DNA from: Roseimicrobium gellanilyticum
Lineage (GTDB): Bacteria; Verrucomicrobiota; Verrucomicrobiia; Verrucomicrobiales; Verrucomicrobiaceae
Assembly: GCF_003315205.1 (NCBI RefSeq)
Contig: NZ_QNRR01000015.1
Span: 1-64,000 of the forward strand
Reading direction: 5' to 3'
DNA: 64,000 nt
Part shown: in pieces, positions 1 to 64,000 of the stretch
How positions within the stretch are numbered: position 1 is the first letter of the stretch
Layout of the letters: each line of letters begins with the position of its first letter
The notes under the pieces: generated by a model
Databases searched by the model: none
What the model was told of the DNA's origin: nothing
Seen by the model: only the letters and a program-made list of their open reading frames with translations
Translations under genes and position numbers: made by a program

Positions 1-111
1 GCCCAACGCACCTTTGAAGGTTTGGAAGCAGCCGTCGCGCAAGCACTGGACACGTTCTCACCAGAGCACTGCGCCAACTTTCTTCGTCATGCCAACTATG
101 CGACAAATTAA
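1..111 (+). CDS. IS630-type transposase, C-terminal end (partial)
   Basis: The window opens inside a reading frame that ends with TAA at 109-111. Its last 36 residues include FSPEHCANFLRHANY, which matches the usual C-terminus of IS630/Tc1-mariner DDE transposases (helix with HC, then F-x-H-x-x-Y) by eye. Only the tail is visible, so I cannot say whether the full DDE enzyme is intact. The element's presumed right terminus follows within 16 bases, which agrees with IS630 architecture, where the gene nearly fills the element. The family call rests on the tail motif alone. Confidence 0.72.
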   Translation, partial: AQRTFEGLEAAVAQALDTFSPEHCANFLRHANYATN

Positions 112-126
112 ATAGAAAATGCTCTA
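112..126. mobile_element. Putative right terminus of the IS630-like element
   Basis: The bases after the transposase stop read AGAAAATGCTCTAG, ending at a TA dinucleotide (125-126). Read inward this is TAGAGCATTTT. Sequences beginning TAGAGCATT or TAGAGCRNT recur elsewhere (near 40504, 40833, 46052, 48803 and 50613), which suggests they are copies of the same terminal inverted repeat. The left end lies outside the window. Confidence 0.5.
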
Positions 127-806
127 GAATTCCCTGCTCACCAGATATGCGCCTGTTTTGACTCACTACGACAAATTATTTCGAGCTATAAAATTTCAAC
201 TTGGTTTCCCCAGCATCAGTCTACGACGACCAAGGTGCGATCGGCATCGTATCGACACCCATGACCGACTTGTTGGATAAAGGAACGCACATCACGCATG
301 CAAGTTGAACCTAAGCTTATATCCTTGATGAGAGACAACGTCTCAAAACGGGGTTACAGAGGGAGGAATGGTGCATCGATGGAGCAATTTGCACGAAAAC
401 TTTGTTTGCGAAGGCGCACTTGGTGCTATCTTCCCGGCAATGGAGCTGGCAACGGACCAGAGTGACACATCCGTACACACGAGTGTCTCCGATACAAAGT
501 CGGCAACGACATCGACGGTTCTGGCATCCATCTCCGGACGCAGAATGCTCGATTTGGTGCCAGCACTACGTGCGTCAAAAATCATGGCACATTCCGAGTG
601 GAAGCCCACAGGAACGGCCCGCCTCTCAAAGGTCAACCCCTGAAGCCAACATGATTGTCTCGTTCCTTTTTCGTCCATTCATTTTCAGGATTGAAGAAGG
701 GCAAAGGAAGTGGCGCAAGCCCCGGGCAAAGCCATCATTTAGCCAGGCAGGGAAAAACTTTACCGACATGGTATTTGGACTTTACTTCACAAGGCTACCG
801 AGCAAA
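127..806. other. Intergenic stretch without a convincing gene
   Basis: About 680 bases downstream of the IS end. Short open frames exist on both strands, but none has recognisable composition, and the longest plus-strand frame (402 onward) is rich in W, R, H and S in the manner of noncoding translation. It may be the eroded 5' part of the gene that follows, cut when the IS element inserted; this is inference. Confidence 0.4.
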
Positions 807-1214
807 ATGCGCGCTCGAACCACTCCCCGCTGCGCCTTTGTGACTCCTGAAATCGACATCGAGAAAGTAGAGAATGCGATCAAAAAAATGAGCCTCGTGC
901 GTTTTTCGATCTTCCTCGCCAAACTAGGCTTAGATGAGGATGAATTTTGTGATTCATGGGCGCCAGCGGAACGCCTGCGAGTGTTTAAAAAACTAAGGGC
1001 GAGTGGCGAGATCACATGGGAACAAGTGGTATCCAAATTGACCAACCCGAAGTCTTTCATAAAACAGACCCCTCAGGGGCCGGGGACCAGCCCAACATGC
1101 GTGAACGTGCTCGCAGATCTTCAGCGCTCTCATTCGTTGCTCGATGCAGCCATGTTCGCGCTGAAAAATCTGCAGAAGGGCTGCAACCTGAATATGCCCC
1201 CCGGACATGTGTAG
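807..1214 (+). CDS. Small helical protein, possibly a gene remnant
   Basis: The frame stays open from 402, but only the part from about ATG 807 looks like protein. Residues 14-75 (IDIEKVENAIKKM onward, with LVRFSIFLAKLGLDEDEF and WEQVVSKL) form a compact, all-helical stretch of about 65 residues. Its size and hydrophobic pattern recall death-like or effector-associated adaptor domains, but this is a weak visual impression. The C-terminal half loses protein character. Its position next to an IS630 end suggests a truncated gene. Start and function are uncertain, and it may be noncoding. Confidence 0.3.
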   Translation: MRARTTPRCAFVTPEIDIEKVENAIKKMSLVRFSIFLAKLGLDEDEFCDSWAPAERLRVFKKLRASGEITWEQVVSKLTNPKSFIKQTPQGPGTSPTCVNVLADLQRSHSLLDAAMFALKNLQKGCNLNMPPGHV

Positions 1215-1303
1215 CGCTGGAGAAAAACATTTTCCTTGCGCCCCGCCCCAGTCTCTTTACGCTGCGCGCCGCTTTTTTAACCACTCCTATGTAACCCCTC
1301 GAC

Positions 1304-2026
1304 ATGCAAGCTTCTGAAACCCCACAACAAAAATACCTCCGTACTGAGGCTGTGGAGAGCTTGTATTTCATAGGTGGCCCTCCTCAGGACGAGCAGAACA
1401 TGTGGGAGGATCTCCTGGATATACTCAGGGGCGGTGTGTGGTTGGATATTGAGATAGTTCTCAGCGCACTCGAACACGAGCTGAATCTGCTCAGAGAAGG
1501 TACCGGCCAGCGTGACACCCGCAAGCGGGCAAGCTGCCTCGCCAAGCTGAGGCTCGCGATGATCTACGGGCAAATTCAATCCGCTCCCGAGATCAACCGC
1601 AATGATCCCGATACCGCCCTCTGGGAGTGGGTCAATGAAACGGCCCCGGTTTTTCCACTTTTCAGTGCACCAGGCCGCACTTTGGTAGATCTAGCCGTAC
1701 TTCTGGAGTACGAGTTCGATTATATCCGGGACACCATCATCCCTGAGATAGTGAGGAAGACGAAGGCATTAAAGCGAGACGCCATTGAGATGGCAGTTGC
1801 CCGCCTGGCCACGCCCTATAGACAAATCAGGAGGGCCAAGCCAAACGTGCGGCGTCTCTTTGTCAGTTCAGTGCTTGTCCCCAAGAATACGCCTGCCAAC
1901 GGAAGACCTCTTGCTGACGAGGTTCTACGGGACATGTACCCAATGTTCCAGAACTTCGGAAAACGCCGGTCACGGGAGCATTCACGCGACACAGTGGAGC
2001 AATCGTCAGATATTCAGTCTGCCTGA
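1304..2026 (+). CDS. Hypothetical protein, 240 aa
   Basis: A soluble, mostly helical protein with acidic-amphipathic segments (MWEDLLDILRGGVWLDIEI; LVDLAVLLEYEFDYIRDTII) and a basic C-terminal third (RQIRRAKPNVRRLF). It has no signal peptide or membrane segment. I do not recognise the family. It faces the 1130-aa gene convergently, with a perfect hairpin between the two stop codons. Composition is normal coding character throughout, so I consider it a real gene. Confidence 0.65.
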   Translation: MQASETPQQKYLRTEAVESLYFIGGPPQDEQNMWEDLLDILRGGVWLDIEIVLSALEHELNLLREGTGQRDTRKRASCLAKLRLAMIYGQIQSAPEINRNDPDTALWEWVNETAPVFPLFSAPGRTLVDLAVLLEYEFDYIRDTIIPEIVRKTKALKRDAIEMAVARLATPYRQIRRAKPNVRRLFVSSVLVPKNTPANGRPLADEVLRDMYPMFQNFGKRRSREHSRDTVEQSSDIQSA

Positions 2027-2211
2027 GCAGCATTTCTTTTGCAGCCTGACTACGGGCTCAATGGACGACACTCCCTTCCGGGCAGTTTGGTGCGTTCCAT
2101 GATGCATCCATCCCGCTTGCGGCCATATGTGCCGCCGCCATCAGGGTGAGATACATCTTGGTATACCACCCAAGGTGCCTGTTGCTGAGCCCCCACTCGT
2201 CCCTGGAGTTT

Positions 2212-2241
2212 GCTGCCGTGCCCTGAAGGGGGCACGGCAGC
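2212..2241. terminator. Hairpin between convergent genes
   Basis: A perfect 12-bp stem (GCTGCCGTGCCC / GGGCACGGCAGC) with a 6-base loop lies between the stops of the 240-aa plus-strand gene (2026) and the 1130-aa minus-strand gene (2288). No run of T follows on either strand, so Rho-independent termination is plausible but not textbook. Confidence 0.5.
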
Positions 2242-2287
2242 TAAATTCACATGCAGCGTTTACTCACGGCTTCACGGCTGGCGAGAT

Positions 2288-5200
2288 TTACCGCGAGAGC
2301 GATTGCTTCAGAAGGGCCTCCAACCGTCGCGACTTGTTGCGGGAGGCCGTATGCCAGAATGTCTTGAGCAGGGCAATCTGGCGCTGCAGACGCTGCCTGC
2401 GTTTCTGGGGACGGCAGCAGAACAGGAAGCTGTCCTTTGGACGAATAAGATAGTCGCTGTACCTGACACCCGGATCTCTCTCGGGATCGAAGAGAATCTT
2501 GCCCGAGTTTGGATCCATGGGCACGTGGATTTCTGTCTTTTGATCATGACCGAGTGCAGCCATGCGCAACCGGACTGCGACACCGATGGCGATGGTCAGC
2601 AGATAAAAGGGCTCCACCCCAAAGTTGGTGCGCTTGTCACTTGGAGTCTGCGGGATCTTCCCGTTGATATCTTCGATCACGTGAACCACAGGCATGCCGA
2701 GACACTCGTCTTCCTTCAGTTCCTCATAGGAACGCGTCTCCAACTGGCGCATGCGCTTATGCAACTCATTGATGATTTCGGGAGTTGCCACGCTTCCACT
2801 CTCCCCTGCCTCCATCCCTACGTCCTGATAGTTGTGCATGCGGGCAACGAAACGCATGTAGACAGTCGTGACATTCGCCATGAGAAACGGCAGCGAGTGG
2901 CGTGAACAGGACCAGAAGTACTCGAAGATAGAGTCGAGGAACCTGTTGTCAGGGTCGTTGCTGATATAAATCCTCTGCTCATAGCAGACGCGCCCCTCCT
3001 CCCTGCAAAAGTCACGGTAGCGCTGCGCCAATTCATCAGCATCCAGGGAGCGGATGGCATCGCGGGTCACGCTCTCGTTCACGAACACGCCCCAGCCCTT
3101 CTCCTCAGCGATACCCTTCAACTTGGTGAGGCATTCCACGACAATGAATACTTCAAAACAGAAGGCGAGATAACCCTGGTAACGGCTGCTCAAATCTGCA
3201 CCGTGTCTGGTGGCGAGAGCGAAGCCCAGCATGGAGTGACGGGCAAAGACCTTGGGGTCATCACGACAGACCAGCAACGTGGTCAGCGCGTGGGTGTAGA
3301 TTTCATTGAGCAAATCTTCCGTAGGCGTCTTCAAGGGCACCAGCGGGAGAAGCGGAGGGACATCTTTCCCCCGCGGCGTGCGGTGCTCCGCGAAGACGAT
3401 GTGCCCCACCTCATGGATGAAATCCAGGTACGAAGCCACCACGCAGAGATGCGGCACATCCGACCGGATGATGGCAAGGCGGGAGAGATTCTCCGTGCCA
3501 AGCCAGAGTGAAGTCGCCACAATCTCCGGCTCGAAGTCGATGCGGTTGACCACGCCAAACACGTCAAACCGCGGCATCTCATCAGCGGGATGCTCGGCCT
3601 CATCGCTAAAGGTGTTTCGCGGAAGCGCGAAGCGTTTCACGAAACCCATGGCCGATTTCACCAGAGCATCGGCGCCTGAAATCAACTGGTTCAGACCGCC
3701 ACGAAAGTCGACATCCATATCACGATGCGACTCCTCTGGGAACGCGTGATAAAGGCGCTGCTCCATGGCCCGGTGGAGAGCACTGACGTAGCGGGAGATC
3801 TGCGCCACGACTTCCGCCGGCACCTGCCGCAAAATCGGCGGCTCATCTCCGTCGGGATAGGGACCACCGAACAACTCGGGAATATGGTTCATCAGCGTCT
3901 GGTAGAGGCTGGAAAAGCAGTCATGCAGATCCAGCACCGTATCAAACACAAACGGATTGGCGAGGAGCGTGGAGTAATTCTGAAACAGATACTGCACGGT
4001 GCGAACCAATGAATTGGGCAGCAGATAGCTCTTGGGTCTATGGCTCAGGGCGCAGGGGCAAAAGCCATGCTTCTCCAGTTTACGGTCTCCAAGTACCTGC
4101 TGCCTGAACTTGATGATGGCGATCTGGTCCTCTGCTTCGCCACGCAGTACCTCCGGCGCATGATGGACCAGATTGTCGGTGTCGACCATGCGCCAGCGAA
4201 TGATCGGCAGAATCTTTTGCAGGACCGGAAAATGTTCATGCAATTCACGCCTGAAAGCACCCCTGTCAGGGACAGGCACTGTGGGCCACGAGGTCAGGCC
4301 AACCAGATGGCGCGGCATCATGCCTCCCGCCCCCGCGGAGCTCATACTCATAATGAGCGACCGAATCTGCAAAAAGGCATCCCCAGTGCGCAGCAGACGC
4401 TTCGAATCTGCTGATGGGGAGCACTGGTGGATGAGGAGATCCGCATGACCCATGAGCTGCTGGTAGTATTTCTTGGGCCGGGGTGGAGAGCCGCCTTCCG
4501 CGTCGCGTCGCTCATCCATCTTCTTTTGCAACTCCTTCAGCGCTTCATCCAACTTCTGCTGATGTCCCACCGCGATGTTGGTAGACGACACCAGGTCAAT
4601 GAATCCCCGAATGCCGCTGGACGCAGGCTCCATGAAGGCATCCGCCCTGACAGCCAAGGTCGTTCTCGTCCAGCGCAGGGCATGGCTGAAGACCACGCTC
4701 TCATCAAAATTGGCAGGGGCGCCTTCCTTCGTGTCGTTCAGAAGCTCCTTCGCCCCCTGAAGCCAGCGCTGTGACTGAATCTTCGTCTTGGACATGACGC
4801 CCAGGCGATCCAAATCTTCAAGTGTCAGGCCCTGGACCCTGGAGAGGATGGCGGCAGCGATGGTGAAGTTGTCGGTGGCGATGAGCATCCCAATCTCCTC
4901 CTGCCCCTGGAGATCCAGCAGAGTGATCCGCGTCGCCTTGACGGAACTGTCTTCGATTTCAAACTCGGCCAGATGCCCACCCTTGGCCTCGCTGTACAAG
5001 ACATCCAATGCCGCCAGGCAATCCTTCACAATGGCACGGAAGATGGCCGTTTGGAATTCAATGCTCTGCCCCAGCAGACCAAGAACGCCAAGCTTGATGC
5101 GGCTAAAAAGAAGGAGTGGCGGAAGCCTCCGCGGCGCCTCCTGTGGCACAGGATTGTCCTGCGTCTCCAGCGCCTCTGTCCCATCCTTTGACTTGGGAAG

Positions 5201-5680
5201 CCCCTGTTTGACGAAGTCGATCACATCCACGATGCAATCGTCAAATTCCGATGGGGCATCACTGGTGTCTTTCAGGCTTTCCATCGTGGGAGCAAAGCCC
5301 ACCGCGACTTCCTCCACGGTCGTTGAGCACTGCGCCGTAATAAAGTGGATCGGGTCCAAATCATCCAGCAGTGTCATAAGCAAAACATCCGCGTGACCCA
5401 CCGGCAAATAGCCCAGAGGCTCAAAGAGGCAGGGCTCCACCTTTTCCCGCTCATCAGGATACGCGGCCGCTGAGTACTCATTCACCCGGCTTTTGAAGGT
5501 GTGGCAGATGTGCGCAATCTCCTTATGCACGCGCTCGAACGATTCATCGAGCCCATCACCGCCCTTGGGGGTATCCAGAACCGCCTGCCGTCGTGACCAT
5601 TCTGCGTCATGGCCTGTGATTAGACAAACTACATCAGAATATTTGATCGAGCTGGCTTGTGGGGAGGTACGACTGGACAT
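2288..5680 (-). CDS. Large protein with HExxH zinc-peptidase motif, 1130 aa
   Basis: A single intact frame of 1130 codons. It contains FIHEVGHIVFAEH at about residues 754-766, a canonical HExxH (HEVGH, 756-760) typical of zinc metallopeptidases. Downstream helices such as FCFEVFIVVE could supply a third ligand. No signal peptide is visible, so it is probably cytoplasmic. The N-terminal 300 residues are a separate soluble region (e.g. LGYLPVGHADVLLMTLLDD near residue 90). A charged coiled-coil-like stretch (KLDEALKELQKKMDERRDAE) lies around 380-400. I cannot assign a peptidase family. Large HExxH proteins of unknown class are often effectors of conflict or regulated-proteolysis systems, but nothing nearby proves that here. 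Confidence 0.9.
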   Translation of the reverse strand: MSSRTSPQASSIKYSDVVCLITGHDAEWSRRQAVLDTPKGGDGLDESFERVHKEIAHICHTFKSRVNEYSAAAYPDEREKVEPCLFEPLGYLPVGHADVLLMTLLDDLDPIHFITAQCSTTVEEVAVGFAPTMESLKDTSDAPSEFDDCIVDVIDFVKQGLPKSKDGTEALETQDNPVPQEAPRRLPPLLLFSRIKLGVLGLLGQSIEFQTAIFRAIVKDCLAALDVLYSEAKGGHLAEFEIEDSSVKATRITLLDLQGQEEIGMLIATDNFTIAAAILSRVQGLTLEDLDRLGVMSKTKIQSQRWLQGAKELLNDTKEGAPANFDESVVFSHALRWTRTTLAVRADAFMEPASSGIRGFIDLVSSTNIAVGHQQKLDEALKELQKKMDERRDAEGGSPPRPKKYYQQLMGHADLLIHQCSPSADSKRLLRTGDAFLQIRSLIMSMSSAGAGGMMPRHLVGLTSWPTVPVPDRGAFRRELHEHFPVLQKILPIIRWRMVDTDNLVHHAPEVLRGEAEDQIAIIKFRQQVLGDRKLEKHGFCPCALSHRPKSYLLPNSLVRTVQYLFQNYSTLLANPFVFDTVLDLHDCFSSLYQTLMNHIPELFGGPYPDGDEPPILRQVPAEVVAQISRYVSALHRAMEQRLYHAFPEESHRDMDVDFRGGLNQLISGADALVKSAMGFVKRFALPRNTFSDEAEHPADEMPRFDVFGVVNRIDFEPEIVATSLWLGTENLSRLAIIRSDVPHLCVVASYLDFIHEVGHIVFAEHRTPRGKDVPPLLPLVPLKTPTEDLLNEIYTHALTTLLVCRDDPKVFARHSMLGFALATRHGADLSSRYQGYLAFCFEVFIVVECLTKLKGIAEEKGWGVFVNESVTRDAIRSLDADELAQRYRDFCREEGRVCYEQRIYISNDPDNRFLDSIFEYFWSCSRHSLPFLMANVTTVYMRFVARMHNYQDVGMEAGESGSVATPEIINELHKRMRQLETRSYEELKEDECLGMPVVHVIEDINGKIPQTPSDKRTNFGVEPFYLLTIAIGVAVRLRMAALGHDQKTEIHVPMDPNSGKILFDPERDPGVRYSDYLIRPKDSFLFCCRPQKRRQRLQRQIALLKTFWHTASRNKSRRLEALLKQSLSR

Positions 5681-6372
5681 GATTGAGCGACCCGAGATGT
5701 GGCAAATTATTTTGCCGAATCAAGCATTAAACTCGCCCTTCCGTCTTGCACTGGACCATCGACCAACTCCAGCGGGAGCACGTCGCCAGTTTCACTGGCC
5801 ACTCCTCGGCGCGCGCCAGGCCATTACACGGCATTTTCGGAGCAAAACGTGGATTCAGTTTCATCCGACTGGTGAGTAGAACATTTAACATCAACCGTGA
5901 CCACAGGAGCCCTCCAGCATCTCGATGAGGTGGTCCAGTGTGGCGCGCTGACACTCTGCCCTGAGAGCCGTATAGTCGCGCAGCGCCACCTCGGCTTCCG
6001 GGCTCATGCCCGGTCCGTTTTTGGCAAGGCTTCCCTTCGCATGCTCCGCCCGGGCTGCGAACACTGATGCATGTCGGTGCTGCAGCCGGCATGGCACGGC
6101 GATTGAAGCATCCTCCCTGAGCGCGGGAAGCAGGCGTTTAAGTTCCTCTGCAGCCGTTTTCACGGGATCTTTGAAATGCGCAGGCAGCTTGCTGCCGTGA
6201 AGCCAGACGTGAGGTGACTGTCTCCCAGTGAATTCTACATCGTGGACAGCTTCACGCAGAGCAAGCTCAGCTCCTGAAGCTGCCCCGCATGCGGGATCCA
6301 GCACTCCAGATCTGCCGCCTCCTCATGCCACATGGCCCGCGCGGAAGGTCCTCTGGACATCTCGCGAGGGAC
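5681..6372. other. Intergenic region with the remnant tail of a duplicated gene
   Basis: It separates the divergent 1130-aa and ankyrin-like genes. A 138-codon minus-strand frame (5891-6304) is present, but it overlaps the repeat described next and reads unconvincingly, so I do not call it. The plus strand carries a copy of the last codons and 3' flank of the ankyrin-like gene, preceded by a stop codon. This suggests a decayed tandem paralogue. Confidence 0.45.
6066..6127 (+). repeat. 62-bp direct repeat of the ankyrin gene's 3' end, copy 1
   Basis: Matches 7790-7851 over 62 bp with two mismatches. In the intact copy the repeat covers the last 13 codons (CMSVL.PAWHGD, stop) and the 3' flank. 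In copy 1 a TGA immediately precedes the same codons, so only a relic is left. Confidence 0.85.
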
Positions 6373-7830
6373 ATGGATGAGTGGGCTCCCACCATGGATG
6401 CGGACAAGGCCCCTGAGGACGACAGCTCTCCCGACTTCAGCGATCCCCAGGCCGGGTGGGATGAGGAAAAGCGCGCGCGATTGGAGCGTGTGAATGATGA
6501 GGCGATGCGCGCTGCGGTGGCCACGATTCAAAACTCCGGACGTGAGGGCAGAGTCGGCCGGATGGACTTCATGGGTGACCGGCACCGCATGTACATGGGC
6601 ATGTACATCAAGCGTGATACCGGAGACCTGGAGCCATGGGCGGTCATCGGGGACCATTGGGACAAGTTCGGGAAGCTCGCACCCGAGGTGGTGTTCCTGG
6701 CGGAGGAGCGCTCGTGGACACTCGGAGCGGTGATTGGACCCCGCCTGGGTCTCCGCTTGTGGCCTTTGCTGAGCCCGCGAGCCAAGGCGAACTACCTCGC
6801 AGGCACATCGCTGCTGACTGAGATAGAAAAGCGACTCGTGCTGATGCCTGAATACTCGGACATGGAAGTGGATTGGGATGCGGACAGCCTTGCGGCCTTT
6901 GTCTGCAATGCGATCTACTACGAGAAGAATGATCGCTTCCTGCGCGCCGTGAGTGGCCGGGACCTGCGAGCCATGACCATTACACGCAACCGCGATGGCC
7001 AGCATGGGTGGGTAGCAGAAGACATCCCCGAGCCGGAGCGCAGGCTGGTGGATGTCTTCTACGAGTGTGCGCTCCGCTCCATGAATGTGCCGGTCTTGAA
7101 ATACTGCCTGCAGCATGGCGCAGAGCCCAATCCCCTGCTGGAGACCCGGAAATACACCACCAGGTGGTCGACCGCCTTGTCCTATCTCATGGACAAGTAC
7201 AACGACTCCACGGGTTACCGCACTCATCCCAAAGGATTGGTGGACCTCATCCTCCAGCACCACCCCGCCGGTGAGGGGCACCCTCTGGAGGGGCTGAACC
7301 GGCCACTGTATATGGCGTGGAGTAACAAAAGGCTGGATGCGGTGGACCGTCTTCTGGATCTGGGTGCGAAGTTCGAAGGTGGATTTTTCGCCCGCACACC
7401 TCTATCGCCCGAAGTGAAGGCACAGGTGCTGCCACCGTCTGTCTCCCGAATGGCGGTGAGCAACGAGTTTGGACTCTCCATCAGGGATCGAGCAAAGCTG
7501 AATGAGCTGTGGGAGGCGGTGAGCGATGCGATTCCCCTGAGCCCATGGCATGAGGTGCCCTGGTACGAGGGCGGCTGGTGCGCCTATAAGATGTTCGGCA
7601 ATTTCATGGGGACCGTGCTGTATCGGAATGATCCCACCTACCTGCAACGCTTTCTGTCCAGGGGGATGCCGCTGAAGCTGACACTGCCGGATGTGGTCTA
7701 CGCCATGCATCGCGATCCCAGAGAAGCCTTCTCTGCGGTGCTGCGAGCGAAGGGGCTCAACCCTGATGCTACCATCGCCCGCCTGCGGAGATGCATGTCG
7801 GTGCTGCGTCCGGCATGGCACGGCGATTGA
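6373..7830 (+). CDS. Ankyrin-repeat-like protein, about 485 aa
   Basis: The frame is open from 6289. I place the start at ATG 6373, where acidic, charged protein sequence begins; 6289, 6325 and 6394 are alternatives. The central part has helix-turn-helix units in ankyrin style: ALRSMNVPVLKYCLQHGAE near residue 213 and NKRLDAVDRLLDLGAKF near residue 318, each with the L..LL..GA pattern. Other segments are degenerate. There is no signal peptide. Ankyrin proteins mediate protein-protein contacts; a partner is not evident. The last codons are duplicated 1.7 kb upstream. Confidence 0.8.
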   Translation: MDEWAPTMDADKAPEDDSSPDFSDPQAGWDEEKRARLERVNDEAMRAAVATIQNSGREGRVGRMDFMGDRHRMYMGMYIKRDTGDLEPWAVIGDHWDKFGKLAPEVVFLAEERSWTLGAVIGPRLGLRLWPLLSPRAKANYLAGTSLLTEIEKRLVLMPEYSDMEVDWDADSLAAFVCNAIYYEKNDRFLRAVSGRDLRAMTITRNRDGQHGWVAEDIPEPERRLVDVFYECALRSMNVPVLKYCLQHGAEPNPLLETRKYTTRWSTALSYLMDKYNDSTGYRTHPKGLVDLILQHHPAGEGHPLEGLNRPLYMAWSNKRLDAVDRLLDLGAKFEGGFFARTPLSPEVKAQVLPPSVSRMAVSNEFGLSIRDRAKLNELWEAVSDAIPLSPWHEVPWYEGGWCAYKMFGNFMGTVLYRNDPTYLQRFLSRGMPLKLTLPDVVYAMHRDPREAFSAVLRAKGLNPDATIARLRRCMSVLRPAWHGD

Positions 7831-7851
7831 AGCATCCTCCCTGAGCGCGGG
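7790..7851 (+). repeat. 62-bp direct repeat, copy 2 (intact gene end)
   Basis: Partner of 6066-6127. It contains the functional stop codon of the ankyrin-like gene. Confidence 0.85.
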
Positions 7852-7911
7852 GACCGGGCGGATTGCGATTCGTGGGGTGAGGTCTGCAACCCGGCCTCCT
7901 GGTCTTATCCC

Positions 7912-8325
7912 ATGAAAACGCATGTACTCCAATCCCGTTCTGCGGCGCCGCTGATGCTGGTCATCACCGCGTGCCTGTGGGTGTGCATGAGTCTGCTGTC
8001 TCCCTGTGCGGCGGCGGACCCGGCGAGAAACTTCTGGTACACGGTGACCATCAGCAAGGTGAATACCACGGAGTCCTTTACCGGCTCCAGCGACCTTTCA
8101 CCGGAAGAGTTCGCCGTGCGCGTGGCAGGCTCCACACCGGTGCTGCTGGAGAATCTGCGGGTGGAGGCGCTGATACCGGGCGATGACGCAGTGAAGTGGC
8201 ACGCGGTGGTGGAGAATCCGAATGTGTACCTGATGCCACGCGCCGTGCTCTTCTTCCAGGAACTGCGCCGGGACCCACTGCTGGAGAGACCGGTGACGCC
8301 AGCAACGTTCCGCTCGGTGAGATGA
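7912..8325 (+). CDS. Small exported protein, 137 aa
   Basis: The N-terminus is a clear Sec signal: basic start, hydrophobic stretch (LMLVITACLWVCMSLL) and a likely AA-A cleavage site near residue 35 (SPCAAADPA). The mature part has alternating hydrophobic beta pattern (FWYTVTISKVNTTESF; VAGSTPVLLENLRVEAL) and ends in a charged tail. No family recognised. It follows the ankyrin gene by 81 bp and may be cotranscribed. Confidence 0.75.
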   Translation: MKTHVLQSRSAAPLMLVITACLWVCMSLLSPCAAADPARNFWYTVTISKVNTTESFTGSSDLSPEEFAVRVAGSTPVLLENLRVEALIPGDDAVKWHAVVENPNVYLMPRAVLFFQELRRDPLLERPVTPATFRSVR

Positions 8326-8521
8326 TGATGCGATGCGAGGGAAACGCTCGACGCTGGCGGAGTGGGGCTTGAGGTGAAACGCAAAGCAGCGAAGCAGCAC
8401 CAACGGATGCGGAAAGGCATGCGCGAGACATGTCCTGGGTGTGGTGCTGAGAATTGTCTTTCCTGAAGAGGACGGTTTTGGTTTTCTAAGGACTGAGGCG
8501 CATCTCGCGCCCCCGCATGTC

Positions 8522-8776
8522 ATGGATAAGGAAAGTGCTCCAGAAAACCATGCCGATATGGCTGCGGTGGCAGCCGCCATGGAGTTGCGGGACCGGAAGG
8601 AGTGGGCACTCATCCTACTGGTACTCAGTGTCGTCACGGCGCTGCAGCATCCTTTGGTCATCACCTTCCCGATTGCCGTCGCGTTCTTTATCGCAGCAGC
8701 AGTGATGCGCTTCCGGCGCCGGCGGGCACACCTCGTCACGGCTGCCGACGGCACCGTCTTTGTAATATTCAAGTGA
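8522..8776 (+). CDS. Small membrane protein, 84 aa
   Basis: From ATG 8522 an acidic 25-residue N-terminus precedes two adjacent hydrophobic segments (ALILLVLSVVTALQHPLVI and FPIAVAFFIAAAVMRF), then a basic RFRRRR loop and a short tail. The layout suggests a two-helix inner-membrane hairpin. The frame is open from 8441, but the earlier part does not look coding. Function unknown. Confidence 0.65.
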   Translation: MDKESAPENHADMAAVAAAMELRDRKEWALILLVLSVVTALQHPLVITFPIAVAFFIAAAVMRFRRRRAHLVTAADGTVFVIFK

Positions 8777-8804
8777 CGCGCGTCTACTGACTACTCCCCT
8801 CCCC

Positions 8805-9005
8805 TCACCCTGCCTTGTCGCGGCTCTGCATTTCAAGGTCCTCTTCCGCGGCGGTGAGACGCAGGAGGAGGTCCGCTTCTTCCGCCCACCAGGATTCCCG
8901 GCTGGTGTCCACACAGTGCTGATGGACGTCCAACAAGCTTTTCACAAACCTCACACGCCAGCGGGCGTGGTCGAGGTTGTCCTTGAGATGGAGACGGGGG
9001 TCCAT
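8805..9005 (-). CDS. Small 'DxAxWRVRF' family protein, copy 1 (66 aa)
   Basis: One of three paralogues in this window (others at 12748-12951 and 15043-15309). Shared pattern: L-x-H-A-x-W-R-V-x-F-x-x-x-L-L-x-x-H, a short linker, then a conserved W and a helix of the type EEA.LL.RL..AEE.L. Here: LDHARWRVRFVKSLLDVHQH. It is predicted to be two amphipathic helices. Function unknown. Conservation across three divergent loci supports a genuine gene. Confidence 0.75.
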   Translation of the reverse strand: MDPRLHLKDNLDHARWRVRFVKSLLDVHQHCVDTSRESWWAEEADLLLRLTAAEEDLEMQSRDKAG

Positions 9006-9298
9006 CAGAGAGCACAGGGGTTCTGAGTGGGTTCGCGCGTGGAATTTCGTATGGTCTCCAGAGGGGTGATTATTTTTAATAAATATTGATAGTGCACATG
9101 TGTGCGGGAGTTTGGCGGGGGCGTGAGGAGGGCGCTACAGAAGCGCACAGGTCGTGCAAATTGCCACGGAGAATGGAGGCGATGCGCGTAGTCGCACGTG
9201 TGGGATGCAACACAGACGCAGGGGATCTTCGGAGAATGAGGTTGCCCGGTTCAAGGGCACAGTCATGCCAAGAGCATCTTAAACAAATCTGTGGCCGC

Positions 9299-9572
9299 AT
9301 TTACGCCGAAGGCGTTGCACACTGTCCAGCCCAAGGTCAGGCCGCGAAGCGGGCGCCACCTTGGGTTAGCTGGCTAGCATTCGAACCCTGAATGGGTTCC
9401 ACAGAAAAGCGGCTGACCAAGATGACCTTTCCACATGGCGCGGCGCTTTTGTGGAACGCTTTCAGCGTTCGGCATCTTGATTTCATCTCCCAAGGTGGCG
9501 CTTGCTTCGCAAGCGCCACCTTGGGCTGTACGATGTACAACGCCTTCGGCGTAGAGACGGCTATGCCAAAAC
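9299..9572. repeat. Large imperfect inverted repeat (palindromic intergenic element)
   Basis: The left arm starts TTTACGCCGAAGGCGTTGCA and runs through CCAGCCCAAGGT. The right arm carries the mirror image, ACCTTGGGCTGT then CAACGCCTTCGGCGTA. Several sub-hairpins lie inside (GCGCTTGCTTCGCAAGCGC, 9498-9516). Related ends occur at 17790-17825, 18245-18275 and 56200-56275, so it is a dispersed family. The flanking stretch from 9006 to 9929 otherwise shows no gene. Confidence 0.75.
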
Positions 9573-9929
9573 TTAAATCGATCTAATGCGCAGGGGCGTC
9601 AGGTTCATCCTGCAAAGGACATGGAAACCGTGACGCACAGCATCTGGATCATGCGTGGGATACCTCCTTCGCGCCACCCGGCATCCCACCGCTACGGCCA
9701 TGCTGGCGAGGAAGGGCGAACTTTGTATGACCACTTTACCGCGAGATGATTTCCTCCATGCCGCCTGTTTCAATTTCCTGGGCGCCATCGCCTCCGCCTT
9801 TCCCATGGAGGACATGGACTGACAGGACTTGATACACCACATCATGCCACATCATCCGCAGAAGACGACAGCACACGCCTCCCCCGCCCCTTCTCCAAAC
9901 ACCTTGCACCTTTCAAATGGAATCCTGTC

Positions 9930-10676
9930 ATGAGCACGCGGCTGGGGAAATGGAAATGGGCGGTCGCACTCGCGGTGGTGCTCGCCGTGGCGGTGGTGCT
10001 GGCGCGGGACATCCCGGTGGTGGACTGGCTGGAGGAGATCGCACAGCCACTGCGGAATCTCGGCTGGCTGGGCGTGTTGATTTACATGGGCATCTATTTC
10101 GTCGTGGGCATGCTGTGCCTGCCCTGCCTGCCGCTCACGCTCACGAGCGGGTACATCTTTGGCCTGGCCGGTGGCTTTGTCGCCGTGCACACCGGGGCCA
10201 CGCTGGCCGCGGCGGGTGGTTTCCTGGTGGGGAGATTCGCCGGGCGCAGGCATGCGGCGGATGCGCTGCGCCGCAGCAAGCGCTTCCACTTTCTGGAGAA
10301 GGCGATCTCGAAGGAAGGGTGGAAGATTGTGGCACTGCTGCGCATGCACGCGGTGCCCTTTGGCCTGAGCAATCTGCTCTATGGGATGACTTCGCTGCAG
10401 TTCCGCCAGTACCTGCTCGCCACCACGCTGGCGATGATTCCCGGCCACATCATCTATGTGTATCTCGGCAAAGTGGGCGGCCGCTACCTGGAGAAGGCGG
10501 AGCTGGAGAACATGGGCCCCGCGGAGTGGACAGCCGCCGCCTTGAGCATCGGCAGCGCGCTCCTGCTGGCCGTGGTGATCACGCGCATGGTGAAGCGGTA
10601 TGGGAAGGTGAAGCCGATGGAGGAGCAGGAGCAGGAGCAGGCCGGCACGAGAGAGCACTCCGTGCCTCACTCGTGA
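9930..10676 (+). CDS. TVP38/TMEM64 (VTT-domain) family membrane protein
   Basis: 248 aa with about five hydrophobic segments. Hallmarks of the VTT/SNARE-associated Golgi domain are visible: CLPCLPLTLTSGYIFGLAGG near residue 65, then a glycine-rich helix (GATLAAAGGFLVGRFAGRR) and R-x-H-A-V-P-F-G-L-S-N-LLYG near 145. Homologues (YdjX/YdjZ, TMEM41/64, DedA superfamily) are inner-membrane proteins linked to lipid or envelope homeostasis. The C-terminus is a Glu/Gln-rich tail (EEQEQEQAGTREH). It overlaps the convergent 90-aa gene by 10 bp. Confidence 0.9.
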   Translation: MSTRLGKWKWAVALAVVLAVAVVLARDIPVVDWLEEIAQPLRNLGWLGVLIYMGIYFVVGMLCLPCLPLTLTSGYIFGLAGGFVAVHTGATLAAAGGFLVGRFAGRRHAADALRRSKRFHFLEKAISKEGWKIVALLRMHAVPFGLSNLLYGMTSLQFRQYLLATTLAMIPGHIIYVYLGKVGGRYLEKAELENMGPAEWTAAALSIGSALLLAVVITRMVKRYGKVKPMEEQEQEQAGTREHSVPHS

Positions 10677-10939
10677 TGGAAGTGCGCGGCACGTGCCTGG
10701 CACAGGGCGGACTCGGCAGCGGCACACACGGTGACTTCCAGCTCAGCCATGTTCCCGGGAATCTCGAAGGGCCAGGCTTTTGCGATCACGATGCAGCCTT
10801 CATGCTCCGTGTAGGTGGACTCATCGAGCCCACATTCGAGGATGAAGTCCCGGAACAGCACAAAGGTCTCGTGACTCATGGGAGGGTCTGTCCGCACCAC
10901 GAGATGCTTCCCATCGCGCTCAACCGAGATGACTTTCAT
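10667..10939 (-). CDS. Small hypothetical protein, 90 aa
   Basis: A soluble alpha/beta-looking protein (MKVISVERDGKHLVVRTDPP, then ETFVLFRDFILECGLDEST and ELEVTVCAAAESALCQA). No motif recognised. Coding character is good, and its 3' end overlaps the tail of the VTT gene by 10 bp. Confidence 0.6.
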   Translation of the reverse strand: MKVISVERDGKHLVVRTDPPMSHETFVLFRDFILECGLDESTYTEHEGCIVIAKAWPFEIPGNMAELEVTVCAAAESALCQARAAHFHHE

Positions 10940-11026
10940 GACGATGCGGCACCGCAGATGGTGGCGAGGCCGCGAGTAATGACGGGGGGTTGCTCCCCGT
11001 ATCGTAAGATATTCTTTAGCGGAGCG

Positions 11027-11263
11027 CTAGCTCTGGATGAGGTGAAATTTGGAGCCGCAGAGACCGGCATGCACGATCTGGTCCGTGGCGCTGAGGTGCT
11101 CCCAAGCGCCCGGCAGGAGATCCAGCATGTCCGGCGAATGGAGTTCCACCGCCTCCACCACCTCCTGAAGCGTGAAAGGGGGCGGGAGAAGCGCGCATAT
11201 TTCCAGAAGCCTGTCCGCGAAAGGGTCCTGCACCGGGACCGGAGTGGAGAGATTGGTCAGCAT
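11027..11263 (-). CDS. Small hypothetical protein, about 78 aa
   Basis: Starting at ATG 11263 (the frame is open from 11305). It is helical, with DRLLEICALLPPPFTLQEVV and ELHSPDMLDLLPGAWEHL. The helix-turn pattern resembles a small DNA- or protein-binding bundle, but nothing specific can be assigned. Confidence 0.5.
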   Translation of the reverse strand: MLTNLSTPVPVQDPFADRLLEICALLPPPFTLQEVVEAVELHSPDMLDLLPGAWEHLSATDQIVHAGLCGSKFHLIQS

Positions 11264-11415
11264 GGCGGGAGCTGGTGAATCATCCGGAAAAAAATTTCCA
11301 GACAATTAGTTTCTTCAGAAACGAATCACTAAGTACATGGTTGTCAAGCTCTCAGAATGCCCGACGGACCCGTCGTACTCCGAACAGCAAAGGGCACCCG
11401 CCTATTTAATTTGCA

Positions 11416-11877
11416 ATGCGTAATATTGTAGTCGAAACCACCTTGCTTTGTCCAGCCCCCTTTGCGTTCAGGGAACTGGCACAGTGGGAAGAGTGGCCGT
11501 TTCTGGTTCCTGGATTTTTTTCCGAAACACCCGAACAAACCAGTGACAAGACTTTGCATGTGAGCACGATAGTCACAGGGCGAAAGCGAACCTTCCATGC
11601 GAAACTGGTGTCTGTGGAGTGGGACAAAGGCGCGAGCTGGATTTCCGCCGATGGACTATTTGCTTCAGGGGAGGTCTTCACGGAGGCGCTCCCTCACGGC
11701 GGGACGCACTTCATCCTCATCCTCCACTACCAGCCACAGGGGCTCACGGAAATCTGCCACGACTTGCTGGGGCTGGTGCATCGCCGGATGAGGGACAGCG
11801 TGGTCCGGCTCAAGGGGCAGCTGGACCATCAGTGGAGCATGATGATGGCGGCGCCGGGCGGTCACGCCACGGCCTGA
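11416..11877 (+). CDS. SRPBCC-fold protein, paralogue 1 (153 aa)
   Basis: Opens MRNIVVETTLLCPAPFAFRE and continues WPFLVPGFFSETPEQ, the layout of START/polyketide-cyclase-like (SRPBCC) proteins: beta1, then a helix pair, then a curved sheet and a long C-terminal helix (DLLGLVHRRMRDSVVRLKGQ). It aligns with the 145-aa protein at 13655-14092 (shared EWP.F.P...SETPE..., ...TG....F.A.L...). SRPBCC proteins bind hydrophobic ligands; the ligand is unknown. It has no signal peptide. Confidence 0.75.
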   Translation: MRNIVVETTLLCPAPFAFRELAQWEEWPFLVPGFFSETPEQTSDKTLHVSTIVTGRKRTFHAKLVSVEWDKGASWISADGLFASGEVFTEALPHGGTHFILILHYQPQGLTEICHDLLGLVHRRMRDSVVRLKGQLDHQWSMMMAAPGGHATA

Positions 11878-11923
11878 AGCGGTCCCCAGCGCATCAGGGT
11901 AATCCGCGCAGTCAGCCTGCACA

Positions 11924-12127
11924 TCAGTCGCCCTGGGCTTCCGAGCTGAAGAAGCTGGTCATCTCGGGGAGACGATCCACCTCCGCGATTTCCTCGACGA
12001 GGTCACCGGAATAGTGGGCGAAGATTTCCTCATCCCGGTAGAGCAGCAGATTCTCCCCCTGCTCATACCTGTCTGCCTCAATAAAAACCGGACCCGCCAC
12101 TTTCAGGACCACTCGAAAGAATCTCAT
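11924..12127 (-). CDS. Small 'Y/F-R-V-x-L...ADR' family protein, copy 1 (67 aa)
   Basis: One of three paralogues (also 12385-12588 and 13154-13369). Shared pattern: M-(K/R)-x-(Y/F)-R-V-x-L, then F/V-I-E/K-A-D/T-R, a variable turn, I/L-x-F/L-x-(R/K)-(D/N), Y-x-x-x-(L/V)-V-(E/K)-(E/K)-I/V. Predicted as a small beta-rich fold with a C-terminal helix. Start chosen at the second ATG to match its relatives. Function unknown. Confidence 0.72.
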   Translation of the reverse strand: MRFFRVVLKVAGPVFIEADRYEQGENLLLYRDEEIFAHYSGDLVEEIAEVDRLPEMTSFFSSEAQGD

Positions 12128-12384
12128 CAAGGCATGGAGTTTACACCCATTGCAATTCCAGGCAACGCTCTTCCTATGTCATCTCTGCGCGAGCATCCAT
12201 CGAAAAGCCGAGCTGAATCCGTTGTACGCCCCGCGCTGCACCGCCCCTTTGCAATTCCGGCAAATCTGCCCACCCTGAACCCACGTTTATGTTATCTAAA
12301 GATTTCTAGGTATTGTGTCGATAAGGCCTGCCCGAAGCGAGTTGCAACTTGCACGTTGCGCCCTGTCATCTCATGATATGGACC

Positions 12385-12588
12385 ATGAAGGTCTACCGGG
12401 TACTCCTCTGCAGCATGGGCGCCACCCACGTGGAGGCGACCCGTTTTGAGAGAGACACCATCGTGCGGTTTTTCCGTGGCGATGTGGTGATTGCAGAGTA
12501 TCCCGCCTCTCTGGTGAAGGAGGTGGCTGAGACCGACCTGCCACCCTCAGGCGGCTGGCTCGTGGCCTCTGCGAGCTCAGACGACTGA
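12385..12588 (+). CDS. Small 'Y/F-R-V-x-L...ADR' family protein, copy 2 (67 aa)
   Basis: Paralogue of 11924-12127 and 13154-13369, on the opposite strand. From ATG 12385 it reads MKVYRVLLCSMGATHVEATR, then IVRFFRGDVVIAEYPASLV. Two upstream in-frame starts exist, but family alignment favours this one. Function unknown. Confidence 0.72.
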   Translation: MKVYRVLLCSMGATHVEATRFERDTIVRFFRGDVVIAEYPASLVKEVAETDLPPSGGWLVASASSDD

Positions 12589-12747
12589 GGCACAGGCCCT
12601 TCCCACTCCCGGCGACAGGGAAGCCGGGCACGAGCGTGAACTTCCGACACCCGTGGTGAATGGCTCGCAATTGCATCCACATCGACCAAAAATGTTATTG
12701 CCAATAACGATGCATATCGGTAGAAAAGCGCAAAGCGGAGTTTTGCC

Positions 12748-12951
12748 ATGGACACCCCTGCAAAAAAAGCCGTGGACCTGCCACACGACGCCTGGCGCGT
12801 GCAGTTCCTGAAGCAGTTGCTGAGCGTGCATCGTCACACTCCCCAGCCCCACGGTGAAGCGTGGCAGATGCAGGAGGCGGCCTACCTTCAGCAGCTCGCC
12901 CTGGCGGAGGCGCGACTCATCCGCACCCCGGCCCGTGATGTGCCACGGTAG
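12748..12951 (+). CDS. Small 'DxAxWRVRF' family protein, copy 2 (67 aa)
   Basis: Has LPHDAWRVQFLKQLLSVHRH followed by EAWQMQEAAYLQQLALAEAR, the two conserved halves of the family described at 8805-9005. The ATG is preceded by GGAG at a plausible distance. It lies among members of the other small family, suggesting both expand in the same neighbourhood. Confidence 0.75.
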   Translation: MDTPAKKAVDLPHDAWRVQFLKQLLSVHRHTPQPHGEAWQMQEAAYLQQLALAEARLIRTPARDVPR

Positions 12952-13153
12952 CGTGTGCCTGCCGGGTGAGCGATCCGGCTCGCAGGCCTGACGGATTCTC
13001 CGGCCGCTCGTGCACCGGGGCATGTCCATTCCCATCCCCTCCTGATGCTTCATGATGCGCCTGGGAAGGGAACGCGGGCACGCATGCAAAACGCCGTCCC
13101 CCTGCCTGCGCGCGGGCATCCGCCATGCCATGGTGCAGGAGGAGCGGCGCCGT

Positions 13154-13369
13154 TCACCTCATGTCGGGAGGGATGCCGGGGCTGAGGTACTCCGGCTGTC
13201 GAGGCAGGCCGCTCGTGCAATCTTCAATTTTCTCCACGGAGGCGGCGTAGTATTTGGCGACTTCCGTCCCATTTTTGAGGAACTCGATGGTGTTCCCCGC
13301 CTTGAGCCAGCGATCCGCCTTGATGAAGGATTGTACTCCGATGGTCAACGTCACTCTGTATGTCTTCAT
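13154..13369 (-). CDS. Small 'Y/F-R-V-x-L...ADR' family protein, copy 3 (71 aa)
   Basis: MKTYRVTLTIGVQSFIKADR, then NTIEFLKNGTEVAKYYAASV: the best-looking member of the family and the reference for start choice in the others. Convergent or divergent placement among neighbours argues against a simple operon. Confidence 0.75.
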   Translation of the reverse strand: MKTYRVTLTIGVQSFIKADRWLKAGNTIEFLKNGTEVAKYYAASVEKIEDCTSGLPRQPEYLSPGIPPDMR

Positions 13370-13654
13370 CCCCTTGCCACAAGTCCACTACGATTGATGT
13401 GCTGCTCTATTGCCCTGATTTGCAAAAGAAAGCAATTCCCTGATGCTCATATCAGGGTATACCCCTACGGGAAAAGTGACATTTTTTTCTCAAAGAGGTC
13501 ACCGGCTGGCTCTTTTTCCACGCTCGCGTCGATTTCCCCTCACCTGCTGCCGCGTCCCCTAATCCCGGGAACGACTTTACTTTAGTTCAGATTCAGGTCG
13601 ATTCCTGATGGCAAAACCAAGGACTTCGGTCAGTATGCCCGCCCGGATTTTTTC

Positions 13655-14092
13655 ATGGAAAGCATTGTCATTGAGGTTCTGGTCTACTCTTCCCCCACCC
13701 TGATCTTCACGACCTTGGAGAAGTTTGGTGAGTGGCCACTCTTCGCGCCTGAGACCGTTTCTGAAACGCCGGAGCGCGTGCAAGGAAACCGCCTGAAACT
13801 GAAAACCCGCATCACCGGCAGCGAGCGCTGCTTCGAGGCGACCCTGCTACAGCGCACGGAAAAAAGCCTGAGCTGGGCCACGGAGGAAGGCACGCCCACC
13901 TCCGGCTCGGTGGTGGTGGAGACGCTGGCCGCCGGAAACCTGCGCGTGACATTCACCTTTCAGTACACGCGGGAGGGCATCGTGGAGAGTTTCTACGCGT
14001 CCACAGGGCTGGTGCAGCGAAGGCTGGAGATGGACCTGGAGCGATTCAAGCACGCGGTGGAGCGTGAGCACGAGCAGCGCGGTCTGTCGTGA
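13655..14092 (+). CDS. SRPBCC-fold protein, paralogue 2 (145 aa)
   Basis: MESIVIEVLVYSSPTLIFTT, then EWPLFAPETVSETPERVQGN, closely parallel to the protein at 11416-11877. The same length, strand and C-terminal amphipathic helix (STGLVQRRLEMDLERFKHAV) point to a duplicated gene. Likely a cytoplasmic ligand-binding fold of unknown ligand. Confidence 0.75.
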   Translation: MESIVIEVLVYSSPTLIFTTLEKFGEWPLFAPETVSETPERVQGNRLKLKTRITGSERCFEATLLQRTEKSLSWATEEGTPTSGSVVVETLAAGNLRVTFTFQYTREGIVESFYASTGLVQRRLEMDLERFKHAVEREHEQRGLS

Positions 14093-14159
14093 CTGGTGGT
14101 GGTTTGTGGATCCAGTCGCGGAGCGCCCAAGCTTCAGAATGGCTACGGTGTGAATCAAA

Positions 14160-14655
14160 GCTCCAGAGTCCGCAGCCCTGCTGCAGCGATGGCGACACTC
14201 GCTCGCGGGATGGCGCTTCCAGTAGAGCTTGGCGACTGCGTCGCGGTGCGGCGTGCAGCAGGCTGCACTTGAGGAAAGCGGCAGCAGGGCTTCCGCAGTC
14301 CAGGGCCTGCGGCACAGCTTCCACATCGCGACGCTGACGTTCAGGCGCACTACGGACCCAGATCAAAAGAGCAGCGCTGCGCCAGAGAATGACGGCACTA
14401 CACACGAATGATCCGGACGCTGTGACGCGCAGCGTCCCTGGACTGCGCGCAGCCCTGCTGCCGCTTTCCAGAGTCTGCAGCCCTGCTGCAGCGATGGCGA
14501 CACTCGCTCGCGGAATGGCGCTTCCAGTAGAGCTTGGCGACTGCGTCGCGGTGCGGCGTGCAGCAGGCTGCACTTGAGGAAAGCGGCAGCAGGGCTTCCG
14601 CAGTCCAGGGCCTGCGGCACAGCTTCCACATCGCGACGCTGACGTTCAGGCGCAT
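14160..14655 (+). repeat. Two 190-bp direct repeats, 306 bp apart
   Basis: 14160-14349 and 14466-14655 match over about 190 bp with very few differences. Each contains an internal inverted pair (GCCCTGCTGC near the left edge, GCAGCAGGGC near the right). Related sequence recurs at about 56350-56640. Open frames across it are repeat-driven and not called. The remainder of 14093-15042 shows no gene. Confidence 0.85.
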
Positions 14656-14757
14656 GGGAGGCCGACTTGCGAAACATTCCCCCGTGCCATTTTGGTGTGA
14701 GAGGGTGCATCATCACTGCAGACGCCGACCGGAGGCCGGCGCTCCCAGGGCTCGGGG

Positions 14758-14830
14758 GTGGAACGTCAGGCCCAGCCGGATGGCCATGCTGGATGCGGGT
14801 GGACGAAGGCCCTTCGGGCCATCCGGATCA
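14758..14830 (+). repeat. Dispersed repeat B, copy 1
   Basis: Core pattern: GGAACGTCAG, about 25 variable bases, then GTGGACGAAGG, CC and a CTATCC-like end. Seven copies lie in this window, all in the same orientation (14758, 18596, 40899, 42770, 49578, 51802, 56834). Confidence 0.75.
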
Positions 14831-15042
14831 TCGCTCCAGAGCAAAGCAGAGGCGGCGGGAGGTATCCTTGTCCGTGGATGTCATCCACCCTATGAACCAT
14901 ATGAGTGAGCCCATGACTCCCCCATCTATGAGATTCCATGATGCATCTGGGTATGCTGTCTCACACCAGTCATCACCCATCTTCATAGGCAGATGACTCT
15001 CCCGTCCCTCTCCTCTCCTCTCTGCAAAGGTGCCTGCACTCC

Positions 15043-15309
15043 TCACATGACCCGCCGCTCGGCCCAGTCGGGCGAGGGGCTGTCGAGGGTGTTGCGCTCG
15101 AGGGGCCGGTGGATGGAGGCGGCGGCTTCGAGGTCTGAGAGGGCGGTCTCGGCACGGGCGAGGTGGTCGCGGTAGCTGGCGTCTTCGCTGGCCCAGTGTT
15201 CATCGCGTGTCTCCGGATAGGGATGGCCGCGATGCTCCTCCACCAGATGACGGAAGAAGCGTACCCGCCACCTCGCGTGGGCGAGATCCTCGGGTGGTTC
15301 GACGGGCAT
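15043..15309 (-). CDS. 'DxAxWRVRF' family protein, copy 3 (about 88 aa)
   Basis: LAHARWRVRFFRHLVEEHRG followed by EHWASEDASYRDHLARAETA: the longest of the three paralogues, with an extra C-terminal tail. The frame is open to 15345; ATG 15309 (MPVEPPEDL) or the first ATG are both possible. Function unknown. Confidence 0.72.
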   Translation of the reverse strand: MPVEPPEDLAHARWRVRFFRHLVEEHRGHPYPETRDEHWASEDASYRDHLARAETALSDLEAAASIHRPLERNTLDSPSPDWAERRVM

Positions 15310-15481
15310 TTCGTAGAGTGGTTTCACGACATTCAATCTTCGCATGTCACGCCTTGTGTGGACCTAGCGTTGCAAGATGAATGGACCCTCTTCATGGGTG
15401 ATGCAGCGTACGGGAGGGGTGGCTATGCGGGATCATTTATTCTGGTTTACGCCCATGCGGGATTGGGACTACACTCCCGAC

Positions 15482-16741
15482 ATGAAGATCCCCTGGTGCC
15501 CTGTCTGCCTATTGAGGTCGTTCATTCTCACCAGCTCGATAGCCCTGTCATGGTTCCCGCTGGTAACCCAAGCCGCAGACGAAGCAAATGCCGCAGGCGC
15601 CATACCTGGTGAGGCAACACCCGCCGCACCATTACCACTTGCGAGTAGCGATGTGAAATCTGCCGGGGAACGCGAGCGCGTGGCAGCCCTGGAGGCGCGC
15701 GTGGAGAAGCTGGAGCAGGAGGTGCTCCGGCTGCGCACCGCAGTGCAGTCCGCCGCATCCACCCTGGCAGCAGCCGCAGGCAGTGATGAGAAGAAGAAAA
15801 TCCCGCCGCCACCGGTAGTGCTCGACGAAAACGCAGGAGTGAAATCATCGGGCAGTACGCCATCGCTCATGACCGAGTTTGATCGTGAGCAGTTCCTCTC
15901 CCTGTCTGATGAGGGGCGCGCAAACTACCTGAATGAACTGCGCATGCGCAGTGAAGAGCTCCGCACGATGACTGCCGAGGGGCGTGCGAAGGTGTACAAG
16001 GAAATTCTGAACCGGGTGGTGGCCAGCGATCCCGGGAGGAAGCCCGACAACAGCAGCAGCAACACCCGTGGCAACGATGGCAACAGCAAGGCTGCAAGCA
16101 CCACACCAAAATCTGCGGGCACCCCTTCGGCCAGTGAGAGCCGCAATTTCTTCAACTCTCTGTCGGATGAGTCTCGAAGGGAGTTCCTGGAAGAGATGCG
16201 CTCAATTGGTGAGAGGCTTTACGACGCATCCCAGGAAGAGCGCGCGAAGGCAGTGGCGGACTTGATGGATCGCCTGCGGGCCAAGGAGGCCGCGAGGAAG
16301 CAAGGTGGCGCGCCGCAGGGCAATGACAATGGCAACAGCAGCAGCGCTACCAGCCTGAATCCGGGAGGTGGCCGGGAAATCAAGATCTCCGGCAGCGCTC
16401 CCGCTCCCATGCCAGAGGTACCGAAGACGCAGCAACCACCGCTGCCGCAGCCCGAATCCTCCCCACGGCCGAAATCCGCCGGCCCCAGCGAAGACACCCG
16501 CGCCCGCTTCAATGCCCTGACCGAAAAGCAACGCGAGATCTTCTTCCGCGACATGAGGGAGTCGCGCGAACAGATGCGGTATGCTTCCCCAGAGGAGCGC
16601 CAGGTGATGATGGAGCAGTTGATCAAGAAGGCTGAGCAGGAAGGAAAAAAAGCCGAGGACGCTCCCGCAACATCACCCGCAAAGCCTGAGCCCACATCTC
16701 CAGCAACTGCGGAGGGAGAGAAGGCGGAGAAGAAGAAGTGA
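15482..16741 (+). CDS. Exported protein with coiled coil and three internal repeats, about 419 aa
   Basis: Start at ATG 15482, where a signal sequence begins (CLLRSFILTSSIALSWFPLV, then TQAAD). A short coiled coil follows (ERVAALEARVEKLEQEVLRL, about residues 60-80). Then a unit of about 50 residues occurs three times, separated by Ser/Pro/Asn/Lys-rich linkers: FLSLSDEGRANYLNELRMRS, FNSLSDESRREFLEEMRSIG and FNALTEKQREIFFRDMRESR, each followed by (A/S)xEER/GRAK...L. Probably periplasmic or surface-linked helical modules. The earlier open frame (from 15377) does not look coding. Confidence 0.8.
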   Translation: MKIPWCPVCLLRSFILTSSIALSWFPLVTQAADEANAAGAIPGEATPAAPLPLASSDVKSAGERERVAALEARVEKLEQEVLRLRTAVQSAASTLAAAAGSDEKKKIPPPPVVLDENAGVKSSGSTPSLMTEFDREQFLSLSDEGRANYLNELRMRSEELRTMTAEGRAKVYKEILNRVVASDPGRKPDNSSSNTRGNDGNSKAASTTPKSAGTPSASESRNFFNSLSDESRREFLEEMRSIGERLYDASQEERAKAVADLMDRLRAKEAARKQGGAPQGNDNGNSSSATSLNPGGGREIKISGSAPAPMPEVPKTQQPPLPQPESSPRPKSAGPSEDTRARFNALTEKQREIFFRDMRESREQMRYASPEERQVMMEQLIKKAEQEGKKAEDAPATSPAKPEPTSPATAEGEKAEKKK

Positions 16742-17320
16742 CGAGGTGCGCTCTGATGCAGCAGATTTGGAGTGCTGGAGCTTGCTCTGCGTGAAGCTGC
16801 CCACGATGCAGAATACGCTGGGAGACAGTCGCCTCAGATCTGATATCAAAGGAAGATGAACCCGAGTCTTTATGTGAAGACGTCGGTTAGCCTGGAGCTT
16901 CATGCGACGAGGGTATCCATGGATACACGCACATGGCACAGGCCCAAGGATCGGGAACGCCTCGTTCCCGTGGGTGAAAGGTTTTATGGCGTGTATTCGC
17001 CAAAGCACGCTTTTGAAACCCAGAGGGTGCTCGACATGCAACATCACCAAGCATGGCGACCGCTGACGGGAACGAGGCGTTCCCGCTCCTTGGGCCTGCC
17101 GCAACACGCTGGGTGAGTTCGCCTCGTTTTAAAGACCTGTTTTCAATTCTTCGTGGAATGACTTCACGGCAGCAAGGCTGCTGACAGTCCTGTCCCACGC
17201 GGAGGCGAAACAAGCGTTCATGCATGGGACACTTCCATCCTGCGGGTATCCACACGCCACGCGCCGCCATTTCACGGAAGTGCTGCGATTCCTTTATGAA
17301 AACAATCCCCCCAAACTTCC
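16742..17320. other. Gene-free stretch with short palindromes
   Basis: Contains the palindromes GGGAACGCCTCGTTCCC (about 16947-16964) and GGGAACGAGGCGTTCCC (about 17068-17084), which are inversions of one another. Open frames on both strands here are low-quality and not called. Confidence 0.5.
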
Positions 17321-17623
17321 ATGAAGTCTCTGTCCTCTCTCTTTTCGGGCGCTTTGCACAGGCGCCATCCGTCGAGATATGATCACCGCTATGATCGCAT
17401 GGGCTATCTGATTGCCGGCGGAGCGGGCATCTTGCAGGCCTTCCGTGCACGTGGATATCACAAGCTGGTGTCACTGGCGCTGGCGGGGTCGATGCTCTAC
17501 AAGGGCCTCAGTGGTCGCGGGCATGCGAAGAGTCATGGGCACGGGCACGGCCATGTGCACGGACTCATCCCGGTGCGGACGCATGGGCATGGGCTCGGAG
17601 GCCTGCTCTCCCGCCGGAAATAG
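17321..17623 (+). CDS. Small His/Gly-rich protein, 100 aa
   Basis: MKSLSSLFSGALHRRHPSRY, a central hydrophobic stretch (MGYLIAGGAGILQAF; LVSLALAGSMLYKG), then a His-Gly tail (HGHGHGHVHG and THGHGLGG). The tail could bind metal ions (inference from composition). The membrane stretch suggests a peripheral or single-pass protein. No family recognised. Confidence 0.6.
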   Translation: MKSLSSLFSGALHRRHPSRYDHRYDRMGYLIAGGAGILQAFRARGYHKLVSLALAGSMLYKGLSGRGHAKSHGHGHGHVHGLIPVRTHGHGLGGLLSRRK

Positions 17624-17784
17624 CGTGTGGCGTGCGGTGGGTGCAGGCAGCGTCGCTGGTTGTGATAGCAGCTTCGACTGTGAAAAGAAGCGCCTGGAAG
17701 TACACAAGTGTGAGTACATCTCTGCCCCACGGATGTTTCAGTCGCGGAGCGACGACCGTGTCTTGGATCGATTCAAGTTGAACT

Positions 17785-18290
17785 ATAGCCGTTTTTACGC
17801 CGGAGGCGTTGCACATTGTCCAGCCCTGCATCGCTCATGAGCGTGAGGCTAAGAAACCGTGAAGGATTGCAGCAGGGAGATGGCGCAATGGACATCCGCT
17901 CATCGTACCAGTTCGCTTTGCGTCATGGAGTGCGGTGGCAAGAGCCTCCCTTGAGGCCGCGACACCGCCTTGAACGGAGGGATTCAGTCCAGACATGCCG
18001 GGGCATTTTGGCGGAGTCCAGCATACGAGCCTCCGTGGCGAGCGAGAGCACCTTGGAACTTGGACCGTGATTCCGATCCATGATGCTCATTCTCTCCGCT
18101 CAAGGCGGTGTCGCGCTAACGCTTGCCACACGCACTCCACGACGCAAAGCGCTCCTTTCACGTGCCAGATGAAAGCGCACCAAGGTCATTGCTGGATACG
18201 CCCGCAGTTCTCCATCCCTTATCCTGACGCACATGCGCGATGCGCGGGCTGGGCAGTGTACAACGCCTTCGATGTATTCCTGAGTTCGGC
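17785..18290. repeat. Nested inverted-repeat element
   Basis: The outer ends match the arms of the 9299-9572 element (ACGCCGGAGGCGTTGCACA at left, TGTACAACGCCTTCG at right). Inside, about 60-bp arms at 17912-17977 and 18094-18153 are reverse complements with some mismatches (TGGAGTGCGGTGGCAAG versus its complement; GCGACACCGCCTTGA versus its complement). No gene is seen inside. Confidence 0.7.
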
Positions 18291-18308
18291 TACAGTATTA
18301 GCTGAAAT

Positions 18309-18425
18309 GCTCTGACCCGGCCTTTCAAGGCCGGGTAGGCTGCCCAGGAAGCGACGTTGCAAAGCGACGCCCGAACCGGTGAATCCCGGGTGAAGTCATT
18401 CGGCTCGAGTCTCGCTCCGCGACTC
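18309..18425. repeat. Palindromic repeat C, copy 1
   Basis: Contains CCCGGCCTTTCAAGGCCGGG (hairpin), CCGAACCGGTGAAT and CTCGCTCCGCGACTC. The same components form longer copies at 40546-40680 and 42457-42592. Confidence 0.7.
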
Positions 18426-18595
18426 AGTTTCCGCATGGTCATAGCTTTGGTTAAGAAGCTCCAGCCAAGAGCAACGTCTTCCAAATTCGGCTGAAGCAGA
18501 AGCTACTTTGTGAACTCCGTGCCCTGTCATCAGGCATGCGCTCCCGATGGTCTCACGAGAGTCATATTCCATAGGAGTTTGGCAGGGGAGCAAAG

Positions 18596-18668
18596 GTGGA
18601 CCGTCAGGGTGAGCGGGCAGCCATGCCGGACGTGGGTGGACGAAGGGCCTCCGGCCTATCCTGATCCC
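18596..18668 (+). repeat. Dispersed repeat B, copy 2
   Basis: GGACCGTCAGGGTGAGCGGG, then GTGGGTGGACGAAGGGCCTC. Same orientation as the other copies. Confidence 0.75.
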
Positions 18669-18817
18669 TTGAGGGAGGGCAGGCGCGGGAAAGCGAAAAG
18701 GAAGAAAGAAAGAGAAGAGGAGCACAGACGGGAGCATGGCCGTTGCGCATCATGACACAGCCTTCTGCATCATGAGATATCCACTTCTACCCGCGGGCAG
18801 GAGAAGAGCTCCCCGTG

Positions 18818-19831
18818 TCAGGGCTGAAGCTTCGCGGGAACAGCGGACTCCGGTGGACGGGCATTCTGGAAGGGGCCGAGGAGGTGGTCGAAGTTCCTCC
18901 CCAGACGGCGGCGCTCCTCCTCCATGGCGAACCAGCGATTCTGCGCCTCGAGCGTGATGTGCACGCTGCCACTGTCCCGGCCGAAGGCGCCCCAGGCGAG
19001 CGCAGTGCGCCCGTAGCGGCTGAGGTAGAGAAATTTCAGATTCACATCATAGTGATGCCCGGCATCGAGCAGCCACTCGGCGGTGGAGCTGCGGTGCGTG
19101 AAGCGGGCGGTGGTATCGATATCACACCAGGGCTCATCGGGCGCACGAGCGCCGGCTGACGAGGCGGAGAAGTCATCCCGCGCATGCACCCATGCGCCGA
19201 CGGTGAGACCGAGGCTGGCGGCATTCACCGGGCGGGGCGGAGATGGGAAGGCGGGAGTGTGCCATCTGCCGGGATATCTCCCATGACGATGGCTGGGCGG
19301 TGCGATGTCTGTGGGCATCCACACACCCTCCGGCAGTTGGATGAGAGCGGCGAGCTGCGCGCGGTCCTGTGCGTCATCCATGGAGGACCCAAAGCGGATG
19401 GCCCACATCTGGAGCGTGGTGATGACGCTGAACTTGATGGGCGTCTCGTAATCCTTCACGAGCATATCCACACCGTACTGCTGCCAGGGCACGGCATACT
19501 GGCGCACAGGAACGGGCCAGCGACGGGTGGGAGGCTCCACCCGCAGAAGATGCTTCAACCGGTCGATGAGCAAGAAGCCCTTCGCCGGTGTGCTCCCATG
19601 TGTGGGTGCGTGCGCCATGAAGAGCGCGGTGAGATCCATGTCACGATATGAGCCCGGGACCGTTGCGTGCCTGCCCGAGGGAGCACTGACACGGAAGACG
19701 CCGGGCGCGAGACGCGGGATCTGTGGTGTGTGCGTTTCCGCGGCTCCCTGCGATGCGGGCTCCTGCGCGGTGAGTGGGGCGAAGGCGCAGCCAATGAAAA
19801 AGAGGACGCGGAGGATGACGATGCTCTTCAT
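18818..19831 (-). CDS. Exported hypothetical protein, 337 aa
   Basis: A Sec signal is clear: MKSIVILRVLFFIGCAFAPL, cleavage after TAQ. The mature protein is rich in W, H, R and P with beta-like stretches (ETPIKFSVITTLQMWAI; YDVNLKFLYLSRYGRTALAW). Near the C-terminus is EEERRRLGRNFDHLLGPF. I do not recognise a family. It stands alone, with repeat fields on both sides. Confidence 0.8.
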   Translation of the reverse strand: MKSIVILRVLFFIGCAFAPLTAQEPASQGAAETHTPQIPRLAPGVFRVSAPSGRHATVPGSYRDMDLTALFMAHAPTHGSTPAKGFLLIDRLKHLLRVEPPTRRWPVPVRQYAVPWQQYGVDMLVKDYETPIKFSVITTLQMWAIRFGSSMDDAQDRAQLAALIQLPEGVWMPTDIAPPSHRHGRYPGRWHTPAFPSPPRPVNAASLGLTVGAWVHARDDFSASSAGARAPDEPWCDIDTTARFTHRSSTAEWLLDAGHHYDVNLKFLYLSRYGRTALAWGAFGRDSGSVHITLEAQNRWFAMEEERRRLGRNFDHLLGPFQNARPPESAVPAKLQP

Positions 19832-19994
19832 GCGGAGTCGAAGGGCTCACGACTGTGATGGAATTACACGACACCGGGTCATGTTGCGCAATGGTATTTT
19901 GTGCCCAGAGGGAGGGAGGATGAAAAAACAATGATGATGCCGCGCGCGGGCGATTCACCCCATCATGCGGTGAGGTGGTGACGGTGAACTTCAT

Positions 19995-20044
19995 TCTCCC
20001 CTGCCCTGCCCTGCCCTGCCCTGCGCTGAGCTGAGCTGGGCTGC
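19995..20044 (+). repeat. CCCTG-type 5-bp tandem repeat
   Basis: About eight units (CCCTG, drifting to CGCTGAGCTGAGCTG). A similar CCCTG array is at about 50679-50702. The rest of 19832-20093 shows no gene. Confidence 0.8.
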
Positions 20045-20093
20045 GATGCTCTGGTTTGCCGTCTTTCCTCGCGAGAGTGACGGGGTTTCTGTC

Positions 20094-20122
20094 TTGACGA
20101 TTTGGCAGTGTTCTGGAGCAAT
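20094..20122 (+). promoter_or_regulatory. Putative promoter shared with 29326-29354
   Basis: TTGACG, 17 bp, AGCAAT. The same hexamers with the same spacing and the same flank (GGGTTTCTGT just upstream) occur before the paralogous gene at 29417. The -35 is strong, the -10 weak. If used here, the transcript would start at or next to ATG 20129, implying a leaderless or nearly leaderless message (inference). Confidence 0.5.
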
Positions 20123-20128
20123 GGGCGC

Positions 20129-20878
20129 ATGGAAACGCAGAACTTTACCCGTGGCGCAGCGTTCATGCTCGCGATGGGCATCGCCGTCACCCTCTGCTGG
20201 CTCACTGCCCCGTGCCTGCCTGGACAGAGCGCGCCCGCCAAGACATCGAAGGACGCAGCCAAGCCAGGGAAAGCGCGCACGCTGGAGGAGGATGCGCTGC
20301 ACCTCTGCGAGAGGGACTACTCTGCCGACGTGGTCTGGCGCTACCCGGGAGAGATGAAGGTGCGGCTGAAGGATGGCTCGGTGGTGATGCGGAGACCGAC
20401 CCTGAAGTGCATGCGGGCCCCAAACTCCAAGTCCGAGGATCCCGCGAAGCCAGCGTCGTGGCCCGTGACCACGTTCTCGATTCACCTCCAGCTGCGGGAG
20501 CCTGTGAAGGAGATGTACCAGAAGGGGGCAAACGGAGGTCTGCTGACGACGGCCAATGAGTACCGCATGGATGGCTGGGTGCGCTTTGGCAAGTTGGAGG
20601 AATCCAAGGGGCGGCGCACACTCACCTTCCTGCGCGAGGAAATTTTGCTCGACCCCAATGGCCAGCCCATCATCGCCATGGGCGGCGTGCCCATCTGCAT
20701 CGGGACACTGCCCGGCACCGGGAGCCCCCTGGAGTACAAGCTGGAGGAAGACACGCTGACGCTCACCACCACGGCGGCGGATCTGGCGAAGTTCTTCATC
20801 GTGGATTCCTTTCCAGATCTACCAGACGGAAAGGTGGAGCTGAAGCTGGATTTGATATTCGCGGATATGGGGTGGTGA
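20129..20878 (+). CDS. Exported/anchored protein, paralogue of 29417-30280 (249 aa)
   Basis: METQNFTRGAAFMLAMGIAV begins a signal sequence with likely cleavage near GQSA. The mature part shares collinear motifs with the protein at 29417: KVRLKDGSVVMRRPTLKC versus KVRLQDGTEVSRLLVLRC, GKRTLSF-like RRTLTFLREE, and DLAKFFIVDSFPDL versus DLAKLWNAAAFPEL. Probably periplasmic; function unknown. A strong hairpin follows at 20975. Confidence 0.8.
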   Translation: METQNFTRGAAFMLAMGIAVTLCWLTAPCLPGQSAPAKTSKDAAKPGKARTLEEDALHLCERDYSADVVWRYPGEMKVRLKDGSVVMRRPTLKCMRAPNSKSEDPAKPASWPVTTFSIHLQLREPVKEMYQKGANGGLLTTANEYRMDGWVRFGKLEESKGRRTLTFLREEILLDPNGQPIIAMGGVPICIGTLPGTGSPLEYKLEEDTLTLTTTAADLAKFFIVDSFPDLPDGKVELKLDLIFADMGW

Positions 20879-20974
20879 TGGGGGGTATCTGTCGCCGCCC
20901 GGAGACAATCGTTCGCAACGCTCAGCCGACCGGCCCTTCATATCGCCTCCTACCATGACTGGCAGGCAAAAGAA

Positions 20975-21008
20975 AAACGGCACAGCGGTGATGGCCGCTG
21001 TGCCGTTT
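20975..21008. terminator. Bidirectional terminator hairpin
   Basis: A perfect 14-bp stem (AAACGGCACAGCGG / CCGCTGTGCCGTTT) with a TGATGG loop, A-rich on the left and ending in T on the right. It sits between the convergent 20129-20878 and 21038-21298 genes and supports both as transcribed. Confidence 0.85.
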
Positions 21009-21037
21009 GAGTGGTCGAACCACGAAGGCCGGTCACG

Positions 21038-21298
21038 CTAGAATGCGAGAGGGCGACCTTTAAAATCGTGGTCGTGGCCAGGATGGAAGCAGGCTGGGCC
21101 ACCGAGGGTGTGGTTGGTCCAACGTTTTTGGGATCCCGTCCGGCCAGCCGCGATGGCGATGTTCGCCACACGCGTGGGACCGGCGAGGTTCCTGCTCGCG
21201 TCTGCCAGCGCCGCCTCAATAGCGGCCGTGAGAGCCTCCGCGAGCGCTGCTCCCTGCTCGGGAGCCTGGCTCGTAAGGATGATTGAGATCGTGTACAT
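21038..21298 (-). CDS. Small hypothetical protein, 86 aa
   Basis: MYTISIILTSQAPEQGAALA then an Ala-rich helix (EALTAAIEAALADASRNL) and a His-containing tail (CFHPGHDHDFKG). The convergent strong terminator argues that it is a real gene. No family recognised. Confidence 0.55.
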   Translation of the reverse strand: MYTISIILTSQAPEQGAALAEALTAAIEAALADASRNLAGPTRVANIAIAAGRTGSQKRWTNHTLGGPACFHPGHDHDFKGRPLAF

Positions 21299-21659
21299 GG
21301 GGTATTGCTGTTTCAGGGTTCAGATTGCCCACCTGTTCGCTCCGGGTCTTGACGCGATGCGATTGATGAACACCCCTTTCGCCACCCCAGGACGACAGCA
21401 TTGCAAATATATTGATCAAATATTTTCCGCAAACGCTCCCAGTAGACAAATAAGCGGTTATTATGGCTTGAATTCGACTATTTCTCGCGAACTCGCACCA
21501 TTTCCCGAAAAAATAAGGCGCACCACTTTCGATATCTATGGAATTCCGAAACAGGAAACACGAGATTTGCGCCAGGAAATGCCGAGATTTCACAGTGCAT
21601 GGCGAGACTGCGTGTCCTGCCAAGGCGCCTGACAGCTCGCAGGGATCATAAGCAAGGTA
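21299..21659. other. AT-richer gap without a recognised feature
   Basis: Lies downstream of the AAA+ gene stop and upstream of the 86-aa gene. Lower GC than its surroundings. I see no hairpin or gene of note. Confidence 0.4.
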
Positions 21660-24299
21660 TTACTCCTTTGCACGAGGCTGCTTGATATGTACCCCCGTGT
21701 GAGAGTCTTTCTCGCCAGATGCATCAAATCTCACGCCCACCTTCCTCAATTGCGTTCTTAACGTGCCCCAACTGGCCTCCCCCAGCGAGACGGCGTAAGC
21801 AATTCCATAACGTGGTGCCTCATCAATACGATCAGGGGACTCGCGACCGCAATACCCCGATTCGGCGGCTCCCAAACCAGCAGCTGCTTGAAGCAGTGCT
21901 CCGATCTGCAATGCACTGCCGGGAACGGCCTTGATGGCGTTACGAAGGTCCAAATGCTTCCAGCCCTTGCTGAGATTGGGCAGAATTGCCTCGATGTCAG
22001 CTCGAAGTTGCAGTTCTTCGGGCCGGAGTTCTTTGTCCGGTTGCTGGGAGTGAGGCTGTACAAACGTTTGATGTTCGACGGGAGATGGCCGCATGGGAGA
22101 CGGTGCAGTGAGGAATCGGCTTACGCTCTCTTCCGTCACCCTGCCATCTTCAAACCCACGCAATCCGCGTAGACGCCCCTTACCTACGTGGTGTGTGGTC
22201 ATTGTGATGATGCGCCTGAGTTCCCGGCGATGATTGAAGTACACCGATTCAGCCCGTTCCAACGCACGTTTCTTGAGAGCGGCAACGGCCCCCTCATCCC
22301 AAACCAAACCGTTGCCGCCATTTCCTCCAACCTCCGAAGTTGCGGAGAGTTCTTCGCGCATCTCTTGGTCCGCATTGTAGGTCATGGCATGAATCGTGGC
22401 CTCGACGTTATGCTGGTTCACTGGTTCTACCCGGATGGTATGCCAGCGGAGGCGCTGCAAAAGATCATAGCGAACAGAATACGGTCGCGGTCGCTCGCCC
22501 GCTCGCTCTTTCAAGTTTTCAACGCCGGCCATTTTCGCCACCTCCTTGTCACTGGTGGCCGCTACGACGCGCACTCGAACGCCGGTGATGCGTCCTGGAT
22601 ACCCCAAGGGCTCGATTTCCTGAGTGCCACTCTCCAAGAAACGGAGCAAGAGACTCTGCGCCAGCGGCGGTAGATCAGCAAGCTCGTCCAGAAAAAGAGT
22701 GCCCAAGACCCCTGCTTCCTTGGTGAAGCACAAATCGAAACGGTTCGATGACTTGGGGTTCTCGATAAGACGCCCCGTGAAATGCATCAAAAGCTTCTGC
22801 TTAAACTGTTCCGCGACATCTGTCCCGTCCATCAGATTCTGCAGATGCGTCTCCACGTCGACCAGCAACTGAGGCAACGAGTGGTAGGATTGAGGATCCG
22901 ATAGCATTCCATAAACTTGCTTGGGGTGGAGCAAATCCTGGATAGTTTCCATCACCCTTTTCACCTTCACAGAAGCCATCGCGGGATCCATTTTCGCGGT
23001 AAAATCGCTGATTTCACGGGCAGCGTCCCTTGCGTTCAACAGGGCCTTTTCGAGAGATAGCTTGCGCCGCTTATCAGGCTTGTCATAGCCAAGGACCTTA
23101 CAGCCACAGGCCTGCAATATGATGCCTGGCAGATGAGACAGCGCGCCAGCCGATGAACCGCGAACCGCACCGTAGAGATATGCGCGAGCGTCGGCCTCTG
23201 TGATGCACCCGCAGTTCAATACGGCATGCCCAAGCTGATGTTCATCAGCACCATCGCCATCCACTTCGGCATCCCCGTCGTTGGCATCATACTTCCCGTC
23301 TACAACGCTCTCCACTGCCGCTTCAGCCTCCTGCTCCAGCCCCGCGTATCCCCGTCGCGAACTGCTCATGGCATGCTTCTCGCGCTCCCACGCACGCCGG
23401 ATGGCGCGTGCGACATATTCCTTGCCCGTGCCGCTCTCACCGAGGATGAGCACGGGGTGGTCCGTGACCGCAGCGAACTCGATCTGGCCACGGTTCGTCA
23501 GCATTTCGTATCCACTGGCAAAGTCCTCGTGGAGACTGTGAATCAGCCGTGCAATACGAATCCCTGCACCACCGGTTTTGCCATGCTTGACCGTCCATGG
23601 TATGTGTGCTGGCAGCAGATTTACCTCTTTGAAAAGGTGATTTTCATCCTGGCAAAAAGGCTCCAGCAGCTCGCGAATCGGTGCTGGCGTCCCTTTCTTT
23701 CCGACGTTGGTGTAGTCCTGCTGCGTGAGGACGATGACGGCACGAGCTGATGTCAGATGCTCGAGGTAGCGATGGTAGAACATCACTCCTTGGATTTTTT
23801 TGTCAGCCAGCAGGGACTTGATGTCGACCTTTTCAGGCGTCTCCCTTATCCATCCCAGATGGGAAGTGATCGCTGAGTGCAATTGGTTTTCCTTCTCTGA
23901 CCTCAGAGACCCAATGCCCTTCATGTCGAGCACAATGACGTGAAACTGGCCCAACCACTGCTCAGGATACTCACATGCCCTGTGCGCCAGACATTCCGGC
24001 TTCGCACATCTCTTGTTCTTTCCAGGCTTATCCTCGTTCGCTTTTTCCTCGATCGGGCATTGCTTGCAGCATCGCCCCACCACCCTCCGCCCAGCCGGAG
24101 TTAGCAGGAAGAGTTTTCGGAGTGCGGCATCGTGAGCGAGCATGATCTCCACGCCCTCAACAGGCAAGAGTTCATCGACAAACTGACAGTGCTGTGCTGC
24201 GAGGCTCCCGGCGCCAGATATCCACTTCTCTGATTCTTTCACCTGGTTGTAAATGTCGTCATCGACGATGAGGATGCGAAATGGGACCTTGCTGCTCAT
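21660..24299 (-). CDS. Receiver-like + NtrC-type AAA+ protein, 879 aa
   Basis: Residues 7-15 (FRILIVDDD) and 121-126 (VIVLDM) look like the acidic pocket and phospho-acceptor Asp (D125) of a response-regulator receiver, but about 100 residues are inserted between them. The insert carries a cysteine cluster (C77, C78, C81, C98, C103, C109) that could bind metal. The AAA+ core follows: Walker A GESGTGKE (287-294), Walker B LFLDEL (535-540) and a later YDLLQRLRW segment of NtrC type. The loop that is GAFTGA in sigma-54 activators reads GSSAGA here (about 381-386), and about 130 residues separate it from Walker B. No Fis-type helix-turn-helix is evident. It overlaps the kinase-like gene by 4 bp (ATGA). 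Probably an ATP-driven output protein, not a standard sigma-54 activator. Confidence 0.88.
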   Translation of the reverse strand: MSSKVPFRILIVDDDIYNQVKESEKWISGAGSLAAQHCQFVDELLPVEGVEIMLAHDAALRKLFLLTPAGRRVVGRCCKQCPIEEKANEDKPGKNKRCAKPECLAHRACEYPEQWLGQFHVIVLDMKGIGSLRSEKENQLHSAITSHLGWIRETPEKVDIKSLLADKKIQGVMFYHRYLEHLTSARAVIVLTQQDYTNVGKKGTPAPIRELLEPFCQDENHLFKEVNLLPAHIPWTVKHGKTGGAGIRIARLIHSLHEDFASGYEMLTNRGQIEFAAVTDHPVLILGESGTGKEYVARAIRRAWEREKHAMSSSRRGYAGLEQEAEAAVESVVDGKYDANDGDAEVDGDGADEHQLGHAVLNCGCITEADARAYLYGAVRGSSAGALSHLPGIILQACGCKVLGYDKPDKRRKLSLEKALLNARDAAREISDFTAKMDPAMASVKVKRVMETIQDLLHPKQVYGMLSDPQSYHSLPQLLVDVETHLQNLMDGTDVAEQFKQKLLMHFTGRLIENPKSSNRFDLCFTKEAGVLGTLFLDELADLPPLAQSLLLRFLESGTQEIEPLGYPGRITGVRVRVVAATSDKEVAKMAGVENLKERAGERPRPYSVRYDLLQRLRWHTIRVEPVNQHNVEATIHAMTYNADQEMREELSATSEVGGNGGNGLVWDEGAVAALKKRALERAESVYFNHRRELRRIITMTTHHVGKGRLRGLRGFEDGRVTEESVSRFLTAPSPMRPSPVEHQTFVQPHSQQPDKELRPEELQLRADIEAILPNLSKGWKHLDLRNAIKAVPGSALQIGALLQAAAGLGAAESGYCGRESPDRIDEAPRYGIAYAVSLGEASWGTLRTQLRKVGVRFDASGEKDSHTGVHIKQPRAKE

Positions 24300-25897
24300 G
24301 GTGGAAGGGGAAGGTAGTGAACGGTAAGGGTGAGAGACAACGGCTCGTGTTGATTGGTAAACTCCTCATGAACACGGAGCGTGATCGGCAGGGTACCAAT
24401 GTGCAGGGGTTCATCCTTGGGGTGCCGCCCCGGCGAGGTGGTTCCACATTCATAGACCACTGCCGTGCGAGTATCCGCCAGACGCTGTAACATCCACAGG
24501 ACCGTGTTCAGCCCCTTGAACTGCACTTCGGGCGCCTCATCGGCAATGTGCCGGACCTTGTCACGAATTCTCTCCCATTGCTCCTCCCACACGGTGCTCC
24601 TGACGGTGAGCGTGGCATAGTCTGACCCGCCTTCCTGCACCACCTTCAGACCAATATCATTCCCGGGCTCGCTCCACTTCCGCAGGTTCTCCATGAGCTC
24701 TTCGATCAGTGTGACCCAGCGAGCATCTGCCAGGCGATTTTCCAAGGGGTCCAATGCCAGTTGGTACTGAGGGCAACTCAGCCAGGTCGTAGCGCGAAGG
24801 CTTTCCGTGAGTGAGCGCTCGTCGTATCCTGCCTGTCTCCATCTGGTCTCGCCGCCATTATCTTGGTACACGTAGGATGGCTCTGCCACCATCTGTCCTG
24901 CTCCCTGCGCAGCAATCTTTTGGATGTAAAGGTCCTCGGCACACTTGGGATGGTGAGCGCTGAGCCGGTCCGAGCGATTCTTCAACGAGTGGGCAATCGC
25001 ATTCAGAGCGTGGAAGGTATTCTTCCGCCGCTCCTGTGCCTGGTGCAGATGCAGTACCGTGCCGAACAGGCTGTCCAGCTTTCGCGCCATCTTCAGAGCG
25101 GTCTCGATGACATCGCGACTGATCGTGTGATGGCGTTTGATCAACAGGTTCAAGCCGCATCCTCCCAGCATGATCCGGTGCTTGCCCTCCATGGTGAACG
25201 CGGGCGCCATGACCATGAGGACCTGGGCTGTCTCCAGCAAGGGCCAGACGCGGGCACGGTAGTCGGGAGACTTCACCCCTGAAACGGCTATGCGACGCAG
25301 GTCGCGGGTGATCGCCCTGTCACCAAAATGGATGACCTTGGCCGACGGAACGATGATGTCGTCTCTCCATGTCACGGTGGATGCGGCTTCCTCCAGAATC
25401 GGCACCTTCCACCCATCAAAGGCGAAGCTCTCGCGATCGAGGGGCGTCGTGGGGTGCCACTCTGCGTTCAGCCAGACGTAAGCGAGCGAAGAGGCATCCG
25501 CACACGCGAAGTTCCCGGGCGGACGGTCGGCGGAGAGCACAATGGCGGAGCGACCCACATTATCATCACATCGAAAAACGTGCTGTAGCATGGAAGCGCT
25601 GTTTGCGATGTTATAGGCGACCATCCAGGCAAACCTGCCCACGAGCTGGCTGTGCTGTGAACCGTTTCGTACAATCATTCTCACGTTGGTCTGCAACCGG
25701 GAATCCTGGCTGCGGAGCCCTGTAAAGAAAAAGGACAGGACGCTGTCGGGCATGGCCTCGCGCAGTCCACGCTCCAGCCAGTCTTCAATCATGGCATTGA
25801 TCCGCTTCGCATCGAGCTGCGAGAAATCCCCCGACAATTCCGGCGGGCAACGCAGTGGCCACAGGGGCCTGGCTTCTTTCACTTTCCTCGAACTCAT
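24296..25897 (-). CDS. Divergent histidine-kinase-like protein, 533 aa
   Basis: Residues 180-285 resemble a sensory (GAF-like) region ending in a long helix. TFHALNAIAHSLKNR (294-308) has the H-x-x-x-x-x-x-H...N-R look of a dimerisation/phospho-acceptor helix. IEELMENLRKW (398-408) resembles an N-box, and KGLNTVLWMLQRL (461-473) resembles the G2 region of GHKL ATPases. A clear DxGxG motif is missing. No transmembrane segment, so cytoplasmic. It overlaps the permease gene upstream and the AAA+ gene downstream by ATGA junctions, implying coupled translation. I infer a two-component-like pair with the AAA+ protein; kinase activity is unproven. Confidence 0.75.
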   Translation of the reverse strand: MSSRKVKEARPLWPLRCPPELSGDFSQLDAKRINAMIEDWLERGLREAMPDSVLSFFFTGLRSQDSRLQTNVRMIVRNGSQHSQLVGRFAWMVAYNIANSASMLQHVFRCDDNVGRSAIVLSADRPPGNFACADASSLAYVWLNAEWHPTTPLDRESFAFDGWKVPILEEAASTVTWRDDIIVPSAKVIHFGDRAITRDLRRIAVSGVKSPDYRARVWPLLETAQVLMVMAPAFTMEGKHRIMLGGCGLNLLIKRHHTISRDVIETALKMARKLDSLFGTVLHLHQAQERRKNTFHALNAIAHSLKNRSDRLSAHHPKCAEDLYIQKIAAQGAGQMVAEPSYVYQDNGGETRWRQAGYDERSLTESLRATTWLSCPQYQLALDPLENRLADARWVTLIEELMENLRKWSEPGNDIGLKVVQEGGSDYATLTVRSTVWEEQWERIRDKVRHIADEAPEVQFKGLNTVLWMLQRLADTRTAVVYECGTTSPGRHPKDEPLHIGTLPITLRVHEEFTNQHEPLSLTLTVHYLPLPP

Positions 25898-26673
25898 GAC
25901 AGGTCAGCTTTACTGTCTGGATGCCAGCGGAGCGTGGCGCGCTCGATCCAGTCCAACAGCAGGTTCATGGCAATGCCGAGCGAACTGGCCACAATGATCA
26001 AAGCGTAGGTTTCCGGCGTGCGGTAGGCGGCCTGAAATTCATAGATGCGACGGCCAAGCCCCATGTGGCTGACTCCAATGAACATCTCCACGGCGATGAC
26101 CAGTGCGAGGCAGTAACCGAGGGCGATGCGAATGCCCCCGAGGATGTGCGGCAGCGCCTCCCAGAACAATACCTCAGAGGTGATAGCCCAACCCCTGAGC
26201 CCCAAGAGGCGCGCGTGATAGAGGCGCGACTCATTCGCCAGCAGTGTGCCATTCACGGTGGCGACAAGCACGACCATCAAGCTGTTGAACGAAGCAAGGG
26301 CAACGATGCTGCTTTCTCCAACACCAATGGCCACGAGAAAAAGCGGGAACAGCGCTGCCGCAGGCACGGAGCGGAGGGCGTGTACGATGCCCTCCACCGC
26401 GCGATAGACACGCCCGTGCAAGCCCAGCCACAATCCCACAGGCACGCCTATGACAATGGCAATCGACAACGCGGCCAGCGCACGCCCCAGGGTGTGCAGC
26501 AGGTCTGGCAGCAGCTGCTCACCGGCAAGTGACCCGAACGCAGCAAGTACGGCAGCGGGCCTTGGAAGAATGATGGCATCCACCTTTCCGCAGCTCGTGA
26601 TCCACCACCAGAGCAGGAGCAGCACCAGCACTGGAACTGCGGAGAAGAGGAGCGTTGGGAAACGGGAGCGCAT
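25894..26673 (-). CDS. ABC importer permease (SsuC/TauC/NrtB-like), 259 aa
   Basis: Start at ATG 26673, 13 bp after the ATPase stop; the frame is open upstream to 26736. Six hydrophobic segments, beginning LLFSAVPVLVLLLLWWW. The inner-membrane component EAA loop reads EVLFWEALPHILGGIRIALG, typical of the BPD_transp_1 family of nitrate/sulfonate/taurine/pyrimidine-precursor importers. It moves substrate across the inner membrane with the ATPase and binding protein encoded just upstream. Confidence 0.92.
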   Translation of the reverse strand: MRSRFPTLLFSAVPVLVLLLLWWWITSCGKVDAIILPRPAAVLAAFGSLAGEQLLPDLLHTLGRALAALSIAIVIGVPVGLWLGLHGRVYRAVEGIVHALRSVPAAALFPLFLVAIGVGESSIVALASFNSLMVVLVATVNGTLLANESRLYHARLLGLRGWAITSEVLFWEALPHILGGIRIALGYCLALVIAVEMFIGVSHMGLGRRIYEFQAAYRTPETYALIIVASSLGIAMNLLLDWIERATLRWHPDSKADLS

Positions 26674-26686
26674 GCCGGTGATATTC

Positions 26687-27442
26687 TCAGTCAGTGGTGC
26701 GAAGCATGTGCATGAGCCTTGCCTGGGCCGCTTCAAAGGCGGGAGTTTCCACCTGTCTCAAGTCCTGGAAGCCACCTTCCAGTTCGCCGATCACACGGAC
26801 CGGTTTGCTACCGATGACAAGTATGACGTCGGCAAGAGCGAGCGCCTCCAGGGGATTGTGAGTCACATGGATGAGAGTCATGCCACGCTGCCGCACCTCC
26901 TGGATCAAGAGTGTGATGACCCTGGCCTTGGTCGCTTCGTCCAAAGCCGACAGGCTTTCATCGAGTATCATGCACTTCGGCTCCCACAGCAGGCAGCGGA
27001 GCAGCGCCAGGCGCTGGCGCTGCCCTCCTGAAAGGGCCTTGGGGAAGGCGTCGCGCTTGGCGGTCATATCAAAGGCCGACAAAAGCTGCTCGATGCGCTG
27101 CGTGGCACGAGCCGTCTGCCACCCAAGCTTCTGCAGCGTCCAGGCCAGATTCTGACCGACGGTGCGGTAGGGGAACACGGAATTCCAGGCGTCCTGATCT
27201 ACATAGACGCAATCATGCGCGGCAGTGTAGGCTGTGTTTCGCGTCACCTTCCCCGCGTCGGGCTGCACACGCCCGCTGGCCATCCGTGCGAGTGTGGTCT
27301 TTCCTGAACCGCTGCCGCCCATGAGCACAGTGGTCTGCGCCTGCGGCAATGCGAGAGAGAAGTCACTGAACAAGCCGCCGTCATCCACACTGGCGTAACT
27401 CAGGCAAACCTGGCAAAGGGATATGGCGGGGACTTTTGACAT
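26687..27442 (-). CDS. ABC importer ATPase (SsuB/TauB/NrtD-like), 251 aa
   Basis: Walker A GGSGSGKTT, signature LSGGQRQRLALLR, Walker B CMILDESLSALD, H-loop VTHNPLEAL: all catalytic motifs present. Start chosen at ATG 27442; an in-frame GTG at 27448 abuts the previous stop. It powers the importer formed with the neighbouring permease and binding protein. Confidence 0.93.
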   Translation of the reverse strand: MSKVPAISLCQVCLSYASVDDGGLFSDFSLALPQAQTTVLMGGSGSGKTTLARMASGRVQPDAGKVTRNTAYTAAHDCVYVDQDAWNSVFPYRTVGQNLAWTLQKLGWQTARATQRIEQLLSAFDMTAKRDAFPKALSGGQRQRLALLRCLLWEPKCMILDESLSALDEATKARVITLLIQEVRQRGMTLIHVTHNPLEALALADVILVIGSKPVRVIGELEGGFQDLRQVETPAFEAAQARLMHMLRTTD

Positions 27443-27448
27443 GACCAC

Positions 27449-28462
27449 TCACGGAGCAAGCAGAGGCGGGGCCTCGATTTTCTTTTGCATTTCACCTATT
27501 GTAAAGAGCAAATTCACAAAGGCCTGAACTGTATCCGATTTGGTTTCCGTGGAGGTGACGTCAGGCACCAAATTCACCTTCTGCGCCACCTGCTCCGAAA
27601 TTTTTGTGTGCAATTGCAGCATCTTGCGGCACTCGGATGGGTTGGCACGAATCATGGCGATGGATTCATCCAGGGCTCCGACGAACCGGGCAAATGCCTC
27701 GGGGTGCTCCGTGGCAAACTTGCGAGAGACCACCGAGCAGGAAATCGGGCTGGGAGAAAGGAGGTCAGCAAAAATCGAACCGAAGATCTGCTGCGCCCCC
27801 TGATCCAGGGCCGTACTCAAGGTGGGCTCATAAGCCAGCAGGGCATCCACCGCTCCGGACTCCAGCGCGGAAAGGTGGCTGGGAGGAGGCAAGGGAACGA
27901 GCTGCACTGTATTGGCATCGATTCCATGTTTCTTGAAAGTAGCTTTGAGAAGACTCGCTGCGGTGGTACCCGGAAACACCCCGACCTTTTTGCCGGCGAG
28001 GTCCGTGAGTCCTTTGATCGGCGAACCCTTTTTCACCACCATGCCATCGTAGGGCGTGTCTTTCGTCATCATGCTGTGGAGGAATACACGGGCCTTCCCA
28101 GGAGACTGGGCCTCCAGATTCAGCACAGGCACCATGCTCACACCCGTGACGGCATCCACCTGGCCCGCCACCAGCGCGTTGATCATGTCATTGGCGCTGG
28201 AGAAGGAGGTATAAACCACCTTCACCCCGGCCTTCTCAAACAAACCTCGATCCTGAGCCACGTAAGAGGGCAGGTTCAACACCACGGGAGCATAAGCCAC
28301 ACGTACGACAAGATCCCCTGCCGAGGCAGCAGCAGCATCGCGGGTGCGCCACCACCAGGCAGCGATGGCAACCATGGCGACAAGAACGAGACTGACAAGG
28401 ATGTGTGCAGTGCTGGCACCCTGCTTCCTGGATCTGTGGCAGACAGTATTCTGGCTATTCAT
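27449..28462 (-). CDS. ABC importer substrate-binding protein (NMT1/SsuA-like), 337 aa
   Basis: Start at ATG 28462 (MNSQNTVCHRSRK). A hydrophobic anchor (ILVSLVLVAMVAIAAWWW) is followed by an Ala-rich stretch, so it is probably membrane-tethered or cleaved at AAAASA. The NMT1/SsuA pattern is clear: VVRVAYAPVVLNLPSYVAQD, GLFEKAGVKV, ALVAGQVDAVTGVS, LAGKKVGVFPGTTAASLL and SGAVDALLAYEP. The family binds sulfonates, nitrate or thiamine precursors; the ligand here cannot be told. Confidence 0.92.
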   Translation of the reverse strand: MNSQNTVCHRSRKQGASTAHILVSLVLVAMVAIAAWWWRTRDAAAASAGDLVVRVAYAPVVLNLPSYVAQDRGLFEKAGVKVVYTSFSSANDMINALVAGQVDAVTGVSMVPVLNLEAQSPGKARVFLHSMMTKDTPYDGMVVKKGSPIKGLTDLAGKKVGVFPGTTAASLLKATFKKHGIDANTVQLVPLPPPSHLSALESGAVDALLAYEPTLSTALDQGAQQIFGSIFADLLSPSPISCSVVSRKFATEHPEAFARFVGALDESIAMIRANPSECRKMLQLHTKISEQVAQKVNLVPDVTSTETKSDTVQAFVNLLFTIGEMQKKIEAPPLLAP

Positions 28463-28482
28463 ATTCGTAGGGATATTCGTAT

Positions 28483-28959
28483 TCAGTGTGACAGGGACAG
28501 CCTGGCGGCCCGCTTTTCGATGGCGTGGAGAAGGCGCCTGATGGTGGTGCGCATGAGAAAAGCCGTGATCCACCCTGCGCATGGCAGCCTGAGGAGACCC
28601 TTCAGCTCGTACTCGCAGGCGATGCTGACCCGCGTGCCTGCGGCATCCGGGAGATATTCAAACCGATAGTCCGCTGAGTGCGGAAGGCTGGCCGGTCCCC
28701 ACGTGACAGGTCGGGTGAACATGGCCCAATGGAATCCTGGCTCGTAGGCAGTGATAAAACCCTCGAAGTGCTGGGGAAAGCCGAGAGCCGTGTGAATTTC
28801 AGTGACCCGTGCCCCTTCCTTCATCCTTCCCTCAATTCGGAAGCGTTTCAGCATCGGCACATGCACTGACAGCGGCCTCGGGTCATTTCCCGCTCTCCAA
28901 GCAATGTCCCGGGTGTATGGGATGATCAGGGACTCACTGACACGATGGGTGCGGCTCAT
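28483..28959 (-). CDS. SRPBCC-fold protein (polyketide-cyclase/ligand-binding type), 158 aa
   Basis: From ATG 28959: MSRTHRVSESLIIPYTRDIA, then DPRPLSVHVPMLKRFRIEG, GARVTEI, FITAYEPGFHWAMFTRPVTWG, YRFEYLP..GTRVSIACEYE and a long C-terminal basic helix. This is the cyclase/dehydrase (COQ10-like) arrangement. It lies 20 bp upstream of the binding-protein gene and may be the first gene of the operon. Confidence 0.82.
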   Translation of the reverse strand: MSRTHRVSESLIIPYTRDIAWRAGNDPRPLSVHVPMLKRFRIEGRMKEGARVTEIHTALGFPQHFEGFITAYEPGFHWAMFTRPVTWGPASLPHSADYRFEYLPDAAGTRVSIACEYELKGLLRLPCAGWITAFLMRTTIRRLLHAIEKRAARLSLSH

Positions 28960-29325
28960 GAAGGGTAGGATTGGCTTGCAGCCCCGTACCCCTTTCGACA
29001 AATGTCAAGTCGCCCACCATGGAATCACCTCAAAGCGTCGTGTAATCCCCTGTTTCTCAGGGATATTTTGCGAATATTAATCCGGCACGTTGGCTGCCAG
29101 TGCTCCGGATGCCTCTGCTGGTCCGCCCGCTTTCCACCATCGACCGCGAGCATTTCGCGGGAAATCGCGAGAAAGCATTCTCAGGCCATCTCCGAAAGAC
29201 CTCTTGGTCTATCACAGCCTACTTGCGAGCCTGCCGCCACACGATGGGCAAATGCATCGCGCCGAAGTGCCATCATCACTCTGAACAGATCATCAAGGAT
29301 GATGGTGGAATTGGGGTTTCTGTTC

Positions 29326-29354
29326 TTGACGATTTTCCGACGATGTGGAGCAAT
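29326..29354 (+). promoter_or_regulatory. Putative promoter shared with 20094-20122
   Basis: TTGACG, 17 bp, AGCAAT with GGGTTTCTGT upstream, as before the paralogous gene at 20129. Here about 60 bp separate it from ATG 29417. Confidence 0.5.
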
Positions 29355-29416
29355 TGCGCTGCGCGGGCGGAGCACCTGCCTGCGCACCTGCCCACTGACC
29401 CTGACTCGATACCACC

Positions 29417-30280
29417 ATGGAACAGAACGCGCATGTCTTCGATGCCAATGTCGATACTGATACCATCGACAAGACCATCTGGAACAGAGGTTCGTGGAGG
29501 TGTGGTGGAGCGAGTGTGGGGGCGCGGATGTGGATGCTGATGCTGACGTGGTCGCTGGTGGCAGGCATGGGCATCCCCCATGCGGAGGCACAGCCGGTGA
29601 GTCAGCCACTGCCTGCAGCCATGAAGGAGCGCATGTCGCGCACCGGTCCGCAGGGCGCCATCGTCATGTCCCATTCCCGTTCGCTGGATGAGGATGAGGC
29701 GTTGCTGCGCGGGACTTCGCCGGATGCACCTGCGGCGTGGTTCTCCACCTCACCGGTGAAGGTGCGCCTGCAGGATGGCACGGAGGTGTCGCGCCTGCTG
29801 GTGCTGCGCTGCCATACCATGCGTGCGAACCCCGGCGTCAGGAGCCGCACTCCCGCGCTGGTGGCCCAGTACAAGAATGAGGAGAGAGAATTCACCGCGC
29901 AACTGCATGCTGCACCACCGGACATGCTGACACGACCGCTCACCCAGGAAGCGCTGGGCAAGGAGGCGCAACCGCTCTCCACGACGGCAGAGCAGGTGGG
30001 CAAGGTGAAGCTGCAGCAGAGGCTGGGCAAACGCACGCTCTCATTCATCAAGGTGAAGCCCGCGACGGAAGGTGCGGCAGACCGCCAGCAATCCGTGGAC
30101 ACCCCCACGGGCGGCATCGCGCTGAGCTACGGGCTCCGCGAAGGGAAGCTCGTGCTCAGGGGCTCTGCCCCGGACCTGGCGAAGCTCTGGAACGCAGCGG
30201 CCTTTCCCGAGCTGGGTGAGGATTCCGGCATCAAGACGGCGATCTCATTTGAGAAAAAGGCAATCATGTCGGCAAAGTGA
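29417..30280 (+). CDS. Exported/anchored protein, paralogue of 20129-20878 (287 aa)
   Basis: Starts MEQNAHVFDANVDTD; ATG 29528 (MWMLMLTWSLVAGMG) is an alternative, just before the signal-like hydrophobic stretch ending PHAEAQ. The mature part shares motifs with the other copy (KVRLQDGTEVSRLLVLRCHT; GKRTLSFIKV; APDLAKLWNAAAFPEL). Function unknown; conserved promoter context indicates duplication of the whole transcription unit. Confidence 0.8.
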   Translation: MEQNAHVFDANVDTDTIDKTIWNRGSWRCGGASVGARMWMLMLTWSLVAGMGIPHAEAQPVSQPLPAAMKERMSRTGPQGAIVMSHSRSLDEDEALLRGTSPDAPAAWFSTSPVKVRLQDGTEVSRLLVLRCHTMRANPGVRSRTPALVAQYKNEEREFTAQLHAAPPDMLTRPLTQEALGKEAQPLSTTAEQVGKVKLQQRLGKRTLSFIKVKPATEGAADRQQSVDTPTGGIALSYGLREGKLVLRGSAPDLAKLWNAAAFPELGEDSGIKTAISFEKKAIMSAK

Positions 30281-30780
30281 AGGATGGAAGGTGGTGGGAT
30301 GCGGTATGAGTGGGTGTGATGGGAAATGGGGTTCACATGAGGAGAGGCGCGGCGAGGATCACTTGCACAGCACCTCCCCTCTCCCGGAGACTTTGAGGCG
30401 GGTCGGGGGGAAGTGTTCACCAGCGGCGTCGAATCATGGGAGCGGCACGCGGGGATGCAGGCAGCAGCCGGAACACCTGTCCCCGACGCAGGAACGGTAC
30501 AGGGAGCCGCTCCTGAATGCGGTGTTGCTGGTATTTCCTTCCACTCGTCGATACCCCAAACTTTTGCTTGTCAACACCCCCGCGCGTCACTATGGCTTGG
30601 CCCGACACTCAAGTGGATTCTCATGCACAGCGGACGGTCGGACAATCTAGTACAGGACATACAGCGGCCGGGCACTCCACAATCGTCAGGTGGGGTGATT
30701 TCGAGTTCGGGTCCGGGCGCATGAATCTCGCAACACTCTACCGCGATTGAGGCACCCATCCAGTCACCTCGCGAATCACC
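30281..30780. other. Gap upstream of the caspase gene
   Basis: About 500 bp with mediocre open frames on both strands and no convincing gene. It presumably contains the promoter for the caspase/hydrolase pair; I could not identify one by eye. Confidence 0.4.
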
Positions 30781-32655
30781 ATGCCACCTCCGCCGCTCGA
30801 AAAAGCGATGATTCTCATCGCGGTTTCCAAATACACGCCACCCTACGCCCCCCTTCCCGGGGCCTTGACCAGCGCGGCCCGTCTTGCGGCTTGGGCGCAG
30901 GCCCCTTCGGCAACCAGGAGTTACAAGGTCCTGGAGATTCATGACAGGAAGGAGCCCGTGACGATTGCCAGACTTCAAACTGAGATCACCAAGTTCCTGG
31001 AAAACCATGTCATCGACCGGCTGGTGGTCTATTTCGTGGGGCATGGCATTGTGAGGTCCGCGGCGGATCAATTCTGGCTCCTTTCGGACCCCGAAAATGA
31101 AGGTGTGGACGTCAATGCCTTCATGAGACGTCTCCGCACCTACGGAATCGGCCAGCAAAATGAACACCTCACTCAAGGGCAGCTATGCGTGATCGCGGAC
31201 GCATGCCGGTCCACGGGCAAAGATGCCGTGGACTTTGTGGGTCACCCTATCCTCAACAAACGGTACAAGGAAGAAAAGTTGCAGGTGGATTTGTTCCAGA
31301 GCACCTCGCTCGCCGCGCAGGCCTTCCACGTCAATGCAAGTGGCGACGGAGGGGAACCCTTTTGTCTCTTTTCCGCCGTTCTCAGTGAGGCGTTGGAAGG
31401 CAAGGTGCCAGCGGTGATTGAGTCCGACCATCACCGCTATTGCCCGGCCATCGTGAACACCCGGCTCGCGGATTATCTGGAGGATGAAGTCCCCAGACGG
31501 GCCGCGAAGCTGAACGTGGAGATGGAACCGGACATCGACACGCGCATCCGCCCGGATCAAAACTACTACGATGTGCTCGACAAGGACGCGGTGCCAGTCG
31601 CAGAAAGTTTCGAGGTTGGGCTCGAATCAACCCGTTCGGGCGACGATTCCTGGGTAGCCCCAGAGCGTGTCGACGCAGAGGAACAAAGAAGGGTGAGGGA
31701 TGCGAAGTCTGAAGAATTTGAAGCAGGACTTGGCAGAGCGGAGGAACTGGCCCAATTGGGTCACGCCATCGGTGGAGGCTTCCCCAGCGCGAAGGCTGCA
31801 TGTGAAACGTCGACATCCAGTTCTCTGGCGATGCCACGCGATGAGTACCACTTGAGCTGGGTCAAGCCTCGTGAGCTCTGCCTTATCGAGACGCGTCCGG
31901 ACCAGCGCAATCTGGGGACGCCTTTCTTCATAAGGCAAAAGGACGGATGGCTGCTGGTCCCGATGCTGGATTTCACGACGAGCGTCGTGCTCGACCGGTT
32001 CCCTGGCGATGTCTTCCTCATGAGGCTCTACAGAAGGGACATGCCTGGAAACGATGGAGAGAATGGCTTTCTGAACCCGATGAGTCCGTGGGACACGTCC
32101 CTGAGCACGCACGCAGCATCGACCACGATTCCACCTCTCAAAGTCGCTGATACCTGGCGCTTTGCTGATGCCATCCGTGTCGGCAGTGAGCAGGCGCCCA
32201 ACAATGCCAACATCGCGGGTTATCTCTACGATCTGGCTGGTGACCAGCATAACATCCAGCGTACAGCGCACTATATGGCGGAAGACAGTGCGCTACCCAT
32301 TGACCTGGCCATCCTCGCTGCGGAGCGTCTCTGGTGGAAGCAGAATGCCAGTGGAGGCTGGTCCGTGTTTGCCAACCTTCCCGAGGTACCGGCTGATGAA
32401 GAGGACGAACCAGCCCTGGACCGCCCCCTCTATACGCGGGACAGCTTCGCTGCCAGACAGGATGTTCCCGTTCAGGGGCTCGTTCCGATTTATCGCCAGG
32501 GCTGGGCCATGCTGGCGGAGGACGAGCGCGTGGAAACACCAGAGTTCCTGAAAAGCATTGCCAACAAACCGCTGAACCGTGCTGCCGTGCTCCTCCCAGA
32601 CGACGCCATGGAGGTGCTGGCAAAGAACTTCAACTACGAGATCCACAATCTCTGA
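30781..32655 (+). CDS. Caspase-like peptidase (C14 fold) with large C-terminal region, 624 aa
   Basis: Residues 8-150 are a caspase-type core. KAMILIAVSKYTPPYAPLPG is strand 1 with an inserted loop. LVVYFVGHGIV puts the catalytic His at 88. QLCVIADACRSTG puts the catalytic Cys at 142 in the usual DAC context. The rest of the domain runs to about 240. After a charged linker (about 270-330) a separate C-terminal region of about 290 residues begins EYHLSWVKPRELCLIETRP. It has no known signature I can name and may sense the trigger. No signal peptide or membrane segment. The hydrolase gene follows by 59 bp. Bacterial caspases of this kind are often effectors of anti-phage or stress death systems; that role is inference here. 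Confidence 0.87.
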   Translation: MPPPPLEKAMILIAVSKYTPPYAPLPGALTSAARLAAWAQAPSATRSYKVLEIHDRKEPVTIARLQTEITKFLENHVIDRLVVYFVGHGIVRSAADQFWLLSDPENEGVDVNAFMRRLRTYGIGQQNEHLTQGQLCVIADACRSTGKDAVDFVGHPILNKRYKEEKLQVDLFQSTSLAAQAFHVNASGDGGEPFCLFSAVLSEALEGKVPAVIESDHHRYCPAIVNTRLADYLEDEVPRRAAKLNVEMEPDIDTRIRPDQNYYDVLDKDAVPVAESFEVGLESTRSGDDSWVAPERVDAEEQRRVRDAKSEEFEAGLGRAEELAQLGHAIGGGFPSAKAACETSTSSSLAMPRDEYHLSWVKPRELCLIETRPDQRNLGTPFFIRQKDGWLLVPMLDFTTSVVLDRFPGDVFLMRLYRRDMPGNDGENGFLNPMSPWDTSLSTHAASTTIPPLKVADTWRFADAIRVGSEQAPNNANIAGYLYDLAGDQHNIQRTAHYMAEDSALPIDLAILAAERLWWKQNASGGWSVFANLPEVPADEEDEPALDRPLYTRDSFAARQDVPVQGLVPIYRQGWAMLAEDERVETPEFLKSIANKPLNRAAVLLPDDAMEVLAKNFNYEIHNL

Positions 32656-32714
32656 GCAGGCTGAAACGACTCTGCATTTTTCACGACATCATCCTTTCAA
32701 GCCAATAACATACC

Positions 32715-33626
32715 ATGAGACTCATCTACATTCACGGCATCAACAACGAGGGAAAAAACGCAAAAGTCATTGAAGAAGCTTGGTCCGGCGCTTTGAAGGC
32801 GGCCTGGGGCGCGGGTGCAGTCGACTGGAGCAAGATCGAGGTGCGCACCGCCTACTACGGTGATACCCTGGCGACGGCCACGGATTCATGGGATGGCAAC
32901 TCCGATGCCGTATCACCAATGGGGCCCGCCTCGCCTGACGAGGATATTGCTCCAGACGAACTCTTCGCCTTGTACAAGGATGTGCAGAAGAGATTCGAAA
33001 TTTCCGATGACAAGGTGCTCGAGGAGATCGCGCTCACGGAGGGCGTGAATCGCGACGTGGTAGTCACGACCATGGCAAAGGGGCCGCACAAGAAGTGGTT
33101 GAAGGCCATCGTGCGTGTGATCGAAAAGAACTTCCCGGGCGCAGGACAAAAATTGGCGAACAAGTTCCTGAAGCAGGCAGGCGCCTATCTCGCCAAGCCG
33201 GGTTTGTTCGACGAGATCAATACCATGGTCAAAGGACAGGTCTTTGATCCCTTCAAAGACCTTTCACGCACAGTGGTGGTCACGCACTCCCTGGGGACGA
33301 TTGTGGGCTATGTGCTTCTGAGGAAGATGCGACTGGAGGAGAAGCTGCCCCTGTTTGTCACCCTCGGTTCACCGCTCGGAATCGGCACGGTGCAGAAGCG
33401 CATCCAGGGCCCGTTCCTGAAACCTACGGTGGCGACACACTGGCTCAATGGCAGTGACCCGGAAGACTTCGTGGCCCTCCGCTCGGAACTCACGGCAGCC
33501 ACGTTCGGCTCGGCAGAGATCGAGAATGTATCCAAGCTGGACAATGGATACGAGAATGCCCACAGCATCACCCAGTATCTCAGCCACCAGGAAATCGCCG
33601 GGCCGATTTTGAAGGCACTCAAGTAG
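32715..33626 (+). CDS. Alpha/beta hydrolase, lipase/esterase-like, 303 aa
   Basis: MRLIYIHGINNEGKN gives the oxyanion-side HG motif. VVVTHSLGTIVGY carries the nucleophile elbow with Ser192, the usual leading Gly replaced by Thr (T-H-S-L-G). ENAHSITQYL offers a catalytic His at 283, with an acid likely at D248 or D251. Residues 75-170 form an inserted helical cap. No signal peptide, so cytoplasmic. It follows the caspase gene directly and ends before a strong terminator, implying a two-gene unit. It might act on lipids or on an ester/thioester made inside the cell; substrate unknown. Confidence 0.87.
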   Translation: MRLIYIHGINNEGKNAKVIEEAWSGALKAAWGAGAVDWSKIEVRTAYYGDTLATATDSWDGNSDAVSPMGPASPDEDIAPDELFALYKDVQKRFEISDDKVLEEIALTEGVNRDVVVTTMAKGPHKKWLKAIVRVIEKNFPGAGQKLANKFLKQAGAYLAKPGLFDEINTMVKGQVFDPFKDLSRTVVVTHSLGTIVGYVLLRKMRLEEKLPLFVTLGSPLGIGTVQKRIQGPFLKPTVATHWLNGSDPEDFVALRSELTAATFGSAEIENVSKLDNGYENAHSITQYLSHQEIAGPILKALK

Positions 33627-33644
33627 CCGCCTGTACCCGTCGGG

Positions 33645-33670
33645 CTGCCCCATCGTCTACGATGGGGCAG
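33645..33670 (+). terminator. Terminator of the caspase-hydrolase unit
   Basis: A perfect 12-bp palindrome (CTGCCCCATCGT / ACGATGGGGCAG) starts 18 bp after the hydrolase stop. No long T run follows. Confidence 0.7.
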
Positions 33671-34283
33671 ATTCCCACCATCCCGAAGGGATGATAGCCT
33701 GTAGCCGGCATGAAAGCCACCCGCTTTGTCTCAGGTCACGGCTATCATCCAACTTAAAGCGTCTCAGCCCGCGCCTGGGCTATCCATCTTGAAAGAAGAG
33801 GAGCATGAGAAGACAGGGCGACGCAGGAAGGGTAGAGGTCAGTGACCATCATGGTGTATCCATTGCCATCGCTTGGCATCACAGCTCTGAAGGTGGTTGC
33901 GTTTGATGTGAGGTGCAGACCATCCATGGGCAGGAATGCCCCCACTCCTTGATGGGGTGCCGTGTCAGGGCGGACTGGTTTGTCGGGAGACATGCGACGC
34001 TTTTCCGGAACGAGGCGTCCACGATCCTTTGAAAGGCTCGACGCTTCACCTTGGAATGAAATGGCTCCTCGCTAGCCCTTCATCGTTCGCCTCGAGATCA
34101 TTCGGCTGAAGCCGGAACGACTTTGGGGGAGGCCCGGTTTCCATCTGAAGAAAATTTTAACGCGTGCAGAATGCCCGTGTTGTAGGTTTTTGCGTCCCCT
34201 TAATGGGTCGCGTGCCTCTCCCATTCTTTGGGTGCGCGGCTCTTGGGACGCATCACTTCTCCACACCCCCAAAACCCCTCTTC
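33671..34283. other. Gap with repeated 5' flank of the surface-protein gene
   Basis: A 79-codon minus-strand frame at 33754-33993 is possible but unconvincing. From about 34090 the sequence resembles 37590-37785, upstream of the second surface-protein copy (TCATTCGGCTGAAGCCG, CATCTGAAGA, GCAGAATGC). The duplication therefore included upstream DNA, probably with the promoter. Confidence 0.5.
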
Positions 34284-37200
34284 ATGCCTGGCCGGATTTC
34301 CCTGTGCAGTTGGTCTTTGCGTCTTTGTGTCGCCTTGTTGTTTTTCGTGGGAGCAGGAGGTGCGCTGCAGGCAGGGCCGGAGACGGTCGCGGGTGAGAAA
34401 TCAGCGAAGGCGGTGACGATTCATGACCAGTGGAGTCTGCCGGGCATCATGGGTGGTGGGGTGAAGACGACGGATGAATACACGGAGGGGAATGTGTTTC
34501 TCGTGGTGCCGGTCATCAGCACCGTAGGGCGGGATGGATTGCTCAGTGGGGATGTGCTTTTCATCGAGCCGTACAGCTCGTGGGGTGAGCAGGGCGAGGT
34601 GGCAGCGAGCCTCGGCCTGGGATGGCGGCACTACTTCACCGCGCAGAGTGTGAGCGCGGTGACGAAGCATGATGGGCATCAGGCGGGCTTCCTTGAAGAA
34701 GGCGTGTATGTGGGGGCGAACTTCTTCGTGGATATGCTGGACACGCAATTCGGCAACCAGTTCTGGCAGCTTGGTGTGGGTGCGGAGGTGGGTACGAGAT
34801 ATCTGGAGATAAGGGGGAACTACTACATCCCGCTCAGTGACCGGCAGCTTGCCTTCGAGCAGCGCTCGCGGCAGACCTTCACCAGCAGCAGCACGAGCCT
34901 GAGCCAGCAGGTGACGGGGGAGCCTTTCGCCACGGGGAATACCATCCAGCAGGAGCTGAACACCACCACCTTCGCGACCACCACGACGAGCACGACGACG
35001 ATTGAGCAGCTCTTCCGTCTCTATGAGGAAGGCATGGAGGGCTGGGATGTGCAGGCATCACTCCTGGTGCCAGGGCTGGACCGGTGGATGGATGTGTTCC
35101 TTATCGGTGGTTATTATTCTTTCGATAACCAACCCTTTGGTCCGCAGACGGGTGGCACAGGAAATGTGGAAGGCTGGAAGGCCGGACTGGAAGTGCGCCC
35201 GGTGCCTGCGGTGGTGCTGAATGCGACGTGGTATGAAGACGAGCGCTATGTGGGCAGTGACTGGCTGTATGGCCTGCGCCTTGAGATTCCCTTTGAGATG
35301 GGTGACCTGGGCGATGGCAGGGGCTTCTGGGATCGCGTGGGTGATGCCTTCACACCACGGCGTCGTCACCTCGCGGAGCGCCTCGTGGAGCCGGTGCGGA
35401 GGCAGAATGAAGCCATCAAGGTCGGCAATGAGACGGAGCAGAAGGTGGAAGTGGATACGCAGGTGCAGCGCGTGACGAAGGTGGTGGCGCAGAGCTCACA
35501 GCAAGTCGTGCTGCAGGAGGACATTGTCTTCGTGAACAATGGCACAGCCACCACGAATGGCATCGGCGCAGGCAGTGCGAGCGGCACGGGCACGGCGGAG
35601 CAGCCGTTTGATACCATCGTGGCCGGAGGCACCCTCGCGGGGAACAAATCTGTAGCGACCAACCGCGTGTGGAATGTGTATACGCAGGGTGGTGTGGAGT
35701 ACGCCGTTGACAATGTCTACCTCCCCTCCATCTCCGGCCAGCAGGTGAAGTTCATCGGCAGCGGCACCCCCATCGCAGGGCTGGGGGGCAGGACCTTTGG
35801 CACGGGACCCAGACCCAGCGTGACGGCCGCGAACGGCTTCTTTGCCGGCAACGGAAAGTACATCGGCGTCTACGGATATGATTTCAACTCCACCCACGTC
35901 GGCATCTACGGATATGAGCAAAGCGAAATCGTGGGCAACCATTTCGAGGGGGACGCCATGGTCAAGATCGAAGCCGGCGGAACCTTGGGTGGGGAGAAGA
36001 CACTCGTGAAGGACAACCTGTTCGCGAATGAATGGGGTGTGCAAATCTACACCAACTTTGGCAGCATCGAGGCGGACATCGTCAACAACGCGTTTGAAAG
36101 AACCTTTTTCGGCGTGAACCTGGGAGTCTCGCACGGCGGCCAGATCAAAGCCAACATCACAGGGAATACCATCAACTACACCGGTGCTGGCATCAACGTG
36201 GACAACTATGGATTCAGCTCCAGCTTCGGCAGGGTGGAAGCCACGGTGACGGGTAATACGATCCGCAGCGTCACGGATGAAAACTATGCGCGGGTGCTGA
36301 GATTCCGCAATGGTGGAGAGATGGACCTGACCTTCCAGGGGAACATCCTGACCGAACGCTGGGGCTATCTCATCGAGGGCCGCAGTGACAACGGACAATC
36401 CAGTTCCCTCAAGTTCCTGGGCAATCAGATCACCAACGGCACCCTTGTGGTGGATACTCACCCCACCGATGGCACCACCATGGACTTCACCGCCATCGGC
36501 AACGTCTTCACGAACTCCAACCTCCAGCTGACGGATGTGACCGGAGTGACGGTGACGGACAATGTCTTCTACAATCCGGAAAGGCCGACGACCGCCATCC
36601 AGATGGAGATCAACGGTGCCCACGCGCTTGATGCGGTGATCCAGCGCAACCAGATCTACAACCCGAAGGGTCGCGGGTTAACCCTCATCGCCACGACCAA
36701 TGCCAGTGTGGTAGTCACGATCTCGGACAATGCCTTTACCGGTGCTACGGATAGTGGCGGTGTGCTCATCCACTCCAATGGCTCTGCGGAGGTGACAGCG
36801 CATGTGGAGAATAACACGATGACCGGCCTGGAATATGGCGTGAGCATGCGCTCGTGGAATGATGCCCTGGGCATCACCGCCTACGTCCGGGGCAATGAAA
36901 TCTCCCACACCACTGGGGAAGCGGTGAGCCTCGCCACCGATTCCCAGGGATACATCTGGGCGGAGGTGGCGAACAACCACATCCTTCATGCAGGTGGCGA
37001 TGGCGTGCAACTGTTTGCCACCGACACCTCCCACCTGATTGCCCATGTATCGGCGAACGCCATCACGGACGCGCAACGCCGCGGCATCTATGTGGAGGCA
37101 CGCTATCTGGCGGACGTGCTGGTGAATCCCGCAGCCAATGTGATCACCAACAGCCGCGGGGCCGGCATCGAGTGGCAGTCGCTGGGCGAGGCCGTAGGCG

Positions 37201-37520
37201 GCATCATCCACTCGAATCTGTTCGAGGCCAACACCATCACCGGCGCCGGCAATGGTGGCATCGTGCTGGTGACCGGGAATGAAGGAGCACTGACGGTGAA
37301 GGGCTTCAACTCGAACACCATCACCAACACGGTTGCAGGATCTCATGTGTCGATTGACCGCCAGGACGCAGGCGCTTTCTCGGTGGAGGGCACGCTGAAT
37401 AACACCGCCACGCCCACTCCCAATCCCACCGCGGGTGACACGCTGTTCTTCGGCGGCACTCCGACCGTGGATTTCTTCCTGAATGGCGCGCACATCACGC
37501 TGCCGGTGGTGGTGCCGTGA
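34284..37520 (+). CDS. Inverse-autotransporter-like surface protein with beta-helix passenger, 1078 aa
   Basis: Start at ATG 34284, where the signal sequence begins (MPGRISLCSWSLRLC, cleavage near LQAG). Residues about 50-360 alternate as amphipathic strands (GDVLFIEPYSSW; EVAASLGLGWRHYF; GANFFVDMLDTQFG; GWKAGLEVRPVPAVVLNATW), consistent with an outer-membrane beta-barrel of inverse-autotransporter type. A linker (RRRHLAERLVEPVRRQNEA) follows. From about residue 420 to the C-terminus are many parallel-beta-helix repeats (e.g. ITGNTINYTGAGI, NVFTNSNLQL, NNTMTGLEYGV). Probably an exposed adhesin or scaffold. Barrel and flank are nearly duplicated 3.5 kb downstream. Confidence 0.82.
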   Translation: MPGRISLCSWSLRLCVALLFFVGAGGALQAGPETVAGEKSAKAVTIHDQWSLPGIMGGGVKTTDEYTEGNVFLVVPVISTVGRDGLLSGDVLFIEPYSSWGEQGEVAASLGLGWRHYFTAQSVSAVTKHDGHQAGFLEEGVYVGANFFVDMLDTQFGNQFWQLGVGAEVGTRYLEIRGNYYIPLSDRQLAFEQRSRQTFTSSSTSLSQQVTGEPFATGNTIQQELNTTTFATTTTSTTTIEQLFRLYEEGMEGWDVQASLLVPGLDRWMDVFLIGGYYSFDNQPFGPQTGGTGNVEGWKAGLEVRPVPAVVLNATWYEDERYVGSDWLYGLRLEIPFEMGDLGDGRGFWDRVGDAFTPRRRHLAERLVEPVRRQNEAIKVGNETEQKVEVDTQVQRVTKVVAQSSQQVVLQEDIVFVNNGTATTNGIGAGSASGTGTAEQPFDTIVAGGTLAGNKSVATNRVWNVYTQGGVEYAVDNVYLPSISGQQVKFIGSGTPIAGLGGRTFGTGPRPSVTAANGFFAGNGKYIGVYGYDFNSTHVGIYGYEQSEIVGNHFEGDAMVKIEAGGTLGGEKTLVKDNLFANEWGVQIYTNFGSIEADIVNNAFERTFFGVNLGVSHGGQIKANITGNTINYTGAGINVDNYGFSSSFGRVEATVTGNTIRSVTDENYARVLRFRNGGEMDLTFQGNILTERWGYLIEGRSDNGQSSSLKFLGNQITNGTLVVDTHPTDGTTMDFTAIGNVFTNSNLQLTDVTGVTVTDNVFYNPERPTTAIQMEINGAHALDAVIQRNQIYNPKGRGLTLIATTNASVVVTISDNAFTGATDSGGVLIHSNGSAEVTAHVENNTMTGLEYGVSMRSWNDALGITAYVRGNEISHTTGEAVSLATDSQGYIWAEVANNHILHAGGDGVQLFATDTSHLIAHVSANAITDAQRRGIYVEARYLADVLVNPAANVITNSRGAGIEWQSLGEAVGGIIHSNLFEANTITGAGNGGIVLVTGNEGALTVKGFNSNTITNTVAGSHVSIDRQDAGAFSVEGTLNNTATPTPNPTAGDTLFFGGTPTVDFFLNGAHITLPVVVP

Positions 37521-37785
37521 GAAATGAATATATGATTTTTGATGGATGATTTTGGATTGGAATGGCTGCTCGCAGGTGTCTTCAGTTCCTCTCGATATCA
37601 TTCGGCTGAAGCCGAAGCTACTTTGGAGGAGCCGCAGTTCTCCATCTGAAGATCATTTTAGCTATTGCAGAATGCACGCGGCGTAAGTTTGGGCGTTCCC
37701 TTATTGGGTCGCACTCCTCTCCCGCGCTTTTGGGTGATGCGGCTTCGGGGACGTTTCACTTCACCTCACCACCACTCCCCTCTCC

Positions 37786-40231
37786 ATGCCCGGCCGGATT
37801 TCCCTGTGCAGTTGGTCTTTGCGGCTTCGTGCTGCGCTATCGCTCTCGATGGTTCTTCTAGGAGGTGCGCTACAGGCGGGACCCGAGACGGTCGCGGGTG
37901 AGAAATCAGCGAAGGCGGTGACGATTCATGACCAGTGGAGCCTGCCAGGCATTCTAGGCGGCGGGGTGAAGACGACGGATGAATACACGGAGGGGAATGT
38001 GTTTCTCGTGCTGCCGGTCATCAGCACGGTGGGTCGGGATGGATTGCTCAGTGGCGATGTGCTTTTCATCGAGCCGTACAGCTCGTGGGGTGAGCAGGGT
38101 GAGGTGGCAGCGAGCCTCGGCCTGGGATGGCGGCACCACTTCACCACGCAGAGTGTGAGCGCAGTGACGAAGCATGATGGGCATCAGGCGGGCTTCCTTG
38201 AAGAAGGCGTGTTTGTGGGCGCGAACTTCTTTGTCGACATGCTGGACACGCAATTCGACAACCAGTTCTGGCAGCTCGGGGTAGGTGCGGAGGTGGGTAC
38301 GAGATATCTGGAGATAAGGGGGGAACTACTACATCCCGCTCAGTGATAAGCAGCTCGCACTGGAGCAGCGCTCGCGGCAGACTTTTACGAGCAGCAGCAC
38401 GAGCCTCAGCCAACAGGTGACGGGTGTGGCCAGCGACCCCTATGCGGCGGGGAATACGATTTCACAGGATGTGAATGTCACCAGCTTCGCCACGACGACG
38501 ACAAGCACGACAACGATTGAGCAGCTCTTCCGTCTCTATGAAGAAGGCATGGAGGGCTGGGATGTGCAGGCCTCGCTGCTGGTGCCGGGACTGGACCGGT
38601 GGATGGATGTGTTCCTTATCGGTGGGTACTACAGTTTCGATAACCAGCCCTTTGGTCCGCAGACAGGTGGCACGGGGAATGTGGAAGGGTGGAAGGCCGG
38701 TGTGGAAGTAAGACCGGTGCCTGCGGTGGTTCTGAATGCGACGTGGTACGAAGACGAGCGCTATGTGGGCAGTGACTGGCTGTATGGCCTGCGTCTGGAG
38801 ATTCCCTTTGAAATGGGTGACCTGGGCGATGGCAAAGGTTTCTGGGACCGTGTGGGAGAATCCTTCACGCCACGACGTCGTCACCTCGCGGAGCGCCTTG
38901 TGGAGCCGGTGCGGAGGCAGAATGAAGCGATCAAGATTGGCAATGAGACGGAGGATCAGGTGGATGTGAACACGTCCGTGAAGCGCGTGACGAAGGTCTC
39001 CATCACACCGCGGCGTATCGTGATGCAGGATGATGTGGTCTTCGTGAACAATGGCGGGGCCGTGGGCAATGGCATCGAGGCAGGCAGTGCGAGCGGAACC
39101 GGCACTGCCGAGCAGCCGGTGGATACGCTGCAGGCCGGGGCGGACCTGGCAGTGGCGAACTCGATTGCGACAAACCGCCTGTGGCATGTGTACACGCAGG
39201 GCGGGGTGGACTATACTACAGGCGCAATCATTCCTGCAGGTGGCTCAGTGAAGTTCATCGGCAGTGGCACGCCCTTCGTGGGCATGAATGGAAAAGTCTT
39301 TGGCACCGGAGCCAGCCCCACTCTTGCGGGTGCTTACATCAACAGCCTCGTTGGAGGCAACTACGTTGGGGTCTTCGGATACAACATCCAGAATGCGGCA
39401 ATCAATTTGTGGAACTTTCAGACGGTCGAGATCATTGGGAATACCCTTCCCGGGTCCTTTCTGCAGTTCATCGATCCCACTTTCCTGACCGTAGAGAACA
39501 ATACGATTTCCTATAATCCCATTTGCATCGCCGGCATCGTGGTGTCTGTCCACTCCGGGAATACGCAGGCCACGATCGAGAACAACACCATCGTGGGATA
39601 TGCTGTCGACAATGGACAATTTACCGACAAGGGCATCGCCTTTTACGTGAGCGATACCGCCTCACTCACGGCGTCCGTCACGCACAATACCATCACAGGA
39701 TTTAGAACTGGCATCTGGAGTCAGACCCATCTGGCCACCGCCAGCATGAATGCGACCATCACTGGCAATACGGTCAGTGGCGCCCTGAAGCATGGCATCA
39801 ATATCTACAACGTCTTCGGCACCACGACAGCTTCCATTACGGACAACATCATCAACAACAGTCCAACCGGCATTCTCCTTGAGGACTACGAACAAGTAGG
39901 CCACCTGAACATCACGGCGCTGGGAGGCAATGAAATTCGAGACTCGACGTCTGCGGGCATTCACGTGGATGCAATGCCCGTCGTCGGCGACGCCAGCATC
40001 ACGGTGAATGGCTTTGATGGGAACCTCATCTCAGGCACACCGGCAGGAGCACACGTACGCCTGGAGAAGAGTGGCACATCCATCCTCAGCGTGCTGGGCA
40101 CGCTGAATAATACGGCCACGCCTACGCCGAATCCGGATGCCACTGGAGTCACGCTGGATGTGGAAGGCACACCGACACTCAACTTCCTGCTGAACGGAGT
40201 GCTCATCAATACGGCGGTGGATGTGCCGTGA
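37786..40231 (+). pseudogene. Second surface protein, frameshifted in a G tract (about 814 aa if restored)
   Basis: The signal and barrel part match 34284-37520 almost base for base to about 39110. In copy 1 the sequence AAGGGGGAAC has five G (34813-34817); here six are present (38318-38323). The extra G shifts the frame by +1, so the first part stops at 38346 and the remainder is readable in another frame to the stop at 40231. Removing one G would restore an 814-codon gene. The passenger is shorter and different, with its own beta-helix repeats (ITGFRTGIWS; INNSPTGILL). It may be a true pseudogene, a phase-variable switch, or a sequencing error. The intact, non-degenerate downstream frame argues that the lesion is recent. 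Confidence 0.85.
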
Positions 40232-40545
40232 GGAGGGGCGGGGTATTTGTGATTTTTGATGGATGATTTTTGATTTAGGAGTTTCGGATTGAGCGTGCTG
40301 TGGAATCGAAGTGGCGGGAGGTGGTGATGCCCGTGCGAGGCTCCGCACGGGAGCTCCCGGCCAAAGCGGTGCTTCGCACACGCACTCCAAAGCGCTTCGC
40401 GCAAGGTGGTGTGCGAATGGGTGGGGTCTCTGTCGGAGGTGAAGCCATCTCACGAGACGATTCGTGGAAGGCTGTGTGTATCCTTAGTGTGGCGTAAGTT
40501 TATTTAGAGCACTTTCATCAAAAAAGTAGCCATTTGGAAGATGAG

Positions 40546-40680
40546 TCGCGGAGTGAGGCCCGAACCGGTGAATCTTGGGTGAGGCCATGGGTTCGGGTGT
40601 CGCTCCGCGACACTGGATGACCTCCCACCCACCCGGCCTTGAAAGGCCGGGCTAAGATACGATCGTCGCTCCGCGACTGG
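40546..40680. repeat. Palindromic repeat C, copy 2
   Basis: Contains AGTCGCGGAG, CCGAACCGGTGAATC, TCGCTCCGCGACACTGG, CGGCCTTGAAAGGCCG and GTCGCTCCGCGACT. The ends are reverse complements, giving a large foldback. Nearly identical to 42457-42592. Confidence 0.8.
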
Positions 40681-40740
40681 AACATCCATGAACATCCATG
40701 AACATCCATGAACATCCATGAACATCCATGAACATCCATG
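40681..40740 (+). repeat. 10-bp tandem repeat, six units
   Basis: AACATCCATG repeated exactly six times. The sister repeat at 42299-42832 has only a single similar unit (GCATCCATGAG) in the same place, so this array is a local expansion. Confidence 0.95.
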
Positions 40741-40898
40741 TGCTCCAGATGATTCCATATCGGAGCTGTGCCTTGAACTGCTTCTCATCAAAGGCGGCTG
40801 AAAGCGGCTATGGCATTTTTCAGAATGCTCTACTCAGGATGTGCGCGGCCCGTCGTGATGCAATGGGATGCGTAGTGGGTGACTCGCACTCTCTCTGG

Positions 40899-40965
40899 GG
40901 TGGAACGTCAGCGTGAGCGGGTGGCCACGCAGGACGTGGGTGGACGAAGGCCCTCGGGGCTATCC
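40899..40965 (+). repeat. Dispersed repeat B, copy 3
   Basis: GGAACGTCAGCGTGAGCGGG, then GTGGGTGGACGAAGG. It is followed at 40969-41000 by an AT-rich palindrome (GAAATTTGAG) also seen after other copies. Confidence 0.75.
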
Positions 40966-41071
40966 GTGGATTTTAGATCTGAAATTTGAGATTTAAAATT
41001 GCGGGGAGAAGGGGCGAGGGCAGACGAGTCTCTTCGCACAGGTAGCGCTTGATTCTCCTGAGGATTACGAT

Positions 41072-41290
41072 TTGCAGTGTCCCTGGTGCGGGCAGGGTGG
41101 CTTGCAACCGGCGTATCTGCGCCCGTTTGGCGACCGACCACTCTGGATCTGCGCGGAGTGCGATGCCTTGTGGGACCAGCCACACACTCCCAACCTCGAT
41201 CACGCCAACCACTCTGTAGGCCTTGGCGGATGCATGGAGGCACACGGCGACACGGACGACTGGCACCTGGTGGTCCCGCGCGAAGTTTGA
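41072..41290 (+). CDS. Small zinc-ribbon-like protein, 72 aa, TTG start
   Basis: Starts at TTG 41072, preceded by GAGGA at 7 bp. The protein opens with CPWCGQGGLQPAYLRPFG then PLWICAECDALW, two CxxC knuckles forming a rubredoxin-like zinc ribbon. The C-terminal part is acidic/His-rich. Function unknown. No ATG is available in frame, so the ribosome-binding site decides the start. Confidence 0.7.
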   Translation: MQCPWCGQGGLQPAYLRPFGDRPLWICAECDALWDQPHTPNLDHANHSVGLGGCMEAHGDTDDWHLVVPREV

Positions 41291-41393
41291 GGTGGGTGAT
41301 TGCGTGACACGGCGGGCGATGGTGGTGCATGCTTTTTTCATGGCACGCGACGTGTCCAACTGGTATGCCTGGCGCTCACCTGTTCTTCACATG

Positions 41394-42191
41394 ATGAGAT
41401 TTGCATCCTCCATGGCCGTGACCGCTGCGTTGCTTCTGCTGACGCTGCCTGGCACGTCCTGCACCAGCACCTCTTTTTCATCTTCTCCCTCTGATGACGA
41501 GTCGGTTGACCAGCCGTTCTGGGGTGAAGGGGCGGCCGCGCGAGGGCAGAAGGTCATTCGGCTTGGCAATCCCAAGCGGCCGGCATGGGGCTGGGCGGAT
41601 GTGCCGGTGGAAGTGGTGACGGTGGCAAAAACGCGGCTCAAGCCGCCGGCGTCCAGTTGGGATGTATCACACCACTGGCATGATGATGAGAGCACCTACG
41701 AAGTGCTCTGCCTCGACGATGATGACTCGGTGTCCTGCCTCTTCATCTGCACACGGGGCAAGTGGATGCTGATGGAAGGTGAGCAGGGCCTGCGGCAGAC
41801 CTCGCTCATGGAGCATGACAGGCTCCAGAAATTGCGATATCTGTCTGCCGGGGATTTGAAAAGGCTCTGTGGTCGCATCGCGTATCTGGGCGCAAGGTCG
41901 GGCGGATATGTGCCGCATGCGGGGATACGCAATGAGGAGCGGGCTATCCGCGCCTGGTTGGGCGGTGAGGTGAAGGACGCTGACGTGCTGAGAAAGTACT
42001 GTGTGGATCCCGCTGTGGTGCAGGAGGGTGCCGCATACGTGATCACGTGGTACGTCCTCACGCGTGAGGGAAGCCTGGAGCTCTGGAATGCCCGTGCGCA
42101 AACGCTGGATGACGGCAGGCGTGAAATCGTTGGGATTACGTTTCGCGAAGTGTTGAAGAAGGGCTCCTTCCGCTGGGGGCTGGTGCCGTAG
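41394..42191 (+). CDS. Putative lipoprotein, 265 aa
   Basis: From ATG 41394 (an ATG also at 41391). The signal MRFASSMAVTAALLLLTLPG ends in a lipobox-like TLPGTSC, so the mature N-terminus would be the lipid-anchored Cys. A Ser/Asp-rich spacer follows, then a globular domain with VPVEVVTVAKTRL, SCLFICTRGKWMLMEG and ITWYVLTREGSLELWNARA. Family not recognised. Flanked by long direct repeats. Confidence 0.8.
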   Translation: MRFASSMAVTAALLLLTLPGTSCTSTSFSSSPSDDESVDQPFWGEGAAARGQKVIRLGNPKRPAWGWADVPVEVVTVAKTRLKPPASSWDVSHHWHDDESTYEVLCLDDDDSVSCLFICTRGKWMLMEGEQGLRQTSLMEHDRLQKLRYLSAGDLKRLCGRIAYLGARSGGYVPHAGIRNEERAIRAWLGGEVKDADVLRKYCVDPAVVQEGAAYVITWYVLTREGSLELWNARAQTLDDGRREIVGITFREVLKKGSFRWGLVP

Positions 42192-42456
42192 GTGGACGGT
42201 GGGGCGTGGAGGAGATGTGTTCCCGAAGTGTGCTGTAGGAATGTTGCATCGCGGTCTGGGAGTTTGGAGATGTGATGATGCGGCGGAGACGACTCTAAGC
42301 GGTGCTTCGCACACGCACTCCAAAGCGCTGCGCGCAAGGCGGCATGCGACAGGGTGGAGCCTCTGCCGGAGGTGAAGCCATCTCACGAGACGATTCGTGG
42401 GGGTTGTGCCTGACCTTAAAACATCTTGGACAAAGATGTAGCCGTTTAGAAGCTGA

Positions 42457-42592
42457 GTCGCGGAGCGACGGCCGAACCGGTGAATCTTGGGTGAGGTCAT
42501 GGGTTCGGGTGTCGCTCCGCGACACTGGATGACCTCCCACCCACCCGGCCTTGAAAGGCCGGGCTAAGATACGATCGTCGCTCCGCGACTGC
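42457..42592. repeat. Palindromic repeat C, copy 3
   Basis: Nearly identical to 40546-40680, including both GTCGCTCCGCGAC stems and the CGGCCTTGAAAGGCCG hairpin. Confidence 0.8.
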
Positions 42593-42769
42593 GGCATCCA
42601 TGAGCTCCAAATGATTCCATATCGGGCTGTGCTTTGAGCTGCTTCTCATCAAAGGCGGCTGAAAGCGGCTATATCATTTTTCAAAAAAATGCTCTATCTA
42701 CTCAGGGTGTGCATGGCTCGTCGCGATGTGACGGGATGAATGGTGGGTGACGCACTCTCTCTCTTGGGT

Positions 42770-42832
42770 GGAACGTCAGCGTGAGCGGGTGGCTACGCGG
42801 AGGAAGGGTGGACGAAGGCCCTCGGGGCTATC
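42770..42832 (+). repeat. Dispersed repeat B, copy 4
   Basis: GGAACGTCAGCGTGAGCGGG, then GGTGGACGAAGGCCCTCGG. Same orientation as the others. Confidence 0.75.
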
Positions 42833-42892
42833 CTGTACTTACCTCACCCTATGCTGAAGTGGACTGCTCCACGGGCGACGCGGGATGAAGGC

Positions 42893-43975
42893 TCACTTGC
42901 TGAACAGGGCTGCATAGGTGAGTGGGAAATGCCGCTCGAGGTATTTCTTCCCATCGGATATCGGGGCGGTGGTCCACTCGTCTGTCAGCATTGCTCCCAC
43001 GTTATCGTCATCGTTATTCTGCGGTGGTTGCGCTTTCAGCATTTCCGCCATGCGGGCATCGCCAGCCAGATGCAGGACTCTCCATGCGTTGCGCTGGTAG
43101 TCCGCTTCTGCCGCGTCCTCGAACTGGCCGGCAAAGACCCGGGAGAGCGCAGCGATATCGCCCGTGCTCGCGAGCAGCAGCGTGGGGTAGTAGTCATGGG
43201 GATGCGGCTGCAGGCCGGCAGCGCGGTGTTCCGCTTCCCTTTGCGCGGCTGCCTGCTTCCAGTGGGCGACGCACGGAGTGAAGTTCATCTTCATCAACGG
43301 CTCCTGAGGAAGGAGACGCACACGGCTGGCATGAATGAGGCCGGTGGTCCCATCCGGCAGCCAGACTTCCCAGTGGGTGGATGCGGGGAAGGGTTTCACG
43401 GCGAGGAATTTTTCCCCGGCCTTGACCGTGGCGATCACGTCGCCTTTCTCGTCCCGGACATTGCTGTAGCCATCTGGGTCTTCGATGGTCGCCATGGACT
43501 CGATGCCCCACTTCGCAGCATCGGCAGGTGGCAGCAGCGATTTGATCCACCTCTCCGTGGGACAGGAAATTTCGACAAGGCCAATGCCCGGAACGACGTC
43601 TGCGTAGGTGTAGACCTCCCGCTGCATGTAGGCGGCCTCACCACGTTCGCCGGCAGGAACGTCCGGGATGGGGAATGACTTCCCACCCGGCTCCACCCAC
43701 GCATAAGCCTCTGGCATGCCCATGGCCAGGGAACCTTCACGCAGCACGTAGATGTGGGCGCGGTGCGAGGGAACCGCCAGGCGATGCAGCAGGGTGTGCC
43801 CCTCCAGGACGACCTTGTCATCGGATAACCGGACTCCCCTGCCCTTCTTCCCGAGGTCATCGTCCGAGAGACTCTTCAGGTACTGCATGATCCGCCGATC
43901 ATCTGCAGTGAAGTGGTCTTCAGCGCCGGGCGCCGTGGCCACACAGAGGAGAACTGTGAAAAGGCAGAGCTTCAT
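42893..43975 (-). CDS. Exported protein with SH3-like segment, 360 aa
   Basis: Signal MKLCLFTVLLCVATAPGAED with cleavage near PGA. Residues about 165-220 (DPDGYSNVRDEKGDVIATVK, GEKFLAV, WEVWLPDGTTGLIHASRVRL) match bacterial SH3 (SH3_3) style: an SNVR start, KxGE, and GLIHxSR end. The C-terminal third is helical. Probably a periplasmic envelope protein; substrate unknown. Confidence 0.8.
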   Translation of the reverse strand: MKLCLFTVLLCVATAPGAEDHFTADDRRIMQYLKSLSDDDLGKKGRGVRLSDDKVVLEGHTLLHRLAVPSHRAHIYVLREGSLAMGMPEAYAWVEPGGKSFPIPDVPAGERGEAAYMQREVYTYADVVPGIGLVEISCPTERWIKSLLPPADAAKWGIESMATIEDPDGYSNVRDEKGDVIATVKAGEKFLAVKPFPASTHWEVWLPDGTTGLIHASRVRLLPQEPLMKMNFTPCVAHWKQAAAQREAEHRAAGLQPHPHDYYPTLLLASTGDIAALSRVFAGQFEDAAEADYQRNAWRVLHLAGDARMAEMLKAQPPQNNDDDNVGAMLTDEWTTAPISDGKKYLERHFPLTYAALFSK

Positions 43976-44092
43976 GACAGCAGACTGGTGGAGGGTTGGG
44001 ATTCATCATCATCGTCCTCATCATCGGGACTCGTTGTGATAAACTTTGGGCTGGGGATGTATGTGAGACGAGGCTCTGGTGTGACAGCTATC

Positions 44093-44146
44093 GTTCTTGG
44101 TTCTTGGTTCTTGGTTCTTGGTTCTTGGTTCTTGGTTCTTGGTTCC
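44093..44146 (+). repeat. Heptamer tandem array (GTTCTTG)n
   Basis: Seven to eight units of exactly 7 bp, drifting at the end (GTTCCTAGTTTCTGG). It lies in the gap 43976-44331 upstream of the membrane-protein gene; no other feature is seen there. Confidence 0.95.
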
Positions 44147-44331
44147 TAGTTTCTGGTCCGAGGTATCGGCGACTGGTTTCACGCACGATGGAAAAAAGCA
44201 CGAATTTCCCCTTGCCCGAGGAAAGTGCCGTCATAACATCACCCGGATACTGCATCGCGTAACTTTCGTGAGGCTCCTTCGCATCTGGACACGCGTGATG
44301 TGGTGCTTGTTCACCCGAAACAGATCACGCC

Positions 44332-45147
44332 ATGACATTCCACATGACCTCCAAACTGGAAAAGCACATCCTGGCGACCTACCAGTATCTGCGCATCGGG
44401 CTGGCCGTGACTGGTATCATCTTTCCGGTGCTTCTCGCTCTGGGGGGCCGCTTCCACGGGCTCACCCTGGAGGGTTCCATGAGCGCCTACTACCATGCGA
44501 GCCCACAATCCCAGGCGGATGAACGGGTGAGCCGGGCGAAATTTGATATGGAGCATCCCAATCCAACGCAAGGGCAGCTGGAAGAGTGGATGGACAAGGC
44601 CCACACGCACCCCCATGAAGGGACCATGAGGGATTGGTTCGTCGGTCTCCTGTTTGTGGTGGGTGTCATGCTCTTCCTCTACCGCGGATTCACGTCGGCC
44701 GAGAACAATGCCCTGAACCTGGCCGGACTCTGCGCGGTAGGTGTGGCATTGTTTCCCACGAGCTGGAGAGCGAGCTTCGAGGGGCGTGAGCTGGATTTTC
44801 TCGGGTTCACCTTCTCCGTTCACGGAGCATGCGCGGTGCTGCTGTTTCTTTGCATTGCTTATGTGGCGATTTTCCGCTCGAAGGATACGCTGGACCTTCT
44901 CACGGATAAAAAGCAGCGCGAAAGGTACAGGAGACTCTATGTCATCCTGGGATGGGCCATGGTGGCCAGCCCGGTCGCTGCGTTCATCATGGTGAACTTG
45001 TTTGAATACAAGAAAGCCCTCGTCTTTGCCGTGGAGTTTTTCGGCATCTGGGTGTTTTCAGCCTACTGGGGTGTGAAGTCCAGGGAGCTTGCGAGAACAC
45101 AGGCGGAGAGGAAGGCGGTGAAAGAAACCCTGGCGAGGGAGACCTGA
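44332..45147 (+). CDS. Polytopic membrane protein, 271 aa
   Basis: About six hydrophobic segments: IGLAVTGIIFPVLLALGG, DWFVGLLFVVGVMLFLY, LAGLCAVGVALFPTSW, HGACAVLLFLCIAYVAIF, VILGWAMVASPVAAFIMV and ALVFAVEFFGIWVFSAYW. The pattern MSAYYH, then MRDWFVG, then VALFPT is familiar from DUF998-like membrane proteins of unknown function (by eye). ATG 44344 is an alternative start. Confidence 0.82.
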   Translation: MTFHMTSKLEKHILATYQYLRIGLAVTGIIFPVLLALGGRFHGLTLEGSMSAYYHASPQSQADERVSRAKFDMEHPNPTQGQLEEWMDKAHTHPHEGTMRDWFVGLLFVVGVMLFLYRGFTSAENNALNLAGLCAVGVALFPTSWRASFEGRELDFLGFTFSVHGACAVLLFLCIAYVAIFRSKDTLDLLTDKKQRERYRRLYVILGWAMVASPVAAFIMVNLFEYKKALVFAVEFFGIWVFSAYWGVKSRELARTQAERKAVKETLARET

Positions 45148-45216
45148 GTCAGGCAGGTCCCCGCCTGGGACGGCTGCATTTCTGCAAGACGCCCGCGCGG
45201 AGACCCTGCGACCGCA

Positions 45217-45239
45217 CGTGAGGCTGGCAATGCCTCACG
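45217..45239. terminator. Hairpin between convergent genes
   Basis: CGTGAGGC / GCCTCACG with a 7-base loop, between the membrane-protein gene and the convergent DUF1080 gene. A GCCTCACG-based hairpin also follows the gene ending at 48435. Confidence 0.6.
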
Positions 45240-45308
45240 GGGACGCCAGGCAGCCTGATAAGCTTTTTACGGACTGGGCGATGATCTGAAATGAGAAGCC
45301 GTGCCTGT

Positions 45309-45947
45309 TTATTCGGCGAGTTCCTTCACCTGGATGTGGCGGTACTCCATGAGGTTGCGGTCGGCTTCGAGGCCGAGGGGGCCTGACTCGGGAATCTTCA
45401 AGGGAGCGGGCAGGACTTCGCCATTGCAGGTGGCCTTGATGGCGCCGCCGGTGACGGTGATCTCGATGTCATTCCACTCCTGGGGCTTGTACTGCTTGAG
45501 CTCCTTGAAGGGACCGGCGACGAGGTAGTCGCGGCATTGCAGTTGATTCTTGATGTCGCGGATGAAGATGCCGCTGTCGGCATTCACGGAGGCGCGGAAC
45601 TGGAGCTTGAGCACGAAATGCTTCGGGAGGTTTTCGAGCATCCAGAGCTGGCGGAGCTTGGGCCCCTTGGCCTTGTCCTCAGGGTTCACGGCGAGGATGC
45701 CGTCCTTGGCGCTGTAGCGTTCATCGGTGGCCTTGGTGGCGGTGCCGAGGTCGGGCTCTCCCTGGTAGTGCCAGCCGCTGAGGTCCTTTCCATTGAAGAG
45801 GCTCTTGAACCCTGGCTCGGGTGTCCAGTCCGTGGCAGCGGGCTCAGCGGCGTGGGTGAAGGTGGTGGCCGTGAGCAGGAGGGCGCTGGTGAGGAAGAAC
45901 GTGAGGCGGGTGACGAGATGGGAATGTGAGGCTGATGCTATTTTCAT
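45309..45947 (-). CDS. DUF1080 (3-keto-disaccharide hydrolase-like) exported protein, 212 aa
   Basis: A signal sequence (LTFFLTSALLLTATTFTHAA) precedes the DUF1080 core: GFKSLFNGKDLSGWHYQGE, KDGILAVN, FVLKLQFRASVNADSGIFIR, QCRDYLVAGPFKELK, WNDIEITVTGGAIKATCNGE and GPLGLEADRNLMEYRHIQVK. The family has a concanavalin-like jelly roll and includes enzymes acting on 3-keto-glycosides; it is very abundant in Planctomycetota and Verrucomicrobiota. Probably periplasmic carbohydrate processing. Confidence 0.93.
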   Translation of the reverse strand: MKIASASHSHLVTRLTFFLTSALLLTATTFTHAAEPAATDWTPEPGFKSLFNGKDLSGWHYQGEPDLGTATKATDERYSAKDGILAVNPEDKAKGPKLRQLWMLENLPKHFVLKLQFRASVNADSGIFIRDIKNQLQCRDYLVAGPFKELKQYKPQEWNDIEITVTGGAIKATCNGEVLPAPLKIPESGPLGLEADRNLMEYRHIQVKELAE

Positions 45948-46428
45948 ATGGATAGAGAGGGATGGGAGTGGATGATCCGAGGCGTGATGTCGCGGGTGCG
46001 GCGAATGAACGGGAGTGGCACTAACTCATACGCAATCGCGGTGGCAAGCCTTAGAGCATTTCGAATGAAGAGGAATCCGTGGAACAGGGATGACGCTGAG
46101 GTGATATTTGATGCTACATCCTGACATAGGTGGATACCGATTGAAATTCATTGCCCCAGGAGATCCATATCTCGCACATCCCGACCTTGCGCCCAGCCCA
46201 TCGCGCGTATAAGACAGAGACCGCTATGGGGCAGCACCCCCATCCTGCTGGGAATCCGGCATTACTCCAACGGAGTGGATACTCCATCCAAATGGTGAAT
46301 GAATGGCCATTGGAGTGGAATTTCAAATACGGAAGGGAAGACCATTCTGGGTGGAATCATAACAACTCCACCCTATAAAAAAAATGGTTCCTCTCTCCAC
46401 TGCAAAGATTGATACCACCGGCGAACTG
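45948..46428. other. Gap with an IS630-like end and a small hairpin
   Basis: Contains TTAGAGCATTTCGAATG near 46052 (IS630-terminus-like) and a 7-bp hairpin (GGGTGGA / TCCACCC, 46349-46373) followed by an A tract just upstream of the amidase gene. No gene is seen. Confidence 0.4.
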
Positions 46429-47115
46429 ATGAGCCGCCGGCACTTCCTCCACTCCCTCCTGAGCGGATTGACTCTTGGTCATGTCTGCGACGGCACCTAT
46501 GCACACGCACCCTCCCGCTCCAGCTTTTCGCTGAGCAGCGATAAACTGGTGAGAGAGGCCACCCAACTCTCCATCCCTGGTGGCAAGCTGATGCCGGTGC
46601 CGAAGTTCCTCGTAGTTCACTTCACCTGCGGCATGTCCGGTCGCAGCTCCGTGGCCTGGTGGAACAAGCCCCAGGCGAAGGGGGTGAATGCCCACTTCGT
46701 GATTGAGCGCGATGGCGAGCTGCTCCAGTGCCGCCCGTGCAACCGCATGTGTGCACACGCGGGCCCTTCCATATGGAAGGGTGTCCGCGGCCTGAATGCA
46801 TGCTCCATCGGCATCGAACTCGCCAATGCCGGCAATGCAGTGCAGCAAGGCCTGCTGTTCGGCAAGTACCGAGCCCCACATGGTGTCACCCGGGCCACGC
46901 ACAAGAACGGCCTGACCGCGGATTGGGAGAACTACTCTGAAGCGCAGTTGAAGACCTGCTTCCAACTGGCTGCGATGCTTCACGAGGAGTACCAGTTCCA
47001 GGACATCGTGGGCCACGATGACATTGCTCCGCTGCGCAAGAACGATCCGGGGCCGCTTTTTCCCATGGAAGCTCTGCAGAATTTCTGCGGCCTCACACCA
47101 ACCACGAAGCAATAG
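46429..47115 (+). CDS. N-acetylmuramoyl-L-alanine amidase (AmpD/amidase_2 type), 228 aa
   Basis: Start at ATG 46429 (MSRRHFLHSLLSGLTLGHVC), a twin-arginine-like or Sec signal; the frame also opens at 46384. The amidase_2 fold is evident: FLVVHFTCG (Zn ligand H64), GVNAHFVIERDGELLQ, SIGIELANAG (catalytic E130), IVGHDDIAPLRKNDPGPLFP (Zn ligands H196 and D206). It cleaves the bond between MurNAc and the L-Ala of the peptide stem. Probably periplasmic cell-wall turnover. Confidence 0.92.
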   Translation: MSRRHFLHSLLSGLTLGHVCDGTYAHAPSRSSFSLSSDKLVREATQLSIPGGKLMPVPKFLVVHFTCGMSGRSSVAWWNKPQAKGVNAHFVIERDGELLQCRPCNRMCAHAGPSIWKGVRGLNACSIGIELANAGNAVQQGLLFGKYRAPHGVTRATHKNGLTADWENYSEAQLKTCFQLAAMLHEEYQFQDIVGHDDIAPLRKNDPGPLFPMEALQNFCGLTPTTKQ

Positions 47116-47141
47116 CGGCAACCGGTGAGTAACGCTCCTCC

Positions 47142-47180
47142 CACACCCGCTCTTTCACAAAAGCGCGGGTGTGTTCTTTG
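47142..47180 (+). terminator. Rho-independent terminator of the amidase gene
   Basis: CACACCCGC, 14-base loop, GCGGGTGTG, then TTCTTT: a 9-bp GC-rich stem followed by a T-rich tail, 27 bp after the amidase stop. Confidence 0.75.
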
Positions 47181-47391
47181 GATCAAACAGGGGCCAATCA
47201 ATCACCGACAATGCGTTGAACACTCCGAACGCAGTCCTTGTCTGTGGAAATCCGTGCGCACCAACAACACAACCTTTTTCCAGTTTCTACTTTAGTAGAG
47301 TTTCCCGTCAGCTCCCGCATGGGAGCTATGGTCACCGGAATCCGGCAGAGATCTCTTCCACCAAAACAGTCACCCCATCCTACCCAAATCC

Positions 47392-48435
47392 ATGATCTCA
47401 CATACCTCCCCTGAAGGTCCCCACGGTCCAAGTCCGTCAGAGATGATTACAATCGCCCTCAAGGGCCTGGATCAACACAGCAAGGCCACGCGCTCCCAAG
47501 TGGTAGCCACGCTGAAAGCCTGCGGCCTGACGGTCAACGAGCAGGCCGCCGTGCTCGACCGCTGCCCCGCTCAGATCAACAACATCGCCAACGAAAGCAT
47601 CAAGATGACCCTCAGCTTCTCGGACAAGTTCCTCAACGAACATGCCTATTCCGGCTTCAGCTTTCAGGATGTGATCGACGCCAGCGAAAAGGACCTCGGC
47701 ATCAAGGAACGTGAAGTGGACGAAGTCCGTCGGGACATCCACCGCGACCGCGCTCGTGGCCTCATCAAGATCTGGATCAAGATGGGCCTGGTGACGGAGA
47801 CTGCTCCGGAGCAGTATCACGTTTCACAGAAGCACATTGATGCCCGCCACTTCAACGAGACCCCCCCCGAAATCCGCATGCTGCGCCTGCTAGTCTCCCA
47901 CACCACCAGCAGCCTGTGGATCGCGGAACTCAGCGAACAGGAGTTCCTCCGCTTCTACACACCGCTGAAGCATCTGTCCGAAACGCCCTTCGAAGATGCC
48001 GTGAACGCGGAGGAGAAGGAACTCAAGGGACAGTCGAAGAAGAAGAAGAAGGAGCGCGCTCCCGTGACTCCTCCCACGAATGAACTGGACGCCCACTATG
48101 GCATCGTGGGTGGTGTGTGGGAGCTGGAGTCTGGCCGCTTCCACGATGACATCCGCGTGAAGGACACCCTGGCATCTGCCGTGAGCGCGCAGATGGAGGG
48201 TCGTCTTCGCGGCTGTATCACCTCCATCTACGGCCCCATGGATGAGACCGGCATCAACAACCTGCGCGCCAAGTGGAGCGGCATCATCGAGGCACAGAAG
48301 AAGCTCTCCCTCGCCGCTCCCACCCGCCGTGGCCCGCGCTCGAAGAAGGTGACCGGTGAGATGGTCAAGCGCAAGTACGTCTTCGCCTATGCGCTCTGCC
48401 TGCTGGAGACGCCCCGCCCCCTGCCCCGCGAATAG
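47392..48435 (+). CDS. Hypothetical protein, 347 aa
   Basis: Soluble and mostly helical. The N-terminal region (TRSQVVATLKACGLTVNEQA) has winged-helix flavour. The middle has RDRARGLIKIWIKMGLVTET and HVSQKHIDARHF. Residues about 205-220 are a Lys run (KGQSKKKKKERAP). The C-terminal part (LRGCITSIYGPMDETG; KRKYVFAYALCLLET) is compact. Possible nucleic-acid binding, not certain. A hairpin follows the stop. Confidence 0.78.
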   Translation: MISHTSPEGPHGPSPSEMITIALKGLDQHSKATRSQVVATLKACGLTVNEQAAVLDRCPAQINNIANESIKMTLSFSDKFLNEHAYSGFSFQDVIDASEKDLGIKEREVDEVRRDIHRDRARGLIKIWIKMGLVTETAPEQYHVSQKHIDARHFNETPPEIRMLRLLVSHTTSSLWIAELSEQEFLRFYTPLKHLSETPFEDAVNAEEKELKGQSKKKKKERAPVTPPTNELDAHYGIVGGVWELESGRFHDDIRVKDTLASAVSAQMEGRLRGCITSIYGPMDETGINNLRAKWSGIIEAQKKLSLAAPTRRGPRSKKVTGEMVKRKYVFAYALCLLETPRPLPRE

Positions 48436-48440
48436 TGGGG

Positions 48441-48461
48441 GCCTCACGATCCGCGTGAGGC
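48441..48461 (+). terminator. Hairpin after the 347-aa gene
   Basis: GCCTCACG / CGTGAGGC with a 5-base loop, starting 5 bp after the stop. No T run. Confidence 0.55.
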
Positions 48462-48536
48462 TTCGCCGGCCTCACGCAAACAGCCAGTTCAAATCTTTTC
48501 ATCAAACTTCAATCAACAAAAACTATGAGCACCAAC

Positions 48537-48800
48537 ATGAAAGCGACCTCCATTGTCACCGTCCTCCTCCTTAACGTGTTTGCAAACGGATGTCCTCTTC
48601 TGGCGGCGGAGCACCCGCGAGAGCAGGCCTCGATCAGGTTCCCAGGGCACAGCATCTCCGAGGTTCTGGGACAACGAGGCATTTCGTCTTCCCCGGGGAC
48701 TTCAGGGACCTACGACACCGTGGATTCTGTCATGCACGATCGATCACCTGAAAGGGGGGCCATTTGTTCAGCACATAAAAACGGAACTCTCCAGTCCTAA
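48537..48800 (+). CDS. Possible small exported protein, 87 aa
   Basis: From ATG 48537 (or 48525): MKATSIVTVLLLNVFANGCP, LLAAEHPRE suggests a signal peptide. The rest (FPGHSISEVLGQRGISSSPG) is short and polar. It may be a truncated gene cut by the IS630-like end at about 48803. Low certainty. Confidence 0.4.
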   Translation: MKATSIVTVLLLNVFANGCPLLAAEHPREQASIRFPGHSISEVLGQRGISSSPGTSGTYDTVDSVMHDRSPERGAICSAHKNGTLQS

Positions 48801-48802
48801 CT

Positions 48803-49112
48803 AGAGCATTTAAATAAAGCCATAGCCAATTCGAATTGACCTATGGCAGCTCGTCCCGGAAGGACGCTGGATGGTAGCCGGTGGTGTAGGGAGCCTCAGC
48901 GACCGCAACCACCGGATCTACGCACCAAACGTTCTTGCGTCCCGGACGGGACGTCGGAGGAGTGTCATAGACTTCCGGCACGGGGAAAAGACCATGGCCA
49001 CCTCTTCCGCCGTCCCATCCGGGACGGAGTAGCTTTGGCATCCATGATCCGGTGGTTCCCGGCCTGATTACAGGCCTCCACCACCGGCTACCATCCAGCG
49101 TCCCTCCGGGAC
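48803..49112. mobile_element. Non-autonomous inverted-repeat element (MITE-like)
   Basis: CTAGAGCATTTAAATAAAG (48801-48819) resembles the IS630 terminus, then a palindrome around CAATTCGAATTG. Arms at 48853-48884 and 49081-49112 are reverse complements over 32 bp with one mismatch (TCCCGGAAGGACGCTGG on the left). An inner pair CCACCGGATC / GATCCGGTGG is also present. No coding capacity. Confidence 0.6.
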
Positions 49113-49194
49113 GAATTTGCCTTTATTCTCCTTATCGACGGCTACAGTCTCCGGGACGAATACGCCTTTATTCTTCCTGTCGACGGCTGCAGTC
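49104..49194 (+). repeat. Two tandem copies of a 46-bp unit
   Basis: CTCCGGGACGAATTTGCC, TTTATTC, TCGACGGCT and CTCCGGGACGAATACGCC, TTTATTC, TCGACGGCT: two adjacent copies with a few differences. The surrounding 49113-49577 has no convincing gene. Confidence 0.8.
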
Positions 49195-49577
49195 TCAATG
49201 AAAATGCTCCAACTCATCGGTGTAGCATCACTCTTTCTTGAAGTCAGGAGTCGTACGAGCCGTTCCCGGCCAGGGCGACACACCCGACTTCTACCAAAGC
49301 AAGAATGGATTGCGCAGGCTCTCCGGCCCGGCATGAACCCGGCTGCAGCGGGCTCATTTCCTCCCGGAGGATGCGGCCTTCACTCACACTCTCCAACTTT
49401 CTGAGGGACCCACGGGACGGAATCTCCCCCCCGGAGGGTCTCTCATGCATTGATGTCAGAGGCTGAGATTCCTCCGGGCCCTGATGACCTGCCTATGCGC
49501 ATGAGTGAAAGACAGCAATGGAGATGAATAGGCGACTGTCAGCGCCAGATACGTATCGCGTGCCGGTCCGGAAGAAG

Positions 49578-49645
49578 GTGGAACGTCAGCCGATGCGGGT
49601 GGAGATGCCGGACGCGGGTGGACGAAGGGCCTCCGGGCTGCCCTG
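49578..49645 (+). repeat. Dispersed repeat B, copy 5
   Basis: TGGAACGTCAGCCGATGCGG, then GCGGGTGGACGAAGGGCCTC. Same orientation as the rest. Confidence 0.7.
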
Positions 49646-49737
49646 TCCTGTCCTGTGCTGAGGTCGAGCGATGCAGCATCAAGGCAATTTCGATGTCGCC
49701 GTTCTTGAATGATGGAGGGCGGTCGTGGTAGCGTGAG

Positions 49738-50151
49738 ATGTCCGTGAAATCTCCGGAGAAAGGAAGTCCCGTGCATTCAGAGTCCGCAGCGCAGTCACAG
49801 GAACAAACGCAGAAGGCGGGGGAACTACGCGCTCGAAAATTACGTGCGCTTGATTTGTTATTGGTGGGCACAGTGGTGTGTGTGCCCTCGATCATTGGTA
49901 CCCCTGGGGAAAGGTTCCTGCCTCCTCCGGTGTTGGATGCTCACGGGCACCCCATGCTGAATGCGGAGGGTGAAACGATACGGAAGCCAACACCCTCTTA
50001 CTATATAAAGATCGCACTACTGCCTTGGAACATCGGCATGTATCTGGGTACGGGCTTGATGGTGGCGGCAGGGGTGGTGAGATTCCGCCGTGCATCCGCG
50101 AACACGGCGCCGGCAGCGGCCGACACACATGCTCGCGATGGACAAATCTGA
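49738..50151 (+). CDS. Two-helix membrane protein, 137 aa
   Basis: Polar, Gln/Glu-rich N-terminus (residues 1-35), a hydrophobic segment LDLLLVGTVVCVPSIIG, a soluble loop of about 40 residues, and a second segment YLGTGLMVAAGVVRF with a basic C-terminal flank. Function unknown. The gene at 50233 follows closely and has the same layout, so the two may form a unit. Confidence 0.65.
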   Translation: MSVKSPEKGSPVHSESAAQSQEQTQKAGELRARKLRALDLLLVGTVVCVPSIIGTPGERFLPPPVLDAHGHPMLNAEGETIRKPTPSYYIKIALLPWNIGMYLGTGLMVAAGVVRFRRASANTAPAAADTHARDGQI

Positions 50152-50232
50152 TGGCCAAGGGGCGTGACAACCGTGACCAGGCAACTCACCTGCCGTGAGG
50201 ATGGCGAGCCCACACATTTCTTCCCAGCACCC

Positions 50233-50448
50233 ATGAGACCCTATGAACGGTACTTCATCGCAGCTCTCCTCGCTTTCATTCTACAATCGGCGGTGCACTA
50301 TGACATGCCCCACTTCGGCGATTGGAGGGATGTCGTGAAGTTCCAACTTACGAAAGACTGGCTGGCAACACTGATGTCACTGACATCGCTGGCTCTTTTG
50401 ATCACCGGGGGCGTCAAATACAGGACAGAGCGGCAGGCAAAGAAGTGA
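50233..50448 (+). CDS. Two-helix membrane protein, 71 aa
   Basis: From ATG 50233 (MRPYERYFIAALLAFILQSA), a loop with HYDMPHFGDWRDVVKF, and a second segment ATLMSLTSLALLITGG ending in basic residues. The frame is open from a GTG at 50164, but the earlier part lacks coding character. Confidence 0.6.
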   Translation: MRPYERYFIAALLAFILQSAVHYDMPHFGDWRDVVKFQLTKDWLATLMSLTSLALLITGGVKYRTERQAKK

Positions 50449-50482
50449 CATTCCACGCAAAGGTGACACTGACGCCGGTCTA

Positions 50483-50612
50483 GGGCGGTTTAAACCAAGT
50501 CGTGGCCTTGGATCAGGGGTGACTTGCCGCACCGCGACCAGCGGTCGCAGCCACAGCGGTTGGGGTGGCGCGCCCCAAGACGAAAATGGCTACTCTGTAA
50601 CTTAAACCGCTC
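50483..50612. mobile_element. 130-bp MITE with IS630-type ends and TA target
   Basis: The inverted ends GGGCGGTTTAA and GAGCGGTTTAA (read inward from each side) are flanked on both sides by TA (50481-50482 and 50613-50614), the target preference of IS630/Tc1. The interior has a GCGACCAGCGGTCGC hairpin. No coding capacity. Confidence 0.7.
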
Positions 50613-50709
50613 TAGCGTCAATGCGAGTGGGCGGCGATCATATTGGAGGTGGGCGAAGGGCCTCAGGCCAATCCCCTGCCCTGCCCTGCCCTGCCCTGCC
50701 CTCCTCCGA

Positions 50710-51660
50710 TCATGCGGCCTCTGCCTGGGAGAGACCGTCGCGAAACTCCTGCTCGCTCTGGATGTGAAACTGCAGGGGGGATGACCGCAACTCATTCTGC
50801 AGGGCCTGCTTTGCGAAGCGGAGAGCTTGGAGCGTTCTCCTATCCCCTGTCACCAAGGTGTTCGCGGTATCGATATTCAGATGCATGCAGATCATGCTGT
50901 CTTCGCAATCGTTGGGATCGATGTGAAGCACGGCTGGAGTCACGTCCTCTTCGCTCGAGAGCCTCGTGCGGCTGGAAGCTGCCCGCAAGTAGTGCGCAGC
51001 ACGGTAGTAGTCGTAGACGCTTCTCATGAATTGGGAATAGCCCACACGCATCAGCAGTTCCCGACGCTCTGGGCGGTCCGCCTCAGGCAGGGCCGCGAGG
51101 TATCCATCCGTCATGTTGCGGATATCATTGCTCGCGAGCGTCCACATGTCCTCTTCCCTGATGAGATCGCTGGCGGCATAGGAGAAATTGATGAGGATCT
51201 CCCGTGCTTTGATCGTGATGGACTCGACGTACTCGCTCTGAATCTCATCCAGCATCCGGAAGGTATTCCCTGCGGCATCCTGGCAGCTCACCATTTCTCC
51301 CGAAGGAGCCTGGACCTGCTGTGCATAGAATTCCTCCAGGGTGTTGCTCTGCGACAGGACCTCAAGCACGCGCTCGAAGAGGAGCTTGTCCTCCAACCGG
51401 CTGGGATGCAGCAGGCTTCCCAGTCCGCAGGAGATGGCATGCACGGCATAGGGATCATGCAGCATGCGGGGCACCTGGCATTTCAGGACATTGCCACGGA
51501 CACGATCAAATTTCCCCGCCTCCTCCAGGTGGCTGAAGATCTCAAGAAATGAGATGGTGGAGATGGCGATGTCGCGCTGACCTCGTGCTTCCACCAGCCG
51601 GGCCCGGGGGATGGACTGGAGTGCGCATGTATCGAGGATATGCATGGGAGGACGGTTCAA
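50710..51660 (-). CDS. PIN-like nuclease-domain protein, 316 aa
   Basis: PIN landmarks are split across the protein. HILDTCALQ (D10) and ISTISFLEIFSHL (E40) lie at the N-terminus, and DPNDCEDSMICMHL and NTLVTGDRRTLQAL (late Asp cluster) at about 255-290. A helical insert of about 180 residues separates them. PIN domains are Mg-dependent RNases, often VapC-type toxins, but those are about 130 aa and paired with an antitoxin; no antitoxin gene is adjacent. ATG at codon 6 is an alternative start. Confidence 0.72.
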   Translation of the reverse strand: MNRPPMHILDTCALQSIPRARLVEARGQRDIAISTISFLEIFSHLEEAGKFDRVRGNVLKCQVPRMLHDPYAVHAISCGLGSLLHPSRLEDKLLFERVLEVLSQSNTLEEFYAQQVQAPSGEMVSCQDAAGNTFRMLDEIQSEYVESITIKAREILINFSYAASDLIREEDMWTLASNDIRNMTDGYLAALPEADRPERRELLMRVGYSQFMRSVYDYYRAAHYLRAASSRTRLSSEEDVTPAVLHIDPNDCEDSMICMHLNIDTANTLVTGDRRTLQALRFAKQALQNELRSSPLQFHIQSEQEFRDGLSQAEAA

Positions 51661-51801
51661 CGTATTGAGCTCCCAATCAAGCGCGCAGGATTCACGCGCC
51701 GATTTTCCAATGCGCGGGGGGGCTTCGAGTCCTTCATCCCGTGTGCCAACGCGTCGCCAGCGGCAGGAGGTTCGCGAGGGGTGGTGCTACGCGGGGAAGA
51801 G

Positions 51802-51870
51802 GTGGAACGTCAGTCCCCTTCAGGTAGCTATGCCGGACGCGGGGGGACGAAGGGCCTCCGGGCTGCCCTG
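51802..51870 (+). repeat. Dispersed repeat B, copy 6
   Basis: GGAACGTCAGTCCCC, then GGGGGACGAAGGGCCTCCGG. Directly followed by an AAATTTG-type AT-rich repeat. Confidence 0.7.
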
Positions 51871-51873
51871 ACG

Positions 51874-51918
51874 GATTTCAGATTTGAAATTTGAAATTTG
51901 AAATTTGAGATTTGAGAT
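51874..51918. repeat. AT-rich repeat of GAAATTT units
   Basis: GATTTCAGATTTGAAATTTG extended by further GAAATTTG units. Related short copies at 40969-41000 and 54268-54299 also sit just downstream of repeat-B-like sequence. Confidence 0.8.
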
Positions 51919-52152
51919 GGTGGGGAGAACGAGGATGAGGTGGAGCAGGAATGGGGTGCGCCCGGAGGTCCCGGAAATGCGGGGAAAGTGAAATGGCAAT
52001 TCACTTTTCCTGACATTCGGTAACACCGGTCCGGTCGCTCAAAAGGGTTGCGGTGGAGGGTGTGTTTGCTATGATGTTCACGTGAACACTTCCATATGCA
52101 GTCACCTTCCTTGCCTCGTCCTGCCGCGGACGTCGCGGGCGTGGGGGTACTC

Positions 52153-52335
52153 CTAGGCTTTCTTCTTGGGAGGCTTGGGGCCGGCGGCTTTTTTCCCCTG
52201 GTCGGGGATGAGCGAGCGGAGCCAGTCGGCGAGGGTCTTTCCCTCGCGCCTGGCGGCCTCCATCATGGCAGTGGCCTCTTCTTCGGTGGCGTAGAAACCG
52301 ACCATACGCTTTCCGGCTTTTCTCTGGTTGGGCAT
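52153..52335 (-). CDS. Small ribbon-helix-helix-like regulator, about 60 aa
   Basis: From ATG 52335: MPNQRKAGKRMVGFYATEEE, then ATAMMEAARREGKTLADWLR and a Lys/Pro tail (KKAAGPKPPKKK). A strand followed by two helices with the end LADWLRSLI is typical of Arc/MetJ-class RHH DNA-binding proteins. It is divergent from the small-gene operon, across two operator-like palindromes, so it may be that module's repressor (inference). Confidence 0.68.
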   Translation of the reverse strand: MPNQRKAGKRMVGFYATEEEATAMMEAARREGKTLADWLRSLIPDQGKKAAGPKPPKKKA

Positions 52336-52383
52336 GGTGGTGACGAGACACCGTCTGAAAAGATTCTTCAACATTTTTCTTGC

Positions 52384-52421
52384 GGGTGTCTATGCACCCA
52401 TGTTATTGGTGTCTATACACC
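52384..52421. promoter_or_regulatory. Two operator-like palindromes in the divergent control region
   Basis: GGGTGTCTATGCACCC (52384-52399) and GGTGTCTATACACC (52408-52421): two imperfect palindromes 23 bp apart with arms GGTGT/ACACC, lying between the RHH gene and ATG 52426. Such paired sites are common for RHH or phage-type repressors. Confidence 0.65.
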
Positions 52422-52425
52422 TACT

Positions 52426-52854
52426 ATGAATGCAATTGTGTATGTCAACACGCCGCTGGAGGCCCCGGAGCATGCGGCCCTGGCAGCTCTGGCACGCCGG
52501 GAGGGTCGGGCCAAGGGACAACAGCTCCGGCTGCTGGCCATCCAGGCGATGCGGGACCGGAACCAGGGGAGGAGCAAGAGCAGGAGCAGAGGCATCATGC
52601 CCGCGGGCTCTGACTCGTATGTGCCACACGCGCCGGCTCCCCTGCCCTCGTGCTCGTGTTCCTCTTCCCCCTGCTCGTGCTCGTGCTCGGATGCTGGAGC
52701 GGCAGGCTCGCCGAAGGTGCAGCTGGCTACGGCCTCTGATTCCAGGACGAGAAGGAGTACGAGCACGAATACGAACACGAACACGAGCCCCTGCACCGGC
52801 ACGGGGACGGATGCGAGAGCTGCCCTGCAGAAAGGAGGCCGCGCCCGTGGCTGA
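52426..52854 (+). CDS. First gene of the phage-like module, 142 aa
   Basis: MNAIVYVNTPLEAPEHAALA then ARREGRAKGQQLRLLAIQAM gives a structured N-terminal half. The C-terminal half is a low-complexity stretch rich in Ser, Cys, Pro and Thr (SCSCSSSPCSCSCSD; TNTNTNTSPCTGTGTD). It starts 5 bp after the operator pair and overlaps the next gene by 8 bp. Function unknown. Confidence 0.6.
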   Translation: MNAIVYVNTPLEAPEHAALAALARREGRAKGQQLRLLAIQAMRDRNQGRSKSRSRGIMPAGSDSYVPHAPAPLPSCSCSSSPCSCSCSDAGAAGSPKVQLATASDSRTRRSTSTNTNTNTSPCTGTGTDARAALQKGGRARG

Positions 52855-53203
52855 GTCTCTTCACAGTGGCTGCTATGCCGTCTCCGCGCGCGAGGTCGCG
52901 GCGGTGCGGCTGGGGGTGGGACGCGGGGCGCGGCATGAGATCATCCTGCGCAGCGGCGTGCGGCTGCCGGTGCCGTATGCGCAGGCCACGCTGCTGGCAG
53001 ACAAGATCTGGGATGGTGTGTGGCCGGATGGCGCCACGCGATGCCCACGCAAAAAAACGCGGATCACCACGCGCTCCCGTGCCCGTGCCCGTGCGCCATC
53101 GCAGGCTGCGAGCGGACCCATCCGGCAGGCCATCATCCACACCCTCACGAGGGAAGCACAAACTCCGAGCTCAAGACAGACACGCCCACACCATGAATGC
53201 TGA
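52847..53203 (+). CDS. Small module protein, 118 aa, GTG start
   Basis: Start at GTG 52847, with a perfect AAAGGAGG ending 8 bp upstream. The N-terminal half is a compact alpha/beta piece (GCYAVSAREVAAVRLGVGRG; RSGVRLPVPYAQATLLADKI; WDGVWPDGATRCP). The C-terminal half is Arg/Thr-rich and basic, which may bind nucleic acid. It overlaps the upstream gene by 8 bp and the downstream gene by 11 bp, implying translational coupling. Confidence 0.68.
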   Translation: MAESLHSGCYAVSAREVAAVRLGVGRGARHEIILRSGVRLPVPYAQATLLADKIWDGVWPDGATRCPRKKTRITTRSRARARAPSQAASGPIRQAIIHTLTREAQTPSSRQTRPHHEC

Positions 53204-53579
53204 CATCACCCATTTGAAGACCCGTGCTGAGCAGGCTGTGCCCATGTGGCCGAAGCGCAAACCCGGCCCCGTGGGACGCTGGAGCCCACTGTGGCCGGTG
53301 TATGCGGACCTGCGGCGCAAGGGCTTCACCATCCGCGAGGCCATCGACTGGCTCATCCGCGAAGGCGCGGTGCCGGCGAACGACCGGAAGAAGGCGGAGT
53401 ACGGCCTGCCCATGGTGGACTCCCGCCGTCGTCGTGGAGAGGTCCCGGCCAGCGGAGTGGAGCCCGGGCTGAAACCCAGGAAGAAGACATCTGCCGCCAC
53501 TCCCACCGCCGCCCTCGCCACCAAATCCCCACGACGCACGCTCTCCGTGGCCCAGCCAGTCGCCAGGCAGGATGCCTGA
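53193..53579 (+). CDS. Small module protein, 128 aa
   Basis: From ATG 53193: WSPLWPVYADLRRKGFTIRE, AIDWLIREGAVPANDRKKAE. A helix-rich N-terminal domain resembles a small DNA-binding or phage-accessory fold, followed by a basic Thr/Ala/Arg tail. Overlaps the preceding gene by 11 bp. Function unknown. Confidence 0.65.
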   Translation: MNADITHLKTRAEQAVPMWPKRKPGPVGRWSPLWPVYADLRRKGFTIREAIDWLIREGAVPANDRKKAEYGLPMVDSRRRRGEVPASGVEPGLKPRKKTSAATPTAALATKSPRRTLSVAQPVARQDA

Positions 53580-53626
53580 CACCTGCAGTCAGGCTGGAAC
53601 CCCAACCTCCGCAGTTCCTATCCATC

Positions 53627-53730
53627 CATCATTCCATCATTCCATCATTCCATCATTCCATCATTCCATCATTCCATCATTCCATCATTCCATCATTCCA
53701 TCATTCCATCACTCCATCACTCCATCATTC
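53627..53730 (+). repeat. 8-bp tandem array (ATTCCATC)n
   Basis: About twelve units of ATTCCATC, drifting to ACTCCATC at the 3' end. It stops 7 bp before ATG 53737 of the next small gene. Confidence 0.95.
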
Positions 53731-53736
53731 CCTCTC

Positions 53737-53874
53737 ATGTCCTCCTATACCCTATTGCAACTTCTCCATGCGCTGGATCCCCTTCATGCGCCGTGGCCAG
53801 TGGCGCTCCTCATGCTGCTGGCGGCCATCTTCCTCGGCCGTCGCCTGTGGAGGATGCTGTGGAGGGAGAGCTGA
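53737..53874 (+). CDS. Single-pass membrane microprotein, 45 aa
   Basis: MSSYTLLQLLHALDPLHAPW then PVALLMLLAAIFLGRRLWRM. One hydrophobic helix with a basic C-terminal flank, resembling a small holin-like or accessory membrane protein. The ATG comes right after the ATTCCATC array. Confidence 0.55.
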   Translation: MSSYTLLQLLHALDPLHAPWPVALLMLLAAIFLGRRLWRMLWRES

Positions 53875-53890
53875 GGGTTGATTGTCTATG

Positions 53891-54025
53891 GTTGATGGTT
53901 GATAGCCTGAGAAGCGCGAGGCCCCAACTGACCGTGCCAGCACCTGATGCGAAGCGTCGAGGGGGGCGATGCCAATGCAGCAAGGATGAAAGCCCTCCGC
54001 AGACCTCAGGCTATCAACCATCAAC
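53891..54025. repeat. 135-bp element with 21-bp perfect inverted ends
   Basis: GTTGATGGTTGATAGCCTGAG (53891-53911) is exactly reverse-complemented at 54005-54025. The ends are built from the heptamer GGTTGAT. The 93 bp between is unrelated to the neighbours. No gene is seen in the surrounding 53875-54378. Confidence 0.85.
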
Positions 54026-54378
54026 TCTCAACCATCAACCTTCCCCCCTTTGCCCCGGAGGGACGTACGCTGAGCGATATCCGGCGGTGAGGACCTTGCG
54101 TTCTGGTCTTCATCCGCTGCGGAAGATGGGCAGGTGAGAGAGGCGACATCAGACTCCTGCGTCGTCGTCATTTCCAGGAGCCGGTCGCCGTCCTGCCCCA
54201 CTTCATCCCCGGGCCACGACGCCCCACACAAGCCAGCGCCCTCCGGGGCATCCCCCCTCTTTGGGGATTTCAGATTGGAAATTTGAAATCTCAGATTCGG
54301 ACAGCACGCCCCCAAGGGAACCCTTTCACCCCACAGATACTACACCATCCTATACCCTACTACACCCTCGCTACACCC

Positions 54379-54687
54379 ATGAGCACGCCCCAGGATTGGA
54401 ATGATGATGATGATGCCGCCGCTGCTGCTGAACATAACGAAATGGAAGACGCCTTCGAAGATGCGGACGAGCACAACTATGATGATGAGGACGACGGCGA
54501 CGGCGATTACGATTACGACTACGAGGATGATGATGAGCCGGTGGTCGATAAGGAAGGCCGGCCTGAGGATCTCGCTGCGCCGGGAGGCTGTCTCTGGACG
54601 GTAGTGGCCGCCCTGGCGGTCTGGATGGCCGTGTCCCTTGCGGTGCTGTGCTTGTGCCTGTGCATGGCACCCGGCGCGGGGAGGTGA
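54379..54687 (+). CDS. Very acidic single-pass membrane protein, 102 aa
   Basis: MSTPQDWNDDDDAAAAAEHN, then a run of Asp, Glu and Tyr (DEDDGDGDYDYDYEDDDE, about residues 38-55), then a hydrophobic helix LWTVVAALAVWMAVSLAVLC. The acidic head (residues 1-67) would face the cytoplasm or periplasm with the helix at the C-terminus. Such acidic heads can mimic DNA or bind cations (speculative). Confidence 0.6.
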   Translation: MSTPQDWNDDDDAAAAAEHNEMEDAFEDADEHNYDDEDDGDGDYDYDYEDDDEPVVDKEGRPEDLAAPGGCLWTVVAALAVWMAVSLAVLCLCLCMAPGAGR

Positions 54688-54771
54688 GCGCGCAGAGCTG
54701 CATGCCACATGTCACGGAGCTTTCCACCTTCAACCCTCTTTCTTCACTTCAATATCCAACCTTTGTCCCTT

Positions 54772-55317
54772 ATGCAAAACACGACTGAAACCTTTTCCTC
54801 CCCTCCCCTTTCCACCACGGCAGCTGAGACGCCCGTGAACATCGCAACGACTCCATCTCCGCCTGCATGCGCTGAAGGGACAGCCGCACCCGCCGGCACA
54901 CTCACCACCCTCCCGGGCAAGCCTTCCGCGCTCATTCGCGTAGCGCTGGCGGACCTGCGGAAGGTGGAGGCGCTGCCGGATATCTATCGGGTGAATATGG
55001 ATGTGTGGCATCGCGAGCATCGTGCAGATGCGGTGTGCGAGGTGTGCCTGGCAGGGTCCATGATTTCACAGAGCCTCGGCGCCCAGCCGGGAGAGCATCG
55101 GGGGCCGGAGGACTTCGACCAGGAGACGACGTGGAAGCTTTATGCGCTGAATGAATTCCGCGTGGGCAATGTATACGATGGCCTGACCTATCTGGACCGT
55201 TCGGACCTGTGGCTCGGCGCGGACACGCGGACTATCACGGAGTACACCACGAGTCCGTCGGGATTTCACCGGGATATGCAGAAGCTGGCGGGCGACCTGG
55301 AAGCGGTGGGGCTGTGA
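54772..55317 (+). CDS. Module protein with CxxC-like centre, 181 aa
   Basis: From ATG 54772. A Thr/Pro/Ala-rich N-terminus (1-50) is followed by KPSALIRVALADLRKVEALP, VNMDVWHREHRADAVCEVCL (CEVC) and WKLYALNEFRVGNVYDGLTY. The folded part appears complete to the stop. Phage-type hypothetical proteins with this W-H-x-x-H...CxxC arrangement exist, but I cannot name one. Confidence 0.68.
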   Translation: MQNTTETFSSPPLSTTAAETPVNIATTPSPPACAEGTAAPAGTLTTLPGKPSALIRVALADLRKVEALPDIYRVNMDVWHREHRADAVCEVCLAGSMISQSLGAQPGEHRGPEDFDQETTWKLYALNEFRVGNVYDGLTYLDRSDLWLGADTRTITEYTTSPSGFHRDMQKLAGDLEAVGL

Positions 55318-55431
55318 ACGGTGAGCGGTGCGACGGTAAGCGGTAGGACGGTGGGGTTCCAAGGGGAACATGACGTCGCCCGTTGCTTGCCATCCGATGC
55401 CGCAAAGAAGCGGGGCCTACTGAACCCGTCA

Positions 55432-55535
55432 CACCGTCACACCGTCACACCGTCACACCGTCACACCGTCACACCGTCACACCGTCACACCGTCACACCG
55501 CTCACCGCTCACCGCTCACCGCTCACCGCTCACCG
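55432..55535 (+). repeat. Tandem array: 8-mer ACACCGTC then 7-mer ACCGCTC
   Basis: About nine octamer units switch directly to five heptamers. The array ends 8 bp before ATG 55543. The short GGTGAGCGGTG at about 55320-55331, just after the previous stop, is the reverse complement of the heptamer part, so the interval has inverted ends. Confidence 0.95.
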
Positions 55536-55542
55536 CACCCCA

Positions 55543-55860
55543 ATGTCCTCGCGCTTTGCACTTCCCGCCACTGAGGCAGCATCTGATGCACACACCGTCG
55601 CCTACCACCAGACGCATACCGTGTATGGATTGCCGGCGTGCCCGCTGTGTGGCTGGCGCTCGATGATTGTGCGCAGCTACGGCCGCCACCGGGAAGGACG
55701 CAGCTACTATGTGGTGTGCGACCACTGCGCAGAGGTGGAGGGAAACGGCAGCCTGGAAGGACCCGTGTGTGAGTCCGCCGAGCTGGCGGGGAAGGCATTC
55801 AATCAAGCGATGCGGAAGTACGCTGAGTCCTTCATGCGCGGTGATGGCGGGGAGTATTGA
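55543..55860 (+). CDS. Lar-like zinc-ribbon protein, 105 aa
   Basis: LPACPLCGWRSMIVRSYGRH, then RSYYVVCDHCAEVEG, then a closing helix (ESAELAGKAFNQAMRKYA). Two CxxC knuckles plus a terminal amphipathic helix match the layout of phage Lar-family (restriction alleviation-like) zinc ribbons. In phages these counter host restriction; here the role is inferred from shape only. Confidence 0.7.
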   Translation: MSSRFALPATEAASDAHTVAYHQTHTVYGLPACPLCGWRSMIVRSYGRHREGRSYYVVCDHCAEVEGNGSLEGPVCESAELAGKAFNQAMRKYAESFMRGDGGEY

Positions 55861-56986
55861 GATGCGAGGGCTTCGGGCCGGAGGCTTCAGGCTTGGACCT
55901 TGGAGCTTGAGGAGGAAGCAACTTGTGAAGGGGCGAATGACGATGATGATCAAGATGAGCAACAAGGCGAGGTGGAGTGACCCTTGGGCGCGCGGGATTT
56001 CGCGCGAGGTTCTGACCTGCGTGGATGGGAGCGCGTCTTCCGCTGGCAGGCATGATCTTTGGGAAGCGGGGGCCTTCGAATGCGTGCCAGCAGCCATGCT
56101 TCGTGCTGTGCCTGACGCTCCACCCGTTGGCACGGCTTCGTGCCGTCATGTCGTGGGCCTTGGCACGGGTTTTGTGGAACGCTTCCAGCGTTCTCATCCC
56201 GCGCTCGGTTCACCCAGGGTGGCGCTCGCGATGCGAGCTGACCCTGGGCTGCGCAGTGTGCAACGCCTTCGGCGTACCACGAAGGCTGTGCAGCAGGCGG
56301 CGGCGATGGTTGCACCCGCTCGCAAGGTCAGGCGTCCTGACGGTTTAGCGACTTCGTCGCGGCAAAGCGTCCAGCAGGCTGCACTTTGGGAAAGCGGTCC
56401 CGCTCTGCGCATGTGCGTCAGGATTAGAAACGGCGTGATATACACAGACAGATTCGAACGCTGTGACGCGAAGCGTCCCTGGACTGCGCGCAGCCCTGCT
56501 GCCGCTTTCCCGAAGTGCAGCCTGCTGCACGCTCCACTGCGACGAAGTCGCCAAGCGTTATGGACACATCTTACCACGAGCCAGTGTCAACATCGCCACA
56601 GCAGGCTGTGGACTCTCCAAAGCGGCAGCAGGGCTGCGCGCAGTCCAAGGTGGCTTCGCCACACAAGTTGCCCTATGGGCGGGGTGGTGAGGCTGTTGGA
56701 AGGTGAGGTCGGCCCAATCAAGAGAAGCTACATCAAATGCTCGACGACTTATCCTCACGTTCATGCGCACAGCGGGACTTTGCACGTGCTATGCCTCCGG
56801 CGTAACGGGAGGCGGGTGCGAAGCGGCAGAAGGTGGAGCGTCAGGCACAGCGGGTGGTGTGGGTGCTGGCAGGTGGTGGAAGGCCCTCGCTTACCAGAGC
56901 AATTGGATGCGCATGAGAAGGATGAATCTGGGTGTGATGGTATATCCACACATGATATCTCCTCTGCTACCAAGTCCTCACACTGA
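55861..56986. repeat. Field of dispersed repeats without a gene
   Basis: Contains an element like the 9299-9572 family (56160-56285: GTGGAACGCTTCCAGCGTTC, CCCAGGGTGGCGCTCG, CAACGCCTTCGGCGTA), a piece related to the 14160-14655 repeats (56350-56640, CAGCAGGCTGCACTT and its inverse) and repeat B copy 7 at 56834-56890. A long plus-strand open frame across it (55667-56986) is produced by the repeats and is not coding. Confidence 0.7.
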
Positions 56987-57100
56987 GGGGGCAGGAGTGC
57001 CCCCCGATCCTTGGGGCTCGGGCTGCGCCCTCGCCAGCGAGCCGATGACTACTGACTACTGACTACTGACTACTGACTACTGACCACTGTCCACTGACTA
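56987..57100 (+). repeat. Conserved 60-bp block plus heptamer array, copy 1
   Basis: The block GGGGGCAGGAGTGC, GATCCTTGGGG, CTCGGGCTGCGCCCTCGCC, AGCGAGCCG is followed by about seven TGACTAC heptamers (57046-57100, ending TGACCACTGTCCACTGACTA). The same block and array type recur at 57980-58141. The array ends 6 bp before ATG 57106. Confidence 0.9.
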
Positions 57101-57105
57101 CCAAC

Positions 57106-57501
57106 ATGAATACGCCGATGCACGAATACCGAGGCAGGCACGCGCCACACCAGCCGTGTCCGCAACTCCACCTGCACTCCCCTACTCTGGATGCGGTCAT
57201 CGAGAGGCTCTGCCTGGTGAATGATGTGAGCTGCATGCATGAAGCCATACGCCTGGTGGATGCGATGCGCCCGCCGATGGCCATCACAACGATGGGCGAT
57301 CTCTTTGCTCACGTGGATGCGTTCGAGGACGAGAACGAGAACGAGGAGAGGGATGATGGATGCGAGATCTGCGGGGTGCGCTGCTCCAGCACGGCGCATG
57401 CGCCGTATCCGGGACTGTGTGTGCGCTGCACGGCGAAGGTGCAGCATCTGCAAATGCAGAAGCGCCCCCCGCAGCAGAAAGGAGGTGGGGAGTTGCGATG
57501 A
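57106..57501 (+). CDS. Module protein with C-terminal zinc ribbon, 131 aa
   Basis: MNTPMHEYRGRHAPHQPCPQ, then a helical region (LDAVIERLCLVNDVSCMHEA), an acidic stretch (EDENENEERDDG) and CEICGVRCSSTA...GLCVRCTAK, two CxxC pairs of a zinc ribbon. A good ribosome-binding site is not evident, as the heptamer array runs up to the ATG. It overlaps the next gene by ATGA. Confidence 0.7.
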   Translation: MNTPMHEYRGRHAPHQPCPQLHLHSPTLDAVIERLCLVNDVSCMHEAIRLVDAMRPPMAITTMGDLFAHVDAFEDENENEERDDGCEICGVRCSSTAHAPYPGLCVRCTAKVQHLQMQKRPPQQKGGGELR

Positions 57502-57680
57502 ATCGGCTCACCAAACCTCAACCAGAGCCGATGACGGCATTGGAATATGCGCGGCGTCACGCCGATGCGTGCGTGAAGGCGGATGTGGTGCCGGGGCCAG
57601 GTGTTCCGGATGGGGATGCCTGTGATGCGGTGGAGGCATCGCATACGCCGGATAAGCGGGACGATGGTTCGCCTCAATAA
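57498..57680 (+). CDS. Small module protein, 60 aa
   Basis: MNRLTKPQPEPMTALEYARR HADAC, then an acidic, Pro/Gly-rich tail. The ATG overlaps the previous stop (ATGA), and GGAGG lies 12 bp upstream. Function unknown. Confidence 0.5.
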   Translation: MNRLTKPQPEPMTALEYARRHADACVKADVVPGPGVPDGDACDAVEASHTPDKRDDGSPQ

Positions 57681-57686
57681 GCTGAC

Positions 57687-57860
57687 ATGTCTGGTCCGAA
57701 GATACAGGCAGCTCGCAGGCCGAGGGGCTGCCACGAGGGCGCTCCGCTGGATGCTGGAGATCCGTGGTTCAAGAGCATGCGAGATGCGGTCCGCGTGTCA
57801 GCTCACCGGCTCCGCACCGCGCTCCAAAGCGCTTCGCGCAAGGTGGTGCACTGTCGCATG
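57687..57860 (+). pseudogene. Possible truncated small gene
   Basis: MSGPKIQAARRPRGCHEGAP and LDAGDPWFKSMRDAVRVSA read like the start of a protein. The frame then runs into repeat-like sequence (CTCCAAAGCGCTTCGCGCAAGG, also at 40386 and 42318) and continues open to 58046 without protein character. Confidence 0.3.
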
Positions 57861-57979
57861 CATTCGATGCGTGGGATGCGCGCCCGCCGGTACTTTGTCT
57901 GGGTCTGGGTCTGGCTCTGCATTTCTCACCGCAGTCGCAACCGTCATGCACATGCAGGGGTGCATCGCAAGGCTCCCAT

Positions 57980-58141
57980 GGGGGCAGGAGTGCTCCCGAT
58001 CCTTGGGCTCGGGCTGCGCCCTCGCCAGCGAGCCGGTGACCGATGACCGATGACCGATGACTACTGACTACTGACTACTGACTACTGACCAGTGACCAGT
58101 GACCAGTGACCAGTGACCCATGACCCATGACCCATGACCAC
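57980..58141 (+). repeat. Conserved 60-bp block plus heptamer array, copy 2
   Basis: The same block as 56987-57045 is followed by 15 heptamers in four homogeneous groups, in order: CGATGAC (about 3), CTACTGA (about 4), CCAGTGA (about 5) and CCCATGA (about 3), 58037-58141. All share the TGA core at fixed phase while the other bases change group by group. The array lies 50 bp upstream of the replication gene. Confidence 0.92.
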
Positions 58142-58191
58142 ACCCCAGCCAGGCGACGTGCCCGTCCACCCATCTTTTATCCATTCGACTT

Positions 58192-59148
58192 ATGCCTTGT
58201 GAAACTCAAGAACTCCATCGTGATGCGCCGGCGTTTGACTTCTACTGCGAGCGCTGGACGCACGGCACGCGGCACCTGACGAAGGTGGAACGCTGCGACT
58301 ACCTGGACCTGCTGCTGCACCAGTGGACGAATGACGGCCTGCCGGCGGACCTGGATCTGCTCGCCCGGTTGGTGGGGTATCGCAAAGGCTCGCAGATATC
58401 GCCTCTGGTGCTGGAGAAATTCCCCGTGGCAGCGGATGGGAAGCGGCGGAACGTGCGGCTGGAGACGGAGCGCGTGAAGCAGCGGGACCGCATCCGCAGC
58501 AAGCGGCAGGGCGCGGCCAAGACGAACGAACGACGCTGGGGAAGCAAGGCTGGAAAGGGGCGGGTGCCATCGCAGAACGAGTCTCATAGCGATGCGATAT
58601 CGAGTCGCATAGCGACTCGCTCAGCGACGATTGAGCGACACGATATCGAGTCGCCACCACTCACCACCCACCACCCACCCGGAGATCCTGATATCTATCT
58701 ATCTGTACCCCCGGAGGGGGCTGGCTGGCCGAAGACAGAGGACCAATGTCGTTCCATGGCTGCAGTTCATGGAGTAGACCCGGAGTATGCGGCCACCGTC
58801 TGGAATCAACATGAGTCCACGGGCGACTACACCCAGAAAGACCAGCATGGCAATGCGAGGCCGATATTGAAGTTTGCCAGCTACCTGAAGTTCCGCTGGA
58901 ACTGCCGGTCGAGAAGGAATGACGACGCCAAAGCCCTGGAAAAGACGAAGGCAGAGCTGCGGCGCCAGGGGATGACGCAGAAAGCACCGCCATCAGCGCA
59001 CATGCAGAGTCGTGATGGTGGGACTGTTGCGGCCGGTGTCCGAGCATCAGCACGTGATGTGCGAACACAGCGGTCCGGTGAAATCCCGACGGATGTGAGC
59101 ATGGACAAGGTGAAGGTCTATCGATTGGAGGATTGTGAGCATGAGTGA
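58192..59148 (+). CDS. DUF1376-type phage replication protein, 318 aa
   Basis: FDFYCERWTHGTRHLTKVER, CDYLDLLLHQWTNDGLPADL, DLLARLVGY is the DUF1376 signature, an N-terminal winged-helix domain found in phage and plasmid replication initiators. A basic linker follows (RSKRQGAAKTNERRWGSKAG). The C-terminal domain (about 195-260; QCRSMAAVHGVDPEYAATVW, ILKFASYLKFRWNCR) resembles the helicase-binding part of such proteins. It overlaps the helicase-loader gene by 8 bp, forming the replication pair of the module. Confidence 0.82.
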   Translation: MPCETQELHRDAPAFDFYCERWTHGTRHLTKVERCDYLDLLLHQWTNDGLPADLDLLARLVGYRKGSQISPLVLEKFPVAADGKRRNVRLETERVKQRDRIRSKRQGAAKTNERRWGSKAGKGRVPSQNESHSDAISSRIATRSATIERHDIESPPLTTHHPPGDPDIYLSVPPEGAGWPKTEDQCRSMAAVHGVDPEYAATVWNQHESTGDYTQKDQHGNARPILKFASYLKFRWNCRSRRNDDAKALEKTKAELRRQGMTQKAPPSAHMQSRDGGTVAAGVRASARDVRTQRSGEIPTDVSMDKVKVYRLEDCEHE

Positions 59149-59857
59149 GAGGTTGTTGTGCTGTTCACGCTGTGGCGGGCCTGTGGAAGGCGTGGATGCG
59201 ATGGAGGCGGAGGCCCTGCGCTCCGTCTTCAACCGCGCTCCGCTGTTGCTGTGCGGGCCTTGTGAAAAGGCGGATGCGGAAGAGCTGGCGAAGAAGCGGG
59301 CGCCACGGCAGGCTCGTGTGCCCCAGGCGTGGCCGGAGGAGTGGCCCCGGCGATCCATCGCCGACCTGGAACATTTCAGAGAGGCTCCGCTGCGCATGGC
59401 ACGCACGATTCAAAAGAACATCGAGGCGAACCGTGGCACCTTCGTGATCCTCGGCGATCGTGGCCGTGGGAAGACGGTGATGGCCACTTGGCTGGCGGAG
59501 CAGCGCCGGCAGCAGGGTCAGAGCCCGGGTGTATATGTGCGCTCGCACGATCTCTTCGCCACCATCCGCCGCGCCTGGCACCCGCAGAGCAAGGAGGATG
59601 AATGGGCCGTATTGGAACATTATCGCAAAACCCCGTTCCTCGTGATCGATGAATTCCAGGAGCGCAGCGAGAGCGAGTGGGAGAACCGCACCCTGGTGAA
59701 CATCCTCGACCACCGCCACGGCAACATCCTGCCGACCGTGCTGATAGCCAATCTCTCCGCCGACGCCTTCGGCAAATCCGTGGGCGCCTCCATGGTCGAC
59801 CGCATCTCCCAGACCGGCGGGATCGTGGAGTGCGGGTGGGGTGGATTGAGGGGGTGA
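59141..59857 (+). CDS. DnaC-like helicase loader (AAA+ ATPase), 238 aa
   Basis: N-terminal zinc knuckles (C8-x2-C11, C38-x2-C41) precede a compact AAA+ ATPase: Walker A GDRGRGKT (105-112), Walker B FLVIDEF (D170, E171), a sensor ILPTVLIANLS and a C-terminal arginine-finger region. DnaC/DnaI/IstB-like loaders place the replicative helicase; pairing with a DUF1376 gene is the usual phage arrangement. ATG 59141 is preferred over GTG 59135. Confidence 0.88.
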   Translation: MSERLLCCSRCGGPVEGVDAMEAEALRSVFNRAPLLLCGPCEKADAEELAKKRAPRQARVPQAWPEEWPRRSIADLEHFREAPLRMARTIQKNIEANRGTFVILGDRGRGKTVMATWLAEQRRQQGQSPGVYVRSHDLFATIRRAWHPQSKEDEWAVLEHYRKTPFLVIDEFQERSESEWENRTLVNILDHRHGNILPTVLIANLSADAFGKSVGASMVDRISQTGGIVECGWGGLRG

Positions 59858-59912
59858 TGAGCCTGCGTGAGCAGCAGGCAGCGAGTGATGGAGAGGCAGT
59901 GGGCGTGCTCCA

Positions 59913-60491
59913 TCACTTCATCGGGCCCGTCTTCATGGGAACGAGGTAGTATTCCGGTGGCCGGTACGAGCGGACGCCGGGCTTGCGGAAGCGCCAGGTG
60001 ATGCGGTCGAACCACATGCTGAACTCGGTCCACTTCTGCTGGGTCGCGGTGTAGCTCTCGACCTTGCCGACGAGTTTGGCGGGATCGAGGTGATGGGAGT
60101 TCATCCAGTTTCTCGGCACATCGATCTCGATCTGCATGACGCCATAAGCCGGCACGGGAGGTGTGGGCTTTTCCACCCTGACGAGCCCTGTGAAGGTGAA
60201 TTTGCTGTACATGCCGTACTCGGTATCCAGCGCACCCTGGGTCGCCAGTCGCAGCTCGCGCAGATACACGGGATAGGGCCGCACATTCCGCACCTCAATG
60301 CGGTAAGGCACCATAGACGTCATCGAGGGATCCGCCGGGTCCAAGAGCTTCATCCGTGGCGTGCCCTGCCCGAGGTAGCGCAACTCAAACGCATGCATCG
60401 AGCTCCAGGAGAGCACGATATACACTGCGGGCATGCCCAGCAACAGCAGGCACAAGACAAAGCCCAGCAGAATCTTGAGGCGGTGGGACAT
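59913..60491 (-). CDS. Membrane-anchored protein, 192 aa
   Basis: MSHRLKILLGFVLCLLLLGM is an N-terminal membrane anchor. The rest is beta-rich (YRIEVRNVRPYPVYLRELRL; PPVPAYGVMQIEIDVPRNW), like a small immunoglobulin- or C2-type domain, with a basic C-terminus. Last of four minus-strand genes after two secretins, so it could be an accessory secretion component (inference). Confidence 0.72.
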   Translation of the reverse strand: MSHRLKILLGFVLCLLLLGMPAVYIVLSWSSMHAFELRYLGQGTPRMKLLDPADPSMTSMVPYRIEVRNVRPYPVYLRELRLATQGALDTEYGMYSKFTFTGLVRVEKPTPPVPAYGVMQIEIDVPRNWMNSHHLDPAKLVGKVESYTATQQKWTEFSMWFDRITWRFRKPGVRSYRPPEYYLVPMKTGPMK

Positions 60492-60514
60492 GGCCCTCCA
60501 TACCTCACTCCCCT

Positions 60515-60970
60515 CTACTTCGCCACTGAAGGTGGTGGCTTGGGATTCGCTCTCACTTCATAGGTGGGAGGTGGGGTGCTTCGGGATACGGTGGTGACTT
60601 GGGGATTGCGGACGCGGACGTGGCTGCGGACGGCGGGTTCTTGGTAGGGTGGGTCGATGAGTTTCCAGCCGCAGAAGCGGAGGCCGAAGGGGGTGTCCTC
60701 CATGTAGACTTCCCAGGTGCCCCAGTGGGCGGTCCAGATTTCCTTGGTCCACCAGTAGTCGGCGTAGACCCAGACCTCACCGTTCTGGTGCTTGTTGAAG
60801 TAGGTGGGTGAGCCCATTTCCTCCTTCACTTCGATGGGCGTGGCGCCGAGGCGGAGGTTGGCGGGATTGCCACCCAGCTTGTAGGGCAGGACGCTCTGGC
60901 AGGAGGTGAACGCGGCGGCGCAGAGGACCAGCGCGGCCAGTCTGAGGCAGGGCTTCAATAGCGTGGACAT
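60515..60970 (-). CDS. BamE/SmpA-like lipoprotein, 151 aa
   Basis: From ATG 60970: MSTLLKPCLRLAALVLCAAA, lipobox AAFTSC, so a lipid-anchored outer- or inner-membrane protein. LGGNPANLRLGATPIEVKEE, MGSPTYFNK..GEVWVYADYW matches the BamE-like pattern (lr.G.s..ev...lG.Pt......W.Y). It follows a secretin gene by 77 bp. A small lipoprotein beside a secretin invites the idea of a pilotin; sequence does not prove it. The C-terminal Pro-rich tail is variable. Confidence 0.75.
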   Translation of the reverse strand: MSTLLKPCLRLAALVLCAAAFTSCQSVLPYKLGGNPANLRLGATPIEVKEEMGSPTYFNKHQNGEVWVYADYWWTKEIWTAHWGTWEVYMEDTPFGLRFCGWKLIDPPYQEPAVRSHVRVRNPQVTTVSRSTPPPTYEVRANPKPPPSVAK

Positions 60971-61047
60971 GGTGATGAGGTGAATGCTTGTACTGGAGGC
61001 AACAGATAACGGGCCACGGGCAGCAGCGTGAGCCGGCGCCGCCGGAG

Positions 61048-62928
61048 TCACGGATCGCGCTTCCCAAAAATCTTCCAGGGCGCGAACCATTTCTTCTTCT
61101 TGGGATTGGTGTCAGGAGTGGGAGGCTTCTCCTTGATGGAGGCATTGCTGCCGCGCACTTCACTCATGGTGGGTGCGCCCTCGGGGACGGGCATCTGGTC
61201 GCCCAGGGCCATCTTCACCTTCTCATCCTCCAGCGGGGTGGGATTGTTGGGATCAATGATGCGAGGGGTGATGAGGTAGAGGCGCTGGAATTTGTTGTTC
61301 GTGACCCGCTTGTTTTTGAAGGGCAATCCCACGATGGGTATCTTGCTGATGATGGGGATGCCGGCTTCGTTCTTCACGTCTTCATTGCGATAGCGTCCGC
61401 CGATGAGGAGGCTTTCGCCATTGCGCACCACGGCCTGGGTGATGACGCGGTTGTCATTCGTAGCCACGGCAATGTTGGGATTGTTGAGCTCCTGGTCGGT
61501 GACGTTGCCATCCCCCACTTCGATGCCGAGGTAGACCTGCCGTGTGTCCGGCTTCACATGGGGGTCATGCGGTTCCTTGTCCATGATGCGGGGCAGCACC
61601 ACGAGATCGAGGCCGGAGGCGACCTTGTACAAATAAGACTGCCGCTCACCGGCCACGGGCACCACGGTGCTGGTCTGGTCCGTCAATCTCGCGGGCTGGC
61701 TATCCAGGGTGAGCACGGATGGACGGGAGAGAACCTGCGCCTTGCCCCGCTGCTCGAGCGCGCGGATGTTCGACAGGATGGCGTAGCTGGAGCCGACGAT
61801 GAGGGTGGTCTGATTGAGCCCCAAGGTGCCGGTGCCGAGTGCGGCGGGTATCTCGGGCGGGTCCTTGTCGAAGGGCGAGCCGATGATTTTTCCGGTGTTA
61901 TCCGTATCGAAGAACCGGTTCCCAGCATTGAGGCCGATGCGATAAGGCACCTCGCGGCTCTCGATGTTCTGGGTGCCGCGAATCAGGAAGCTGCTCTGCC
62001 AGTCGAGTCCATCCGTGACCTCGATGTCCACGATCGCGGCGGTGATCTCCACCATGTGGCGCGGCACATCCAGCTCGCGGATGAGATCTTCGTAGTAGCT
62101 CCTGCGGCTTTCGAAATCCACGATGATCACCGCATTGCGCATGGGGTCCGAGGTGATGAGAGGTTCCCCTGCGGCGGGAGGATTGACGGGGTTCGCCAGG
62201 AGGATGGTCTTGAGTATCTGCACCACACCGGCACTCTCCTTCACGGCGACTGCGGTGCTCTGGCTGGTGGTCAGCGTGAGGGCGCGCAGGCTGCTGCTCT
62301 CCTGCTCTGCGCGGGCATAGCGCAGGGGGAAGAGCATGGGTATCATGCCTGCGGTATTCACCTTGGGCGGCTCCACATAAGCTTCGAGGCAGACGCCGAG
62401 GAGGGTGACGGTCTCCATGACGTGGTCCTTGTAGGCCTGGGGGCCATTCAAGGTCAGGACATCGCTGCCATGCACGGGCTCGGTGCCGATGATGCCTGAC
62501 TTCAGCGCGGTCTTGAGCATGACGGCGTGGGCATCCGCCAGCTTGTATTTTTTCTCCAGCTTGGGGCTGGGCTTGTACACCACCAGCTTGCGCTTGCTCT
62601 TCAGGAAATATCCGTCGAGCCCGTTCTTCGCCAGGAGGTCGCACAGGAGCAGGCTGCGGGAGGGAGCCTCGGGAGGCTTGCACTCCTTGAATCCATCGAG
62701 GGACTGCGTGACAAATGTGATGCCTTCATCCTGACAGATAGCTTTGAGATAAGCCTCCAGCTTCTGTATCTCAGTTCCCGTCGGTGGTGAGATGGTCACC
62801 TTATCCTGCGGTCGCTTCCACGGGATGTCATGCAGTGGAGCTGCCTGGAGGATGGAAGCACACGCCACCACGGTGAAGATGAGCAGAGATGCCAGGCGCA
62901 TGTGAAAGGGAGGACGGGAGGGACTCAT
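61048..62928 (-). CDS. Secretin (type II/III-like outer-membrane channel), 626 aa
   Basis: A signal (LASLLIFTVVACASILQA) precedes N-terminal ring domains (KLEAYLKAICQDEGITFVTQ; RNAVIIVDFESRRSYYEDLI). The secretin core is unmistakable: MVEITAAIVDIEVTDGLDWQ, VLSRPSVLTLDSQPARLTDQ, GLDLVVLPRI, ITQAVVRNGESLLIGGRYRN, IPIVGLPFKNK and QRLYLITPRII. Forms a multimeric outer-membrane channel. The secretion type cannot be told from this window. Start at ATG 62928, 40 bp after the previous secretin's stop; later ATGs are possible. Confidence 0.93.
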   Translation of the reverse strand: MSPSRPPFHMRLASLLIFTVVACASILQAAPLHDIPWKRPQDKVTISPPTGTEIQKLEAYLKAICQDEGITFVTQSLDGFKECKPPEAPSRSLLLCDLLAKNGLDGYFLKSKRKLVVYKPSPKLEKKYKLADAHAVMLKTALKSGIIGTEPVHGSDVLTLNGPQAYKDHVMETVTLLGVCLEAYVEPPKVNTAGMIPMLFPLRYARAEQESSSLRALTLTTSQSTAVAVKESAGVVQILKTILLANPVNPPAAGEPLITSDPMRNAVIIVDFESRRSYYEDLIRELDVPRHMVEITAAIVDIEVTDGLDWQSSFLIRGTQNIESREVPYRIGLNAGNRFFDTDNTGKIIGSPFDKDPPEIPAALGTGTLGLNQTTLIVGSSYAILSNIRALEQRGKAQVLSRPSVLTLDSQPARLTDQTSTVVPVAGERQSYLYKVASGLDLVVLPRIMDKEPHDPHVKPDTRQVYLGIEVGDGNVTDQELNNPNIAVATNDNRVITQAVVRNGESLLIGGRYRNEDVKNEAGIPIISKIPIVGLPFKNKRVTNNKFQRLYLITPRIIDPNNPTPLEDEKVKMALGDQMPVPEGAPTMSEVRGSNASIKEKPPTPDTNPKKKKWFAPWKIFGKRDP

Positions 62929-62968
62929 GGATGCAGCATTCAAGAGGAGCAGGCGCACTTCATTCCGT

Positions 62969-64000
62969 TCAGGGATTCACAGCCTTGCCAGAGGTTTTCC
63001 CATCTCCCACGAGATCGTTGACTCCAGCGCCAGACACTTCCGGCAGAGGCAGGGACTCCAGCGGCCCCAGTGGATGCGGCCCTGTGGGCTTCACGAGACG
63101 CGGTGTGATGAGGAAGAGGCGCTGCAGCTTCACATTCACATTCCGCCGGTCTTTGAAGGCCAATCCCACGAGGGGAATGCGGCTCAGCAAGGGGATGCCG
63201 CCATCCTGCTTCTGCTCGGCATGACGATAGCGCCCGCCCAGCAGCAGGCTCTGCCCCTCACGCACCAGGGCGCGGGTGTAGATGGTGCTCTCAGAAAGGA
63301 AGGCGGTGGGCTTGTTCGCAGGCAGCACCGGTGTGGCCACAGCGGGGTCCACCGGCACGCCGGTCACCGTGTCATCCTGGATCTCGATCTCCAGCAGGAT
63401 GAGCTGCTGCTCGCCGGGATTCTTGGGATGCATCACCACGGGCTTGATGCGGAGGGCGAGCGGCGCATTCACCTTGAAGAGGTCCGCATTGTGCTCGCCG
63501 GGCACGGGCAGGAGGAGCGAGTTGTTATCATAGAAGAGCGCTTCCGTATTCGCCACGGTGAGCAGCACGGGGCGCGAGATGACCTGCGCTTTTCCGTCGG
63601 TCGCGAGGGCCTGCAACCGTGCGGCCAGCTTCCCGCTGGTACCAGTGATGAGGGTGGAGGCATTCAACCCCACGGGATGGAAGACCTTGTCCGCGCCCAG
63701 GGTGCCCGCAGGTGTGGTGAGGACCTTCAATCCATTCGGTGATGCGATGCCGCCGAAGGGAAGACCGCCATCGAAGAGGGAGCTCGCCGTGCCCACGGCC
63801 TCGGTGATTTCCTCCTTGCCAAATCCAGCCCAGTCCACGCCCCACTCCACGCCGGAGTTCGCATTGATATCCATGATGGTCGCGCTGATCTCCACGAGAT
63901 TGGGCGGCACATCGAGTTCATTGATGATGCGCTCGTAGGCCGGCATGCGCTCTTCCAGGTCGCAGATGATGATGCGGTTCGTAGCGCGTTCCGCGATGAT
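62969..64000 (-). CDS. Second secretin, 5' part beyond the window (partial)
   Basis: The C-terminal secretin core is present: LVEISATIMDINANSGVEWG, QVISRPVLLTVANTEALFYD, LALRIKPVVM, IYTRALVREGQSLLLGGRYR and LQRLFLITPRLVKP. The stop is at 62969; upstream codons continue off the window (e.g. RATNRIIICDLEERMP). Paralogous to the next gene with clearly different sequence, so an old duplication. Together they suggest hetero- or alternative channel formation (inference). Confidence 0.93.
   Translation of the reverse strand: MIAERATNRIIICDLEERMPAYERIINELDVPPNLVEISATIMDINANSGVEWGVDWAGFGKEEITEAVGTASSLFDGGLPFGGIASPNGLKVLTTPAGTLGADKVFHPVGLNASTLITGTSGKLAARLQALATDGKAQVISRPVLLTVANTEALFYDNNSLLLPVPGEHNADLFKVNAPLALRIKPVVMHPKNPGEQQLILLEIEIQDDTVTGVPVDPAVATPVLPANKPTAFLSESTIYTRALVREGQSLLLGGRYRHAEQKQDGGIPLLSRIPLVGLAFKDRRNVNVKLQRLFLITPRLVKPTGPHPLGPLESLPLPEVSGAGVNDLVGDGKTSGKAVNP

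Follow-up and report, generated by a model that had tools for sequence, protein, structure and literature searches.

The repeated block and the heptanucleotide arrays that occur together at two places in a 64,000-nucleotide stretch of the Roseimicrobium gellanilyticum genome (hereafter, the window) are probably two separate things lying side by side, namely STRR-like heptanucleotide repeats that turn over by slippage and an extragenic block of two hairpins, with their shared arrangement at the two sites owed to one local copying. The arrays themselves are ordinary in kind, and TGAC arrays do not need the block. The window is part of contig C15 (157,294 bases) of a genome of 7.93 Mb in 32 contigs.

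Two copies of a block precede two heptanucleotide arrays

Direct reading of the sequence revealed a GC-rich block of 57–59 bp in two copies about 1 kb apart, each directly 5′ of TGAC-type heptamers (Table 1) and with 94% identity between the copies across 61 query positions, which bears out the original prediction that the same block is repeated before the arrays at 57046 and 58037. Its statement that the heptamer groups of array 2 succeed one another with the core in constant phase was likewise confirmed, the TGAC phase being kept throughout. The block folds into two hairpins, the first formed by half (a) (GGGGGCAGGAGTGCCCCC + GATCCTTGGG) and the second by half (b), a 29-bp sequence (GGCTCGGGCTGCGCCCTCGCCAGCGAGCC) that shows no difference between the two copies; as RNA, the block is no more stable than its dinucleotide shuffles (z of −0.50 and −0.23). 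By eye, the flanks 5′ of the blocks and 3′ of the arrays are unlike between the two sites. Both arrays lie within a gene module. The 131-aa ORF had no match in Pfam or PHROG, the DUF1376 protein had no relative in the genome-contig collection searched, and the phage and plasmid collections searched gave no match.

Table 1. Coordinates of the block copies, arrays and module genes in the window.
Feature	Position	Strand	Description
Block copy 1	56987–57045		
Block copy 1, half (a)	56987–57014	+	GGGGGCA-GGAG-TGCCCCC hairpin + CGATCCTTGGG; dispersed REP-like element
Block copy 1, half (b)	57015–57043	+	29-bp second hairpin; 2 genome sites only
Heptamer array 1	57046–57101	+	TGACTAC ×5, TGACCAC, TGTCCAC, TGACTAC
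ORF after array 1	57106–57501	+	131 aa; homologous DNA in G001
Block copy 2	57980–58036		
Block copy 2, half (a)	57980–58005	+	
Block copy 2, half (b)	58006–58034	+	Identical to half (b) of copy 1
Heptamer array 2	58037–58141	+	TGACCGA ×3, TGACTAC ×4, TGACCAG ×4, TGACCCA ×3, TGACCAC ×1
DUF1376/primosomal-protein-like gene, after array 2	58192–59148	+	
DnaC-like helicase loader gene, same module	59135–59857	+	
Related module array	53625–53731	+	TCCATCAT ×13; 5 bp 5′ of ATG 53737
Related module arrays	55426–55536	+	CCGTCACA ×10, then CACCGCT ×6; 6 bp 5′ of ATG 55543

The block and the arrays are separable across the genome

A genome-wide pattern search on both strands, allowing up to 3 mismatches, recovered 21 copies of half (a) and none of the reversed pattern; the copy at 56987, which carries an extra base, was added to these matches, for a total of about 22. 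Half (a) is thus a short dispersed palindrome, present in many copies and able to form a hairpin, as in REP elements, and at several copies a second, variable hairpin follows. Half (b), by the same type of search and with 3 mismatches likewise allowed, has 2 sites genome-wide and no others, each of them 5′ of an array (a 32-base pattern over half (b), with up to 3 mismatches, is expected 0.00 times in the window and was found twice).

Only 2 of the 22 half (a) copies run directly into a heptamer array. The neighborhood scan, which covered 18 distinct copies within 250 bp, with the 56987 copy read by eye, found an array at the focal copy at 57981, another about 205 bp away from the copy at C15:100732 (L307), and none at the remaining 16; at 4 loci the scan scored a better-matching half (a) copy of the same locus instead (107–122 bp away for L297, L302, and L308, and the other focal copy for L002). 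Conversely, the block stands at 2 of the 23 TGAC array starts in the genome, defined as at least 4 TGAC units whose preceding heptamer does not start with T, and is absent from the other 21; among the matches listed, further TGAC arrays missed by the start pattern lie at C1:711877, C4:57102, and C4:128992. Most half (a) copies thus lack an adjacent array and most arrays lack the block, which are the two outcomes that the original prediction had named as counting against it. The two are separable, and the proposal of one defined element, with the block as seed or template of the array, found no support. Among 57 relatives, the combined block and array query had a listed match in 14, either to half (a) in the same-genus genome G001 or to an array elsewhere, and half (b) was covered by none of the matches listed, with at most 15 candidates scored per genome. 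Because not all first-look candidates received a Blast score (40 of 61 did in the genome itself, up to 15 per genome in the relatives, and 40 of 408 in G001), absences in those searches are weak, and the counts given here rest on the pattern searches.

Other dispersed sequences also adjoin arrays: one of them, TTCAACGCAGAGACACAGAGACGCAGAGGAACTTCGGAGACTGAGAA- (ending CGCAGAGGAACTTCGGAGACTGAGAA-), precedes 3 of 24 TGAC arrays (L067, L076, and L080), and, as judged by eye, short arrays follow 3 of the 6 copies (49576, 51801, and 40898) of a 63-bp dispersed repeat found in the window. Dispersed repeats and arrays therefore occupy the same intergenic gaps, and no single block is required, although some link between repeats and arrays may exist, given the association at both half (b) sites and at 3 of 24 arrays for the CGCAGAGGAACTTCGGAGACTGAGAA- sequence. 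The block is best read as a dispersed REP-like hairpin, half (a), joined to a second hairpin, half (b), in extragenic DNA, and probably has no role in making arrays. Given that half (b) is confined to this pair of sites and that the outer flanks are unlike, the most likely origin of the pair is a single copying of the block and the array start over approximately 1 kb, through local duplication or gene conversion, with the arrays diverging later.

Heptanucleotide arrays are regionally concentrated and lie near gene ends

Contig C15 yielded 24 period-7 rows in TRF, compared with 1 in C1:1–400000. A stricter detector found 14 period-7 segments on C15 (157 kb), 22 in G001 at 2.60–2.76 Mb, and 2 in C1:1–400000, the first 2 regions having been picked as those holding the window or its match, so that their densities are not genome averages; it found none in 240 kb of G001 elsewhere and none in one first-order Markov shuffle of C15. 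Tandem 7-nt units thus occur on C15 beyond chance (14 segments versus 0 in the shuffle), as in long simple sequence repeats with their units of 5–11 nt, and, because C15 and the G001 region share syntenic stretches, the same neighborhood is array-rich in both species. The units are various, including ATTTGAG, ATTTATG, TGACTAC, GTTCTTG, CACCGCT, AGGCAAC, and others. Four contigs (C2, C12, C20, and C21) end inside TGACTAC arrays of 13–14 units, and perfect arrays of about that size may therefore have been collapsed in assembly. Head-to-head inverted heptamer pairs, which could form hairpins, were observed for ATTTGAG/CTCAAAT (G001 reverse complement, 125805–125852) and for AGTCAGT beside TGACCAA (C15:73997–74081).

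Placement was assessed against heuristic ORFs rather than gene calls. Outside these ORFs lie 33 of 38 period-7 segments, compared with 220 of 800 random 50-bp segments, whereas segments with a period of 6, 9, or 12 fall inside in 17 of 20 cases, so that the 7-nt units, not being a multiple of 3, lie mostly outside coding sequence. Start-facing sides at 0–20 bp were enriched (9/25 for period-7 segments versus 15/212 for random ones; Fisher P = 0.0002), as were stop-facing sides within 5 bp (7/41 versus 10/225; P = 0.007). All 30 TGAC arrays checked fall outside the selected ORFs. Where a stop neighbors an array on the right within 200 bp (14 cases), it is at −4 to +3 bp in 10, a count that is suggestive only, because the arrays contain stop codons and may pull ORF ends to their edges.

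Of 288 genomes from the same phylum, 39 carried TGACNNN arrays (5 units plus a sixth TGAC), which were also present, among the matches listed from a named collection, in Cyanobacteria, Chloroflexi, Bacteroidetes, Acidobacteria, Planctomycetes, Verrucomicrobia, Kiritimatiellota, Proteobacteria, and others, a spread that speaks to presence only, since the search pattern preselects TGAC; many of the 137 arrays read across phyla, again among the matches listed, mix units in phase. When runs of the same trinucleotide at 7-nt spacing were counted, TGA/TCA led narrowly on C15 (15, against 14 for ACT/AGT), trailed AAT/ATT (19) and GAT/ATC (16) in G001 with 15 runs, and ranked below the AAT and ATC families in C15 and G001 alike when runs were limited to those with at least 3 unit types, and we rejected a TGA core as a general rule. 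Substitutions cluster by phase (P < 0.05) in 2 of 16 testable arrays found without reference to TGAC, array 2 being one of them (P = 0.03). The distinct units that contain TGA or TCA (13 of 21, compared with 21% of random heptamers) were not relied on, because the units are mutually related, and the reversed-pattern control for TGAC arrays, which returned counts of the same order as the TGAC pattern, is not independent, because TGACTAC arrays match it as well; it shows that TGAC has no special standing among heptamer arrays.

Arrays differ at matching junctions in a same-genus genome

Genome G001 carries the same module (window 51984–59851 corresponding to reverse-complement 106408–114090) without the block. 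Before the ORF at 53737, the 13 octamers of the window are matched by 2 of a close octamer in G001; before 55543, the 10 + 6 units by 1 and 2 close units; before 57106, the block and 8 heptamers by 2 CATCACTC octamers; and before the DUF1376 gene at 58192, the block and 15 units by neither. In the opposite direction, G001 has GGTGAGT ×12.6 after the DnaC-like gene, where the window has no array, and the gene ends at C15 114291 and 114498 carry heptamers in both species, with different sequences (the arrays at 54013 and 54340 were left out of the detailed comparison). Copy number thus differs between close relatives, here 2 species of one genus, and the junctions display turnover, not conservation. 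Within the window, a duplicated dispersed element around an Acido-Lenti-1 match has a decamer ×6 in one copy and a single diverged unit in the other. Two further observations concern this region: an IMG/VR contig of 102 kb (L309) carries the G001 copy of the module, so that the region is called viral there, and is, by eye, the same sequence as G001, and a dispersed element of approximately 200 bp, with inverted-repeat matches, lies at about 56451–56667 of the window and has several dozen G001 matches among the matches listed.

The most plausible course is that arrays are born, grow, shrink, and are replaced outside genes, often right where a gene begins or ends, with slipped-strand mispairing as the most likely mechanism. 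Differences of 2 to 13, 1 + 2 to 10 + 6, and 1 to 6 units fit slippage at small seeds, as growth or as shrinkage, and compound arrays would arise through successive, in-phase amplification of variant units that mutation or exchange with other TGAC arrays had supplied. Slippage from a shared seed does not explain the junctions with unlike repeats in both species (57046, and C15 114291 and 114498), nor the missing intermediates between the 4 homogeneous groups of array 2.

An effect of the arrays on translation of the next gene is possible. That they are selected as leaders or trailers, tuning translation or preventing read-through as proposed for TAACTGA repeats, appears unlikely, even though 4 of the 5 module arrays read (53625, 54340, 55426, and 57046) end 0–7 bp before an ATG, the enrichment of period-7 segments near starts points the same way, and array 1, which stops 4 bp short of ATG 57106, is nearly unstructured as RNA (−1.0 kcal/mol). 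The fifth array, at 58037, is 50 bp from its ATG (58192), arrays adjoin stops as well as starts, and the matching G001 junctions do with other units, fewer units, or none. A G-poor coding strand, which was seen near starts in just 7 of 10 cases and was mixed near stops, proved too weak a lead.

Somewhat more doubtful is an active process, beyond passive slippage, that makes or replaces the heptamer arrays of gene boundaries with a preference for 7-nt steps and for particular sequences, for which a polymerase or a repair pathway could be responsible. The differing units at the same junctions, the in-phase TGAC core, the array ends at stop codons, and the occurrence of TGACNNN in unrelated phyla are its grounds, and the cases that shared-seed slippage leaves unexplained are set out above.

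Candidate enzymes and array folding

The original prediction proposed looking for a polymerase or retroelement nearby. The genome has a single reverse transcriptase (RVT_1) match, located on contig C11 instead of C15, and all 13 Y1_Tnp matches likewise lie on contigs other than C15. At the 8 loci examined among these 13, no copy of half (a) lies beside the RAYT (Y1_Tnp) gene; 2 loose matches to the half (a) core occur (L286 and L287), neither with GATCCTTGG. These results bear on whether block and array make up a single element, mobile or templated, in which the hairpin primes or guides array synthesis or the pair moves together. Half (b) is accompanied by an array at both of its sites, the block and the array start are the sole part common to the two places, and the genome does hold Y1_Tnp matches; against this stand the 21 TGAC array starts without the block, the 20 half (a) copies that do not directly enter an array, the module of G001 that lacks the block, and the location of the enzyme matches on other contigs, which together make a single element very improbable.

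Two other repeats were observed near or around Y1_Tnp genes. Acido-Lenti-1 (Rfam RF01687) has 2 matches in the window, at 40632–40678 and 42544–42590 in the duplicated dispersed element; a third match, at 49049, is weak and does not reach the gathering score. Because a near-identical motif occurs 3 times in the 3.3-kb locus around a Y1_Tnp gene (L280), it may in this genome be a RAYT-associated repeat. One of the longest mixed TGAC arrays (C21:39139–39976, L283) follows a Y1_Tnp gene at a distance of approximately 220 bp and sits behind a CCAGGGCGTTGCCCTGG hairpin.

We rejected, as least likely of all, the reading of array 2 as a purpose-built hairpin whose groups of 3-4-4-3 units pair with one another, since its fold (−18.9 kcal/mol, z = −4.43), though striking against dinucleotide shuffles (0 of 200 as good), is ordinary against unit-level controls: 13% of 4,000 random choices of 4 units from the repertoire of the genome match the idealized 3-4-4-3 fold, of the 23 alternative orders of these groups, 15 give a fold at least as good, and among 286 partitions the sizes 3-4-4-3 come 62nd.

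Relation to known repeats and implications

The preferred reading, of slippage-prone arrays beside an independent block, has published precedent in all its main traits. The likeness to cyanobacterial short tandem repeats noted in the original prediction was upheld, in that TGACNNN arrays, with TGACCAA and TGACTAC units among them, turned up in Nostoc, Tychonema, and Microcoleus, among others. On the opposite strand TGACCAA reads TTGGTCA, an STRR unit, and TGACCAA arrays are present in this genome as in cyanobacteria. Both systems are built of heptamers; they differ in phylum, the genome studied here has many other units, and any common descent is conjectural. Half (a) resembles REP-type palindromes in being short, palindromic, and dispersed on both strands, and differs in its absence from the flanks of the Y1_Tnp loci examined.

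Further parallels come from 2 published accounts. As cited in PMC4679880, Mrazek (2007) described heptanucleotide long simple sequence repeats as tandem, intergenic 7-nt units, with heptamers the commonest class in most genomes, units of multiples of 3 in ORFs, and polymerase slippage as a proposed origin; the arrays studied here share the intergenic 7-nt units, the predominance of period 7, and the confinement of multiple-of-3 units largely to ORFs, and differ in being concentrated in particular chromosomal regions. PMC4679880 itself reports that the intergenic TAACTGA repeats of Beggiatoaceae, Cyanobacteria, and Bacteroidetes adjoin start codons, that close strains differ by 7-nt lengths, and that they mix with other heptamers in Microcystis. 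Like the arrays described here, those repeats are intergenic, near starts, patchy, mixed with other heptamers, and found at contig ends; there a single heptamer is involved, whereas here it is a TGACNNN family together with unrelated units. PMC4692102 describes heptamer repeats in Xanthomonas and Nostoc, their positions in Xanthomonas being mostly kept while length and sequence vary. For the phylum of Roseimicrobium, we found no earlier report of heptamer arrays in the open-licence library searched.

The 2 sites advise caution, in that a common flank next to a repeat array need not amount to a single device. The same-genus pair makes array growth and replacement traceable at matching gene junctions in array-rich regions, and such regions could help test the reasons for the bacterial preference for 7-nt units.
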